Below, in pieces: positions 1-64,000 of a stretch of DNA of 64,000 nt. Positions within the stretch are counted from its first letter, which is position 1. Each line of letters begins with the position of its first letter. Location of the stretch: positions 3,534,001-3,598,000 of the forward strand of contig NC_089443.1 in the NCBI RefSeq assembly GCF_026210795.1, given 5' to 3'. The stretch is from Rhizophagus irregularis. Taxonomy: Eukaryota > Glomeromycota > Glomeromycetes > Glomerales > Glomeraceae. Made by a program: the position numbers and the translations under genes. The notes below the pieces were generated by a model that was given only the letters and a program-made list of their open reading frames with translations, made no database searches and was not told where the DNA came from.

Positions 1-40
1 GTTTTTCAAGTTTGAAAATAATGTTAAAGATAATAAAATA

Positions 41-566
41 TACATCAGGAAATTTATTTAGGCGTAATTTAGTGTAATATTTCGGAGGTGGTGTAAAATT
101 TCAAAATATTACACTAAAAACGTAATATTACAAAAGTTTACGCTTTTAAATTTGAATAATTATAGTAATTTAAGAATATTTTGATATCTACTGATCCAAT
201 CAAGACGATCTATAGCTCATTGGAATCAGCTCATCAAGACGAATCGAATGGTAGTAAAATCATATCTCTACGTTCGATAGATGACTTTCTATTAATTTGA
301 AACATTATTGCATACTATAGAGCGTTCTATCAACTGTAGAAATGCGATTTTACTACCATTCGATTCGTCTTGATGAGCTGATTCCAATGAGCTATAGATC
401 GTTTTGATTGGATCAGTAGATAGCGAGATAGTCTTAAATTACTATAATTATTCAAATTTAAAAACGTAAACTTTTGTAATATTATGTTTTTAGTGTAATA
501 TTTTGAAATTTTACACCACCTCCGAAATATTACACTAAATTACGCCTAAACAAATTTCCTGATGTA
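41..566. repeat. 526-bp near-perfect hairpin element (MITE-like)
   Basis: The left arm starts TACATCAGGAAATTT and the right arm ends AAATTTCCTGATGTA. The arms stay complementary for about 200 bp each, with blocks such as GGAGGTGGTGTAAAATTT recurring inverted near 515. The centre (about 260-340) is a short unpaired loop. There is no coding capacity. If the terminal TA dinucleotides are a target duplication, the ends are CATCAGG/CCTGATG, which would suit a Tc1/mariner-type non-autonomous element. The family is inference; the inverted structure is directly visible. Confidence 0.85.
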
Positions 567-1010
567 GGAGAACTATTAAAGTTTAAAAGTTAAATAAGTA
601 ATAAAATCTAAACTAAGCATAATAAAATTTAATTAAATGTAATAAATAAAATAATTTTGATAATATATCTTATTTATCCATGAGTGGTAGACATGGATGA
701 CAACATACTAGATAATTTTATGATTAAAAGTAGTATAACAATACTTAAAGATGATTACTATATATTGAATTTGCATTTTAGTTAGTAAGTGTAATTCAAA
801 TATTTGAATATAACTAATCATAATAATTCATTTTTCTATTAATTTTTACTAGAAGTTTAAATCCTTTTCTTAAAAAACAACCCTATAAATTATTATGCCT
901 TCACTATCGTGTTTTATTGAAGAAACCATATTTTTAATATTGAATCTTATTTCGAAGTTTTAACGTAAGCACGAATAAATTCGGGCATTCACATATAACA
1001 ACTCAGAAGG
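567..1010. other. AT-rich spacer
   Basis: I see no gene, RNA or clear repeat structure in this 444-bp stretch between two inverted-repeat elements. Confidence 0.5.
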
Positions 1011-1162
1011 TTGACTTTTCGCAAATTGACCCTAAATTTCAAAAAAAATCAGGTTTTTTGCAATTATCTCAGCATCCAGTAGTCCAATTTATGTAAACAT
1101 TTTTTTGTTTTATAGCTCTCATCAAGCTCTACAAATAAAAAAAATCCACATGAATTAGATTA

Positions 1163-1587
1163 TACATGCCACCCAAATTATTTTAAGTTGCCGTAATTAT
1201 AAGTAAAATTCCCAAATTCAATTATGGCTAAGGTTGCTTGCCGAAACCTAGGGGTTTAGGCAAGATGGCGTTTCGCCAAAAAGTGAAATTTTGCTGAAAC
1301 TATATTAAAGTTATATTAAAAAACTGGTAAAACTTTAGAGAAAGGCGAAACTGCTGAAACTTATTATAAATGCTGAAACTGCCAAAACTCTGCCGAAATT
1401 ATAATAAATCTATAGTAAAATTTTGACAAAACTAATCGTAGGATTTTGAAGAGATTTAGACAAGCAACTTTAATTATGGCATCCCAAATTATTTTGGCAC
1501 TTTACATAGTAAATTATATATAAATTGAATGAATTACAGCATCCAAATTATAATTATGGCATTCCAAAATAATTTGGGCAGCATGTA
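1163..1587. repeat. Middle element of the nest, TACATGC...GCATGTA family
   Basis: The ends are TACATGCCACCCAAATTATT and an inverted CCAAAATAATTTGGGCAGCATGTA. A second copy of the family lies at 47534-47706, only 173 bp long and without the 244-bp insertion seen here. That comparison defines the nested insertion precisely. The element is a short palindromic MITE with no coding capacity. Confidence 0.85.
1229..1472. mobile_element. Inner 244-bp hAT-like non-autonomous element
   Basis: The insert begins TAAGGTTGCTTG and ends CAAGCAACTTTA (12-bp terminal inverted repeat, one mismatch). It is flanked by a direct duplication ATTATGGC at 1221-1228 and 1473-1480. The empty-site copy at 47.6 kb carries one copy of the target. 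An 8-bp target duplication is typical of the hAT superfamily. Contains GCTGAAACT-type internal repeats and no ORF. Confidence 0.8.
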
Positions 1588-1676
1588 TTAATCGGATTAC
1601 TGGATGCTGAGATAATCGCAAAAAACTGAAAATAAAAAAAAAAGCAAATTGGGTTTTTTTTTTGGCAAAAAGTCAG

Positions 1677-3441
1677 TTATGACCTATATAAGAGATGTCT
1701 GAAGTTCTACTTGAACCATTATTTTTAAATATTGTAAAGTGGCTTTTATTACTTCAAATAATTGAATTCCATTTCCTAACAGACAGTCTTTTTTTTTAAT
1801 ACATTAGTTTAAACGATTTTTTCTTTATTTATTATTAAGAAGAGGTTTGCATGCTAAAACACAGAAAAAATATTAAACTTATACAATTTCTTCTTATAGT
1901 TCTAGTAGAAACTTGCATTTCAGTTTTCTTTTGAAATTTATTCTTTATTTATTGAGCTAATTGATAACTATTAATTTTAACAATTTTTTTAGTATTTTTT
2001 GGTGTTCATAATTTAAAAGTCTTAAATATCCATTTTGTAACTGAGTTTTAAGACTTTTTCCTTCACAAAGTTTGAATAGTTTAGAGAATTATTGTCTTAA
2101 AAAAGCTAAGTATTTTAATAGTAAATGCTTTTAAAGTATTATTACCTTTAAATAAGCCTAATAATTTGGTTATATTTAACTTTAGATAAATTAAATATAG
2201 CATAAAGTGGTACAAAGTTCTATTTTATCAATCCCATTTGAAATTTATTTATAAATAAAGTAATAGAATATAAGTTATTATATGTTAAAATTTTAAACAA
2301 AATTATTATATACATACAGTTATAAGAATTAAGCTAAAATATGAAATCCACTACTTTTTTTTAGGTAGTATATAAACTGATTTTGTATATCCAGTTCAAA
2401 AATAAGAAATAGCGTCTGTATTCTGTTTTCTGTATCACTTTTATACTCCACCTTAGGTTAAGTAATACTAACAAATTTTCTACCCACATGACTTAAAGAT
2501 ATTCATCACTGGCATCACATTTCACTGTTTATATTTCGCCACCCAAAATTATTTTTCACATCCCTTAAATGTCACTGGTCACGTGGAGTAGAATTTTAGT
2601 TATAAAAGATTGTGTTACAACGGTAAATCGGCTTTAGACGACCCCTCAAAAATGGCAGTAAATTTGTTGTGCACCTATGTTTTGGTTGAAAATATCAAAT
2701 TTTTCTAACCAAGAAAATAAACAGAGTGAATAAAATACCAAAGGTTTTATGTAAAGAATTGAATCTAAAAATTCAATTGCAACTAAAAGACAAAGAATTA
2801 TATTAATAATTTCCATCTTTAACACAAGAAATAAGTCCATAAAGAGAGCATACATTCACTTATACGGTTTTGATTGTGTAACAGCAGGTTCACCACATAT
2901 AACATTATACCAGTACTGTATAAATGATTACTTATGCATTGGTGTGACAATTAGACCTAGTGAATCAATAATGATATATTGCGTATAAATGATACCAAGA
3001 TGTTTCGTTGATTAATTGATTAAAAAAAACCCAGAAACGTTTATAGTTTACAAGTTTTGTTTGTACGCACATTTAAAGGAAATGTTACACCGTCTTAATT
3101 AAGGATTTCAAAACAAATAAATTACAAATACGGTACTTGTTTTGTGATGACAATAATAGAGAGACACGAAACAAAAAAAAACACGAAGTCATTTTTTTGT
3201 TCATATTTTATACATTTTTACAGAATTTATTGTTTATGATGTTTCTATTATTTCATTATATTAACTAACCATTATTATATTTATTACTTACCTATAAACA
3301 CATTATAAGCTGAGATTTTTTTACAGCTTAAAAATTCCTATCATGTAATTATAGTTATGACAATGTCTATCGAATTATTGTATTATTTACAATTTTGATT
3401 GTCCGAATTTATCTACAAAGTCCAAAATGGATATCGTTTCT
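1677..3441. other. Gene-free AT-rich interval
   Basis: No convincing coding sequence or RNA gene. A 69-codon frame at 2646-2855 (-) is hydrophobic low-complexity and looks like chance. The interval lies downstream of the CDK gene and may include its 3' UTR. Confidence 0.5.
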
Positions 3442-4956
<1,515 letters not shown>

Positions 4957-7886
4957 TTTGACAGGGTTATACATAAGAAAAGTTGGTATCGTAAGTGAGT
5001 AAAGTGAAAGGAGGATAAAGGGAAGGACAAATGAAATGAAGATTATGTAAATCTAATTCATCGCTTATTCGCTTATGAAGGTTCGAGACGTAGAAACCCA
5101 ATTTGGAATGATTACACGCGAAATTATGTATAGAATCTATAAAGACCTTCACTGATCATATTTCTCATATTAAAATAATAGATCACATATTCTATGACGG
5201 TAATTAAATTTATAATCCAAGATTTATAATAATAAGATAAATTAATAGATTATCAATAAAATTTGTTCATTACGATTCTCCGAAGTTTAATCACGTGACA
5301 AATCCCAATAATGTTCATTGGTCCGAAGACGGCCGTTCTTTTAATTTTTTTTTTTTTTGACAGCAATCTATAAATTAGAGATTTACTTTAATTAACTCCA
5401 GCCGGTTAAAAACAGGTTTAAATAGCCCGCACAATTGTTTGATATATTTATGCATGTAAAAAAAAAAAATTTCAACCCCACATTTGGCCATCTCTAAAAT
5501 GTACTGTATACCTTTTTCTGTTTTTCTCGGAATAAAAAAAGCATGAGGAATACTTCTATAAAATATCATACACAAAGTAAATATTCTCCAAGTAGCTAAA
5601 AACCGCTTTTTCAAGATTAAACTGGTTTACGGAAATTTTAAATTTGGAAATCGTCTATCATTAGGTAATAATTTGCCGAATATATTCTTTTTCACTTTCG
5701 TAGCTTCTCATATGTAAATACCTGGAAATAAAATATCTATATTCAAAATCTTCACTCCTCAGTAATAATGATAAGTATTACATCTTTTACAATACGTTAT
5801 TCTTTAAAATTAAACTCCTATAGTTCTGCTGTACTATCTGCGTTATAAAAAAAATATATTTCTTATTACAGTAATACGAAAGCATCTTTTCTTACATTAC
5901 CTATTACTAAATTGTCTTTTTACCCAACTTCTTCAAACTTTATTCGTAATAGTCCGCAGGAACAAAGAACTTAAACAAAGAAAAGTCATACTCACGAAAA
6001 TGTATCGTTCTTGACCTGTGCGACGGTCTGACTTGACCCGCATAATATATTTTACAATAAGGGGGATCAGGATGATGCTACTGGGAGGGTCAGGTCCGAT
6101 ACTTTTGCCACACGCACGCGCACACACAAGTTACAACGTGTTTTTATTTCCACTTGTAATTTCCGAAGGATGCGCCTACATCTTTTTTTTTTAAAGGGTA
6201 ATGAAAATAAAGCCATTGTAAGTTACTAGTATATAACACACGTGATTTGTTAGTTTGGCCCGAATTATAGCAAAGTTAGTAAATACGGTATACAGTATAT
6301 ATAGTTTGCTAAAAATATATTTAATGATTATATAATATAAAGGAATTTATAAAGTTTCAACCTATATAAAAATAGTATTAAGTTTTTTTTTTTGAAAAAA
6401 AAAAATTCATATAAAAAATTTATTATTATACTACTAGTACTTATTGCTATTTTTAATTGTTATGTGATTTTTGTATTAAAAATGTGAGTCATCTTCTTAT
6501 ATATATATATATATATTTTTAAGATTTAAGATTAAATATATATATATATATATTATGCAATTATATTAATATTTTACAAATTAAATAATTTTTTCTTTCT
6601 TATTAAAATTGAATTATTGAATGGTAAGATAATTGCAAAAAACTCTTTCAATAAATAAATGATTATTATATATAATTTTTTTAAAAAAATGTAATATTAC
6701 CAATAAGATATATAGTGTCACCTGATTTATAGGATTTCCATTCCTAATCAGGTGACGTTTTTTCATAAAATTCTAAGGAAATATTTTTTTATTATAATTA
6801 TGGACAGAAAAATATTAAAAATACTATAAATAAAAAATTATTAAAAAATGACTATTTTTAGTAACTTAAATTTACTTTAGTATAATAATTTAATTAGGTA
6901 ATATAATTTTAAAATATATCAAAAATTTTAATATTTATTTTCAATTATTATTATTTTCAACTATTTTTTTAATAAATCTGCTTTTAATTAATAGTTTATT
7001 AATTTTAAAGATATTTATTTATTAGCATTTTAGCGTTGTGCAATTCCAGAAGGTATTGGAAAAAAATGGATAACTAACAGTGTTAGCAGAACTTCAAACA
7101 GATAAATTTGTACAAGGGAGTTATTGTTTCAAATTCCTCTTCGCTTTAAAAGCATTTCAAAAGAAATGTTATAGTGCATGTCATGACATTAGGCTAGTTC
7201 GATTAATTTGGTATAAAATTTTTCTAATTATATGCCGGTTAACCCTGTATCATATTTATCGTATTGTAGTCGATTGATTATTTAGAAGTTTCTAATTCTT
7301 ACTATATAAAAAAAATTTCCAAATTGTAAAAAATAACGTAAATATAACCTTTAACAAGTATGTTTAAACCGAACTTTCCTTTTACCTTTACCGTTAAAGT
7401 AAATAATAGTTAGGTGGTTTGAAAAATTTTTGTAGTTAAACTTTGTATAATAAAAATAGTAAGGAGGTAATGTTTGTAACAATAACTTGGTTAGTTATAT
7501 TAGTGTTTTGTTTGTTTTGCACAACCGATTATTTCTTCTATATGTTTTTTCTATCGATATTTATTTATTTTTAATAAACTCTTTTACTTATTTGAGGAAT
7601 AAGAAGCTAATATATTTTCCCTGTTATTTTATTTATTTTACATATTATTTGGACAACCTTACTTTTTTTCCGAATCTGTTTGACCATTTGTTTCCGAATG
7701 TCAGATACAAAAAATTATTAAGCTTGCAAACACCAGTTTGTAAAATATAGCACAAAAATATCAGAAAAATTTTAACTTTCCTAACGATCAAAAAAAAAAA
7801 AAAAATTTTATTTAAATAATGAGACTTGCTATTTTACGGATCATGACGCTGAAAAAATTACAATAGCCAAACCAGAAGGAATAACA
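4957..7886. other. Divergent intergenic region between CDK and RING genes
   Basis: Presumed head-to-head upstream regions of the two genes. It holds (AT)n runs at about 6498-6552, a short hairpin at about 6718-6757 (GTCACCTGATT ... AATCAGGTGAC) and many homopolymers. Short frames at 5375-5614, 5933-6127, 7080-7277 and 7487-7750 show no family resemblance and were not called. Confidence 0.5.
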
Positions 7887-9941
7887 ATGAAGGGTCAAAT
7901 AATAGTATTTCTTTTATTCTTTTCTTATTACTATTATTGTTAAATTCACCGGTAACTTCTGCGGGAATTGGATCTGTATCGGGACCAAGTATTCAATTAG
8001 ATGTAGTAGAATATGTTATAGGTGTAGAAAGGAGAGCCAAACTTGCTGAAGATAGTCCTACACAGGAATATGAACGAGTTAATTTATTGGAAAATAGTGT
8101 ACCTCCGACAAAAGACGGGACTCAGGTAAATGTTAAATCAATAAATATATCAAAAATTACTTTTTTTAATATATTTTGGATTTTCTTCTATTCCAGGGAA
8201 TTTTATTTGAATTGTTTCAAAATTGTGATGATATGAATATAACAATGATACCAAATGATGTAGTCAAAGAAATTCCTTCAAGAATGGCACTAATAACAAA
8301 TCCAAATTGTCCATTAATATCGCTTAATTCAGCACTTCAACAAAAAGTCACAGGAGCTATTATTATAGCAAATACATCAGTTATATCAGATCAGCCTTCA
8401 CCGCCAAATATTCCTCCAAATACATTTAATTTTCCCATATATTATGTAGTTAACGCTGCAAATGGTCAAGAAATAAAAAAATTCTTACTGGATAATATTT
8501 ATTTAAAAAACGTTACAGATCAAAATGGAAATAAAGAATTATTAAAATATCGGGTTAGAGCTCTTTTATTACCTCAAACTTCTTTCTTTCCTGGAGTTTG
8601 GGAATTCACATTGATTATCGTCGTTGTTTTACTAGCAGTATCATTTATAACGTCTGGTAAAGTTTTCGAGCAAGTAAATTTTTTAACACTTGATACATTA
8701 ACTTAATTAACTTACAAATTTTCTTTTGTCACTTTATAGTTGCTATGCATTGTCACCTTTATCGACTACGTCGTCAAAGAGGGAGAGAAAATAATGCTAG
8801 ACCATTTGCCTACCATATGAAAATAACAATAGATGATGATATATTGGCAACTTTTCCAATTAGGACTTACAAAGAATCTACAACAAAAAATAATGAAATT
8901 GTAGAAAATCAATCAAGTGAAGAGAATAAAGATACGCAAAACCAAGATGATGTCACGAAAAACGAAAATGGTGATGTGAAACCACGAGACTCATCAGCAA
9001 CTGCTCCACTTGCATCTGAAATTGATAACAAAGAAAAAACTGACACAAATGACAAATTTGATCAAAAGAACACTGTAGCAATTAACTTACCAAATAATGC
9101 GTCGGTTGATACACCACCACCTTCTATTTCTTCGATTCTTAATCGTAAAGTATCAATTAAAGCAGACTACCCAACCGCTTTAAGTCGTCATGTGTCTGTG
9201 AAATCTCAACGTGCTGCTCTGAGTCGTCATGTATCTGTTCGTTCAGCTCGTTCAACAAAGTCTACGCGTTCAGAAAATGCAATATCAGCAGCAACAGCTC
9301 TTTGTGAGGGGTCTGGTGTTAATGTTGATGATTATGATTCACAAATACATTATAATACAATGTGTGCTATATGCTTGGATGAATTCGAAAATGGCGATCA
9401 ACTTCGAGCTTTACCTTGTGGGCATGAATTTCATTCTGAATGCATTGGTAATCTCTTTTATATATATATGTTTTTTTTAGTCATTTCGTAATATAGTGAA
9501 TGAATTCTAATTTTATTAAATTTAGATCCATGGCTTACGCAAAAATCATCACTTTGTCCGCTATGTAAATTTGATTGTATACCGGAAAGCAGTAAATTGC
9601 AATATGATTCTGAGACAGTTTCATTGAATACATCTACTGAAAATAATAGAAATTTCATAGTAGCGGCACTTTTAGCTTGGTGGCCTATTGCATTTATTCG
9701 TGCAAGGTTTATAAGGTTGAGAGATTATCGAAGATCGAGTAATGCAATTGCTGATGATTTTAATACTACAAATCATCAACCGTTTACACCGCCACAAATT
9801 TCAGAACCAGAAATTGCTAGAACGGCATCATCGTCTAGAAGAATTGAGATAGTTACTCCCAGAATGAATAGATATGGCAGCGAAGAAGTTTTAAGAGAAC
9901 TTGCCATGCAATCTGGTTTATCTGGTTTAAATACTAGATAA
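7887..9941 (+). CDS. PA-TM-RING-type E3 ubiquitin ligase (start unresolved)
   Basis: Membrane-bound RING-H2 ubiquitin ligase of the RNF13/GRAIL architecture, expected in endomembranes. Exons: up to 8125, 8197-8656, 8740-9447, 9526-9941; phases close from exon 1 onward. Order of parts: hydrophobic leader (ILFLLLLLLNSP), lumenal protease-associated-like region with the segment NPNCPLISLNSA, a transmembrane helix completed across the 8656/8740 splice, a long Ser/Asn-rich cytosolic linker with a repeated ALSRHVSV motif, then RING-H2 CAICLDEF ... CGHEFHSEC ... CPLC also completed across an intron. After the RING come a second hydrophobic patch (ALLAWWPIAF) and an Arg-rich tail. The 5' end is unsolved: the ATG at 7887 runs out of frame into TAA at 7941, while the leader frame has no ATG after a TGA at 7850. 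An upstream exon or a 1-nt error are both possible. Confidence 0.85.
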
Positions 9942-10723
9942 AAAAATTAAACAATATTTATTTATTTTTGGATTTTTATTGTGGTAAATAACTTTGTTTG
10001 TAAATTTTGTAAAAAAGTAATAACGTTACTGTAATGAATAATTATAAGAAACTTTATTAGTTATATTGTACTTATATATTTTTTTATAATACAGAAAAAA
10101 TCAATATTTAATTAAATATTTCAAATTTGATCCAAAGAACAATTAACAATTAGAAAAAAAAATTATTTTTAATTTTATCACACGATCGATAAAAACTTAT
10201 CATATATAATTATATAATTTAGAAGGTATATAATGTGTACATGATGTCAATTATATATTTAATAGTAATTTATAATTAATGGAATAAAATTGCACGATAT
10301 TTAAAAATATTGGGTATATGTCACATGATCTATATAATCCCATAATTCAATAAAAAAAGATAATAATAAACTTATTAAAGTTACACACGATTCTCTACTT
10401 CATTCAGTAGGAAACTTTACCTGTTTGTAGCATAGCTACAACATGTATTTTTTCCATAATGATGAAATACGGGATAAAATTTTTCTGATGAATATGATTA
10501 AGGAAAAATCCTGGCATCGTGATTGCCGTTTCTGAAAATATCTGAATGAAGTTAATTATTCTTTTTATGTTTTTTGCAAAGCTTATATCATATTGAAGTT
10601 ACGCAAGTTATCAAACAGTAAAATATAATGGTACTTGATCATTATTATCTAGCACAATTTTTCAGTAAGATTGCTTTATATATTGTATAAATATAATATC
10701 AAATGTTATTTTATTATTATGTT
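9942..10723. other. Tail-to-tail intergenic region
   Basis: The 3' flanks of the convergent RING and tRNase Z genes. AT-rich; no further feature seen. Confidence 0.5.
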
Positions 10724-12055
10724 TTAATTTACACTTTTTCTTACAGGAATTTGTATCGTCATACCATCATAAGTACAAATTACTTGATCATTGCCATTGC
10801 CAAAAGATTCAATAGCGGCTTGTTTGATTTCATTCATAATATTTTCATTGTCACTTCTGTATCGATGACTAAAATGATTTAAAAGTAATTTTTGTGCATT
10901 AATTTTAGCAGCAAACTTACCTGCCATTTTAGATGTAGAATGACCTCTAATTAAGAAAAGAAAAATATTTAAGAATTAAAAATAACAAGATTTATGAATA
11001 ATATAACATCACTTACTTTTCAATTGAAAGTTTTTCTACTTGTTCGTAAGTTGTTCCTTCAGAATCATCAGAAGTTAATGAATTAGTAGCTTCGTGAACT
11101 AACACGTCAGCATCCATAGCTAGTTTAAAAAAAAAAATAATGTAAAAGTACCTAAAATCAAATATTAACCAAAAGTTTTTATTTCATAAACTACCTAAAT
11201 GAATTATTCCGGAAGGATCAAAAGTATCACCCAAAATAATGATTTTACGTCCGGGTCGTTGTTGAGGAGGTTCTATAATAGTTCCGTCTGGCATATTTAG
11301 GCTTTGATTTTGTTGTAATTTCTTTAATAACTCCATAGGATTTTTTAATTCCAAAGCATCTTTATTTCTCATTAAAATAGGTTTAACTAATTCAATATCA
11401 ATATTTCCCGAAATTGGTTTTTCGTCAATAACATAACCTAGAGAAGGAATTGAATGTTCAATTGGTGCCGCTGAAACGATATAATCCCCCTCATCAATAA
11501 CTTTCCACGATTTATTATTATTTTTGTCGATGGTCATATGGATGTTTTTTCCTGATTGTTCACTTGATTCAAAGAGTTTTCCAGAATCAATCGGATCATC
11601 AGGAAAAAGTAATTCATGAACAACACAATTACGATTAAGATGTGAACGTGTTAACGATAAAGAACTACGAACAAAATTTCGCAATCCAGACGGTCCATAA
11701 ATCTCGATTGGTGGTCTCGCAGGATCCTCGCTTAAATTATTCGTTAAAGTACACAATAGTGGTGGTAATCCAAACACATGATCCTATCGATTAAAAAGCA
11801 ATTCATTGATATTTTTCTTCTAGAAGTTATTTACAAATGTAACTTACTTACACCATGCATATGAGTAATAAAAATTTTGTCAATTTTTCCCCACTTAATA
11901 TTCTTAAATTTATTTAATTGATGTTGAGTCGCTTCTCCAACGTCGAATAACCAAGATGTTCCATCAATTATCACTGCTAATGATGATGTATTACGAGTTA
12001 ATGATGGTTGCGCTGAACTTGTACCAAGAAATTGTATTGATAATGATTTTGGCAT
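10724..12055 (-). CDS. tRNase Z, short (ELAC1-like) form
   Basis: Metallo-beta-lactamase-fold endonuclease that removes 3' trailers from pre-tRNA. Exons (minus): 12055-11852, 11783-11195, 11119-11017, 10946-10724, closing to 372 aa, close to the short ELAC1 form rather than the long ELAC2 form of about 800 aa. Visible motifs: N-terminal FLGTSSAQPS, the zinc site HMHGDH formed across the first intron (residues 65-70), LGDT at the end of exon 2, ADVLVHEAT, and the GHST motif near residue 300 formed across the last intron. I start at ATG 12055 (MPKSLSIQFLGT), which matches family N-termini; the in-frame triplets upstream offer only GTG. It shares its upstream region with PTH2. The short form lacks an obvious mitochondrial presequence. 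Confidence 0.92.
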
Positions 12056-12182
12056 TTCGTCGGTAAAAAAGGAAGAAATATTCACCTGACCATGTGAATT
12101 TGACGAGTAAATTTTCCACCCTCATGTGATTTATATAAGTCACTAGTGATTTTTTTTCTCCATGTAAAAATTTTTTTTTCTA
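12056..12182. promoter_or_regulatory. 127-bp bidirectional promoter, tRNase Z / PTH2
   Basis: The two start codons are head to head with only 127 bp between them, so both transcription start regions must lie here or overlap the coding ends. The interval contains T-runs and a CACATGG/CATGTGA pair near 12089-12130. No specific factor site can be named. Confidence 0.6.
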
Positions 12183-13154
12183 ATGGAAAGACCTTATACT
12201 TTACTTGCTGTGGCAAGTGTAAGTCTTTTAATAGGGTTTTTTTTTGGAAAAATACTAGGAAATTCATCCAAAACTTCGGTAAAATACAATTTTTTTCATA
12301 AGCCAATTTGTTAAGATAATTCTAATTTATTTATAGTATGATTTAGTTGATAGCTCCGATGAAGACGACTCGAGAAACATAACGTCATTGAAACAGATAA
12401 ATCCAAATCATTTTGATGAATTCAAATTAGTAACTATTTTATACATATAAACTTCATAGTTCTTTTTCTTTTACTTTAATATTTAATATTTACAAATTGA
12501 TTTAATATAGGTATTGTTAGTTCGAAGTGATCTGGGGATGACAAAAGGAAAGATAGCTGCACAAGTAAATTTGACATTTTTATTTTCTTAAGTTCATTAT
12601 CCATTTTTTGTAATTCCTTATTAATTAATAAGGAATTCGTATTAATTAAAATAGTGTTCTCATGCAACATTAGCATGTTATAAAACTTTACAAAAAACGA
12701 ATCCTCAGGTAAATAAATATATTTTAATTCCCATATTTATTGCCGATACTCATTTTTCGTTATTTTTTTATAGTTAATAAGGGCATGGGAAAATTCAGGA
12801 CAGCCTAAAATTACACTAAAAGTTAACAATTATGATGAATTGTAAGTGATATGTATAATAAGAATATTTTATAAATTACTATTAATTTTGATGAATGAAT
12901 GTATTTATAGATTGTCACTTGAAAAAAGAGCAATAGAATCCGGATTATGTGCGAGAATAATTCAAGATGCTGGACACACGCAAGTTGCTCCCGGATCTGC
13001 TACTGTACTTGGTATTGGTCCAGGTAATAATAATAGTATTAAAGACATCCATATTGGAAGAAATAATCTAATTTTTTTTTATTATTGTTTGTTTTTTCAT
13101 TTAGGTCCTGTAGCAATAATCGATAAAGTTACAGGCCATTTGAAATTATATTAA
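12183..13154 (+). CDS. Peptidyl-tRNA hydrolase 2 (PTH2 family)
   Basis: Releases peptides from stalled peptidyl-tRNA so that the tRNA can be recycled. Seven exons: 12183-12278, 12337-12429, 12511-12564, 12655-12708, 12774-12841, 12911-13023, 13105-13154; all phases close to 175 aa, the family's usual eukaryotic length. The N-terminal exon encodes a hydrophobic anchor ([19 protein letters not shown]) and exon 2 an acidic linker (DSSDEDDS). This is the layout of outer-mitochondrial-membrane PTRH2. The catalytic domain shows [56 protein letters not shown] and the terminal GHLKLY. Two exons are only 54 bp. The gene ends 57 bp from the end of the convergent transporter gene. Confidence 0.95.
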
Positions 13155-13211
13155 ATCTATGATATATTGAATAATTAATATAATTAATGTAATACAAATA
13201 ATAATACTATT

Positions 13212-14874
13212 CTATTCTTTGGTAATATTCAAATAAAGAGCACGAATAGAATCGATAGTGCCAACAATAGCACCAAAAGCAGAAAAGACAAAAATAAAAA
13301 CTACCCAAGTTTTTTCTTTCCAGCCATTAAGTCGATTCCAACCAAATAGTTTAATCCAAGCTGATAGAGGCATAATAATTAATAGTACACCATTACCAAG
13401 AGCACCAAGTAAAGACATAACATCAGCAAAATAAGGAAATTTAACTGCTATACAGACAGTAAATAGTACTGTAAGAATTCTTGTTATAGCTCTATATAAA
13501 AATTCACGATTTTTACCAAGTGTGGTAATATTAATTGAAAGAGATTCCTCAATTTCAAGTGCAAACGCTGTTTGATAAATTGGTAATGCTAATAAAATAT
13601 GAATTGTTATCATTATTACAGTGATTAATACTGCTAAACCTGATGGAAGACTTTTATAAATTGGTGATAATGTTGCATCACCATATGTTGCATAGGCTGG
13701 TATACAAACTAATAGATAAAAAACTGTTACTGTTGCAGTGGCATAACTAAGCACTTTTGGCCATGCACTTGGATGTTTCATACTATATTAATATAGAATT
13801 AAATTAGATATATAAGATAATTAATTATAATATAAGGTATAATTATACAATTAATTAACATAGGAAATTACCTTGATTCAATATGAGGATATACGATATT
13901 TCCACCATAACTGAAAAATACTGTTGCTAAAGCTATAGGTATATTCCGAAGATTAATAAATTGATGTTCATGTTTATCTCGATTATTTGGAAATTCCACA
14001 ATGGAGGTAATAAATACCACAAAAACGACCATCATTGTAGATATAGTCCCAAAAATACTTTTTTTTATAAACCAAAAAAAAAGAAAGGAAAAAAAATTTT
14101 TTTTGAATATACTTAATTAAACATAATTAATGAGATATGAAAAAAAAATTTTTACCTTAACCAAGAAGCTTCTTTCATAGTTTTAAGCATTACAAAAGGA
14201 ATACACATTAAACTTGCACAAATGAAAATCCAAGTTTTCGTTTCCAAAGATATATCAAAAATCTCACTAAATAATATTTTAAAATTTTCTCCTGACAATA
14301 TCAAATAAAGTATTGAACATCCCACACTTAATGCATTAAAGAAAAACCCAACCAATACTAATCCCAAATTTCCAAATGCATCATATGCCACTTGTGACAT
14401 TGAAATACGACGTGATTTACCATCATGATATAGACATTCAATTAGTTTAATGTTTGCATATACATTCATCATTGATGAAAGGATCAAGAATAATATAGTT
14501 ATCCATCCTCCTTGTTGTATGGCATACGGAATACCGAGAGTTCCTGATCCCGCAACAATACAGCTATTAAAAATAGAGATCAAAATAATCTTAAATAATC
14601 GTCGATTTTGATTTTAAAAAGAAAACTTAATCTTTACATGATATTGAAATAGGCGGACAGATTTGATCCCTTATCACGATGAGACTCTTCTTGCAAATCG
14701 AGATCAAGATCATCATCTACCACGTTGCTATCACTAGTTGCTACAAAAGGAATAGACCGTTAAATAAATTAAATAATAATAATTGTATGTATTACGTAGC
14801 ATTTTACCTAATATCGTTGAACCATAGTTTTTCCATGGATCTCGTCGATTACTTAAATGCGATTCGGGATTCAT
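13212..14874 (-). CDS. AAAP-family amino-acid transporter
   Basis: Multi-pass membrane permease of the amino acid/auxin permease family (yeast AVT / SLC38 type), probably moving neutral amino acids across the vacuolar or plasma membrane. Exons (minus): 14874-14808, 14740-14638, 14563-14156, 14057-13872, 13782-13212, closing to 444 aa. The N-terminus is soluble and acidic (DDDLDLDLQEE). The first helix carries AYFNI joined to CIVAGSGTLGIPYA, the family's GSG..G.PYA signature. About ten further hydrophobic helices follow, with FFSYGGNIVYPHIE and MKHPSAWPKVL as the expected central motifs. The exon 3 acceptor at 14564 was chosen because it alone gives both phase and alignment; an acceptor at the nearby TTTAAG would run into TGA. 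Substrate cannot be read from sequence. Confidence 0.9.
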
Positions 14875-15939
14875 AATTAATTTGGTGAAAGTGCGAAAAT
14901 GGCGATGGGAGAAGGTGCAAAACAAACCCTTTTATAAACAATTTTATCTCATCCAAGCATTTTAATAATATCTTTATCATATTCTTAATTTAGTCATTAA
15001 TATTGACGATTAAATTACACATGAAAAAAAAAAAATGATGTATAATTCCTCCTATCTTGCGCAATAAAGTAACAAATAAATGTTATTCAAGAAAATTGTA
15101 TTCATATGATAAATGCTATCAACTGACCGATAGGTTACTTAATATTTAGTTAACTAAGCCTAGTTAATAAACGAATTTGGTAATCCATCACTATCATTGA
15201 TAGTGTGTAGTCATATGATAGGCTTTTATGGCTTTTATGCTGCAAGATTACATGTTTGATTCATGTCTCCTTTTATGCATTAACATATTTAATCAACGAA
15301 TAAAGAACTTGGCAGGGTCTAATATAGTATGTATTCAAAGTCTCGGAATCATTTCTATCCATGTGACCAACCATTCTTTAAAACAAAGTTTAGCGCATTC
15401 TAATGAATAAGTATTAAATTAGTTAAATCCCATCAAATATCCATCTAATAGTATCTTATAATTCATACTGAACCCCAAGTCTCAAAATTCCCAAAAAACA
15501 AATACCAAATTATTTTTGATTTATTACTAATTTGACAACCTAACTTGATTAGTAATTTATTTCTTTGTTACAAATAAAAGTCATAATTAAAATAATTTGA
15601 ATTTTATACATTTTCCTTTTTTTATTCATTCCATAATAAATGATTTAAATGATTGGCAAATAATGGAATGTTCTGAATCAAATGCAAAATGCATTGAATC
15701 CAAAAAATTTGTTTTTCATTGATTTTGGTCCCTTTTTCCAGCATTCACCCCAATTTACCAAATTTTTGTATTACCTTTAGTTTTTCCATTGAAACCAGAA
15801 ATGAACTTGTTTACAAAACTACAAGGCGTGTGAGAAAAAACCGCTGATCAGTCGCCATGAGTTAAACTGTTACACGATTGATGATTTTTAAAGATGTTCG
15901 TAAATTGTTTTTTAAGGCAAATAATATTTAGAATTTAGA
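14875..15939. other. Divergent intergenic region, transporter / metal receptor
   Basis: Head-to-head upstream region of 1,065 bp. The only visible structure is a short palindrome around TTAGTTAACTAA at about 15147. The 60-codon frame at 15228-15410 is unsupported. Confidence 0.5.
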
Positions 15940-17583
15940 ATGACATTACAAACAATGAAGAGAGTAATTTCGCTTCTTCCCTCTGCAGCTGAAATAGTTG
16001 CATTAGTAGCTGGTGATAATTTAACTGTTCAGCTCGTAGGAAGAAGTCATGAGGATGATTATCCAGCATCAGTGAATAATTTGCCGATTCTAACTGCACC
16101 AAAGTACAATTCCAGTATTACTTTCTTTTTTGCAAAAGAATAAACATTAACTTTATTTTGTTAACTTTTTAGAACTAAATTTACAACAACCGCTGATGTA
16201 GATACACAAGTTTCTCAATTTCTCGCGCAGGGAAATAGTCTTTATACATTGGATACAGAAAAATTGAAGAGCTTAAATCCTGATATTATAGTTACGCAGG
16301 TATGAAGAAAATGAGAATAGGTAAGTGATAGGTCTTTTTTTTTTCTTTTTAGGTTATCGTAAATGTTGACCTTTTTTTTAGGATTTATGTCACGTATGCT
16401 CTGTTGATTTAAATATGGTACAACGAATCGCAAAAGAAATGGATCCGGGTAAATACCTCTAATTAAGCGTTTAAATTAATATTGTTCAATAACTAATTAA
16501 ATTTTATTTACTAAAGTTCCGACCATTGTGGCTTTGAATCCTATGTCACTCGATGTAAGACTTTATTAAAATAAAGATTTCAAAAGTAAAATCTTATTCA
16601 TTGTATTGTCGTTTAATTTTATTAGGATGTTATCAAATCAATTGATGACGTTGGCTCTGCTCTTGACATGGTTAACGAATCTAATTTAGTAAAGTCAAAA
16701 TTATTATCACGTGTAAAATATGCTCGAGATATTGCGTTCCAAAGCCATACAGCTGGTAAAAAGCGCTCTCGTGTAGCATTCCTTGAATGGCCTTCTCCGA
16801 TCTATTTAGGAGGTCATTGGACACCACAAATGATTCGTTGGAGTAATGCAAGTAGAGACTTATTTTTTTTTTTACAGACATCAACGGGAAGAACACTTAA
16901 ATAAACAAGAATAGAAATTGTAACTTACATCTTTCATGCGTTTTTAATTTCAAAGGGAGTACAAGTGGTGAATGATTGTAAGGATGGAGAGACTGCTGAA
17001 ATGGGAGCACCGCCATCGTATGTTAAATTTACTAATATAGTTTGCACTCGGTCATTGGCTTGCTTGACCACAATCTTTCTCCCGGCAGCTAAACGCTAGC
17101 ATATATTTTAATATTACATAGGTTTCGCGTCCCACCACAAGATGTTATCGATTCTCATCCTGAAATTCTTATTATTTGTCCTTGTGGATTAAATCTTGAA
17201 GCAACTAGAAAAGAATACGAAGAAACATTATTACCTTCAGAATGGTGGCCGAAATTAGCCGAAAATGCCACCAAAATAGCTTTGGTTGATGGAAATCAGG
17301 CAAGTAATTCTTTATTTCTTTTTTTATATCAGATAATGATATTTTTTTTTAAAAAAAAAATGAATAATCATTTTATTTTAAAATTAAAATTTAGATGTTT
17401 AATCGTCCAGGACCTCGTAAGTTTTCTTTTTATCAAAAATTTTTATATTTAATTATTCATCTTTAACAAATTTTATAAATTTTTGAAGGTCTCGTAGATG
17501 CATTAGAATGGCTTGTTGGATATATAAATGATATTCCAGAAATGATTCCAGGAAATTTTCCGTGGGAGAATTTAAAATCATAA
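15940..17583 (+). CDS. BtuF-like helical-backbone metal receptor
   Basis: Resembles the substrate-binding proteins of bacterial cobalamin/iron-siderophore importers (BtuF/FecB fold), a family also found in plants and some fungi. Visible parts: KRVISLLPSAAEIVALVAG, VGRSHEDDYP, LKSLNPDIIVTQDLCHVC, VPTIVALNPMSLDDV, RVAFLEWPSPIYLGGHWTPQ, PHPEILIICPCG-type segment, and a C-terminal ALEWLVGYIND. Exons: 15940-16103, 16173-16299, 16382-16448, 16517-16554, 16626 to about 16851, about 16960-17017, 17122-17299, 17395-17416, 17489-17583, about 324 aa. The 16851/16960 joint is the one phase-consistent choice but splits the expected WAGG region oddly, so it is uncertain. The intron after 17299 begins GCAAGT (GC-AG class). 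No secretion signal is visible. The role in a eukaryote is unknown; metal or corrinoid binding is inference from the fold. Confidence 0.82.
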
Positions 17584-17977
17584 ACAATTCAAATTTTAAA
17601 TATTTCATTTTAAATCCTTTCATTTTATACATTAACCGGGATTATTATTTCTCTCAAAATATATAACCCTTTGAGATATTTAAAATTCCTTTTGTTTGTT
17701 GGACACTTAATGATCATTGAAATTAAGTATTTAATTGTAAATTTGCAATTTAAATTTTTTATAAATATATTTAATATATAAAAATAAAGTTTTAATTCAA
17801 AATAAGTGATTTTTATAAGACGCTTTATAAATAACATCATAAAAGAATAAAAATCGATGCAAAATGTTTTGTTTAAATAGATTAACACAGAATCCATCAA
17901 AATTTTTATTTGGAATCTAAATGTTTTTGAATATAAATATTCCATAATCAAATAATTTATAATCTTTTTTTTTTTCT
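17584..17977. other. Tail-to-tail spacer
   Basis: AT-rich 3' flank shared by the metal-receptor and cytochrome c1 genes. Nothing else seen. Confidence 0.5.
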
Positions 17978-19724
17978 TCAATATCTAGGTGGTGCATACC
18001 TAAATTAAATGATATATATTTAAAGATTAGAATCATATATATATATAAACATAAATTTGTAAAATGAAACACGTACGCGATCTTTCTCGATTTAAGAGAA
18101 ACCCATCTGTTTCGCTTAAGCCAAATTGACAAAATAGTCATAGCGGATAACATAATTATAGCCTTTATACCCATTTTTTTACGATCATCATGTTCAGGTT
18201 CTGCGGCCCAAGAAAGGAATGTTGTAACATCTTTTGCCATTTGAGATGTAGTTGCAGGAGTACCTTATCATCGAAATCAAAAAATTTTAAATTTCTTAAT
18301 TTTTATTAAATTTTAAAATTTAACTTTTTTAACTCCATCAACTCACCATCATCATATTCAACCAAACCATCAAATAAAAGTCTTGCCATAGAAATTGCAC
18401 CACCAGGAAAATAAGGGTTATAATTTAAGCCTTCACGAATTTCGACACCAGCCGGTGGATCATAGTATCCAGTTAAGAGAGAAAAAATATAATTCTAAAT
18501 ATTAAAATCAAATTATAAAAATTATATAATACCCAATAATTTATTAATTAATAATGTTTGTTGATAATGATTACATACGGCACCACCTTCACGGGCTTTA
18601 ACTACTAATGAAAGATCTGGTGGAAGAGCACCACCATTAGCAGCACGGGAAGCTTCTTCATTAGGATAAGGTCGTGGAAATCGATCAGATAATTTTCCTG
18701 GTCTTTCAAAATAATCTCCATTATCATCTGGACCATCTTTGTATTCAAATTCCTCGGCCATTGCTCTCACTTCATCTTCTGTATGTGATACGCCCACTAA
18801 ATTACGCCATGAGATATATTCGAGTGAATGGCACGTAGAGCAAACTTCTCTATAAACTTGATAACCACGTCGAATGCTTATTTATAACAAGATAACCACG
18901 TGATATAAAATAAAAAAAAAAAAATTTTTTTTAACCTTTTTAATATATAATTATTGTATAACTAAATCGGTCTTTTTTTTTCTCGAATATCAAAAACATC
19001 AATACAAATAAATCTGAACCTATTAAATTACTCAGAAAAAACAAAAATAATTCCTAATTCAAATTAAATAACTTCATATTTAGGTTCTATATTATAATCT
19101 CACCTGGCATGATCAAAGGTATTAAATGGACCAAAATGAGGCCAAGGATATGATGGTGAATGAAGTCCTTCATCTTCCATACCGGCATGAATAGGATTGA
19201 CATATAAATAATAACCAATGCCTGTTGCTGTTGCTACTGCTACAGCTGCTGTAGCAGCAACAGTTTTTGAATTCTAATCAAATAAATTTTTTTTTGATAA
19301 TAATTATATAAAAAAATATTATAATCTCGAAATTATGAAATTATGATCAAAATCAAATCATTCATTCAATCAACCATTCAATTGGATAAAATTTTTTATT
19401 CATTATACAAAAAAGGTTATTAAATTTTTTTTTTTCTTTTTTCTTATTCTTTTTTTGTTGTTTTAAACTGACATAGTTACAATGTGAGCATTTTTTACAT
19501 AACTACCTAGACCAATAAAATTAATTTTGACGCTATAGAAATACGAACCGACTGACGAGCACTGGAAGTACTTTGAAAACCTCGAGCCTAAAATAAATAA
19601 AAAAGAATATTTTTTAATATGAATGAAATATTTTTTTTTCTTAGAGTATCCTAACCTGCGCAAAAGCATTAACCCATTGTTTCAAAGGTCTCTTTGCAAC
19701 TTGACCCGAAAACCTAGCGAACAT
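17978..19724 (-). CDS. CYT1: Cytochrome c1, respiratory complex III
   Basis: Heme-bearing subunit of the ubiquinol-cytochrome c reductase in the inner mitochondrial membrane. Exons (minus): 19724-19656, 19587-19549, 19273-19104, 18876-18579, 18494-18347, 18263-18077, 17999-17978, closing to 310 aa, the normal fungal length. The N-terminus is a bipartite import signal: an Arg/Ser-rich matrix signal ([13 protein letters not shown]) followed by the hydrophobic sorting segment [19 protein letters not shown]. Heme attachment is CSTCH just after [10 protein letters not shown]. Then come the [19 protein letters not shown] and ALPPDLS segments, the Met axial-ligand region [13 protein letters not shown], and the C-terminal anchor [20 protein letters not shown] followed by KSRKIAYAPPRY. 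The last seven residues come from a 22-nt terminal exon. Confidence 0.96.
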
Positions 19725-19966
19725 AACTTTTTATAATTATGCAAAAAAAAAGAAAAGAAAAATTATGGAACGATTTCGAGGAAATATAAAGTGAATTCGA
19801 TTAAACTAAGCCACCTAGAAATGCTGTAATCTTTTTTTTTTCGGTGTAACATCTAAAAAATATATAATCATGCGATAAAAAAAAAACTCTCATCAATTTC
19901 CACATCAATTAAAATTGTCTCACAATATTGTTGTACATTAAAAAAAAAATCGGTTAAATAAAGAAA
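19725..19966. promoter_or_regulatory. 242-bp divergent promoter, cytochrome c1 / MED31
   Basis: Head-to-head start codons 242 bp apart. The spacer has several A and T runs and a TATATAATCATGCG stretch near 19860, with no recognisable factor site. Confidence 0.5.
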
Positions 19967-20616
19967 ATGTCTGAACAGCCTCTTTCTGAAGAAAAAAAAT
20001 TAGAAAATAAGGCTTCCGAATTAGAAAAAAGAAATAAAAGACGTTTTCAAATTGAACTAGAATTTATTCAATGTTTGGCGAATCCTTGGTATCTTAATAG
20101 TTTGTATTTATTTTTTTTCCCCGTTTTTTTTTTCGTTATTCTAATATATATGCATAACTTAATTATTCGCTTCATTTAGATCTCGCACAGAAAGAATATT
20201 TTGAAGATCCAGTGTTTCTTAATTACTTGGAATATCTAAAATATTGGAAACGACCTGAATATGCCAAATTCATAGTGTAAGGAAAAAAAAGCAAATTATA
20301 ATTAAACGTTGTTATCATCATCATTATCATCATCTAAGCTTTTACCAATTATAATAGTTATCCACATGCGCTTCATTTTCTTGACCTTCTTCAGAACCCT
20401 CAATTTCGTGAACATTTAAAGAATTATGATGTAGCAACAGAAATTCATTCCAAACAATATTATCATTGGTTAAAATGGAGGCATGTAGAAGGAGGAAACG
20501 TTGAAGGAGGAAACGCTGGAGGAAGGAATGTTGGAGGAGGAAATACTGGAGGAGGAAATATTGGAGAAGGATCTGGTCAAGAAGATATTGAAAATGTAAA
20601 TGGAGTACTTAAATGA
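19967..20616 (+). CDS. MED31: Mediator complex subunit 31 (SOH1) with Gly/Asn-rich tail
   Basis: Middle-module subunit of Mediator, which links activators to RNA polymerase II in the nucleus. Exons: 19967-20099, 20180-20276, 20358-20616; phases close to 162 aa. The core is textbook: [67 protein letters not shown] and QQ-type YYHWLKWRH. The C-terminus adds a run of EGGN/GGGN units (about 20490-20580) encoded by 15-bp DNA repeats (GGAGGAAAC/T-type). That tail is not part of the conserved domain and probably arose by repeat expansion. Confidence 0.95.
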
Positions 20617-20859
20617 AAAATGTCTTTTTTAAAGTATTGAATGGGTTGGATAGAGAAACAAAGAACGATTATTATTACAATAGATAATGAAATAAAAAAT
20701 GCATTGAGTGACATGGTGTGATTACTTTTTTTTATTTGTATATTATTTATCTTATAGAATATTATTATTATTTTTTTTTTTAATTAATATTAATTAATGT
20801 GATTTTTTACTGAGGATAAGAATGTGCTTAGTGTTAATATTATTTAAATATTATAAGGA

Positions 20860-21275
20860 AAGATATTAATAAATATACATTATAAACATATCTACTATTT
20901 AAATCTTAGTTAATGAGGGATGCGAATAATAACTGTTTTATAAGATAATGCTCATCGGTAAGTGATCATCCACGTGTAAAAAGTATAGAGTAATTGTAAT
21001 TAGGCTCTACATACTTATTAATTGATTGGTTTAGGCTTTATGTGCTTACTGCATCTTCGACTATGTACAATTATGATCTAGCTTGCAATTCTCAAAAGGT
21101 TCCTAAGGAAAGATATTATAACAAATATACATTATGAATATATTTACTATTTAAATTTAGTTATTGGGGGGATGCGATTTATAGTGTAAACTCAGATATC
21201 ATCTGGCAAGTGGTAACTCGATCAGTATATTAGCATCACTCATGTGATAAAAGTATAGGGTAATTGATACTATCG
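20860..21275. repeat. Local direct duplication (two ~150-bp copies)
   Basis: A block starting AAGGAAAGATATTA and running through ATACATTAT ... GGGATGCGA ... AAAAGTATAG at about 20860-21000 recurs with divergence at about 21106-21272. Non-coding. Confidence 0.65.
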
Positions 21276-21314
21276 GATACCTTTAATTTTTTCTGAAGAA
21301 GATATTTATATAAA

Positions 21315-21625
21315 ATAGTTCACTGTGAGTCCTTTTTTGTATGTGGTAAAAAAGATACCACCAATCTTTTCTGAGGAAGATATTTACAGTATATAAAATA
21401 GATCATTGTGCAATAAATCAAGTCCTTTTTTGTATGTGGTAAAAGGATACCACCAATTCTTTTCTGAGGAAGATATTTACAATATATAAAGTCCTTTTTT
21501 GTTTGTGGTAAAAGGATACCACCAATTCTTTTCTGAGGAAGATATTTACAATATATAAAGTCCTTTTTTGTTTGTGGTAAAAGGATACCACCAATTTTTT
21601 CTAAGATATCCAATATAAAATAGAT
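21315..21625. repeat. Tandem repeat, ~65-85 bp unit, about 4 copies
   Basis: The unit contains AGTCCTTTTTTGT, TGTGGTAAAAGGATACCACC, TTTTCTGAGGAAGATATTTA and CAATATATAA. The last two units are nearly identical. Each unit carries a small inverted repeat (GGTA...TACC). An open minus frame across it is a by-product of the repeat. Confidence 0.85.
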
Positions 21626-21889
21626 CATTGTGCTAATGAAAGAATAAATTTATATTCAAGGATAGATTTTTTCAAGAACAGATAAATGCTTTTGTACCCA
21701 GATAAAGATTTGTATGGTACGCCGTTATTTCATTACCTCATCAGGATCATCATTTGTTTTAGTTAGCTTTTTATATTAAACATCATATTGATATAGTAAA
21801 AAACATGATGATACAATAAATTATGCTGAATGGTTGCAATATCCAATTATGCAGTAGGGCTCAGCTTGATATAAAAGTCAAACTGGACT

Positions 21890-23000
21890 GTAATGCAAGT
21901 CAATCGAGTATTCACTATCGAGTATCGACTGATTTGATCCCATCACTGGCACAATTCCATCGGCTTGTAAAGTCTAATTGAATTGACTCAGTTCCATCAA
22001 TTTCAGTTTGTCCCATCAATTTGAAAAGTCCATCAGTTTGTCACATCAATTTGAAATCTAATCAAATTGATTCAGTTCCATCAGCTTGTCCATTTCATCA
22101 GTCATTCAATCCGTCAGTAATTGCCGAATTGAAATTACGGCATTACGAAATATGGATTTTACCATTTAAATATCTAATAAAACATCAAGATCAGCGTTAT
22201 ATATTTGGATTACAAATTATTTACGGCATAATCAATAAAAAATATTTACTTTCTTTGTGTAATTTTTGTATATATAGCATTAAATAATTACGGCATTACG
22301 ATTTAATATATTACGGTATAAGCTAATTAATTTCGACGGCAAGTATAGTTCCATCATTCAATTCCGTCAGCTTGTTCCATCTATAGGTGCCGTCGAAATA
22401 TGGATTTCACCAAATATCTAACAAAACATCAAGATCAGCGTTATATATTTACGGATTACGGCATAATCAAAAAAATATTTACTTTCTTTGTGTAATTTTT
22501 TATATTTGGCATTAAATAATTACGGCATTACGGCGATTTAATATATTACGATATAAGCTTCATACGCCGTAATTAATTCCGACGGCAAGTATAGTTCCAT
22601 CATTCAATTCCATCTATAGATGCCGTCGAAATATGGTATCTAACAAAACATCAAGATCAGCGTTATAGATTTACGGATTACAAATTATCTACGGCATAAT
22701 CAAAAAAAAATATTTACTTTCTTTGTGTAATTTTTTTTATATTTTTGGGCATTAAATAATTACGGCATTACGGCGATTTAATATATTACGGTATAAGCTT
22801 CATACGCAGTAATTGATTCCGACGGCAAGTATATTTCCATCATTCAATTCCATCAGTTTGTCATCTGTTTGTCCCATCATTCAATTCCGTCAGCTTATTC
22901 CATCATTTAGTTCCATCAGCTTGTCCCATCATTCAATTTCATCAGTTTTTCCATCATCAGGTTTGTTCCCATCAATTTGAAAAGTTAAAAGTCAAACTAA
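21890..23000. repeat. CCATCA-rich minisatellite with three ~235-bp tandem units
   Basis: The flanks (about 21900-22110 and 22840-22990) repeat variants of TTCCATCAGTTTGTCCCATC. Between them a longer unit recurs with period about 227-240 bp: ACATCAAGATCAGCGTTAT occurs near 22182, 22421 and 22647, each followed by TACGGCATAATCAA and AATTACGGCATTACG. Non-coding. Confidence 0.8.
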
Positions 23001-23569
23001 ATCAGACCACAACTCGAAAGGCGTCGTGTTAATTCTGACTGGAATTACGGTATATTTTTATTTTTATTTTTAATTCACAAAATGATCCGAGTTAAAGTAA
23101 AAATCACCGAGCCCGGAATCTTTATCGTCATTTTCGGGAGCATTAACATGTTTCTCTCAGATACGTTCTTTATTTATTAATGTTAAATTTGTAAATTCTA
23201 ACGAGCTTTATGAGATGGCAAGATTTTGTAAAAATTTGAATGTATTGTATATTGTCAATTATTCACAAAACCATCCAGACTGTAAATGAGGTATATAGAT
23301 AAGAATAGATAAGATGAAATTAACCAATAATTTATCTTATGGAAAGCAGGAAACAGACTAGCACAAGCTTACACAAATTACAGAATATAAACGAAGCTAA
23401 ACTAGAATTGCTATCATCCAGCGAACACCAGACCCTAACTTTTTTTAAAAAGATCCAAGCTGAAACTGAAACACGACCGAATCAGTTCAATCGGTTCAGC
23501 AGAAATTAACCAATAATTAATCACGTGTTATTTATTCTACATACAATTCGATAGAATATTAGTCAGCCC

Positions 23570-23735
23570 ATCAACTTGAACTGCTTTAACGATAAAATAT
23601 ATTGGTCCCATCACTTTAACTGCTTTAACTACTTTTTCAAAGATAAAAAAATATTAGTCAGCTCATCACTTTAACTGCTTTTTAAAGATAAAGTATATTA
23701 GTCAGCTCATCGCTCATCTGACTAACAAGGTTCAC
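23570..23735. repeat. Short tandem repeat, ~45-60 bp unit
   Basis: AGTCAGCTCATCACTTTAACTG and TAAAGATAAA(A/G)TATATT recur about three times. The neighbouring 23001-23569 and 23736-24419 are AT-rich with no gene I can support. Confidence 0.6.
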
Positions 23736-24419
23736 ACTTCACAACTATCATAATACCATATCCAGTCGGGTCAAATTTTTTACGCTCTTCTTAACCAATT
23801 AAAATGGAATAAAATTATTTTGACGCGTTTCAGTTATTTTACACATGATATTTAATTCACTCATCATTATTTTATACATATAAATATTACATATATTACA
23901 TAATAAGATTAATTAATCCAATAAAAAAAAAATAATTTTTTTTGACTTTGTTATATTTTTTGACCTGTTATATAAATCTGGGAAAAAATTACGCGAGAAA
24001 ATTTTCACAAAAATAAATTAAATAAAAATATTTGTTTATTTTTTATTTTTTATTTATGTATAAAAAGGAGGTTATCAGGTTTTTTTTATATTTATTTATT
24101 TAAATTTTTTTTTTTTTTGTGGCGTGATCGTACAAAAAAAATTTACCGCTTTTTAACGTACGTTATTTACTTCTTGTACAAAAAAAAACAACTTTATATT
24201 ATTATTTTTATTATCAGATTACAGCACATTGAAAGTCCCCACACACATGATAATAAATATGAACACATTTTTCTACACAAAATTAATTATTTTGAAATTC
24301 AAAAAAAACTTCAAACAATTGTAGGGTTTTATTATGCATTTCATTATACACAAAGTAGTAAATATAAAAATGGTATCGTATGTTCGTATGTTGTATATAT
24401 ATTTGATATATTTTTATAT

Positions 24420-24965
24420 ACTAATTATATATTAATTATATATTAATTATATATTAATTACTTTTTTTATATATATTAATTATTTTTTTTATATTAATTA
24501 CTTTTTTATATATTAATTATTTATATCAATTACTTTTTTATACTTATTAATTGCTTTCTATATATCAATTATTTCAATTATTTCTTATATATCAATTATT
24601 TTTTATATATATCAATTACTTCTATATATCAATTATTTTTTATATATCAATTACTTCTATATATCAATTATTTTTTATATATCAATTATTTTTTATATAT
24701 TAATTACTTTCTATATATTAATTACTTTCTATATATCAATTATTTCTTATATATCAATTATTTCTTATATATCAATTATTTCTTATATATCAATTATTTC
24801 TTATATATTGATTACTTTTTTATTATATCAATTATTTCTTTAATTATTTATATATCAACTTAATTATTTCATATATAAATTTAATTTCAATTATTTCTTA
24901 AATATCAATTTAATTATTTCAATTATTTCTCTGAATTACTTTTATATATCAATTATTTTTTTTTA
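24420..24965. repeat. AT satellite, ~17-20 bp unit
   Basis: About thirty degenerate copies of TATATATCAATTATTTCT / TATATATTAATTACTTT run head to tail. Purely low-complexity. Confidence 0.85.
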
Positions 24966-26276
24966 TATTATTTATTTTAATGTAAATAATGTAAATACTA
25001 TGTAAATGTACATTCAATTTGTAATTTACAAACAATATATATTATAATATATAAAAAATATATATATATATATATTACATTATATCATTATACTTAATCA
25101 GTAATCACAATTTCAAATTTTTCACACTTTTTTACGACTTTTTCACACTAACAAACTTTAAATTATCGGAAGAACCTTTTATATAAATAAATAAAAAAAA
25201 CCTTTTTTCCTCAACCTCCCCCGTTTTTTTTTAAAAAAAAAAATTTTTCGGCAAATTAGACCCTGCATATTGTTATTATTAACCATTTTGCTGTAAGTGT
25301 GCGTCATTGTTCTAAAAAAAAAAAATTAAATTTTTTTTTATTCAGAAAGAATTCTAATTCGTGAATTATATATATATAATATATATATAGTAATATATGT
25401 AAGTAAATTAAGTAAATTTGGCTATTATTATAAATATTATAAAATATTGTAAATATACAGTGTATATATATATATATTTATTTATTTATTTACTGCGTTC
25501 AAAAATTATTTTCTGCGTAAAATAATTTTTTTTTTGTAATAAAATAACAAATTGAAAAGAAAACATGATTTAGTTTTATTTTGGATTGGTTATTGTTGTT
25601 TAAAAAAAAAAATAATAATTTTTTTTCACAAAAAAAAAAAAAAATGATCGATAATAATGCATGCAATAAATCGATAACGTACTTTTTTTTCTTACTTGTA
25701 AGACACCATTATTATTTATTATCCGTGGGTAAAAAAAATAAGACAAAAAATTATTCAATTAATATTTTTTATTATCAATTTATCACAATTGAATAAAAAA
25801 ATTTTAATTTAAAAAATATAAATTTTTAATACCGTATTAAAAAAATTACCGTTGGAAATAAAAAAATAATAATAATAATAATAATAATAAATTTGATAAA
25901 TAAAAAAAAAAATATTTACAAAATAATTATATATATTTATTTGGATCGACTTTTTTTTTAAATTAAAAAAAGAATTTCGATAATTTATTCTAGGTAACCA
26001 ACATTTTGTAATGCGAATTTTTTAAAGAAATTCATCATATGAGAAAAATCCAAATACGTAAGAGAAAAAATAAATAAATAAATAAATGATAATAAAATAA
26101 AGAAAAAGAAAAAAAAAAAAAGAAACAATAAATAATAAATAAATTCCAAAAAAAGAAGTTGAGAAAAATCCAAATTCGTAAAAAAAAAAAAACTATCAAA
26201 GAGATTTTTTTTAAAAAAAAAGATCTTTTTTAAGAGACATAAATACTTGTATTGTATTATTTGTTTGTAATATATA

Positions 26277-26400
26277 CTTACTGACTTACTGACTTACTGT
26301 ATCTTATACTGTGTTTCTTTAATTACAGTCACTTATACTGTATTTCTTTAATTACAGTCACATATTGTATTTCTTTACTTACAGAGTCATACTGTACCCA
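26277..26400. repeat. Short tandem repeats CTTACTGA and ~30-bp unit
   Basis: Three CTTACTGA units are followed by about three copies of a unit containing ACTGTATTTCTTTAATTACAG. Confidence 0.7.
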
Positions 26401-27398
26401 ATATTCTTTACTTACAATATTCATTACTTATACTGTAATTCTTATATTTTTATATATATATAAAAAAAAAAGAATCCAAATTCTTTGTTAAGATTTAACA
26501 TCCAATTCCCTTAAAAAAAATACGGTTTTGTTTTTAATTGTAAAAAAATCTTTTTTATAAAAAAAAAAAAAGAGGTTCAAAAAAAACAAGAGATGAGCAT
26601 TTCCGAAATGGTGATAATACCGTAAATAATGAATGATTTACAATGTATACTTTTTATCTTGCATATAATCGCATGAGATAACTCATATTTTTTTATCATC
26701 ACATTAAAAAAGATTTTTTGTAAAAAAAAAAATAGATTAAAAAAAGATAAAAAGTATTAAAAACTTGTAAATGCAACATATACTTTGTAATGCATATAAT
26801 ACCAATGCATTTATTATATTTATTATAATATATATACATATATATGTATGTATACTCTTTATACTTACATATATATTGTATAACTATATAAATGTAAAAA
26901 AAAAAAAAAAATAATAATAATAAAAAATAATAAATAATAATAATAATAATAATAAAGTGATAAATCAACACGAAAAAGTCATACGAGGGTTAAGCAAGTC
27001 ATTGAAGAGGTCAAAAAAAAAAAAAAAAAAAATTTTGGGTCCTTTTTTTTAAACAAATTTGGATAAAAGATCCTTATTTAATGAGTAAATAAACGGAATT
27101 TTGATTCTGATACTGCACGCGTTGTAGTACTTAACTGTAAAAAAAAAAATGATTTTCGTTTAAATATTAAGTAATACATTACATTATTATACATAATATA
27201 AATTATAAATTATAATTAATTATTTATAATTAATTTATTATATTTAATTAATAAATAATTTCAAATAATATCCGAAATTTTTTTTTAAAAAAAAACCAAC
27301 ATCATAAATTAACGTAAAAGATTTTTTAAATTTGAAAAAAAAAGCCTGGGGGCTTGGGGTAGAACATATTCATTCATATTCTTATACATCGGCTTCAT

Positions 27399-27492
27399 CC
27401 GTACGGAATTTTGGATAATAATTAGATTTTCCTTATTATGAGGCGCAGTTTCGGCTCCCCTCGTAATACTTGCCATTAAAAATTCCGTACCG
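27399..27492. repeat. 94-bp inverted-repeat element
   Basis: CCGTACGGAATTTT at the left is matched by AAAAATTCCGTACCG at the right (13 of 14 paired), around a comparatively GC-rich core (GAGGCGCAGTTTCGGCTCCC). It stands out from its surroundings. It could be a tiny MITE remnant or an expressed hairpin; no target duplication is visible. Confidence 0.5.
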
Positions 27493-29779
27493 TTTTAAAA
27501 AATAAAACTTTAATTATCAATGTATTCGGAATTTCAATTGTCCTCATTTTAGTTAATCATATGAAATATGGTAAGTATAATATTCCAAATAATTCATTAT
27601 TCATGTATGAAATGTATGAACATCCTAATTTTTACTAAAATAAACGTGAAAATATTTAAACATTACATAATTAACTTCCTAACTTTTTTTAAACAAATAA
27701 TCCGATCATTCCCGTTAAAAATGCGTTCTGCCGTATAACAATCAAAAAAAAAATATATACAAAGTCTGATAAATATATGTAAAAGAAATAATATAATATA
27801 CATAATAAAATATATATAAAAAAAATTTGTCAGCTTTAAAAAAAAGTTACTCTGCGGTTCTCGATCCTTTGTGATTCAAAATAAAAAAATTCGTATACAT
27901 GGTTAACAAAAGTTATGTATGAGATCATATGGATTGAAGGTTAAACAAAAAAAAAAAAAAAGCTTTAATATGTATGGATGGATGTATGAGAAAAAAAAAA
28001 TAAAAATGTAAAAAAAAAAAATGGCTTTAAAATAAAAAATGGCTTTAAAATAAAAAATGTAAAATAAAAAATGTAAAATAATATAATGTATATAATGTGA
28101 AATGTTCTTCTTACACGTTGATTGATGATGATCTCTTTTGTTTCATGATTTTTTCAATAATCTTTGTAATCTTATATACAATATTGAAACAATTATAATT
28201 TCCCGGATTACTTTTTTATTTTACAAAAAAAGTAAAATTTTTTGGGAAATGAAATAAATATTTTTTTCTAAAAAAAAATTAAATTTTCCGAATGAACGAA
28301 TCGAAAATATCGAATCTAATTTTTTTTTTTAAATTAATAACGTTATATTTCGTTTTTTTTTTTTAAATTGTTTACGATTTTTTATGATTTAAACTTTTTT
28401 TAGAAATTTTAATATCAAGCCGCAGTAGCTTTTTTAGTCAATTTACATGGTCAAAGCGAGAGAAAGAGAACTTAAAAAATTGCTTCAGTACGATTTCGGT
28501 TAAAATGATTTCTGTTTTTTTTTAAAAAAAAAAATAATCTTGATTTTTTTAAAAAAATAACAAACAAACTAAGATTACGATCTAACAAACTAAAAAAATT
28601 TTTTTTCAGATAATCTTTACAAAATCTTTGATCTTACAAAATCTTCACGAAATCTTTCACGAAAAAAAAAATAAAATTTCCAAGATTTTTTTTTTTAATT
28701 TTTTTTTTATTTTTATTATTTTAACGAAAAAATCGAAAAAAAAATATAATATATATATATATATAGGATAATGTAAAAAAAGGTAAAAAAAAAAAAATTT
28801 TTACAAAAGAAAGTCAAAAAAAAAATCTACAAAAATAACTATTAATATATAATTGTATATAATAAAAAAATCGAAACTATAATATAAGCGAAACCATGCA
28901 TCATATAATATATTAAGAGGGAGTTGATCAATTCTTTTTTTTTAAAAAAAAAAAATAAACAAGGGAATTTTATTAAGTTGTAAAAAAAGGAAGAAGTATT
29001 ATAATAAAAAAAGGTAAAGAAAAAAAAGTATATATATATATTATATATATATAAATTCTTAGATACCCGTAAGGGAAACATAGAGATCTTGTTAAGACTG
29101 ATCTAATTATTATTATTATTATCAAAACATATATAATGTTCGTCTGATATATATATTTTTCCTTCTCTCCGTTTATTATTATTACAAAAAAAATATATAT
29201 ATATATATATACCAAACGGCATACATATTTTTGTATAAACAATAAAGAACTTCCACAATATTGATTATTGACATACTATAAACAATTTTTTCTCGATATT
29301 TTTTTTATTTCCTTTTTCTTTTTTTTAAAAAACGTGAGTGACAAATGGAATGTTGATTTTTTTTTCAATTTGCCAGCTGCACACATTCTCAAAAAAAGAA
29401 AAGAAGCCAACCACCTCCAATCTCCATCATATACTAATTTACTCATCATATGAAAAAAGAGAAACGAAAACGAAAAAGAAAAATATAACAGGGAAAATAT
29501 ATAAAAAAAAGATTCATGATTTTTTTTTTGTGCAAAGGGATTTGTATAATAAAGGGGAGAAAAATAAGAGAGATTTTTTAAAAAATTTTTTTTATATTTT
29601 TTTTTTTTATAAAAAACAATTGTCCTGCATATCCTATTTACTATATAACCTAATCATATATGCATAAGATTTTTAGTGAAGAAAGGGGAAAAAAAAAGAA
29701 TAAAGAAAAAAAAATGATGCTTGAGAAAAATAATTGTTCCTTTTTTTTGTTTTTGAAATTATTACATGGAATTTTTTTT

Positions 29780-31207
29780 TTATATTGATGAAAGTGACGA
29801 TATATTTAATCCTCCTACGGCAGAATTCTTGTTTGCAGCAACTTCAGCAGCTTTACGTTCCTCCTCTTCCCTCTTTTGTCTTCTCCATTGTTTTCTGAGT
29901 TCCTTAAATTCTAAGGAAAATAATAAAATTTAATAAAAATTCCCTACTTAAATAAATCGTATACGAAATTATCGTACGCAATAAATTTAAGACTTACCAG
30001 ATGGATGTCGCTTTTGACCATGTTTTTGCATCTGCACATGTGCATTTAAATGATTTAAAGTTCCATAACTCTTTGTACATCCAGGATAATTACAAGCATA
30101 ATGACGTTCAATCTCATCATATCTTCGTCGAGGTCTTTTCTTTGTATTAATACCCGGTAAAGCAACAAATGAATATACTTTTTGTGGACGATCTCCTGTT
30201 GCTGAAGTTAAATCACCATCATCTGATCTAAAACCTTTACGATGACCATTAAGACGTTGTGATGAAGGAATGAGACCACCATTCATTGATTGTGTAGCAG
30301 CCATAAAATGACTATTTAATAAAGCTTGATGTGCAGCTTGTTGATATACTATAGGAGAAGTCGCTGATGAACCCGCACTTATAGGGGATTGATCTGAAGT
30401 ACCCAACATACCAGTATTTATAGCTAATAAAGCATTACTTTCACGTCTCGCTAACATTTGAGCTTGTAAATCAGCAGCATTACCAATTCTTGGTAATGTA
30501 GGTATATTTGTAGCGATTTGAGGTTGTGCAGCTTGTTGACCAAGAGATTGTTGTGCTTGAGACATTAAAGAATTTGGATTATTACCATAATTTGATTCAG
30601 CAGCATATGAAGCGGCAGCCGCAGCATTAGCAACATCAGTAGAATAATAAAAATTGTTTTGAGCAGCAGCGGCAGCGGCAGCAACTTGTTGATTTTGAAC
30701 TTGTTGAGCGTTTTGAACTTGAGATTGAGTAGGTGATTGAGCAGATGATGATGAAGAGAAAACTTCGGATAAAGGAGGAAGAACGTTTGAATCGGGGGAT
30801 AAATTGGCAGTTGTAGTTGAAGGAATCATACTTGAAGCAGGATTTTGTTGAAGAGATGAAGCTTTCGAACCGTCAGTACCCGTTGATTGATCGTATCTAT
30901 TGTTATTATAAGTCAATTGAGAATAACTGTTAGCTTCAAGTCCAAAAGAAGCGTCTGTCGGCATTTGTCTGGGCAAAGATGAAGCCGGAGACGTTCTAAA
31001 ATTATTGTTGTTGGAAGTATAAGTTATACTTGGATTTCCGTACACGAAAGGTTGTGTCTGATATTGACTTGAAGCAGCAGCTTGATACATGGTAGTAGGA
31101 ATATTCTGAGAAGGAATATGGGAGAAATTTCCGATAGAGGTAGAATCAAAAGACCTTGGATTATTAAAACTGTTGAATTCGTTATGAGCGGGTTGTAAAA
31201 CGATCAT
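29780..31207 (-). CDS. CON7-like C2H2 zinc-finger transcription factor
   Basis: Nuclear DNA-binding regulator. Two exons (minus): 31207-29998 and 29910-29780, 446 aa. The first 340 residues are disordered and rich in Gln, Asn, Ser and Ala, with poly-Ala stretches (QVAAAAAAAQNN, AAAAASYAA). Then comes the conserved block YSFVALPGINTKKRPRRRYD, EIERHYACNYPGCTKSYG, TLNHLNAHVQMQKHGQKR. Finger ligands are C372, C377, H390, H396 (C-x4-C-x12-H-x5-H). The second exon continues EFKELRKQWRRQKREEEERK. This arrangement of basic segment, single finger and EFKE(I/L)RK(E/Q)W helix is that of the CON7 regulators known from filamentous ascomycetes, where they control morphogenesis and infection structures; a role here is inference. 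Start at ATG 31205-31207, the first in frame. It stands alone in a large gene-poor region. Confidence 0.88.
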
Positions 31208-32540
31208 TTGAGATTATAAAAAAATTTTTTGGGTTTTTTTTTTTGGTTTTTTGTTTTCGTTGAGAAGGAGAAGGAAGTTGTTATTATTATTGTGATTTTG
31301 TTTTTTTTTTTAAAAAAAAGAAAAAAAATTTTTTTGGGGAAAAAAAAATGTTTCAAAAAAACTCGGTTAATTTGGTTTTGTTAAAAACTAATTTTTTTTG
31401 TTTGAGAGATTTTCGAAACCTTATATTTAAAAGAAAAAAAAATTTTTTTTTTCTAAACTAAAAATTGACTAGTAGAAATTTTTTTTTGTGTGAGTATAAT
31501 ATTTTTTTTTTGGACGTGATTATTAATTATTAAGAAAAAAAAAGGGGGGGGGGGGAATATATGTTAAAAATATAAAAAAAAATTACACTAAAAAATTAAA
31601 TCTTTTTTTTTTTAAATATGTTAAAAAAAAAAATTATTTGAATCAAAAAAAAATAAACGCGATTTGTTCCTCCTATATATATAAGATTTCGTTACGCCCG
31701 TGTGGCGAAGTCGTAATAATAAAAGTAATAATAGGAGAATTGATTTAAAAAAAAAATCAAGACCGAAAAAAATGATCAGAAAGAAATAATAATTAAAAAA
31801 GAAAAAAATATATAAATATTTTGAAGGTTGTTATTTAAAAAAAAAAAGAGATCGTTCGTAAAAAAAGAAATAAAAAATTTTTCCTTAATTTCTCACACAA
31901 AAGATTTCGTAAAAAACCATAAAAACCATAAGAAAAAAAAATAAAGAATAGAAATAAAATAAAAAATAAAAAAAATAAAAAACCCAAAAAATAATAATAT
32001 AATAGATTTTTTATTTTTTTTTTCTGTAATAATAATATATTATCGGCTTGGATTGATTATTGATACCTTGTCTTTTCGTATCTAGAAGTAGTTTAAAAAA
32101 CAATGCAATATGTATTTCGTTTTGTTAGCCTTATCTTCTTAAAGACAAAGAAAAAATGAAAAACTATTCTATTGTTTTTCTTTAATGTCTAAAAAGCTGC
32201 AACCTGGTTGAAAGAAGGTTTATCATTAAAAAAAAAACAAGCTAACGGTTTTTTTTGTTTTTTTGAAAAAATTGTGTTTATATAATTTTTTTTAATATAT
32301 ATATATATATATAATATATAAATATATATATATATTAACGGTAGTTATTTTTTTTAAAAAAAAAAAAATAAAAATAAATAAAAACGAGAAAAAAAAGGAG
32401 AACGAGAAAAGTTGTTTGCAAAAAAAAAATAAAATCGTATTTATATTATTTTGTCATAATAGACATAATAGGCTATTATAAAAAAAAACTTGGAAAGAGT
32501 TATTGTATAAAAAAAAAAAAAAAAATAATTACTAATATAT

Positions 32541-32573
<33 letters not shown>

Positions 32574-35500
32574 TTATATATATATATATAATTTTTTTTT
32601 TATAAATGTTAAAATAAATTCCAACTTATTCCAACTGTAATGTTGACGTAATTATATATATGTATACAGGTATGTATGTATATCAAATATATAATATTAT
32701 AATATAATAGAGTATAATATAGTATATAATATGATGATAATATAAAAAAAAATAAAGTAAAAAAAAAAAACCCACCTTAAAAATTTTTTTTTTAATATAA
32801 AAAATTATATTATTGTGAGACTTGGGAATCTTCCGTTCGATCTTACCGAAAAAAAATCTCGTGATAATTTTTGTTGGGAAAAAAGGAAAACGTAAGGCGG
32901 GAAAGAATAAGTTATGTTTCCTTTTCTTTTCTTGATTCGTTTAAAACAATATAATAATAATTTGGAAGTGAAAATCCGAGGTAAAAAAATTTTTCTGGAC
33001 CGTTATATTAAAAAATATTAAACTTATGGACAAAAAAGCGGGAATTGAATAAAAATAGATAAGACGAGGGGGAAATTTTAATTTAATTATTTGTTTTTTT
33101 TAAAAAAAAAAAGGATTAAAAAAAAATAAATAAACTAAAAAAACCCTAATGTTTTTTTAGGTATAATTATGAGACAAAATAGATTAAATAGTTTTAAAGG
33201 GTTTAATTCAAACTGCGGTCGTACTTTCAAAAAAAAACTTTAATAACTTATTTATTTTCAATTTTTTTAAACGTTTTTTTTTAATGATTTAACTTTTTGA
33301 GAATTTGAGGATTTTTTTTTTAAAATTTTAAAATTTAGAAAAAAGAGATTTTTTTTTTTTTTTACGCGAGGAAAACTGGCCTTTTTGTAATTTTTTTTTA
33401 GAATAAATAAATAATAAATTTTAATTTTTTTTTTTTGACATAAATAAAAGAACAATTTTTTTTTATGTTGTTTTAATTAAATGATTGAATTTTTTATCTA
33501 CTAAATCTATAAAATAAATTATATATTAGACAGTAAAAAAACTTTAAAAAAAGAAAATCATGAAAGTATAATAAACAGGTATCGTGTGATATTAGTAGTA
33601 TAATATAAATTACAGGGACCTTTTCATGAACTGATCCAACTGATAATGAATAAATAATTACCAGGAAGTAATGATGATATAATATCAGCCTAATTTGGAC
33701 GGTATGACGATTACTTACTATCCAATGATCGACGAGATCCCAGGTTCTTGTGAGATGATTACCCATAACATTTTATTGAACGTGTTTATTATTATATCAC
33801 ATAGGACATAATACAAACGAAAATTGCAAAAAAAAAAAAATTCATTAAAAGTTTATTTTTATTTTTCTCTTGTAAAATATTTTTGTCAATAATTTAACAA
33901 AAATATCATACAAGGTTTTTTTTTTAATGAATTATGAAGGCAAACGCCTTATCAAAGAATAATGATTACATTTTTTTTTTTTTTTTTACTTTAACACAAT
34001 AAAATAAATTAACAACATGTTATTATTTTTGAAGAAGAAGAAAAAAAAATGGATTTTTGAAATTTTTTTTTTTCATGATGTGTTAATGACGATTAATTTA
34101 TATAACTTCATCAAATCAAACAAATCAAACTAACGGAATTAATGAAAGTTTCATAATAAATTGATAAATTTCAAATTTTTTTTTATGTGGTGAAAAATTA
34201 AACAAAAAAACATGGAAAGATTTTATTTCAACCAATTAAATCATTGTAATATGATTGTGAGAAAAATTCGTGATTTTTTTTTTAATTAAATGCTTCCGAA
34301 TTTAAATTCACCAAAAATATCAATTATGATTATCTATCCTCAATTAGCCGTTATCATAACAGATATCAACTCTCCTTGATGATGACCAAGTAAGGGAGTA
34401 AAAAAAAAAAATGATTAAATAATTAAATAATAATTTTTTTTTCTCTGTCATAAACAATAATGTACAATAACAATTTTTTGATTCATTCAAAAGACGTAAG
34501 ATTTAGTGAATTTTCAACCGTCAAAATAAAAAAAATAAAAAAAAAAAAAACGTATTTGTATAGTCTATATATATATATATATACTATATAAAAAATTCGG
34601 ACCTTTTTTTATTTTCTATTATAATAAAAGGTTTCAATTAATTAGCATTTCAATCACCTTATTTAGGATAATTTCTTAAATAATTTAGCCGAAGAAGTAA
34701 AAGTCAAAAAAAGTTTACATGGTGATGAAATAAATCTACCATTAATAAACAAAATTACATCATTAAATGTAACGATGTTTAATTTTTACATATGATACGC
34801 ATACATTACTGATAAAATTGTATAACAACCATGCCACACAAACAAAATTCAAATAACCTGTTGAAAAGTTAGACTCGGAATAATTATCGTACCATATAAT
34901 AATTTTCAATATTAAAAATGTTTCATCAGTCAGATGATATCCCAAATGTTAACAAATAATATTGTTCTCTTTTTTTGACGCAAGATAAGAAAAATGAACC
35001 AATTGCATCAGAATGCATAAGGGCACGTTCAAAAATAATATGAAGTCATTATACCCTTAAAAAGTTTAAGAAAAAAAAAATTTAGAGGCAAAAAAAAAAG
35101 TACCCATAAAAAAGTCCCTGACTAGTCCCAGACTATCACAATTCACAACATAAAAGAATATTCCACAAGGTAATCTACGACTAACGAGTTTTTCATTTGA
35201 TTGATAATGTATGTGTAATGTATTAAATATTTAAGACAAGAAAGGCGTAGCCATTTAGTAATTTAGTAACATGTGTGAATATGTTAAAGAGAAAATAAAT
35301 GATGTCACCTTATTTATACAATTTAAAGAACACATGAAAACTATTTGTGTTATTAACGTGTATTTATTATGAGATTTTATTTGTCCAAAAAATCATATAT
35401 ATATAATGTAAGTGATCAATCGTTTTTTTTTTTAATAAACAATAAATAATTTTAATAACAAAATAATAAAAATAACAAAAAAATAACAAAAAATAACAAA

Positions 35501-36664
35501 ATATACAAGAATTTTTTTTTAAAAAAAACCTCATTTGAGTCATCTTTATTTTGTCTTACAATATTAAGGACTTTTTATTTTCTATCAATTGCTCTTTTTA
35601 GAATAATTTAGAAAATTCTTTTAAGGTCTCTACGAAATTATTTCAAGATTTTTCTCTGATTCATTAACATTTATAATATAACGGTGTAACCAATTTTCAC
35701 AATATTTTCATGCTTTAATGAATCATAAGATGAGAAATTATTTTTTCTATGAACCGCCACTGTGGCTTAAATCACCTTTTGTCTCAACGCGATTCCGAAT
35801 TGCGTGTATACGAGTATTGTTTTAATTATGCAACAAAACTAATAAGTAATGATTAATTCCTGTTTATCATGACTATATTAGAAAAACGTGAGATAAGAAT
35901 TTGTCAAGTAGGCGTTTTATTTTGACACAAATATTATATCACCAAACTTCTTATAATTTAATTCCCACATTTTTCAGTTTTTTTTGTGTAAAAATATTTC
36001 ATTGTTTTTTTTTTTAATAAATTTTTTTATTTTATTTTATTTTATTTTTTGATATATCGATGTTGAAAGATGGCCCCTGCGGGTGTTATTTATAATCAGA
36101 ATTTGGATTAGTTGAGAATCTCTGCCAATAGTAAGTGAAAAAAACGTGTTTAAGTTTGATGGTCATTTTTTACGCCTAAACTTTAAGGAATAACCCGCAG
36201 TACATTGTCTTTAATGTTTCCCCTTTTTTTCAAGAATTTTCCCGGTTTTTTTAGAAATTTGATTCTAAAAAAAATTGTACCATATGTTGTTATTTTTATT
36301 AATAATAATAATAATAATAAAATTTTTTTTTTCTATTGTGTTATGCATATTCATATGCTCAAAATATTCCACGAGAAAAAGATTCTAATGAGTTTGTATG
36401 TCAAATTTCAGTCTAACGGTCATTTGTTAGAACAAAGAATTTTAGATCATACGATAAACAATTACTTTAAATTATTTCCTAATTAGTAATCCATTGTAAT
36501 CGACTTTTTCATGCGATTTATTCATATATTCGGGTTATTATTTCCAAATTTTAACGGTTTACAACTTGATCAATTTCAAGTTTTTTTTTATTTTATTTTT
36601 TATATTTTGTTTCTTTGTTGCTTTTTTTATCTCTTTTTGGGATTTGAATGACTTTATTTTTGAT

Positions 36665-36722
36665 TATACGGTATATACGGTATATACGGGGTATATATGG
36701 TATATATGGTATATACGGTAAT
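36665..36722. repeat. TATACGGTA microsatellite
   Basis: About six copies of a 10-bp unit of the type GGTATATACG. Confidence 0.8.
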
Positions 36723-37349
36723 ATATATACATTTACGCAGTATTTATTTATTTATGTTTTTTTTTTCTTTTTTGATTTTAATCACACATAAACATATTAT
36801 TTTCGTATAATAATAATGTATATCATGTATATATACAGTACACATTTACTTACTTACTTACTTAAAGTTTATATATATAATACAATATATATTGTATTAT
36901 ATAATAATAATAAAATGCAAGATTATAAATCATATAAATATTGTTTGTATTATTATAATAGAGATCGGGGTTATGATATTAATCTCCCCGTTTAATATTT
37001 CGAAAAGAAAAAAAAAAAAAGATTTTGGCTTTATTGTAATTGTCACATTGCATAACAGAAGCATAACAGAATAATTATTTCTTTTAAATATTTTCTCCGC
37101 ATGATCAATCTTCACATGTTTCAAAACCGCCATTTTACTTTTTAATATTCATTTCCGACTCAAAAAAAAAGTATGTATAATAATAAATAATAATTATAAT
37201 TATAATAATTATAATAATTATAATAATATAATATAATAATATAATAATATAATAATAATAATAATAAACAATAATAATTAGAATAATTAGAATAATAATT
37301 ATAATTATAAATATTATAAATAAATAATTTTTTAAAAACATCCAAAAGA

Positions 37350-37540
37350 TATTCTGAAGATATTCTAATGATATTCTAAAGACATTCTAATGATATTCTA
37401 AAGACATTCCAATGATATTCTATAAAAACATACTAAAAAACATCTTAAAACCATCCTAAAGACATCCCTAAAAGAACATCCAAAAAAACTTCCTAAAGAT
37501 ATCCCCAAAAAACATCCTAAAAACCATCCTAAACTATAAT
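37350..37540. repeat. Degenerate 20-22 bp tandem repeat
   Basis: ATTCTAATGATATTCTAAAGAC recurs about four times and grades into ACATCCTAAAAACCATCCTAAA-type units. Confidence 0.75.
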
Positions 37541-39703
37541 CAACATTTCGTACTAAAATACTAAAAAGAAACCCCACAATTTTAAATGAAATTTTTGACA
37601 TAAATTATTTATACCATTTATACCATTTATACCGAAAATTGGAATGATGAGTTATTTTTATTTGTTTATTTGTTATACGGTATAAGATATATTGGTTTTA
37701 GTTTAATAGCCTAAAACTAAGTTAGTTAGAAAGAACGGATTTATCTCGTTTTAGTTCTAGATACAAACATTGTTTATTTTAACAATGTACTCTAAGATAA
37801 TTTTTTTTAAAATAAAAAATAGAGAAAAATAATTGTTTCATTTATTATTTGCATATTTCCCGAGAATATTGTGAATATTGTACAAAAAATCAATATTGTT
37901 AACCAATTATTTATATAACCGAAAATACCGAAAATGTTTGTTTCCTCATGAAAATTTCATTCTTCTGACATATGTAATACTAAAAAGAAACAATGTTATG
38001 TAGTGTTTACATTATAACATTTTCCTATAAACAATGGGGAAATTTTAAGAAAGAAAGAAAAAAATACTTTCTATTAAAAACTGTTATACATACTTACTAC
38101 TAAACTGTTACATAAACTTTTAAAATCTTTTATACTTAGAAAGGAAATGAATTTTTTGATCGTCCAACAATCGTCCAACAATCGTCCAACAAAGAACTTT
38201 TTTTTTTAAAAAAAAAAATATTTTTTAAAAACAATAAAACAATAACCATTATTTCTTAGTTGATAAACCAGTAAAAAAATTTTACGGTTTTGATTTTTTC
38301 CGAATATTAACAATTCCTCCCCAAAAACTTACTAGCGAAATTAATATATCTCATATTAAATAGTTTAAAAGAAAAAAAAAGAAGGTTTGTTTTTGTACGC
38401 AATTAAAAAACTTGATTTTTTTTTTTATCAATTATTGTACAAGAAGTACAAGAAAAAAACAAAAATTATTGATTTTTTTTTTAAAGATAAAAAAGACATT
38501 TCTTTTTTCGGTAATGTATAGGTAACATATACTAAAAAAAATGTATACTAAATGTATACTAATGTATATTAATGTACTAATGTTTTTTTCTCACAACTTT
38601 TCTTTCTTCCCACGAATAGCGTCGAATAACAAATAGTTTCGAATAACAAATAACGAATAGCGTCGAATAGCGTCATATCCTTCTAACCTTGCAAAAAAAA
38701 ATTCGATACAATTTACACATGTTAATATTTAATTTTCATTTATGCACACATGCTTCTTTTCTCGATTTTTATATTGTTTCATTGTTGAAACAAATCTTGC
38801 GTGGGGGAAATCTTTTTGGGTTGAAAAGAAAAAAAAAATATTTACTAAAAATGAAAAATATTTACTAGAAATAAAAAAAGCAAATGGTTTTCTTGTATAA
38901 AAATGTCTCCCTTTATTGTTATACAAACATCTCTAATTGGTTAATCTTTACATGACACGGGACCGTTAAAGTTGTACCAACATAAATGCTTAGTAATCCG
39001 ACCATCTTGTCTTTATTCGAAATCTCTTTTGTTACTAAATCTTTTACAGTAACTATCAAATCTAATTTGACGTAATTAGTGACGTAACGTGTTATATATA
39101 TATTATTTACTTTATGATCTCTTAATATGTCATACTTCTTACTTTAATTCTTTCTAACCATCCAAGGGAAAGAATTAATTGGAAAGAATTGGGAAAGAAT
39201 TGGTTTTAAAATTACCCTTTGTTTAAATTAATTCCCATGAATTTTTATCTCTTTATAGAAAAAAAAAGAAACCGCGGTCACTGCGATCGATTTTCTCTTC
39301 TTTAACATTTTTGGGTTTACATGAGAATTTAATTTTGAAATTTGATTAATAATTATAATTTGTACTATTATAGAAAAGTAAGGATATCATATAAATAAGA
39401 ATGTTTCATTGTTAAAATTTTTAAGATAACATTAATCCTTTTTCGTTAAATTGGCGTTTGTTTTTCCTCTTATTTACTTTATGGGCTTTCTGCTTTAAGG
39501 TTGGGCGTATGTACTGTACAGTACATAAATATACATACATATAAATTTTTCTTCCGAAATAATAATCAAGATAATAATAATAATAATAAAAATAATAAAA
39601 ATAATAAAAATAAAAATAATGAATAATTATAATTATAAATAATAATTATAAAAAAAAAATAATTATAATAATAATAAGTAATAAGTAATAATAAGATGAT
39701 AAA

Positions 39704-39736
<33 letters not shown>

Positions 39737-42700
39737 TTCGTAATAATTAGTTAATCACACTTAAAAAAAAAACGGGACAAGAATCAAGTAATAATTTATC
39801 ATAAAAAAAAAAGAGTACATTTTTGTTAAAAAAGTTTTTTTTTTTTTTTTACAGTTTGAAACATTTTTTTTTTTTTTTTTTTGTTTGGGGGAAAAGGATT
39901 TGGTGAAAGTGTTTCGTATGTTTGATTTATATTTGTATCACAATTCCTTTAATCCAATTTTAGATTATAATTCGTTTTTTTCCCCCATTTTATTGACCTT
40001 TTTTTATCAATTGTTTCAAAATTTATGAACATTTTAAAAAACGAAAATTCTTTATTTTTTTTTCATGTGCGATGTGCGAATATACGAGTATTTCGAGTAT
40101 ATATCGGTTAAAGTTAAACGAATTATTTATGATTATTTACGCGTTTATAAAAAATAAACACGAAATATTTATGTATTATAAAAATATTATAAAAATATAA
40201 TAAAAATATAATTATACTATATATATATATATAAAATATACATATAAAATGTTTTTTTTTTATTGTAACAAATTATATTAAAATTACATATATACAAAGT
40301 CATATAAAATGTACATATAAAATATATAAAATGTACATACAAAATTTAATTATATTATACATATAATATACTACTATTACTATATAAAATATATATTTTA
40401 TATTTTCATTCATTTCATTCATTCAATTCATTCATTCAATATAATTATTATTTCATCATCAAAGTATCCGTTAATTATTATTACACAAACTAAATTAAAT
40501 GATTTATAATAATCATTATGTAATTTTTTTTTCTTTTTTTTAAAAAAAAAGAAATTCTAAGATTCGGAATTTTCGTTTTTTCTTTTAGATAATCATTATA
40601 ATCATTCGATAAAAGGTAAAAAAGAAAAGTATTCCCGAAAATTTTCTCGTTTGATCATCATTCCGCAGTAAAATCAGTGTAAAATCATTCCATCAATCCT
40701 TTCTCTTTGGAATTAAAAAAAAACTTTTTTTTCGATGTGACCAAAAGTGATAATCTAAAAAAAAAAAAGGACGAAACCTTAGGTATTGGAATTATTGGTA
40801 TATAATATTTAATTTTTTTATATCTCTATAGACTATAGATACTGTAAAAAATCTGGATAATTATTTTAGAATCTATTAGAACCTATCCTATTAGAACCTA
40901 TTCTCTTTATCACCTAGAATTTTAATAGCCTAAAGATTTTGTACTACAGAGACTTTATAAAACTGCGAAACAACTCAATCTTAGATCTTGCAGTATCACA
41001 GTGATACAGGATCTGGTATCACACTCGTACAATATCTGAAGTTCTTGGATATGTTTTTTTTTTGGCGTATGATGTCATTATTTAAAGTAACTTCTTTTGG
41101 TATAAAACTTATCGAATAAAGAGCTGTGGAGTGACGCCTTCATTCAAGTAAAAAAGCGGAGTTGCGTAATTTAAGCGTGATTTAAAAAACATTTTACGAG
41201 TTCAAAAAACGAATATATTTTTTTCGTGCATTATTATTATTTTTTAATATCAAAAACATCAAATTTCATCTTTTTTTTTTTTTCAAAAACCGTAATAAAA
41301 AAATAAATAAATAAATAAAGAAAAAAAAATAAAGAATAAAAAAAAAAAACCAAAAAAAGAAATAAATAATGAAAAGTAAGAATTTTTACCGAAACTTATT
41401 CCGTTCACCGACATATATTTATTATTTATTTTACTTTTTATTATTATTATTATTATTATCATTTTTTATCACATTAAAAAAAAAAAAATATGCAAAAACT
41501 TTTTTTTACAAATGATCTTTATTGTTTAAAAAAAAAAGAAAAAAAAAATTTCTTTACATTTTTTTTTTTTTTTTGTACAACATTTTTTCTCTTTATTTAA
41601 TTTCATTCTCATATAAAAATGATTATGATTTTCAAATTCCTGAAACAAGGAACCTTAACCCCGTCCCATCATAATATAATGATACAACTAGGGTTATTAT
41701 GTCTCCTCACTTTATTTTTTTTTTCCCTACATAAAATTTTTTTTTTCACATACAAGTATCATTTGAATCATGATTCAGTGATTGTTCAGTGTTGTGTGTG
41801 TGCATGTGTTTCCTACCTCAATGTGGGGAAAATTTTGGGATTTATGTAACAATCCGCGTGGTTTACATGTATATCTTTTTTATTGGTTTACTATCTATAG
41901 ATAAAAAAGAAAGAAAAAAAAATAAAAAAAAGATATATCACAAATAATCTGATAAAGAATGATGATGATATTCGGTTTCAGTGTGACAAGAAAAAAAAAA
42001 TTCGAAAATCCACGTAACTTGGTTGGTTCCTTGATATGGATTTTTTTTAAAAAAAAAAACTTGTTTAATTTTTGACTTTATACCAAAGAAAATAATAATA
42101 ATAAAAGTAATTTTTATTATTAAGGAATAAAATTCTTTATAAAGTATCTCATTAAAAAAATAGATTTTTCTTTTTTTTTTGCCAAGTACAATCGCCAAGA
42201 TGATGTACAGATAAAATGTAAGCCATACGTGGATCAATATATATGCGCGTCAAATCAACCGAATAAATCAAAATATATATCAAAATAAATCATATATAAA
42301 TCAAAATAAATTAAATAAATCAAATAAATAGGTTATTCTTCATATAAATTGTTAATCAATATGTCAAGGGTTCCTTAAAAGGGTTGTTCTTTATTTTAAT
42401 TGACTAAAAAAATTTTTTTGTTACATCACATAAAAAAAAAAGATCCAACGGGAATTCACGGCAATAATAGATAACTTTCTTTTATTTGTATATATATATA
42501 TGTATATATATAACATGGTACATATATAATATATATATATACAGTATATATACAATGAACTTTTAGTACATACATAATATATGTATAAAAAATAATCAAA
42601 ACAATCAAAACAATCGGGGGATTATTCGGGATACCAACGATAAAAGGAAAAGTAACAGAACTTGTAAAAAAGAAATTTTTTTTATTTATTTAAAAAACGC

Positions 42701-43060
42701 AGATCCAAACAAAGAGAGGTCCGTGAGTGATTGTGTCATGTTCTTTTTATAATCAAAAAATATCAAAATATGATTTAAAAAAAAAAATTTATCAAAAAAA
42801 AAAAAATATAATCAAATTTAGAATTATAATAATAATAATAATAATTGTAGGTTAATATAACCTAATAATTAAATGTGATACTAAAATAGTGATATTTGAT
42901 ATAAATAATGTTTCAAATTTTATTATAAGGATTTTAAATTGATTGGTTCATAGAAAAAAAAAAAATCTCCAGAAAAAAAAATTTTTTTTTTTTTTTGAAA
43001 CAAGAATATTATTTATATTCATTTTTGATGAAATTTCGGGGATTTCGGAATCCGCTCGGA

Positions 43061-43260
43061 TTACCAATTTAGAGTTTATATACGAATACGGTATATATAT
43101 TATATTATATACAATTACCAATTTAGCATTTACATACGATACGGTATATATATTATATACAATTACCAATTTAGCATTTACATACGATACGGTATATATA
43201 TTACATATAATTACTAATTTAGCATTTACGGTATAAATATTATATACAAGTATATACATC
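43061..43260. repeat. 48-bp tandem repeat, about 4 copies
   Basis: TTACCAATTTAG starts units near 43061, 43115, 43163 and (as TTACTAATTTAG) 43211. Each unit continues ACATACGATACGGTATATAT. The last three are spaced 48 bp. Confidence 0.85.
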
Positions 43261-44300
43261 ATTAATCTGCGGTATATATATTAATCATTATAATCTACGG
43301 TATATACATCATTATAATCTGCCAATATTTTGCTTAAAAATGATGCTCAATAATTATTCAGGCGGTAATAAGATTAAAAGGAAAAAAATTTGGGTGATTA
43401 AAAAAAACATCCGAAATTGATCTATTAAAAAATTTCAATCGTTTCGTAAACGTACAGTAACCTACATAATTTAAATAAAAAAGTATGATCAAAAAAAGAT
43501 ATTCCGAATTATTCTATAAATAACGATTGTAAGAACTATAAAAATACGGATAATTTTTTTCTCCAAAAAAGGCTTCATTTGTTTTTATAAAATAGGTTGG
43601 TTCCGATCGGCCGAAAAATCCCGGAAAGAAGGGATAATTTTTTTATTGAACTATAATATACTGTATATGCTTATTTTTTTTTTAAAAACTTGTACAGATT
43701 CACGTGGATACTTATTATATTACGGTATTTCTATTACGTGTAAATTTGGTTAGATTATGATTGTCCGTATGGCTCCCTTATCATTATCTGTAAAAGTATG
43801 TAAGTTGATGCTCTCTTTCTCCTCCTTTTTTATTTTTTCTTTTTGGGATGATTACGCACTTCTATTTTTAATTAACTCATTTAGAAAGATATATTAAATT
43901 GAAATCCAATCCATTTGAAAGAAATTTTACAAGGAGATTGATCAAAAAGATCTATTCCGCCTCGCGTAAAAATATGACCCATTTATAAAATTACTCATTA
44001 TTAAATAACAAAAGCCTCATACATAAGTAATAAATATATACAGTATTAAAAAATACATATACAGATACAGATTTTTTTTTAAAAAAAAAGCACACAAACG
44101 CCTACAATGAATCATATAAAAAAGTTCTCACCCATATTTGAAAAAAAAATTTTTTTTTTTTTTTTATTGTACGTAATAAATTATCTAATATATTTTTAAT
44201 ATGAACTTATTTTGATTACTTATATAAGAATTAACTTTAAAAACGCGTTTAAAAACTTGATTTTACATTTATATATTCATTAAAAATCTAATTTTATATG

Positions 44301-45854
44301 GTATATTATATAAAATTATATAATGACTTTATGAAACCTAGTTTTAATTAAAAAGGGAATATCTTTTTAAATTGCCGCGGGTTATCAAGTCACCGAATTA
44401 TTTATATTTCTAAAAAACGTAATCACGGCTTCTTAAATCACCGGTTTATTTTAGGCAATATATTACTTTAATATAATATTTGATATTTGATAAACTTTAT
44501 TTCTTTCTCACAAGTAAATACTTTTTTGCACTAATTTATGACAGATAAATAATTAAAGATCTCAAAAAATAGAAATTTTAATAATTAAACAATAAATTAG
44601 CATGCATATTGTATTAACTGTTAATCAAACATAATTTAGTCGTTCCTTTTATACAGTTAAATCATGCCGCCAATATTAACAAACAAATTTTATTGCTACA
44701 TTACTTGAAAGAGAGACTATATAATTTGATTGGTTAATGTCACATGTCAAAAAAAAAAATTGGTTTGTTACAAAGTTTGTTTGTTATAATAAAAAGCTAG
44801 CAATCGGATTAGATTTTAATTAAAATATATATTTAATTTCGGTTTTTTTTTTAATTTCCAATTATCTATTATTCATTCAAGGTAAAATTTGGCATTATAA
44901 TAATAGATTTTTCTATTGATGAATATAGTTTAGGTGAAATTTAAGTAGAACAGTAGAACTTTACAAATATTTTAATTTTACTGATTTCATTTGAATAATT
45001 ATATAAAACTATTGATAATTTGACAATTATTTATGAATTTTCTAATAAATTATATAAAAGCTGTGAAATATAACATAAAATTGATTAAATAAAAATGGTG
45101 AAATAATAGATTTATTTATAAAATAATAACTGATAAATATTGTATTACATATTATTTACATTCTATTTAATATATTTAAAAGAAAAAATTATTGTATTTT
45201 AAAAAGTGTGAATAATTAATATTAATTAAATAATACCATTTAATCTAAAAATACTATAAAGAATTTCTTAAAAGTATAAAAATTAATAATTTAATAAATT
45301 TTAATTTGAATAGGTAAATCATGCATCTTTTATATTATATATATATATTAATTTTCATTAATTAGGATTTTAAAATTAAGCAAAATTTTTATATTTTATA
45401 AACTTGGTATTTATTTATATATATGAAATATATTAATTTCATATAAAATAAGTTATTGATTATAAGAAAACTAAATTAAATTATCATAAATTTTACATTA
45501 TAATTTATATTGATTTTTTCAATAATTTAATAATTAAAATAATAGCATCAAAATTAAATATGTTAATTTATTTTATAATATATACAACTTAATTTTGATT
45601 TAATTTAAACTATAATATTATTATATATATTTAATAATTTATAGACAATTTCTATTTATATACAAAATATTTTAAAGATATGATATATAATTATTTTTAA
45701 AAGGTTATAAGATTGTAACTATCACAACATATATACAATACTTTTATTGTAATTACAATACAGTATTGTAATTACTATTATATAATATGTACTTTTTGTA
45801 GTGATATCTGTTTTTTAAAATTTATTTTTGTAATTTTTATTTTTTAAAAAAAAG
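44301..45854. other. AT-rich, gene-free
   Basis: No coding sequence, RNA gene or strong repeat seen. Confidence 0.5.
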
Positions 45855-46645
45855 GCTCTATACAGGTCAATTATTCAGTTAACCTGACCTGATATTTTTT
45901 TTCAGGTCAGGTTAGGTTGAGTCACCTGTTCTGACCTGACTTAACCCATTTGACTCAAAAGTATCAGGTATATTCAAATTACTTCGGGTAATTTGGTAAC
46001 CCAAAAGTTTTTATTAAAAAAAATATTATGAAATATTTTTCTTTAACTTATTATGACAAAATAAAATGTTTTGCAATATTTTTCAATTAATTTAACAAAA
46101 AATGTTGCAAAACATTTTTTCTTTAACTTATTTAATATAATAAACCATTTCACAACATTTTTTTATTAAATTAATCAAAAAAATATTGCAAACCATTTTT
46201 ATTTAAATCATTTTAATAAAATAAAACATTTTCACATTTTAAATTGATTTAACAATAAATGCTGCAAAATATTTATTTTAATATAATAAAACGCTTCACA
46301 ATATTTTTCAATTAAATTAGTAAAAAAATGTCACAAAATATTTTATTTTAATATAATAAAACATTTTGCAACGTTTTTTGATTAAATTAGCAAAAAAATG
46401 TTATGAAATGTTCAAAGTACTTAAAAACGATTCACAACATTTTTTGGAATTAAATACTTTTAAAAAAATGACAAGTGTTTTTTTTTAAAGTAAAAGTTTT
46501 GGGTTATCAGGTCAATCAGATCAGGACAAAGTTATAACTTAACCTGATGGTGTTTCATAAATTGACAATCTGATCTGAATATTTTGAATCAATCTGAATG
46601 GATTATCCGAATTAACTTTACCCGTTCAGAACTCTAATTATATAT
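45855..46645. repeat. AACCTGA-rich repeat region with internal tandem array
   Basis: Both flanks carry clusters of ACCTGA/TCAGGT in both orientations (about 45858-45965 and 46500-46640; again at 47270-47340). The middle (about 46020-46460) is a degenerate tandem array whose unit contains TTTAATATAATAAAACATTT, CAACATTTTT and AAATTA. Probably a decayed non-autonomous transposon. Exact ends not defined. Confidence 0.5.
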
Positions 46646-47533
46646 GCAATTAACCTAGAATTTTTTTATTTTTACATAAAAAATATCATGAAATTTATAT
46701 TAAAAATATTATTTTTTTTATATAAATCATTTTTTGAAATAGTTGTCTTATAGATGAATTTTGCATTTATAAAAATTAGCAAATTTTATAGAGTTAATTG
46801 CATTGATTTTCTCATCTATATATCCTAAAGATTTGAAATTTACATATATTATATATTTCATCTTGTTCTACAACTTTTATTAGGCTTAAAAAAAAGGTTT
46901 AAAAGGCTGATTTAAGCTTTACATATAGACAAAAATTATTGATAGTTAAATTATTATGAATTTGATCAAAGATTTATTATTAAAATAATTAGAAAATACA
47001 AATAAATTATTTTTAAATTAGATTACCCTTTTATATTATTTAATTCATTATCAGTTATAATATAAAATAAATAATAATAATTCCTTAATACATAATCTTA
47101 CATTACAAAAACTGCAACTAAAATATGTTTTAGATGGACTTTTTTTTGCTGCTTGATTTTTTAATTTGTTTAATATTTTACAGTATTCACATGATAAATT
47201 ATTATTATTATAAACTGTAAGCGTTTAGCAATTTTCACTAAAGTTCGAATCTGATCCGAAGATTAGATACTTGATTAAAAGTTAACCTGAAATATTCAGG
47301 TCAGGTTATCAAATCATAACCTGATACAAAGTCGGGTCAGTACTACATGCCAGCACCTAGTACCACATCAAATTCCAAATAAAGCAGTCAAATTCCTTTA
47401 TGCAATTTTTACGTGAATATCATGTAATCTTTGGCCCAAATTATACCAATAAACGTAATTTTAGCCAGCATTAAAATTTAGAAATTTATTATGATATATG
47501 CAAATTTTATTGAAAAAATTATTTAAAACACTA
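46646..47533. other. AT-rich, gene-free
   Basis: Nothing supported apart from the ACCTGA cluster at about 47270-47340. Confidence 0.5.
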
Positions 47534-47706
47534 TACATGCCACCCAAATTATTTTGGACTGCCGTAATTATAAGTAAAATCCCAAATTCAATTATGACAT
47601 CCCAAATTATTTTGGCACTTTACATAGTAAATTATATATAAACCGAATGAATTATGGCATCCCAAATTATAATTATGGCATCCCAAAATAATTTGGGTAG
47701 CATGTA
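47534..47706. repeat. 173-bp palindromic MITE, intact sister of the copy at 1163
   Basis: The ends are TACATGCCACCCAAATTATT and the inverted CCAAAATAATTTGGGTAGCATGTA. It is colinear with the nested copy at 1163-1587 minus the 244-bp insert. AAAACACTA is directly repeated at 47525-47533 and 47710-47718, a possible 9-bp target duplication (Mutator-like) if the element extends 3 nt further right. Confidence 0.88.
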
Positions 47707-49019
47707 TATAAAACACTAAATATTGTGAAACAATGTATTTGGTATTATTCTATGTCTTTTATAACGTTTAACTGCATATTCTGCTTGTTTTTCATCCAAT
47801 CCTTTTCAATATACATCCATATACCTATATGACTTTCTTGCAAATGCTTTAATTTGAGATAATGGAACTAATTGGTACAACTAGTTGTAAATCATTCCAA
47901 GAATAGTCACAATTTTTATGAGAATATTTTTACATTTTTTTTCTGCAAGTTTCTTTATGTGTTTTTTTCTCTTTAATACGCCAGCTATCAAACTTTATTT
48001 CAAATTTCAGTATGAATTTTTACATTAAAAAGCATTGAAATTTAAATTTTATATCAAAAATGTGATGGCCAAATTTATATATGAACATATAAATTTTTTG
48101 CTAAAATAAAATGCACATAACTTTTTATATATTAATCCAATTAGAAAAACTAAATCATACTTTTGTAGCCCTTAATCTAATCTATTAAAATATGAAGAGT
48201 ATTTTAAAAAATATTTAATTTTTCAAACTTTATGCTCATTTAAACATAGGCTTTAAAACTTGATGACTAGGATGCTCAAACTGTAGTCAGTATCTGGCCT
48301 GACCCATTGACTCAACATATATTTGGGTCAAATAAATTAAAAAATGCTGAAACTAATGGTTCTGGCATTTTTGTATATAAAATCAAAAGAAAAATCACTA
48401 GAACTAATGATTCTGATGTTTTTACATGTAAAATCAAAAAAAAAATGCCGAAACTAATAGTTTCAGCATTTTTAATTAGTTTCAGCATTTTACATGTAAA
48501 ATCAGAAAGAAAAACACTGGAACTAATGATTCCAGAATTTTTATATGTAAAATCAAAAAAATGCTAAAATTAATAGTTTCAGCATTTTTACAGAACCCCG
48601 CTTACTTCTAATAAAGGTCTTTGGGTAAAATTTCAGATTTACTAGTAATTTTACCAACCTTTTTTATCTCATAATTTTACCATATATATATACTATATAG
48701 TGACCTTTTAAAATTATATTAAATTTTACCTTAGATTTTCAGAGACTTAAATTTTTTTAAATATTAAATAAACAAAATATTTTATAATAATTACAATAAA
48801 TTTTAAAAATTTTTTATTTGTACTAAGTTTAATTCTTATTAGTTCTTTAAAGATAAATAACTTTTATTAGTAAAAAAAGTTACTTTTAATTACAAAAATA
48901 CTATAAAAAAATCTTAAAGACACACATCTTTAACTTTACTTCAAAACTATTGTTCACTTACTTTCTTTAAAAAAATCTAATTAACTTTTTTAAAAAAAAA
49001 ATAAATTCGTAATTGGTAT

Positions 49020-49510
49020 TATTATGAAAAAATGCTCGTACCCATAATTATTAATCCAACTGTTATGAAAATATTTATCTAAATATTTTTGACCTTGCCG
49101 AAAAACTTTACTTAAGCATGAAAAAGTGATTTCATTTGACCAAAATGCCCAAATTACGCCCTAAAATCACTGATCAGGAAAATAAAAAAAAAATAAAAGT
49201 GCGAAAATTGCTCGTATTCTGTAAATATTAAACTGATTCTTATAAAAATTAATATTCAGGTAGTTTCGACCTCGCCGAACAATATTACTTAAGCTTAAAA
49301 AGGTGATTTCATTTGACTAAAATGCCCAAATTATGCTCCGAATTTAATAAACAAAAAACGTAAATTTTATGTTAATATTAAAATAAAAAAATGCCCGTAT
49401 TCAACAAACATTATGCCAACTGCTATAAAAATTCAAATATAAGTAGTTCGACCTTACTAAATAACTTTCTTAGATAGTAAAATTTAACCAAAGTACTGAA
49501 ATTAAATTCC
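49020..49510. repeat. ~180-bp tandem units inside the 2.9-kb element
   Basis: GTGATTTCATTTGACCAAAA, TGCCCAAATTACGC and TTCGACCT-type segments recur near 49025, 49205 and 49390 with period about 180 bp. Confidence 0.65.
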
Positions 49511-49625
49511 GAAGTTCCTAATTGCTGTACGAATTTTTATATTTTAAAAGCTAATTTTTGTAATAATTTTCAAAAAGATAGTGCTAATGCAAATAAAACT
49601 AAAAATATAAAATGGTTTTTGCAAG

Positions 49626-51107
49626 TAGTGCTCCAAAAAAAATCTGATCTGATCTGGATCCGCAGATTTGATCCGAGTCAGATCCGGTTCAGTTTTCAAA
49701 ATTCTGATCCGTAGATCAGATCAGATTTAAAAAAATCTGATCCGATCAATTTCAGATCGGATCAGATCATAACACAAGAAAATCTGATCCGATCTGAACA
49801 GATTCGGATCAGATTTTTTTTTAAATAAAAAAAAATTTTTTTTTTAAAAAACTTTTCCTGGACGAACGGACGGAAGCCGGACAACCAAGATTTAAAAGAA
49901 CGAACTAGATAAGTTCATTTCTTTTTTTTGTTTTTTTTACTTGAGGGAACGTAATTAACGGTCCCCTTCTTTTTTAGTAGGAAGCCTGGACGAACGAAGC
50001 CTAATGACACGACCAGGATTTAAAAAAATAAACGATCTATGGTAGGTTCGTTCCTTTTTTTTATTTTTTATTTTTTATTTAAGGGAACGTAATTAACGTT
50101 CCCTTTCTTTTTTTTTTAGGAAACCTGGACGTGAGACGAAGGAATGATCAGGATTTAAGAGAACGAACTATAGTAAGTTCATTTCTTTTATTTTATTTTA
50201 TTTTTTTTACTTAAAGGAACGTAATTAATGTTCCCTTTCTTTTTTTTTAGGAAACCTAGACGTGAGACGAAGGAATGACCAGGATTTAAGAGAACGAACT
50301 ATAGTAAGTTCGTTTATTTTATTTTATTTTTTTTTTTACTTAAGGGAACGTAATTAACGTTCCCTTTCTTTTTTTAGGAAACCTGGACGTGAGACGAAGG
50401 AACGATCAGGATTTAAGAGAACGAACTATGGTAAGTTCGTTTCTTTTATTTTATTTTATTTTATTTTTACTTAAAGGAACGTAATTAACGTTCCCTTTCT
50501 TTTTTTTAGGAAACCTGAACGTGAGACGAAGCTGAACGACCAGAATCTAAAAAAAAGAATGAACTATGGTAAGTTCGTTTCTTTTTTTATTTTTTTTTAT
50601 TTTTACTTAAGGGAACATACTAATTAACGTTCCCTTTCTTTTTTTTATGGAAACCTGGACATGAGACGAAGCTGAACGACCAGGATTCAAAAAAAAGAAC
50701 GAACTATGGTAAGTTCGTTTCTTTTTTTTGTTTTTTTTTATTTTTACTTAAGAGAATGTACTAATTAACGTTCCCTTTCTTTTTTTTAGGAAACCTAGAC
50801 GTGAGACGAAGCTGAACAACCAGGATTCAAAAAAGAACGAACTATCGGTAAATTCGTTTTTTTTGTTTTTTTTTTTTCTTTTTACTTAGGAACGTAATTA
50901 ACGTTCCCTTCCTTTTTTTAGGACAGGACCAGATCCGAACCAGATTCGGATCAGATTCAAATCGGATTCAAATGGATCCGAACCAGATTCAGATCAAATT
51001 GAACCAGATCTGATCAGATTCAGATCAGATTAGATCTATTAAAATAAAAATCAGATCGGATCAGATTTAAGCTGAATCCGGTCTGAACCGATCTGTTAGG
51101 AGCACTA
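49626..51107. mobile_element. 1,482-bp hAT-like non-autonomous element
   Basis: It begins TAGTGCTCC and ends GGAGCACTA (perfect 9-bp terminal inverted repeat). TTTGCAAG is directly duplicated at 49618-49625 and 51108-51115, the 8-bp duplication expected of hAT elements. Subterminal regions are dense in GATCTGATC/GATCAGATC motifs in both orientations, as for hAT transposase subterminal sites. The interior is a minisatellite; no transposase. Confidence 0.85.
49850..50925. repeat. Minisatellite of ~115-140 bp units (8 copies)
   Basis: Units start near 49857, 49986, 50126, 50255, 50381, 50516, 50657 and 50786 with AACCTGGACGTGAGACGAAG-type sequence. They continue with GAACGAACTATGGTAAGTTC and a poly-T/A tract, and end with the near-palindrome GGGAACGTAATTAACGTTCC. 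Confidence 0.88.
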
Positions 51108-51656
51108 TTTGCAAGTATAAAGAAGAGAATAAATTTTTTATTTTGAGAAAAAATTATAAAACGTATATTACCAAATATTGTAAATTGTTATACAATATTT
51201 CAGATTAGTATATAAGATAAATATTAAATTTTATATACAATTTTACCTTATTATTTACTGAAACATTTGTAAACTTATATTTAATTTTACCTTATAAAAC
51301 CGAAAACCTATTTTAACTTTACCTTACATATCTGGAGACCTTTATTTGTTATATATATAATTTTACCTTTATCTATTAAGAGACCTAAAATTTTTTTTTA
51401 ATGTAAATTTTACCTTATATTTTTGGAGACCTCTATTAAAAGTAAGCGGAATTCTGTTTTTACATGTAAAATCAAAAAGAAAAATGCTAAAACTAATAAT
51501 TCTAGCATTTTTACATGTAAAATTAAAAAAAAAATGCTAAAACTAATAGTTTCAGCATTTTTACATGTAAAATCAAAAAGGAAAATACCAGAACTAATAA
51601 TTCCGGCATTTTTACATATAAAATCAAAAAAAAATGCTGAAACTACTTTGCTATCA

Positions 51657-52873
51657 GTGGTGATTTTTTTGGTAGTATTTTATAATGCTTTTTAAATAAT
51701 ATTAATAGGAATTTTTGGCATATCATGTAAATATCATATTTAATAATATATATATGTATAAATCTATTAACAAGTATGATATTTAATATTAATATTGTAA
51801 CTAATATAAAAGGATAATTGTCATATATTACAAAATTATTATTTTTTTACTTTTTTTTTTTTTTTCTGCAATGCATTTGATAGTTTATTAAACAGAAAAC
51901 AAGATTCAGAGAATACAATTATGACAAAAACTAAATCTAAACTATCTAATATTATTAACTACCAAACCACTCGTCATGCATGAAAGCACCCCACATGTGC
52001 ACTGTCAGATGAAATTTTTGCTTAGAGAGTATGATTCGTTTTAAAACGGTTGATAGCATAAATGCCCCTTTTTCTTATGAAGCATTAACGGGACCCACTA
52101 CATTGCAAATAAAAAAGAAAAAAAAACTTTAAAATGTAAGTAAGAAAATGTATAAAATAGAAGATATCCTTCAGATCGTTCCTCTTAAAAGCGGCCCAAA
52201 GAAATTGAAAAAGAGTGGTATTCATTATCCAAGCCATAGGGTCTAAGGTACACACAATTAAACCAGAACTGGCCAGCTGTAGTGAAAATGACATGTTTCC
52301 AATTCTTTAGGTCAACTAGTGTGAGGCCCCATTTACTGATAGAAGGTTGCTTGTCATATATAAAGGCGGACTCTAACATCGGATGTCCATTATCACGGTA
52401 TTAGTTCTGGAACACTATTATCTGCCAACCAATATTAATTCTAATCAACCATCCCAAGTAAGCTCTATCCAAAATAAAGTTGTTTAAACGAAAACTAAAA
52501 CTAATACTAATTCTAAAAAATAAACAAAAAAATTGATAAACAAAAGAAAAAAAAGAAGAGAATAAAAAGAAAAAATATGTCTGGGATTCATAAAGCCAAT
52601 TTTTGTCTCTATTCTTCTTCCTCCGAAGTGTGTAGGTACAGTCGAAGATGAGGTCTAAAGCATTTATCAAAGGTTGTTTAAAGAGAAACTAAATTTGGTT
52701 AGTTTCACAATATCGGTAAAAGTATATACCGAACGTTATACCAAAAAAGCTGGTAAAATTCCAAAAGCAGTTGTCTGTTCTGTAAGTTTTCCCAAAATGA
52801 AAGTTGTCTTCTGAATCATTTGTTGTTATTTGTAGGTGGGCCGGCAAGTTGCGGAAGGTATCCAGAAACGCAT
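51657..52873 (-). pseudogene. Possible degenerate coding region
   Basis: From about 52085 to 52670 the minus strand holds several overlapping short frames with protein-like composition (for example SKWGLTLVDLKNWKHVIFTT and the adjacent-frame segment LDPMAWIMNTTLFQFLW). No single frame is continuous, and I recognise no family. It may be a decayed gene together with the frame at 52874-53260, or chance in slightly less AT-rich DNA. Confidence 0.25.
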
Positions 52874-53260
52874 TTAGTTTATGACATGATCTAATCTAAA
52901 TTCATTTGATGGTGACCTAATCGGGAGTCTTGTGACTTGATGAATAGGAAACGCCAGCGGGTATTTATAAACAATGGGCGTCGAAGAAGGTGTAGAAAAA
53001 GGTAAAGGTGTATATAGGTCATATCGTTCGAGTAGACTAGTTAAAGTCTCCCAGAGATAGTCTTGTGTATGGTGCTTAAGTCGTTGTGGAGCTGTCTCGT
53101 GCTTCTTGATAGCTTGTTTCAGTATCTTGAAGAAGGAGGGCCTATTGGTATATAGAAAGTTGTTATGGAGAAAATCCACAAAGTCTTTGTTATTAAGGAG
53201 TTCATTAGTTGCTGTTGTTCCAAGTTTGCTTATTCTGGGTGATACGCCTCTCCAGACCAT
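52874..53260 (-). CDS. Hypothetical protein, 128 codons, possibly a fragment
   Basis: An uninterrupted frame with balanced composition (TNELLNNKDFVDFLHNNF, LKQAIKKHETAPQRLKHH, DYLWETLTSLLERYDLYT). It is predicted mostly helical and soluble, with a Pro/Ser-rich C-terminal third. I do not recognise it. It could be one exon of a larger decayed gene continuing to the left. Confidence 0.35.
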   Translation of the reverse strand: MVWRGVSPRISKLGTTATNELLNNKDFVDFLHNNFLYTNRPSFFKILKQAIKKHETAPQRLKHHTQDYLWETLTSLLERYDLYTPLPFSTPSSTPIVYKYPLAFPIHQVTRLPIRSPSNEFRLDHVIN

Positions 53261-53491
53261 CTTTAGTCCAAGAACACCACAAAGAGAGAAAAAACGCGTA
53301 AAGAATAGGAATAAAAGAAAAAAAACAAAAGAAAATTTCTAATACTAAAATAAACTACAGTGGGTTTTTTGCTATCAAGTATTTACTTGAAGTATATGAA
53401 ATAAAATAAAAGTGTATTAACTATAAGCGAAGTAAAGAAAAAATAAAAAATAAAAGTTTTGTTATTGAAAAAATATGGTCCAGACAAGCCG

Positions 53492-53531
53492 TTTATGACT
53501 AAATAATATAATTATATTATTTAGTCATAAA
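53492..53531. repeat. 40-nt perfect palindrome
   Basis: TTTATGACTAAATAATATAA joined to its exact reverse complement, with no loop. It can form a cruciform. It lies just where the DNA changes towards the higher-GC accessory block and may mark a boundary. Confidence 0.9.
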
Positions 53532-53564
53532 GAAACTTGCATTGGTTATTTAGTAATAAAATAA

Positions 53565-53700
53565 TCTAACTATAACTAAATAATCTAAGTATGACTATAA
53601 ATAATCTAAATATAACTAAATAATCTAAGTATTACTATAAATAATCTAAATATAACTAAATAATTTAAATATATCTAAATAATCTAAAGTTAATAACCTA
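53565..53700. repeat. ~37-bp tandem repeat
   Basis: TATAACTAAATAATCTAAGT alternates with ACTATAAATAATCTAAA for about four periods. The ACTAAATAA core also occurs in the adjacent palindrome. Confidence 0.75.
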
Positions 53701-54519
53701 AATATGATTAAATACTCTAACTAAATAACCTGTTTGTGACAATTTTGTATACCTAGTTATTTTTCTTACTATATTCCTTCCCTTTGAATCCGCTTTTCTT
53801 TAGCTTTTTCCCATTTATTATTTGTGATCATGTGATTAAATAACCTAAATATTACTGTTACTAAATAATTGAAATGTACCTATTTTTGTTTGGTTCTCTG
53901 CGCCAATAATCGTTTTCTAATATAATTTATGTTATTGGGGTTCTATGGTTGATTGGTTATTAAATTCTATGTTGGAGGTCCAGCCTGTCTGCAATTATTT
54001 GGATTCTAAGTTTTATGATGAAGTTTTTGCCATTCTGCACCTCTTTGGTTGCCTGTTAAGGATTCGAGGGTGCTTTTCTTCTTTACCTATTTTGTTGCCT
54101 GCCAGAATGCCGAAATATGGTAAAAAAAAATATCGTGTCGGGTGGCGCAGTAGATTATAGTAGATTAATTTCAGCTGGCACTATGTCTTAATTCTGGCTG
54201 ATCTTTAGGGCATATAATTCGGGATTCAGCTTGGCGCCATAGTAGTGACCTGATAGTATCCTGAAACTGTCATGGAACTGGCAGGGAACTGACAGGGGAT
54301 TACCATGGAAATGTTATGGAACTGGTAGTTTGCCAGCTTGGATGCCAAATTATTATGTCCAAAAGCCGATTTTATGGAATAGTACTGGCCAAAATTATGG
54401 AGCGAATCTTGACTGTGCCTACTGCTCTGGTCACGTGATTCTGTTACGGCACCGAACACCCTCTGTCATAATATAGCAAATTTAGTTATCTGGTTGTCAC
54501 TAGTTCCGTATATTATGGC
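53701..54519. other. Left part of the accessory block, no assigned gene
   Basis: GC rises visibly here. Two short frames exist (53945-54160 + and 54226-54459 -), but neither resembles a known protein, so neither is called. GTCACTAGT occurs once at 54496-54504. Confidence 0.45.
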
Positions 54520-54835
54520 CGGCCCATTTAATTGCCAGAAGTGCGCCGATTTTGTAATCCTATTTGTTGCCGGTTTATGTATGCCAACTTCGTGTCCCTA
54601 GTAAAAGTAAAGTTGTGGTCGAATTTATGGAATATTACGTCATCGAAATTGAACAAAAATCTATTGCGCCAAAAATAAGAATAAAATTTATCTAACTTTA
54701 ATATCGATTTTGGGTATTCTATTGGGCGTGCAATTTGTATTAGCTTGGCCAGCCCATTTGTTTGCTAAGAAGTACACCATCTTGTGGTCTAACTATTGCG
54801 CCAGTATATGTATGCCGATTTCGTGTGCCGAGATT
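54520..54835. repeat. Two ~80-bp imperfect direct repeats, ~227 bp apart
   Basis: GGCCGGCCCATTTAATTGCC with GTTGCCGGTTTATGTATGCC (about 54520-54600) recurs as GGCCAGCCCATTTGTTTGC with GCGCCAGTATATGTATGCCG (about 54747-54835). Function unknown; possibly duplicated regulatory sequence. Confidence 0.7.
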
Positions 54836-54925
54836 TGAATCATTAGAACGCATTTATATTATATTTTACCACATTTTCAGGCATATTAGGATATAAATTG
54901 GGACGATTTTTTGTTGTCATCGGCT

Positions 54926-55319
54926 GTCACTAGTGTCCTTTAGTTCCGAATACTAACTGGTGACAGAACTAGTGACAGCTTTGTTATCTTTCTTGAGATT
55001 ATTAGGCTATTTTATTTCTTTCTTGATTAGTGTCACTAGTGTCACTAGTAAAAGAATAATAAATTAGAAAAAAAAAAAATCAAATTTTTTCTATGCTACC
55101 TACTTTACACAAGATATATTATAATAAATGTATGCTATAAAAAAATAAAAAAAGTTAAGGAACTCAGATTTTTTCCAGTGACACTAGTGACACTAGTGAC
55201 ATCCATCAAGAAAGGTTTCTTTCAGCCTAGAATTCTTAAAGAGCCTATCGTTCGCGTCACTAGTTCTGTCACTGGCTTTTTTTTCTAGTGACACGATCCC
55301 TTTGGAATCCACTAGTGAC
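54926..55319. other. Iterated inverted-repeat region (candidate replication origin or element end)
   Basis: Eight exact copies of GTCACTAGT lie here: plus orientation at 54926, 55032, 55041 and 55256; minus orientation (ACTAGTGAC) at 54968, 55183, 55192 and 55311. A ninth is at 54496. Beyond the nonamers, the left arm (about 54940-55049) and right arm (about 55183-55290) are imperfect reverse complements, sharing ATCAAGAAAG, AGCCTA and GTCACTAGTTCTGTCAC in order. They flank an AT-rich core (55050-55182). The outermost motifs also pair (GTCACTAGTG / CACTAGTGAC). Iterons plus an AT-rich core resemble an origin. A MITE or fused inverted terminal repeats are the alternatives; no target duplication is visible. 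Confidence 0.7.
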
Positions 55320-55341
55320 AAGTTGTATTATTTTTGTTTAC

Positions 55342-55593
55342 CTATAAATTATTTACCAATAACTGCGTCGAAGCCAAGTTCGCCAGCTTGTTCCGATGGT
55401 ACTGTTCTTTTTTACGGTGCTTTCTAGCATGAATATCGCAAAATCCATATCTGCCATAAGTTAATTCACCGCATTCTTTGCAGGGTATCTGAGAAGGAGA
55501 ATTGCAGTGAATATGGCATCCCTTCGGATGGTAGCATCCCCGATTGCAAATCTTACCACTCCTATGAATATAAGTACATCGATAAAATACCAT
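55342..55593 (-). CDS. Small Cys/His-rich (zinc-binding) protein, 83 aa
   Basis: Two probable zinc modules are visible: CTYIHRSGKICNRGCYHPKG followed by CHIHC, and PCKECGELTYGRYGFCDIHA. A Lys/Arg/His-rich C-terminus (ARKHRKKEQYHRNK) suggests nucleic-acid binding. Intronless. It is transcribed away from the polymerase gene, its start 125 bp from the polymerase start. I do not recognise a named family. The spacing of Cys and His residues is the only functional clue. Confidence 0.65.
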   Translation of the reverse strand: MVFYRCTYIHRSGKICNRGCYHPKGCHIHCNSPSQIPCKECGELTYGRYGFCDIHARKHRKKEQYHRNKLANLASTQLLVNNL

Positions 55594-55718
55594 TTTTAAT
55601 AACTATGAATAGTCGGTTTATGTGTCGATTTATATATTTCGGAATTAATTTTCATTTTAAACTTATTTCTCCCGGAGTATATAGTTTCTCTCGAACTGTA
55701 TATTTGTGATATAATAAC
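55594..55718. promoter_or_regulatory. 125-bp divergent upstream region of the polymerase
   Basis: Separates the head-to-head zinc protein and DNA polymerase starts. AT-rich, with TATATATTTC near 55631 and GAGTATATAGTTTC near 55676 as possible TATA-like elements. Confidence 0.45.
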
Positions 55719-58700
55719 ATGACCCAATCCTCACTTTCAGAGTTCCTCTCCGACGCGCCCGCCCCTCTTCGCCCAGAGGTCGAAAAAGATAAAACATCAG
55801 GTCGGGTAATCAGATATGGAAGTGAGAATTACTTGTCGGGCCTTCCAACTCGTGATGAACTAGTTGCGAGAAACAATGGGGGCTCGACTTCAACTCTCAA
55901 TGACGAAATAGCGAACCATCGAGGTATTCCATTCATGCCAGTTGACATAGGAGAAGCTAAAGAATATTTTAATCAAATTCCTCATTATATTCTTCGCCTC
56001 TATGGGTATCTCGTCAATGGCTAGAAAGCAGTTGTCGCCATTACCGGTATCAAGGTATTTTTCGATATTCGTGTTCCCAGCAATACAAGTATCCCTAAAT
56101 TCTGGTCTAAAGTGAAGGGCATTCTTGCTACTGGGAAAGACAACGAGGGGAAGACCGTAAACATGAATCTAATCCAGATGGAATGTATAAAGGCATATCC
56201 TATTCGTGGATACTATGCAGAAAAAAAGCCATATCTTCGCATTGTCACACCTAATAAAGATCTAAGGTTCACCGCTCTCGATATTATCTCAAGCTACAAT
56301 TCAAAGGTTGATCCTGAATGTAAAATAGAGACAGCTTCAGACGATACAGGCACATATTATCGTAAAGTTGCGAGAGAGTATAGAATACCTTTTTCCGGGT
56401 GGGGATTAATAAGTGATTATAGATATAATTTCAGTGCACCTTATTATGCAAAATCCCAACATTGTCCACATGCATTTTATGTCCACATTGAAAACTTTCG
56501 TCCTATAGACAATTTTGAACCATTTTACAAAATATACCCATCTTCTCTCTTTACCTATGACCGAGCATTAGTCCTAACATGGGATATAGAAACATACGAC
56601 TCACGTGGGTCAGGAAACTTCCCAGAAGCTAAAAATGACACATCTCAAGTTTTTACGATCTGTATGACCCTGCATTGGAAAGATGATCTGATCCCCTTAG
56701 AGCGGATATGTTTAGTTGATGTAGAAACGGAACCAGACCCGCGCTGGATTACGATTATATGCGGAAACCAGACTAATATAATAAAGGCGTTCGCTTTATG
56801 TTGGAAAGCTTTTGCCCCAGACATCGAACTTGGATTTAATGATTCAGGATACGATTGGCCTTTCATTGTGGAAAAGGCCACCAAATTAAATGTTCTCGAG
56901 TGGATGGTCCAGCGAATGTCGGCAAACCCGCATAAGAAAGCTGATGCTGAATCTATCCTCACTTGGAATTATTTTGGCGGAAAAGGGAAGCCACTAACTA
57001 ATGGTTTCTTCCGAAGGGACCAGTACGTAAAGAAAGAGGACAGAGGTCCCAAAAAAGCGTTAGGACGGGAATCTATCAATATCAAAATCAATCCCTCTTT
57101 GACTTTCGAATCCTCTTTTCTTAAACTTCCGGGGTGTGTACCGATCGATGTTCGCGCAAGTTTTATGCAACTTCACCCCCGCTCTGAGAAAACATCACTA
57201 AAATACTTCTTAGAAAAATATGGTCTCGATGGTAAAGCCGATATGCCCATGAGCAAATTATGGAAGTATTATTCGGAAGCGAAAGACAGGGCTTCCGACT
57301 CTTCCAAAAAACATATGCATGAAATCGTAAATTATTGTGTTATAGATGCTTTACGTTGTCAGGAGCTCATGGTCAAATCTAATGTTATAAATGATTACAG
57401 AGAGGTGGCCTCAATCGCTCATATATCATTATTCGACTCACATTATTATGCTATAGGAACGAAAGTATCCAATCTCTTAGGCGCTGAAGCTTGGGCGCAG
57501 GACATTCTATACACCACGAAAATTTCCAATCAGAAAGCATCTGGGAAGTTTCCAGAAGCGTATGTGTTCCCGCCAGAAAAGGGTCTTGAAAATAAGCGTC
57601 CTGTCACTGGTTTAGACTTTAGATCCTTGTATCCTAGCATAATTATGACTTACAACCTCTCACCCGAGAAGATGGTCTCAACACTTTCGGAAGTAGATAA
57701 GTTAAAGAGAGAGAATAAAGTGCTTCACAGTATCGAGTTCAAGTATGGCGGTAAACCTGTGCGAGCCTGGACCATACGGCATGGAAATAAATCTGATCAG
57801 GAAGGTCTATTTACAAAAATATTGAAAAATCTGCTCAATATACGGAATGAATTAAAGGCCCAACTTAAAGTTCTCGGAAAGAAAAAGGAATATATGGGGA
57901 AAGTTAAAAGTAAAATGGATTCAGCTGGCGGATCTTTCCTGGTAGTGAACGCAATCAAAGATGTTTTATCCTCTGTAAAAAATACTGAGAGGCACGCAGA
58001 GATGACCAAGATCCTAAGTCCCTTTATTGTTCCGGAGGAGCGATCTGATGGAGCTGATTTATCATATGATGATTTTATGAAAAAATATAGTTCTATTTGT
58101 TTTGAATACAATTCTTTAAATTCGAAGCAGAAGGCGATTAAATTATATATGAATTCGTTCTATGGTGTGACCGGCCAAAGTGATTTCCCGTTCTATACAC
58201 TAGCACTTGCTGGGGGTGTTACTTCAGCTGGGCGAGAGAATATCAAATTCGTCGCAGAATTCGTGAAAAAGAAGGGCTTTGGGATAAAATACGGGGATAC
58301 TGATTCCCTATATCTCACTTGCCCAGATTCTTATTATGAGAAATGTGATCTGGCCTACAATAGCGGGAAAGGCACAATTTCGAAGCTAGAGTACTGGACC
58401 GAAATGGTCACAATTACTATGGGCGTAATGGAGAAATTGCGTAATGAAGTAAACAGTTTTCTTAGGCTGAAAACCAGATCGGGTTATCTCGAAATGGCTT
58501 ATGAAGAAGTGCTATTCCCAGTAGTCTTCACTGGGAAGAAAAAATATTTTGGCACCAAGCATGAAGATGCAGTAAACTTCGGTCTGAAGGATCCTTTCAT
58601 AAGAGGAATTGATACTGTGAAACAGGGCAAATCCCAGCTTTTTAAAACCATAGGTGAGCGGATTATGAGTGAAGTCAGGGATATCAACAACGAGCGCTCT

Positions 58701-59747
58701 CTCCATAAAATTGTTGAGGATGTTCTCAGAGATGCTATAATCTATCCCAACTAATGGAGTTTCGAGCAGTTTATAGAGACTGATGCATGGAAACCCGATA
58801 AAGACAACAAAGCCGTTCAGCGATTTATGGGACGAATGCAAGGGGAATATGATAGTAGGATTCCAGTGCCAGATGGACGCTTTAGTTATATAGTGGCCCA
58901 CCCCGAGACCACTTTTGATTTGCATGGCAGAAAGTTAAAACCAACTAAAGGCGAAAAAATGGAATTCGCCGATGTAGCTAAGGAATTGGGGAAGGAACTA
59001 GATTTATACCATTATTTCGAAAAAACTATTATTGGCCTCTGTGCCTGATTTATCATGTATGACAAGAAGTATGAGCCAGAACCCTCAAGTCGAATCATGC
59101 GAATCGAAGACCCAGATGAGAAATATAAGCAAATTGATGACTACGCTCAAAACAAGGCCAAGTCATGGCTTGAGGGATTCGTAAAAGAAAATATCATAGT
59201 CAATGGTGTTACTTCCAAGATGATGGAATCTCGTGAGATTGCTTACAAGCGTGCTTACAGAACTGCGGTCAAAAAGGCACAAGAAATGTTGTATCAAAAG
59301 ATAGGGTACTTATACGAAATATTTCATGGTGAATGGCTTAGCTACGAGATTTTCATGGTAAGTAACCCTATCGAGGTATTATGGGAGAAATTTATGAAAT
59401 GTGCTAGGAAAATTTCAAAAGATAAAAACCTCTCAGTAGATGACGAAATGAAGAAAAAAATATGCTCTGACTTTGCTCGATATCCTAGTGAGCTTGTAAA
59501 ATGCATTGAAGAGTATAATTTATTCTTTCACAAATTGGTCTATCATATGCGTTACAAAGAGCATGTATCAATTCCAGAAGAAATCGGCCCAGTTTCATCC
59601 ATGCGAAAAAATGAGATAATTGCTGACCTACCTGCCTTACCTCATATATCAGAAATTGGGGCATTAGACGACATTAATAATTTATGGTATTTCCATCTTG
59701 AGGATATAACTGGGTCAGAGGCGCTAGCAAAGTACTTAAATAGATAA
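55719..59747 (+). pseudogene. Family B DNA polymerase, one frame with three in-frame stops
   Basis: A single reading frame of 1,343 codons, intronless, interrupted by TAG (56022-56024), TAA (58752-58754) and TGA (59046-59048), with no frameshift over 4 kb. Protein-like sequence continues directly across each stop. Domains: N-terminal beta-rich region; 3'-5' exonuclease with DIET (Exo I, about 56583), [10 protein letters not shown] (Exo II, about 56835) and YCVIDA (Exo III, about 57335); polymerase motif [11 protein letters not shown] (about 57613), motif [10 protein letters not shown] (about 58138), motif C YGDTDS (about 58288); thumb and C-terminal helical region after 59055. The DIET and DFxSLYPSII forms fit replicative (delta-like, nucleo-cytoplasmic large DNA virus-like) polymerases better than protein-primed Polinton polymerases. 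The largest uninterrupted piece (56112-58754) holds every catalytic motif. Likely a recently inactivated gene of an integrated virus or large mobile element; readthrough is a less likely alternative. Confidence 0.88.
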
Positions 59748-60047
59748 TATTGTTAAGTACTCTTAACGGGGTGTGGTAATTCCGGCTAAGAATCCATACA
59801 ATATTATTTATATATATATTTTTTTCTCTTGCAATAATACCGGCTAACTTCAATTTTTATCTTCGAACTTCCGACCTCCGATCATATAGCCCGGCCACAG
59901 ATATGCCCGGAGATGATCATTAGTATTTTTCAGCCGGGGCCGGCCAATAACATGTGATATACTCCGTGGCTAAGGCCTATTTTTGCGAAGCGCCTTAACG
60001 GCTATTTTGGATCACTAGTGTTTTTAAACATAAGCTTTATTGGTATA
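59748..60047. other. Intergenic region after the polymerase
   Basis: Contains repeated CCGGCTAA and CCGG motifs, a small stem (TAAGGC ... GCCTTA, about 59971-59998) and a partial iteron TCACTAGTG at 60012. No gene seen. Confidence 0.4.
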
Positions 60048-60329
60048 ATGGCTGAACTACGTGACCAAGTTTCCCAGTACATAGACTTCGAACCTAACAA
60101 AATCCATTTCCCAATCACAGAAGATGATAGATGGTTATTTCGCAAAATAATAGCAGATCAGGAAGGGATGAGAGATATCGTAATGGATGACTATCAATAT
60201 TTACTACAACACGGTCATAATGGTAAGGGAGGTAACCGGATCTATATTGGATGGTTGTTTGCATGTACACTGGCCCAAGCTAAAAAGATATTAATAAATC
60301 CGCCCGAAGATTTATCAAAAAGGTATTAA
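60048..60329 (+). CDS. Hypothetical protein, 93 aa
   Basis: Starts MAELRDQVSQYIDFEPNK; an upstream in-frame ATG at 60018 would add ten hydrophobic residues but is less likely. Soluble alpha/beta-looking sequence (FPITEDDRWLFRKIIADQ, YQYLLQHGHNGKGGNRIY). No recognised domain. After the TAA an open stretch of about 20 codons rich in Lys continues in the -1 frame (KKVLSPHPKKIQKFARA), entered at an A5 run. That may be a damaged C-terminus or chance. Confidence 0.55.
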   Translation: MAELRDQVSQYIDFEPNKIHFPITEDDRWLFRKIIADQEGMRDIVMDDYQYLLQHGHNGKGGNRIYIGWLFACTLAQAKKILINPPEDLSKRY

Positions 60330-60457
60330 GCCCACATCCAAAGAAGATTCAGAAGTTCGCTCGCGCCAGTACTTATACGGTAGTCGATTAGATATTGAGA
60401 TAATAAATATCCGGCCTATTTATATATTTTTCGTATGTGAAATATCGGTCATTTTTT

Positions 60458-61353
60458 TTATTCATACTCCATGGATTCCACCATTTCCTGACTACGAGCC
60501 ATATAACCACAATCAGTAGTAAGGCAAGCATGGAATATGTTATCATCGGCAACATTAGAGAACTCGCAACGACAGGAATAGCCGGTGCTAGAGATATTTC
60601 TTAGGACAATGGTACTGCTTCTGCGCCACCCGATTCCAAAGGAATCCCCTCACTCGAAATTATTTGGGACGAAGTATTTTTCTTTAACGCTAACTGGTCC
60701 TTGAGGGACCTATTTTCCTCCATTAATTTTAATCGTTCTGAAGACCGGCTATCTATTTCCTATTTGAATATATTATTTGACGACTCTATCCCCTTTTCCA
60801 TACATTCTATTGTATATTCTTTCGAATTACGGTCCTCCTTCGCATGTTCCAATTCAAGCCTGAGAGATTCTATTTCGGATGAGCTTATTTGGGCCGGCTC
60901 CCCTCCCATTGCATCCAAATCATGATATGTGCGCTCTAGATCTATGTCCTCCAACTTACCTTCCAATTCACGTATTTTAGTTTCAAGAGAAAGAATCTGG
61001 ACTTTGTCAGCGAACGAAGCTTTCTGGGCCAAAGTTGCCTCTCTCTTTAGCGTTTTAATATTTGATTTGAGTGATTTGACTTCGGCTTCGAGTTCAATAC
61101 GGGACCTCCGTTCAGAAATAAGTTGGGATCTAACTTTAGCGCTAGACGCATTTAACTGGCTAATCTTATTTCCAATATCCTCCTCTCGCTCTGAATACTC
61201 CAAATTTTCAGCCTGTAACTTTTCATTGAAGTCGATAATTTCAGAGTTAAAATCGATAGCAGTTCTTATTTTTTTTTCGAGCTCTTGCTCATATGTACTA
61301 CCCAGCCGATGTCTTCTATTTTTTATATCTTTCAATGTATGCACATTGGACAT
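60458..61353 (-). pseudogene. Coiled-coil protein with Cys-rich tail, interrupted
   Basis: The main frame (61353 to TAG at 60762-60760) encodes 197 residues, nearly all heptad-patterned coiled coil (LEAEVKSLKSNIKTLKREAT, LSLETKIRELEGKLEDIDLE). The same frame continues after the TAG to 60601 with more heptads (ERLKLMEENRSLKDQLALKK). In the -1 frame the region 60458-60600 encodes a Cys-rich segment ending in stop (YSCRCEFSN, then FHACLTTDCGYMARS), which looks like a zinc-binding C-terminus of the same protein. I infer one original gene of about 290 codons damaged by one nonsense and one -1 change. Function unknown; structural or scaffold roles are possible. Confidence 0.55.
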
Positions 61354-61616
61354 AATCTTGGCATGGTTATATAGCAGGAAAAAAATGCGCGTAACTAAAT
61401 TTCATCTATAGGGCATTTTTTATTTTTTCTTGTCAAAATAAAATATCAAATATTCTTTATTGAGAAACATCACTTTTCATCATTTTTTATCATTTTTCAT
61501 TGTTTTTTATTGTTCAAAAACCATAAATATTGTTTTTTATCGTTCAAAAAACATAAATATTGTTTTTTATATTTTTTTATCATTCTAAAATATTGCTAGA
61601 AATTACTGGAGGAATT
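61354..61616. promoter_or_regulatory. Divergent upstream region with ~41-bp repeats
   Basis: Separates the coiled-coil (-) and HTH-like (+) genes. It contains tandem ATTGTTTTTTATCGTTCAAA-type units (about 61499-61570) and CATTTTTCATC repeats. Confidence 0.5.
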
Positions 61617-62141
61617 ATGCCTAGCCGATTTTTAAAAACTCATTATCGACGAGGTGCTAGTGTTTTAACGCCTGAGCAGATCGAAGAAATTAGATGCCTT
61701 AAAAATAAGGTTCCTGCGTATATGATAGTAAGGAACTACCATATTAATAAAGATCGCGTCTCCGATATATGGGACGATTGTGAACGTCTACAACAGAGTG
61801 GGGAATATGTATTAGCAGATATGTTACCGGAGCCATCAAACCATGACGATATAGTTCACTTTAAGAATGATCCTTTAGGTCCTCTAAATATTTCCTCAGA
61901 GAATCACGGTGAATGTGACATCATTTCCGATAGCAAGAAAAAAAAGACTGGAGGAAAGAAGTCGAAGTCTAATTCCACGTTAGCTTTGTCAGCATCATCT
62001 ATTGAGACTCAACCAATCCCAGCTTCAAAGAAGGATACAAACAATATGGATGCATTGTATGAGAAGATGATCGAAAAAAGCACAAAAATTTTAGATGAAA
62101 AAAAGAAGCGTTATCCTGAAAATAACTTGCCTATTCCCTAA
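61617..62141 (+). CDS. HTH-like protein, 174 aa
   Basis: Start ATG at 61617 (MPSRFLKTHYRRGASVLTPE); no ATG lies upstream in this frame. Residues about 15-60 (LTPEQIEEIRCLKNKVPAYM, IVRNYHINKDRVSDIWDDCE) read as a helix-turn-helix of the homeodomain-like transposase/resolvase type. The rest is a disordered Ser/Lys-rich linker with a basic cluster (KKKKTGGKKSKS) and a C-terminal helix (ALYEKMIEKSTKILDEKKKR). Likely DNA-binding; target unknown. Its last 11 bp overlap the tail of the convergent protease frame. Confidence 0.6.
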   Translation: MPSRFLKTHYRRGASVLTPEQIEEIRCLKNKVPAYMIVRNYHINKDRVSDIWDDCERLQQSGEYVLADMLPEPSNHDDIVHFKNDPLGPLNISSENHGECDIISDSKKKKTGGKKSKSNSTLALSASSIETQPIPASKKDTNNMDALYEKMIEKSTKILDEKKKRYPENNLPIP

Positions 62142-63029
62142 GAAGACTTTCGCAAAACTCATTGATTTCTGAATTATACTTAAGAGTGCTATATAGCATT
62201 TTTTCAAGTTCCTTATAACTCACTTTTTTTTTAATGTACCATCTTCGCTTAAATCTTGTGAAATGCAGTCTGGAGTTGACAGATCATCACATTCAGAAGT
62301 AGTGGTCACACAATTCACCTCAAGCTTGTTCTTGACCTTATGCATAGTGACCGGGATAATATAGTCCTTCCCATTAAGAGGGATCTTTAGCTCATTTGTA
62401 TTCCAATCCACTGCGCATCCATATTTCTTTAGGAGTTGATTAGAAAATATTAGCGTTGGCTTGTGATAATCCACAACTACAAAATCTTTATAAATGATGC
62501 ACCCAGGAGCTAGAGTAATGGGCAGATTGCGGACAATACCAATAGATTCAATCGGGACAGTAGCTACACCGCTAAGGTCATGTTTTTCAGATTTATCTAT
62601 TTTGTCCTTAGTACGATCAACAATGTTTTTCGTTATAATTGGAGGCTCAGCTCCGGAGTCTAGAGTCATGGCTGGAATCTTCAAGCGCCCGATTTTGCAC
62701 TTTATAGTGGCAACACTGGTTTTCGGCTCCTTCTTCTTGACGAAGTCAATCTCCATAGGATCATCTAAAGACTCCTCTTCCAGACTGGACTCATCCGAAT
62801 CTTTTGAAGATGATGATACATCATTTTGGGATACTATCTTTGCCTCCGTAGAAGCCACTATCTGTTTGGACGCAATGAGACCAGAATCTTGAAAAAAATG
62901 TGGGGGGAAGATTAGTTTAAGCTCACTATGAAGGACTTTACGAATAGTCTCCTCTAGTGGTATTTCTCTCAGCTTGGCACTAGACATCTCTTTAGAGGAT
63001 AATTTCTCGGATTCACTCCTCTTCTTCAC
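62131..63029 (-). CDS. Retropepsin-like aspartic protease region
   Basis: The frame 63029-62220 encodes a Ser/Glu-rich leader, then a retropepsin-like domain: VATIKCKIGRLKIPAMTLDS, with catalytic Asp in DSGAE, then VVVDYHKPTLIFSNQLLKKY and AVDWNTNELKIP. No ATG opens it; it begins inside the A9 run at the end of the zinc-knuckle frame, so it is most simply the -1 continuation of that frame. It stops at TGA (62222-62220), directly after another A AAA AAG heptamer. The -1 frame there continues 30 codons to TAG at 62131. No reverse transcriptase, RNase H or integrase follows. Cleavage of the gag-like protein is inference from family knowledge. Confidence 0.72.
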
Positions 63030-63415
63030 TTTTTTTTTGTCTTGGCAATATTAACAGTAATATCGCCTCCAGAATCGGAAGAATCATCTGAACTTGAATT
63101 AGAATCAGAACTATCGTTAGATGAGGTATTGGAAGAAGAATCTGAATCTGGTTCTATAGCGAGATTAACCTTACCCTTTTTAGACTTCTTACTTTTCTTT
63201 TTCTTCTTTACAGAGCACTTACGAGAAGTGTGTCCAAATCTACCGCACTTAGAACATTTCTTAATGACACTTTTAACGGCGGATTTGATAGCATTTATTG
63301 TGGCACTATTTAGTGTCATGCCAGCCATACTGTCAGTAATATCATCCACAGGATCATAATTATAATCATCGCTAGGGGCTACGCTACCTTTCCCTCTTAA
63401 TAGTTCACTTAAAAA
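63026..63415 (-). CDS. CCHC zinc-knuckle (nucleocapsid-like) region
   Basis: The frame enters from the gag-like frame at the T5 run (63411-63415), reading FLSELLRGKGSVAPSDDYN. The centre has the knuckle CSKCGRFGHTSRKC (C-x2-C-x4-H-x4-C), followed by a Lys-rich stretch and a long Ser/Asp-rich acidic tail. No ATG is found near the expected start. It ends at TGA 63028-63026, immediately after A AAA AAG. Typical of nucleocapsid parts of LTR-retrotransposon gag. Function inferred as RNA/DNA binding. Confidence 0.75.
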   Translation of the reverse strand, partial: FLSELLRGKGSVAPSDDYNYDPVDDITDSMAGMTLNSATINAIKSAVKSVIKKCSKCGRFGHTSRKCSVKKKKKSKKSKKGKVNLAIEPDSDSSSNTSSNDSSDSNSSSDDSSDSGGDITVNIAKTKKK

Positions 63416-64000
63416 TCGTCTAATAATAAGGTCTTCCCTCTCTTATTGGCCGATTTTTTACTATTATCTAGAGTCTTAGTTGCTCGAGACATAGTCTCTT
63501 GAAAGGATTTAGCTATGGCTTCTTGTAAATCAGCCTTAGTGATATTTTCCTGACTAGAAGAAGATACCGGTGATAGATTTGGCACCGATTGTTGTAACGC
63601 CTGAATCCTACTATTTACAATCCTATCAATATCTTCTGTAGTAATATTCTGGTGGGCAGGCGCTTTTGGTTTTGTCTTGGTAATTGGCTGGTTATAAATA
63701 TCCTCACCCAGAAGCAAATTATTCCTTTCTGTTTCAATCTCTTCCAGTGTCTCAATCAATTCATCATTTAAAGGTCTGTTTAAACCCAGTCGTTTCATTT
63801 CCAGCTTGTTTTCAGGAGTCAAGCCACGTATAAATTGTATTCTTTTTTCACGATCAGATATTCGAGCCCAGCTAGCATATTTATTTATCTTTCTATAGTA
63901 ATTTCTAACTGAATCAGATCCTTGAGTCAAAGTGCCAAAGATCAATTCCTGTTGCGTTCTCGAACAACTGTAGGATAATTCCTTTTAAACCAATAGATGA
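63409..64000 (-). pseudogene. Retrotransposon gag (capsid-like) fragment, runs off the window
   Basis: Clear gag core: QQELIFGTLTQGSDSVRNYY, RKINKYASWARISDREKRIQ, FIRGLTPENKLEMKRLGL, then EEIETERNNLLL. The frame 63945-63409 ends at TAA in a T5 run. Upstream it meets TAA at 63987, whereas another frame reads WFKRNYPTVVRE, which fits gag; another -1 change near 63955 would join them. The N-terminus lies beyond the right edge. Either a degraded retroelement or a gag relative captured by the neighbouring element. Confidence 0.75.

Follow-up and report, generated by a model that had tools for sequence, protein, structure and literature searches.

What unites a family B DNA polymerase (PolB) with a retroelement-like gag at the end of this stretch of the Rhizophagus irregularis genome? 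The preliminary description of the window (the whole 64,000-nucleotide stretch of DNA analysed) offered three origins: an integrated large DNA virus, a Polinton-like replicon with a non-protein-primed polymerase, or two unrelated insertions side by side. The second came close, the third was refuted and the first found no support in this copy. Very probably, arbuscular mycorrhizal fungi carry a self-replicating, Polinton-like DNA element of 38 kb, and the block is the left end of a copy that has integrated and partly decayed.

The mobile element spans C15:3587487-3625766 of the R. irregularis assembly (38,280 bp), and the genome contains many copies of it. Window positions 53487-64000 hold its left 10.5 kb, about the first quarter. 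The higher-GC block described earlier is real (37.4% GC in the element part of the window vs 25.2% elsewhere in it), but it begins at 53487 and not at 53492. The features of the window, with target-site duplication abbreviated TSD and terminal inverted repeat TIR, are:

53482..53486: left TSD copy, AGACA, 5 bp (right copy at C15:3625767-3625771)
53487..55764: left TIR, 2.3 kb; aligned with its counterpart C15:3625766-3623482 (L086:7766-5482), it shows 97.3% identity across 2290 columns
53487..53536: left terminal palindrome; the last 5 nt of its inner arm deviate from the 50-bp form
53559..53730, plus strand: AT-rich direct repeats ("iterons") with a 40-nt unit, beside the terminal palindrome and by eye resembling its arm
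55018..55214: inverted repeat of the GTGTCACTAGTGTCACTAGT motif (arms 55018-55049 and 55183-55214)
55342..55602, minus strand: 86-aa cysteine/histidine-rich protein (Zn gene), within the left TIR
55719..59747, plus strand: predicted asfarvirus-like PolB in four pieces (stops at 56022-56024, 58752-58754 and 59046-59048)
60048..60329, plus strand: p123, a predicted conserved small protein downstream of the polymerase
60760..61353, minus strand: coiled-coil protein
61617..62141, plus strand: basic HTH-like protein, less regular than any other member of the block
62220..63050, minus strand: retropepsin ORF with a DSGA active-site motif
62224..62232, minus strand: candidate -1 slip site where the protease ORF ends (A9 run followed by GTGA)
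63026..63442, minus strand: C-terminal part of Gag, in a frame other than that of gag, with a CCHC zinc knuckle
63030..63038, minus strand: candidate -1 slip site where CCHC and protease join (A9 run followed by GTGA)
63409..63984, minus strand: capsid-like part of Gag; the gene runs on beyond the window (L084:2-697)

The ends mark the element as an inserted unit of its own. Looking beyond 64 kb, as had been suggested, revealed the right TIR, which carries a second, inverted copy of the Zn gene, and the repeats earlier described as an iteron region exist but form the outer end of the left TIR. A perfect 5-bp TSD flanks 11 of the 12 copies with both ends locatable, compared with 0/132 mismatched-pair controls; the remaining copy (C8, 1511 kb) has the unequal flanks GCATG/GCATA. 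The right end of the element is a perfect 50-bp palindrome and the left end nearly so. This palindrome occurs at 27 genomic places with ≤3 mismatches (backwards control, 0), and 18 of these make up nine pairs, each bracketing a PolB locus (paired by eye). Among 14 changed palindromes, 3 are still symmetric (both ends at C5, and C7) through double changes that preserve the palindrome; the other 11 are not, a loss of symmetry that later decay may explain. At C8:1511031/1556377 both outer arms share a change that neither inner arm has, which is not predicted by simple hairpin copying and counts against hairpin ends.

The coding part contains the family B polymerase, small zinc protein, coiled-coil protein and HTH-like protein that had been proposed. 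Piece 56025-58751 of the polymerase matches PF00136 (E 5.7e-38) and PF03104 (E 1.6e-13), and had no Pfam match to the protein-primed family PF03175 at E 0.1. Its closest solved structures are 8ywg, 9l8u and 9l8t at 559-561 bits, followed by the next at 72 bits; we take 8ywg, with the closest chains, to be African swine fever virus (ASFV) polymerase. Judged by its sequence, PolB is thus asfarvirus-like and not protein-primed. The window's copy is broken by three in-frame stops, and we rejected the 232-aa ORF at 59049-59747 as a gene of its own: it is the C-terminal part of PolB, cut off by these stops. Scans of IMG/VR with the PolB sequence, a protease alignment and the integrase returned no relative, and a scan with a PolB alignment returned distant PolBs only (22-48%, 53 loci). 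The coiled-coil gene is also truncated by a stop; its homologues extend to ~60397 and end in a hydrophobic stretch that by eye resembles a membrane segment. The HTH-like protein had no Pfam family match, and its HTH was read off an alignment.

Further genes lie beyond the window. The preliminary description held that an integrase was lacking, an apparent absence that arises because the window edge cuts the element: an integrase begins 1.7 kb past the end, with an A32-type ATPase next. The integrase matches rve (PF00665) at E 1.5e-9, and its C3 copy at 1.2e-8, both above the Pfam cut-off; no PDB relative of the 552-aa protein was found by sequence to E 0.01. Its C-terminal part reads by eye as nuclease-like. 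The D5-like primase-helicase has Pox_D5 and DUF5906 matches above cut-off. In the C6 copy Pox_A32 scores E 7.5e-6, above cut-off; the window's own element yields only a fragment of it below threshold (E 0.006). By eye, L099:3897-5168 could be read as tyrosine-recombinase-like; this was dropped, as no such Pfam match appeared to E 0.5, and the second half of this region had no PDB match to E 5. No jelly-roll capsid, which the search beyond 64 kb was also meant to cover, was seen in the Pfam-scanned ORFs (29 of the 44 listed in L084-L086, and the C3 copy), where Pfam may miss divergent ones, and no adenovirus-type (Ulp-type) cysteine protease was seen in the same scans. Because the element combines TIRs, 5-bp TSDs, an rve integrase, an A32-type ATPase and a D5-like primase-helicase with a non-protein-primed polymerase, the Polinton-like option was near right.

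Zhao et al. 2023 (PMC10640383, which also cites Gong 2020) suggest that R. irregularis polB genes are possibly of Asfarviridae origin, and report 15-33 giant-virus-type polymerase genes per strain, at strain-variable places and in viral regions. Read in this way, our block would be one piece of an asfarvirus-like giant virus that became endogenous, as the likeness of its polymerase to the presumed ASFV chains would also allow. We consider this very unlikely and rejected it as the best reading: the element is a repeated 38-kb unit with its own TIRs, TSD, integrase, terminal palindromes and fixed gene order. RNA polymerase, capping enzyme and VLTF3, the transcription genes sought, were not seen in the 29/44 listed L084-L086 ORFs or in the scanned window ORFs, whereas the asfar-like contig L001 has an apparent RNA polymerase large subunit (by eye) near PolB. 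The endogenous asfar-like region of strain 4401 shares the polymerase family with the element but measures 1.5 Mb (PMC10640383). Since the window copy measures 38 kb and has ends of its own, integration of a large DNA virus is unsupported here. The same paper reports no jelly-roll major capsid protein in five strains, and gives D5 and A32 as undetected in them; we found both of the latter.

Gag, CCHC knuckle and retropepsin, all named in the preliminary description, are present. Their Pfam matches are sub-threshold: PF03732 for Gag at E 3.9e-4, just below cut-off, PF00098 for the knuckle at E 0.0019, and the protease at E 0.009. The predicted fold of the protease matched retroviral-protease-like domains of the Ddi1 type at E 2e-8, followed by HIV-1 protease at E 1.6e-3. 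For Gag, the AlphaFold model was poor (protein P0172, pTM 0.25), and we infer the capsid fold from the sub-threshold matches and gene order. Gag and CCHC occupy different frames. RNA folding found no structure next to the A9 runs beyond that of shuffles (z-scores -0.56 to 0.39). As had been claimed, reverse transcriptase was not detected: a six-frame search of the element gave no [YF]xDD[LIMVT]-type motif, and the Pfam scans gave no such family.

A retroelement-like module of this kind could be a decayed Gypsy gag that landed beside a viral polymerase block. Long terminal repeats (LTRs) bounding gag had been named as the observation that would separate the two. However, blastn of window 50001-64000 against L084-L086 matched only the TIR/right-flank part of L086, with no LTR-like direct repeat, and direct repeats within 52800-64000 are at most 45 nt (20 largest of 45 families). 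TIRs and TSD bracket polymerase and gag alike. We also asked whether the genes recur together, as previously proposed, at 34 PolB loci (76 genome matches collapsed by hand). The protease lies within 12 kb of PolB at 26/34 loci, all on the minus strand relative to PolB (chance ~0.17, a figure based on the 31 protease places entered), with 8/34 lacking it. Because polymerase and protease recur together on the same relative strand, the side-by-side option is refuted; we see practically no chance for it, and an independent Gypsy insertion was likewise rejected.

The other genes behave similarly. The Zn gene, polymerase, p123, coiled coil, gag/CCHC/retropepsin, integrase and D5 keep a fixed order, each at 17-27 of the 34 loci, and the HTH-like gene is the least regular. 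The coiled coil is within 9 kb at 27 loci (all minus; 7 without) and p123 within 9 kb at 22 (all plus). Integrase lies within 30 kb at 27 loci (all plus), and D5 within 95 kb at 17 (16 minus, 1 plus). The Zn gene sits immediately outside PolB at 17 loci (all minus) and 20-100 kb away on its other side at 19 (17 plus, 2 minus). The matches entered were the stronger and near-PolB ones (p123 26/26, coiled coil 32/46, protease 31/140, integrase 31/150, Zn 42/123, D5 26/116); with this choice, counts taken in the reverse direction are biased towards co-location, and the counts given here run forward over PolB loci, which makes them the reliable ones. They are lower bounds, only the best candidates having been scored genome-wide. 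The element is thus a single unit: 2.3-kb TIRs, palindromic ends, a 5-bp TSD and genes held together in fixed order.

A second family is described here from one copy, L115, of which 9 kb was covered; its PF03175 polymerase is accompanied by rve, Gag/CCHC/protease and D5. By blastp its proteins are 42% (integrase), 37% (D5), 36% (gag) and 33% (protease) identical to those of first-family copies, and integrase lies within 6 kb at 19 of 23 entered protease places, all 19 divergent. By these matches, the second family has a protein-primed polymerase, in Polinton fashion, along with integrase, gag, protease and primase genes related to those of the first.

Haapa-Paananen 2014 reportedly describes Mavericks across organisms. 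Our element resembles Polinton/Mavericks in its size (10-40 kb there, PMC10175614), TIRs, AG...CT termini, rve integrase, A32-type ATPase and family B polymerase. It differs in having an asfar-like (PF00136/PF03104) instead of a protein-primed (PF03175) polymerase, and a Gag-CCHC-retropepsin module, with jelly-roll capsid and Ulp protease unseen in the scanned ORFs. Vertebrate Mavericks have a 6-bp target duplication and short jump-back repeats (PMC8097293), unlike the 5-bp duplication and 50-bp palindromic ends here. PMC7805220 mentions Polintons without MCP in Glomus intraradices (= R. irregularis), and so in the same host; its available part says nothing of a Gag module. These Polintons are probably our second family, and the polymerase of the element differs from theirs. 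Ty3/Gypsy LTR retrotransposons share Gag, CCHC, retropepsin and rve integrase with the element, but not its DNA polymerase, primase-helicase and TIRs, and their LTRs and RT were not seen in it.

Alternatively, the element might be a satellite of the virophage kind, with a polymerase acquired from an asfar-like giant virus and with reproduction confined to the factories of that virus. An asfar-like endogenous virus is present in strain 4401 (PMC10640383), and integrase and A32-type ATPase are common to Polintons, virophages and Polinton-like viruses (PMC10175614). We regard this as unlikely, given that the element has its own polymerase and primase and that no jelly-roll capsid was found in the scanned ORFs.

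For the Polinton-like self-replicating element, PolB and the D5-like primase-helicase would make a DNA copy. Where true Polintons start replication from a protein primer, the element would rely on its two palindromic ends, folded or resolved as hairpins. The 5-bp duplication would arise when the integrase inserts the DNA copy. A protein shell would be built and matured by Gag, CCHC and retropepsin, and the A32-type ATPase may load DNA into it. We know of no free DNA or particle of the element. Gag and retropepsin probably substitute for capsid and cysteine protease, and the polymerase was probably exchanged. More tentatively, and with considerable doubt, we suggest that R. irregularis Polinton-like elements gave up the jelly-roll capsid and the cysteine protease and took on a retroviral Gag-CCHC-retropepsin set, carrying DNA in a Gag-type shell, and that one branch later swapped its protein-primed polymerase for an asfar-like one with hairpin-forming palindromic ends. 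Among the leading matches in the PMC open subset, as far as their text was available, we found no description of Gag or retropepsin in a Polinton or of the present element, nor of a giant-virus-type polymerase combined with an integrase and a retrovirus-type Gag with protease.

The integrase of the element lies near most PolB loci, and therefore many of these belong to a mobile element and are not scattered virus fossils. The element, reported here from the root-symbiotic arbuscular mycorrhizal fungus R. irregularis, suggests what may serve this host's capsid-less Polintons in place of a capsid, and the two families point to an exchange of polymerase among related elements. If palindromic ends track the asfar-like polymerase and jump-back ends the protein-primed one, they would provide a testable case of a change of replication start in linear DNA replicons.

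The window corresponds to C15:3534001-3598000. The dense coding block from 53487 to the window end (37.4% GC vs. 25.2% in the rest of the window) belongs to a Polinton-like mobile element in which the polymerase has been exchanged and a Gag/protease module of retroviral type is present. An inverted copy of the block's first 2.28 kb, 97.3% identical, lies at C15:3625766-3623482, and the element, read for 29 kb past the window, therefore measures 38,280 bp from inverted repeat to inverted repeat. The repeats of the proposed iteron region exist, but they lie in the outer part of this terminal inverted repeat. AGACA is present on both flanks. Among 12 copies with both ends locatable, 11 have a perfect 5-bp target duplication and one has unequal flanks (GCATG/GCATA). 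As a control, left and right flanks taken from different copies gave 0/132 duplications. The genes are listed for the block from left to right and then for L084 and L085, which lie beyond the window's right edge.

Block, −: Zn gene (small, cysteine/histidine-rich)
Block: family B polymerase
Block: p123, a conserved small protein
Block, −: coiled coil
Block: HTH-like gene
Block, −: protease/CCHC/gag
L084:2-697 and 763-1694, −: ORFs for the Gag N-terminal capsid piece and the coiled coil of Gag
L084:1748 onward, +: rve integrase (PF00665 above cut-off)
L085:5227-6956 and 7407-7778 (C15:3613227-3615778): Crinkler N-terminal domains (PF20147, E 1.9e-28 and 7.2e-14) with a kinase-like ORF

The window polymerase carries 3 in-frame stops. 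Gag and CCHC occupy different frames here vs. a single protein in relatives, a split that marks this copy as decayed. A 232-aa ORF beside the polymerase was rejected as a separate gene; comparison with relatives identifies it as the polymerase C-terminus. The polymerase piece is 100% identical over 98% of its length to a Rhizophagus irregularis DAOM 181602=DAOM 197198 protein, and organism-named matches of the polymerase, protease and HTH proteins (among the best 120 of 303, 269 and 186 matches) all come from Rhizophagus or other arbuscular mycorrhizal fungi.

Like the unit, its ends and its duplications, the gene order is directly observed. Collapsing 76 genome matches gave 34 polymerase loci. 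On the polymerase strand in every case lie p123 (within 9 kb at 22/34 loci) and the integrase (within 30 kb at 27/34); always on the opposite strand are the coiled coil (within 9 kb at 27/34), the protease (within 12 kb at 26/34, where chance predicts ~0.17 protease-polymerase pairs) and a Zn gene just outside the polymerase (17/34). A D5-like primase-helicase (D5) lies within 95 kb at 17 loci, 16 times on the opposite strand, and a Zn gene recurs 20-100 kb off on the polymerase's other side at 19 loci, 17 times on the same strand. The HTH gene recurs less regularly (14 genome matches). Independently of these counts, database gene models fuse polymerase to p123 (P0044, P0095) and protease to coiled coil (P0156, P0210, P0240). 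A polymerase match and a protease match each lie on a 7,635-bp contig, which suggests one shared contig. Thus polymerase, coiled coil and gag-module protease recur together in other copies, and the alternative of two unrelated insertions side by side fails against a single TIR-bounded element and the protease-polymerase association. In other copies the coiled-coil gene (60760-61353; P0240) has, by eye, a hydrophobic, membrane-like terminal segment; such an anchored protein adjoining Gag could be a surface protein.

Although integrase had been described as lacking, the rve integrase lies past the window, its frame open over 552 aa in the C3 copy. D5, also past the window, matches Pox_D5 (E 6.6e-7) and DUF5906 (E 7.2e-19) and is uninterrupted over 981 aa in the C21 copy. 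An A32-type ATPase is a sub-threshold fragment here (E 0.006) and above cut-off in the C6 copy (E 7.5e-6). ATPase and terminal repeats were found beyond the window, but a jelly-roll capsid was not, and neither was RT, among the 29 of 44 listed L084-L086 ORFs scanned in Pfam. In the available text of Zhao et al. 2023 (PMC10640383), five strains are reported to have no capsid gene, and D5 and A32 are given as undetected; in contrast, we found both. The element further holds genes without assignment and a cargo stretch with 2 Crinkler N-terminal domains, the kinase-like ORF and a leucine-rich-repeat ORF; Crinkler genes are thus carried by a mobile element in a symbiotic fungus. By eye, the C21 copy has another CRN-like ORF (L099:8942-9403), and at L089:2400-3105 the integrase ORF runs on into a cysteine-rich, nuclease-like C-terminal domain (weak DUF4379 match only). 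A 340-aa protein (L084:5212-6231) has no Pfam family above cut-off and 127 genome matches.

The protease model is confident over approximately residues 110-238; in the PDB it matches Ddi1-type retroviral-protease-like domains in the first 29 places and HIV-1 protease after them. Gag is weaker, with Pfam matches below cut-off (E 3.9e-4 here, 0.035 in L115, a C3 stretch), and its structure prediction gave no usable model. At the CCHC/protease junction, and again at the end of the protease, an A9 run precedes GTGA and would permit −1 slipping; a search for RNA structure at these runs gave no support.

A 50-bp terminal palindrome, AGCCGTTTATGACTAAATAATATAATTATATTATTTAGTCATAAACGGCT, marks the ends of 11/12 copies exactly or with up to 5 mismatches; in the window's element and in the C21 copy one end is perfect and the other carries 5 mismatches. 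The remaining copy, C8 at 1659 kb, ends in another palindrome, 33 nt long, that shares the AG start. When up to 3 mismatches are allowed, a scan of 146.7 Mb finds the 50-bp palindrome at 27 places (backwards sequence, 0), 18 of which form nine pairs, each enclosing a polymerase locus. Thirteen places are perfect and 14 changed. In three of the latter (C5 both ends, C7), two mirrored changes leave a perfect palindrome, the outcome expected of copying through a hairpin or of selection for symmetry; the remaining 11 are not symmetric, the pattern expected if decay followed insertion. At C8:1511031/1556377 a common change affects outer arms only, which counts against simple hairpin copying. We infer that the element would replicate, have hairpin ends and form Gag particles. 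Two ORFs (L099:3897-5168, L086:983-2169) are tyrosine recombinase-like by motif, by eye, and lie near one palindromic end because they are near D5; possible identities are telomere resolvase and second recombinase, and Pfam and PDB gave them no support.

Among solved structures, the polymerase is closest to 8ywg and its kin, which we take to be African swine fever virus polymerase; these score 561 bits, the next group 72. A quick-method, midpoint-rooted tree of 39 rows places the window piece with R. clarus P0005 and divides the fungal polymerases into three groups. One of these groups has as its sister a clade of longer polymerases (sources jgi, lgn, ena), and the asfar-like contig L001 forms a long branch as outgroup. 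Among the matches listed, part of P0055-P0120 are polymerases mostly ~1400-1580 aa long, with ~40% identity, whose contigs reach 290 kb; these are possible relatives outside fungal genomes.

The suggestion of a Polinton-like replicon with a non-protein-primed polymerase comes close to this reading of a Polinton-like element whose polymerase was exchanged. It lies outside Polintons in the strict sense because it has neither their polymerase type nor their target duplication. Vertebrate Mavericks, in the portion of PMC8097293 available, have 6-bp duplications and short terminal repeats to which a jump-back role in protein-primed replication is ascribed, whereas this element has a 5-bp duplication and a 50-bp palindrome. 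A sister family on C3 (L115) encodes:

PF03175 protein-primed polymerase (E 2.1e-11, above cut-off)
rve integrase (above cut-off)
573-aa coiled-coil/Gag ORF, CCHC ORF and retropepsin-like ORF (E 0.035, 0.0048 and 0.0018, each under cut-off)
D5-like protein (DUF5906 and Pox_D5 above cut-off)

Blastp identities to copies of the window's family are 42% (integrase), 37% (D5), 36% (gag) and 33% (protease). The two families therefore have integrase, Gag, protease and primase-helicase in common, and the polymerase sets them apart. Separately, a ~20-kb candidate third family (C21:3106978-3128216, C14:1690910-1711322) carries a distant Zn gene at each end (36-39%); its integrase (42-48%) and protease (32-36%) matches lie close to one end or both.

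In the available parts of the sources, no capsid gene is detectable in R. irregularis Polintons (PMC7805220), and those Polintons that lack protease and ATPase as well as the major capsid protein are taken as a concerted loss (PMC4028283). The Gag module offers an alternative reading to concerted loss for such Polintons.
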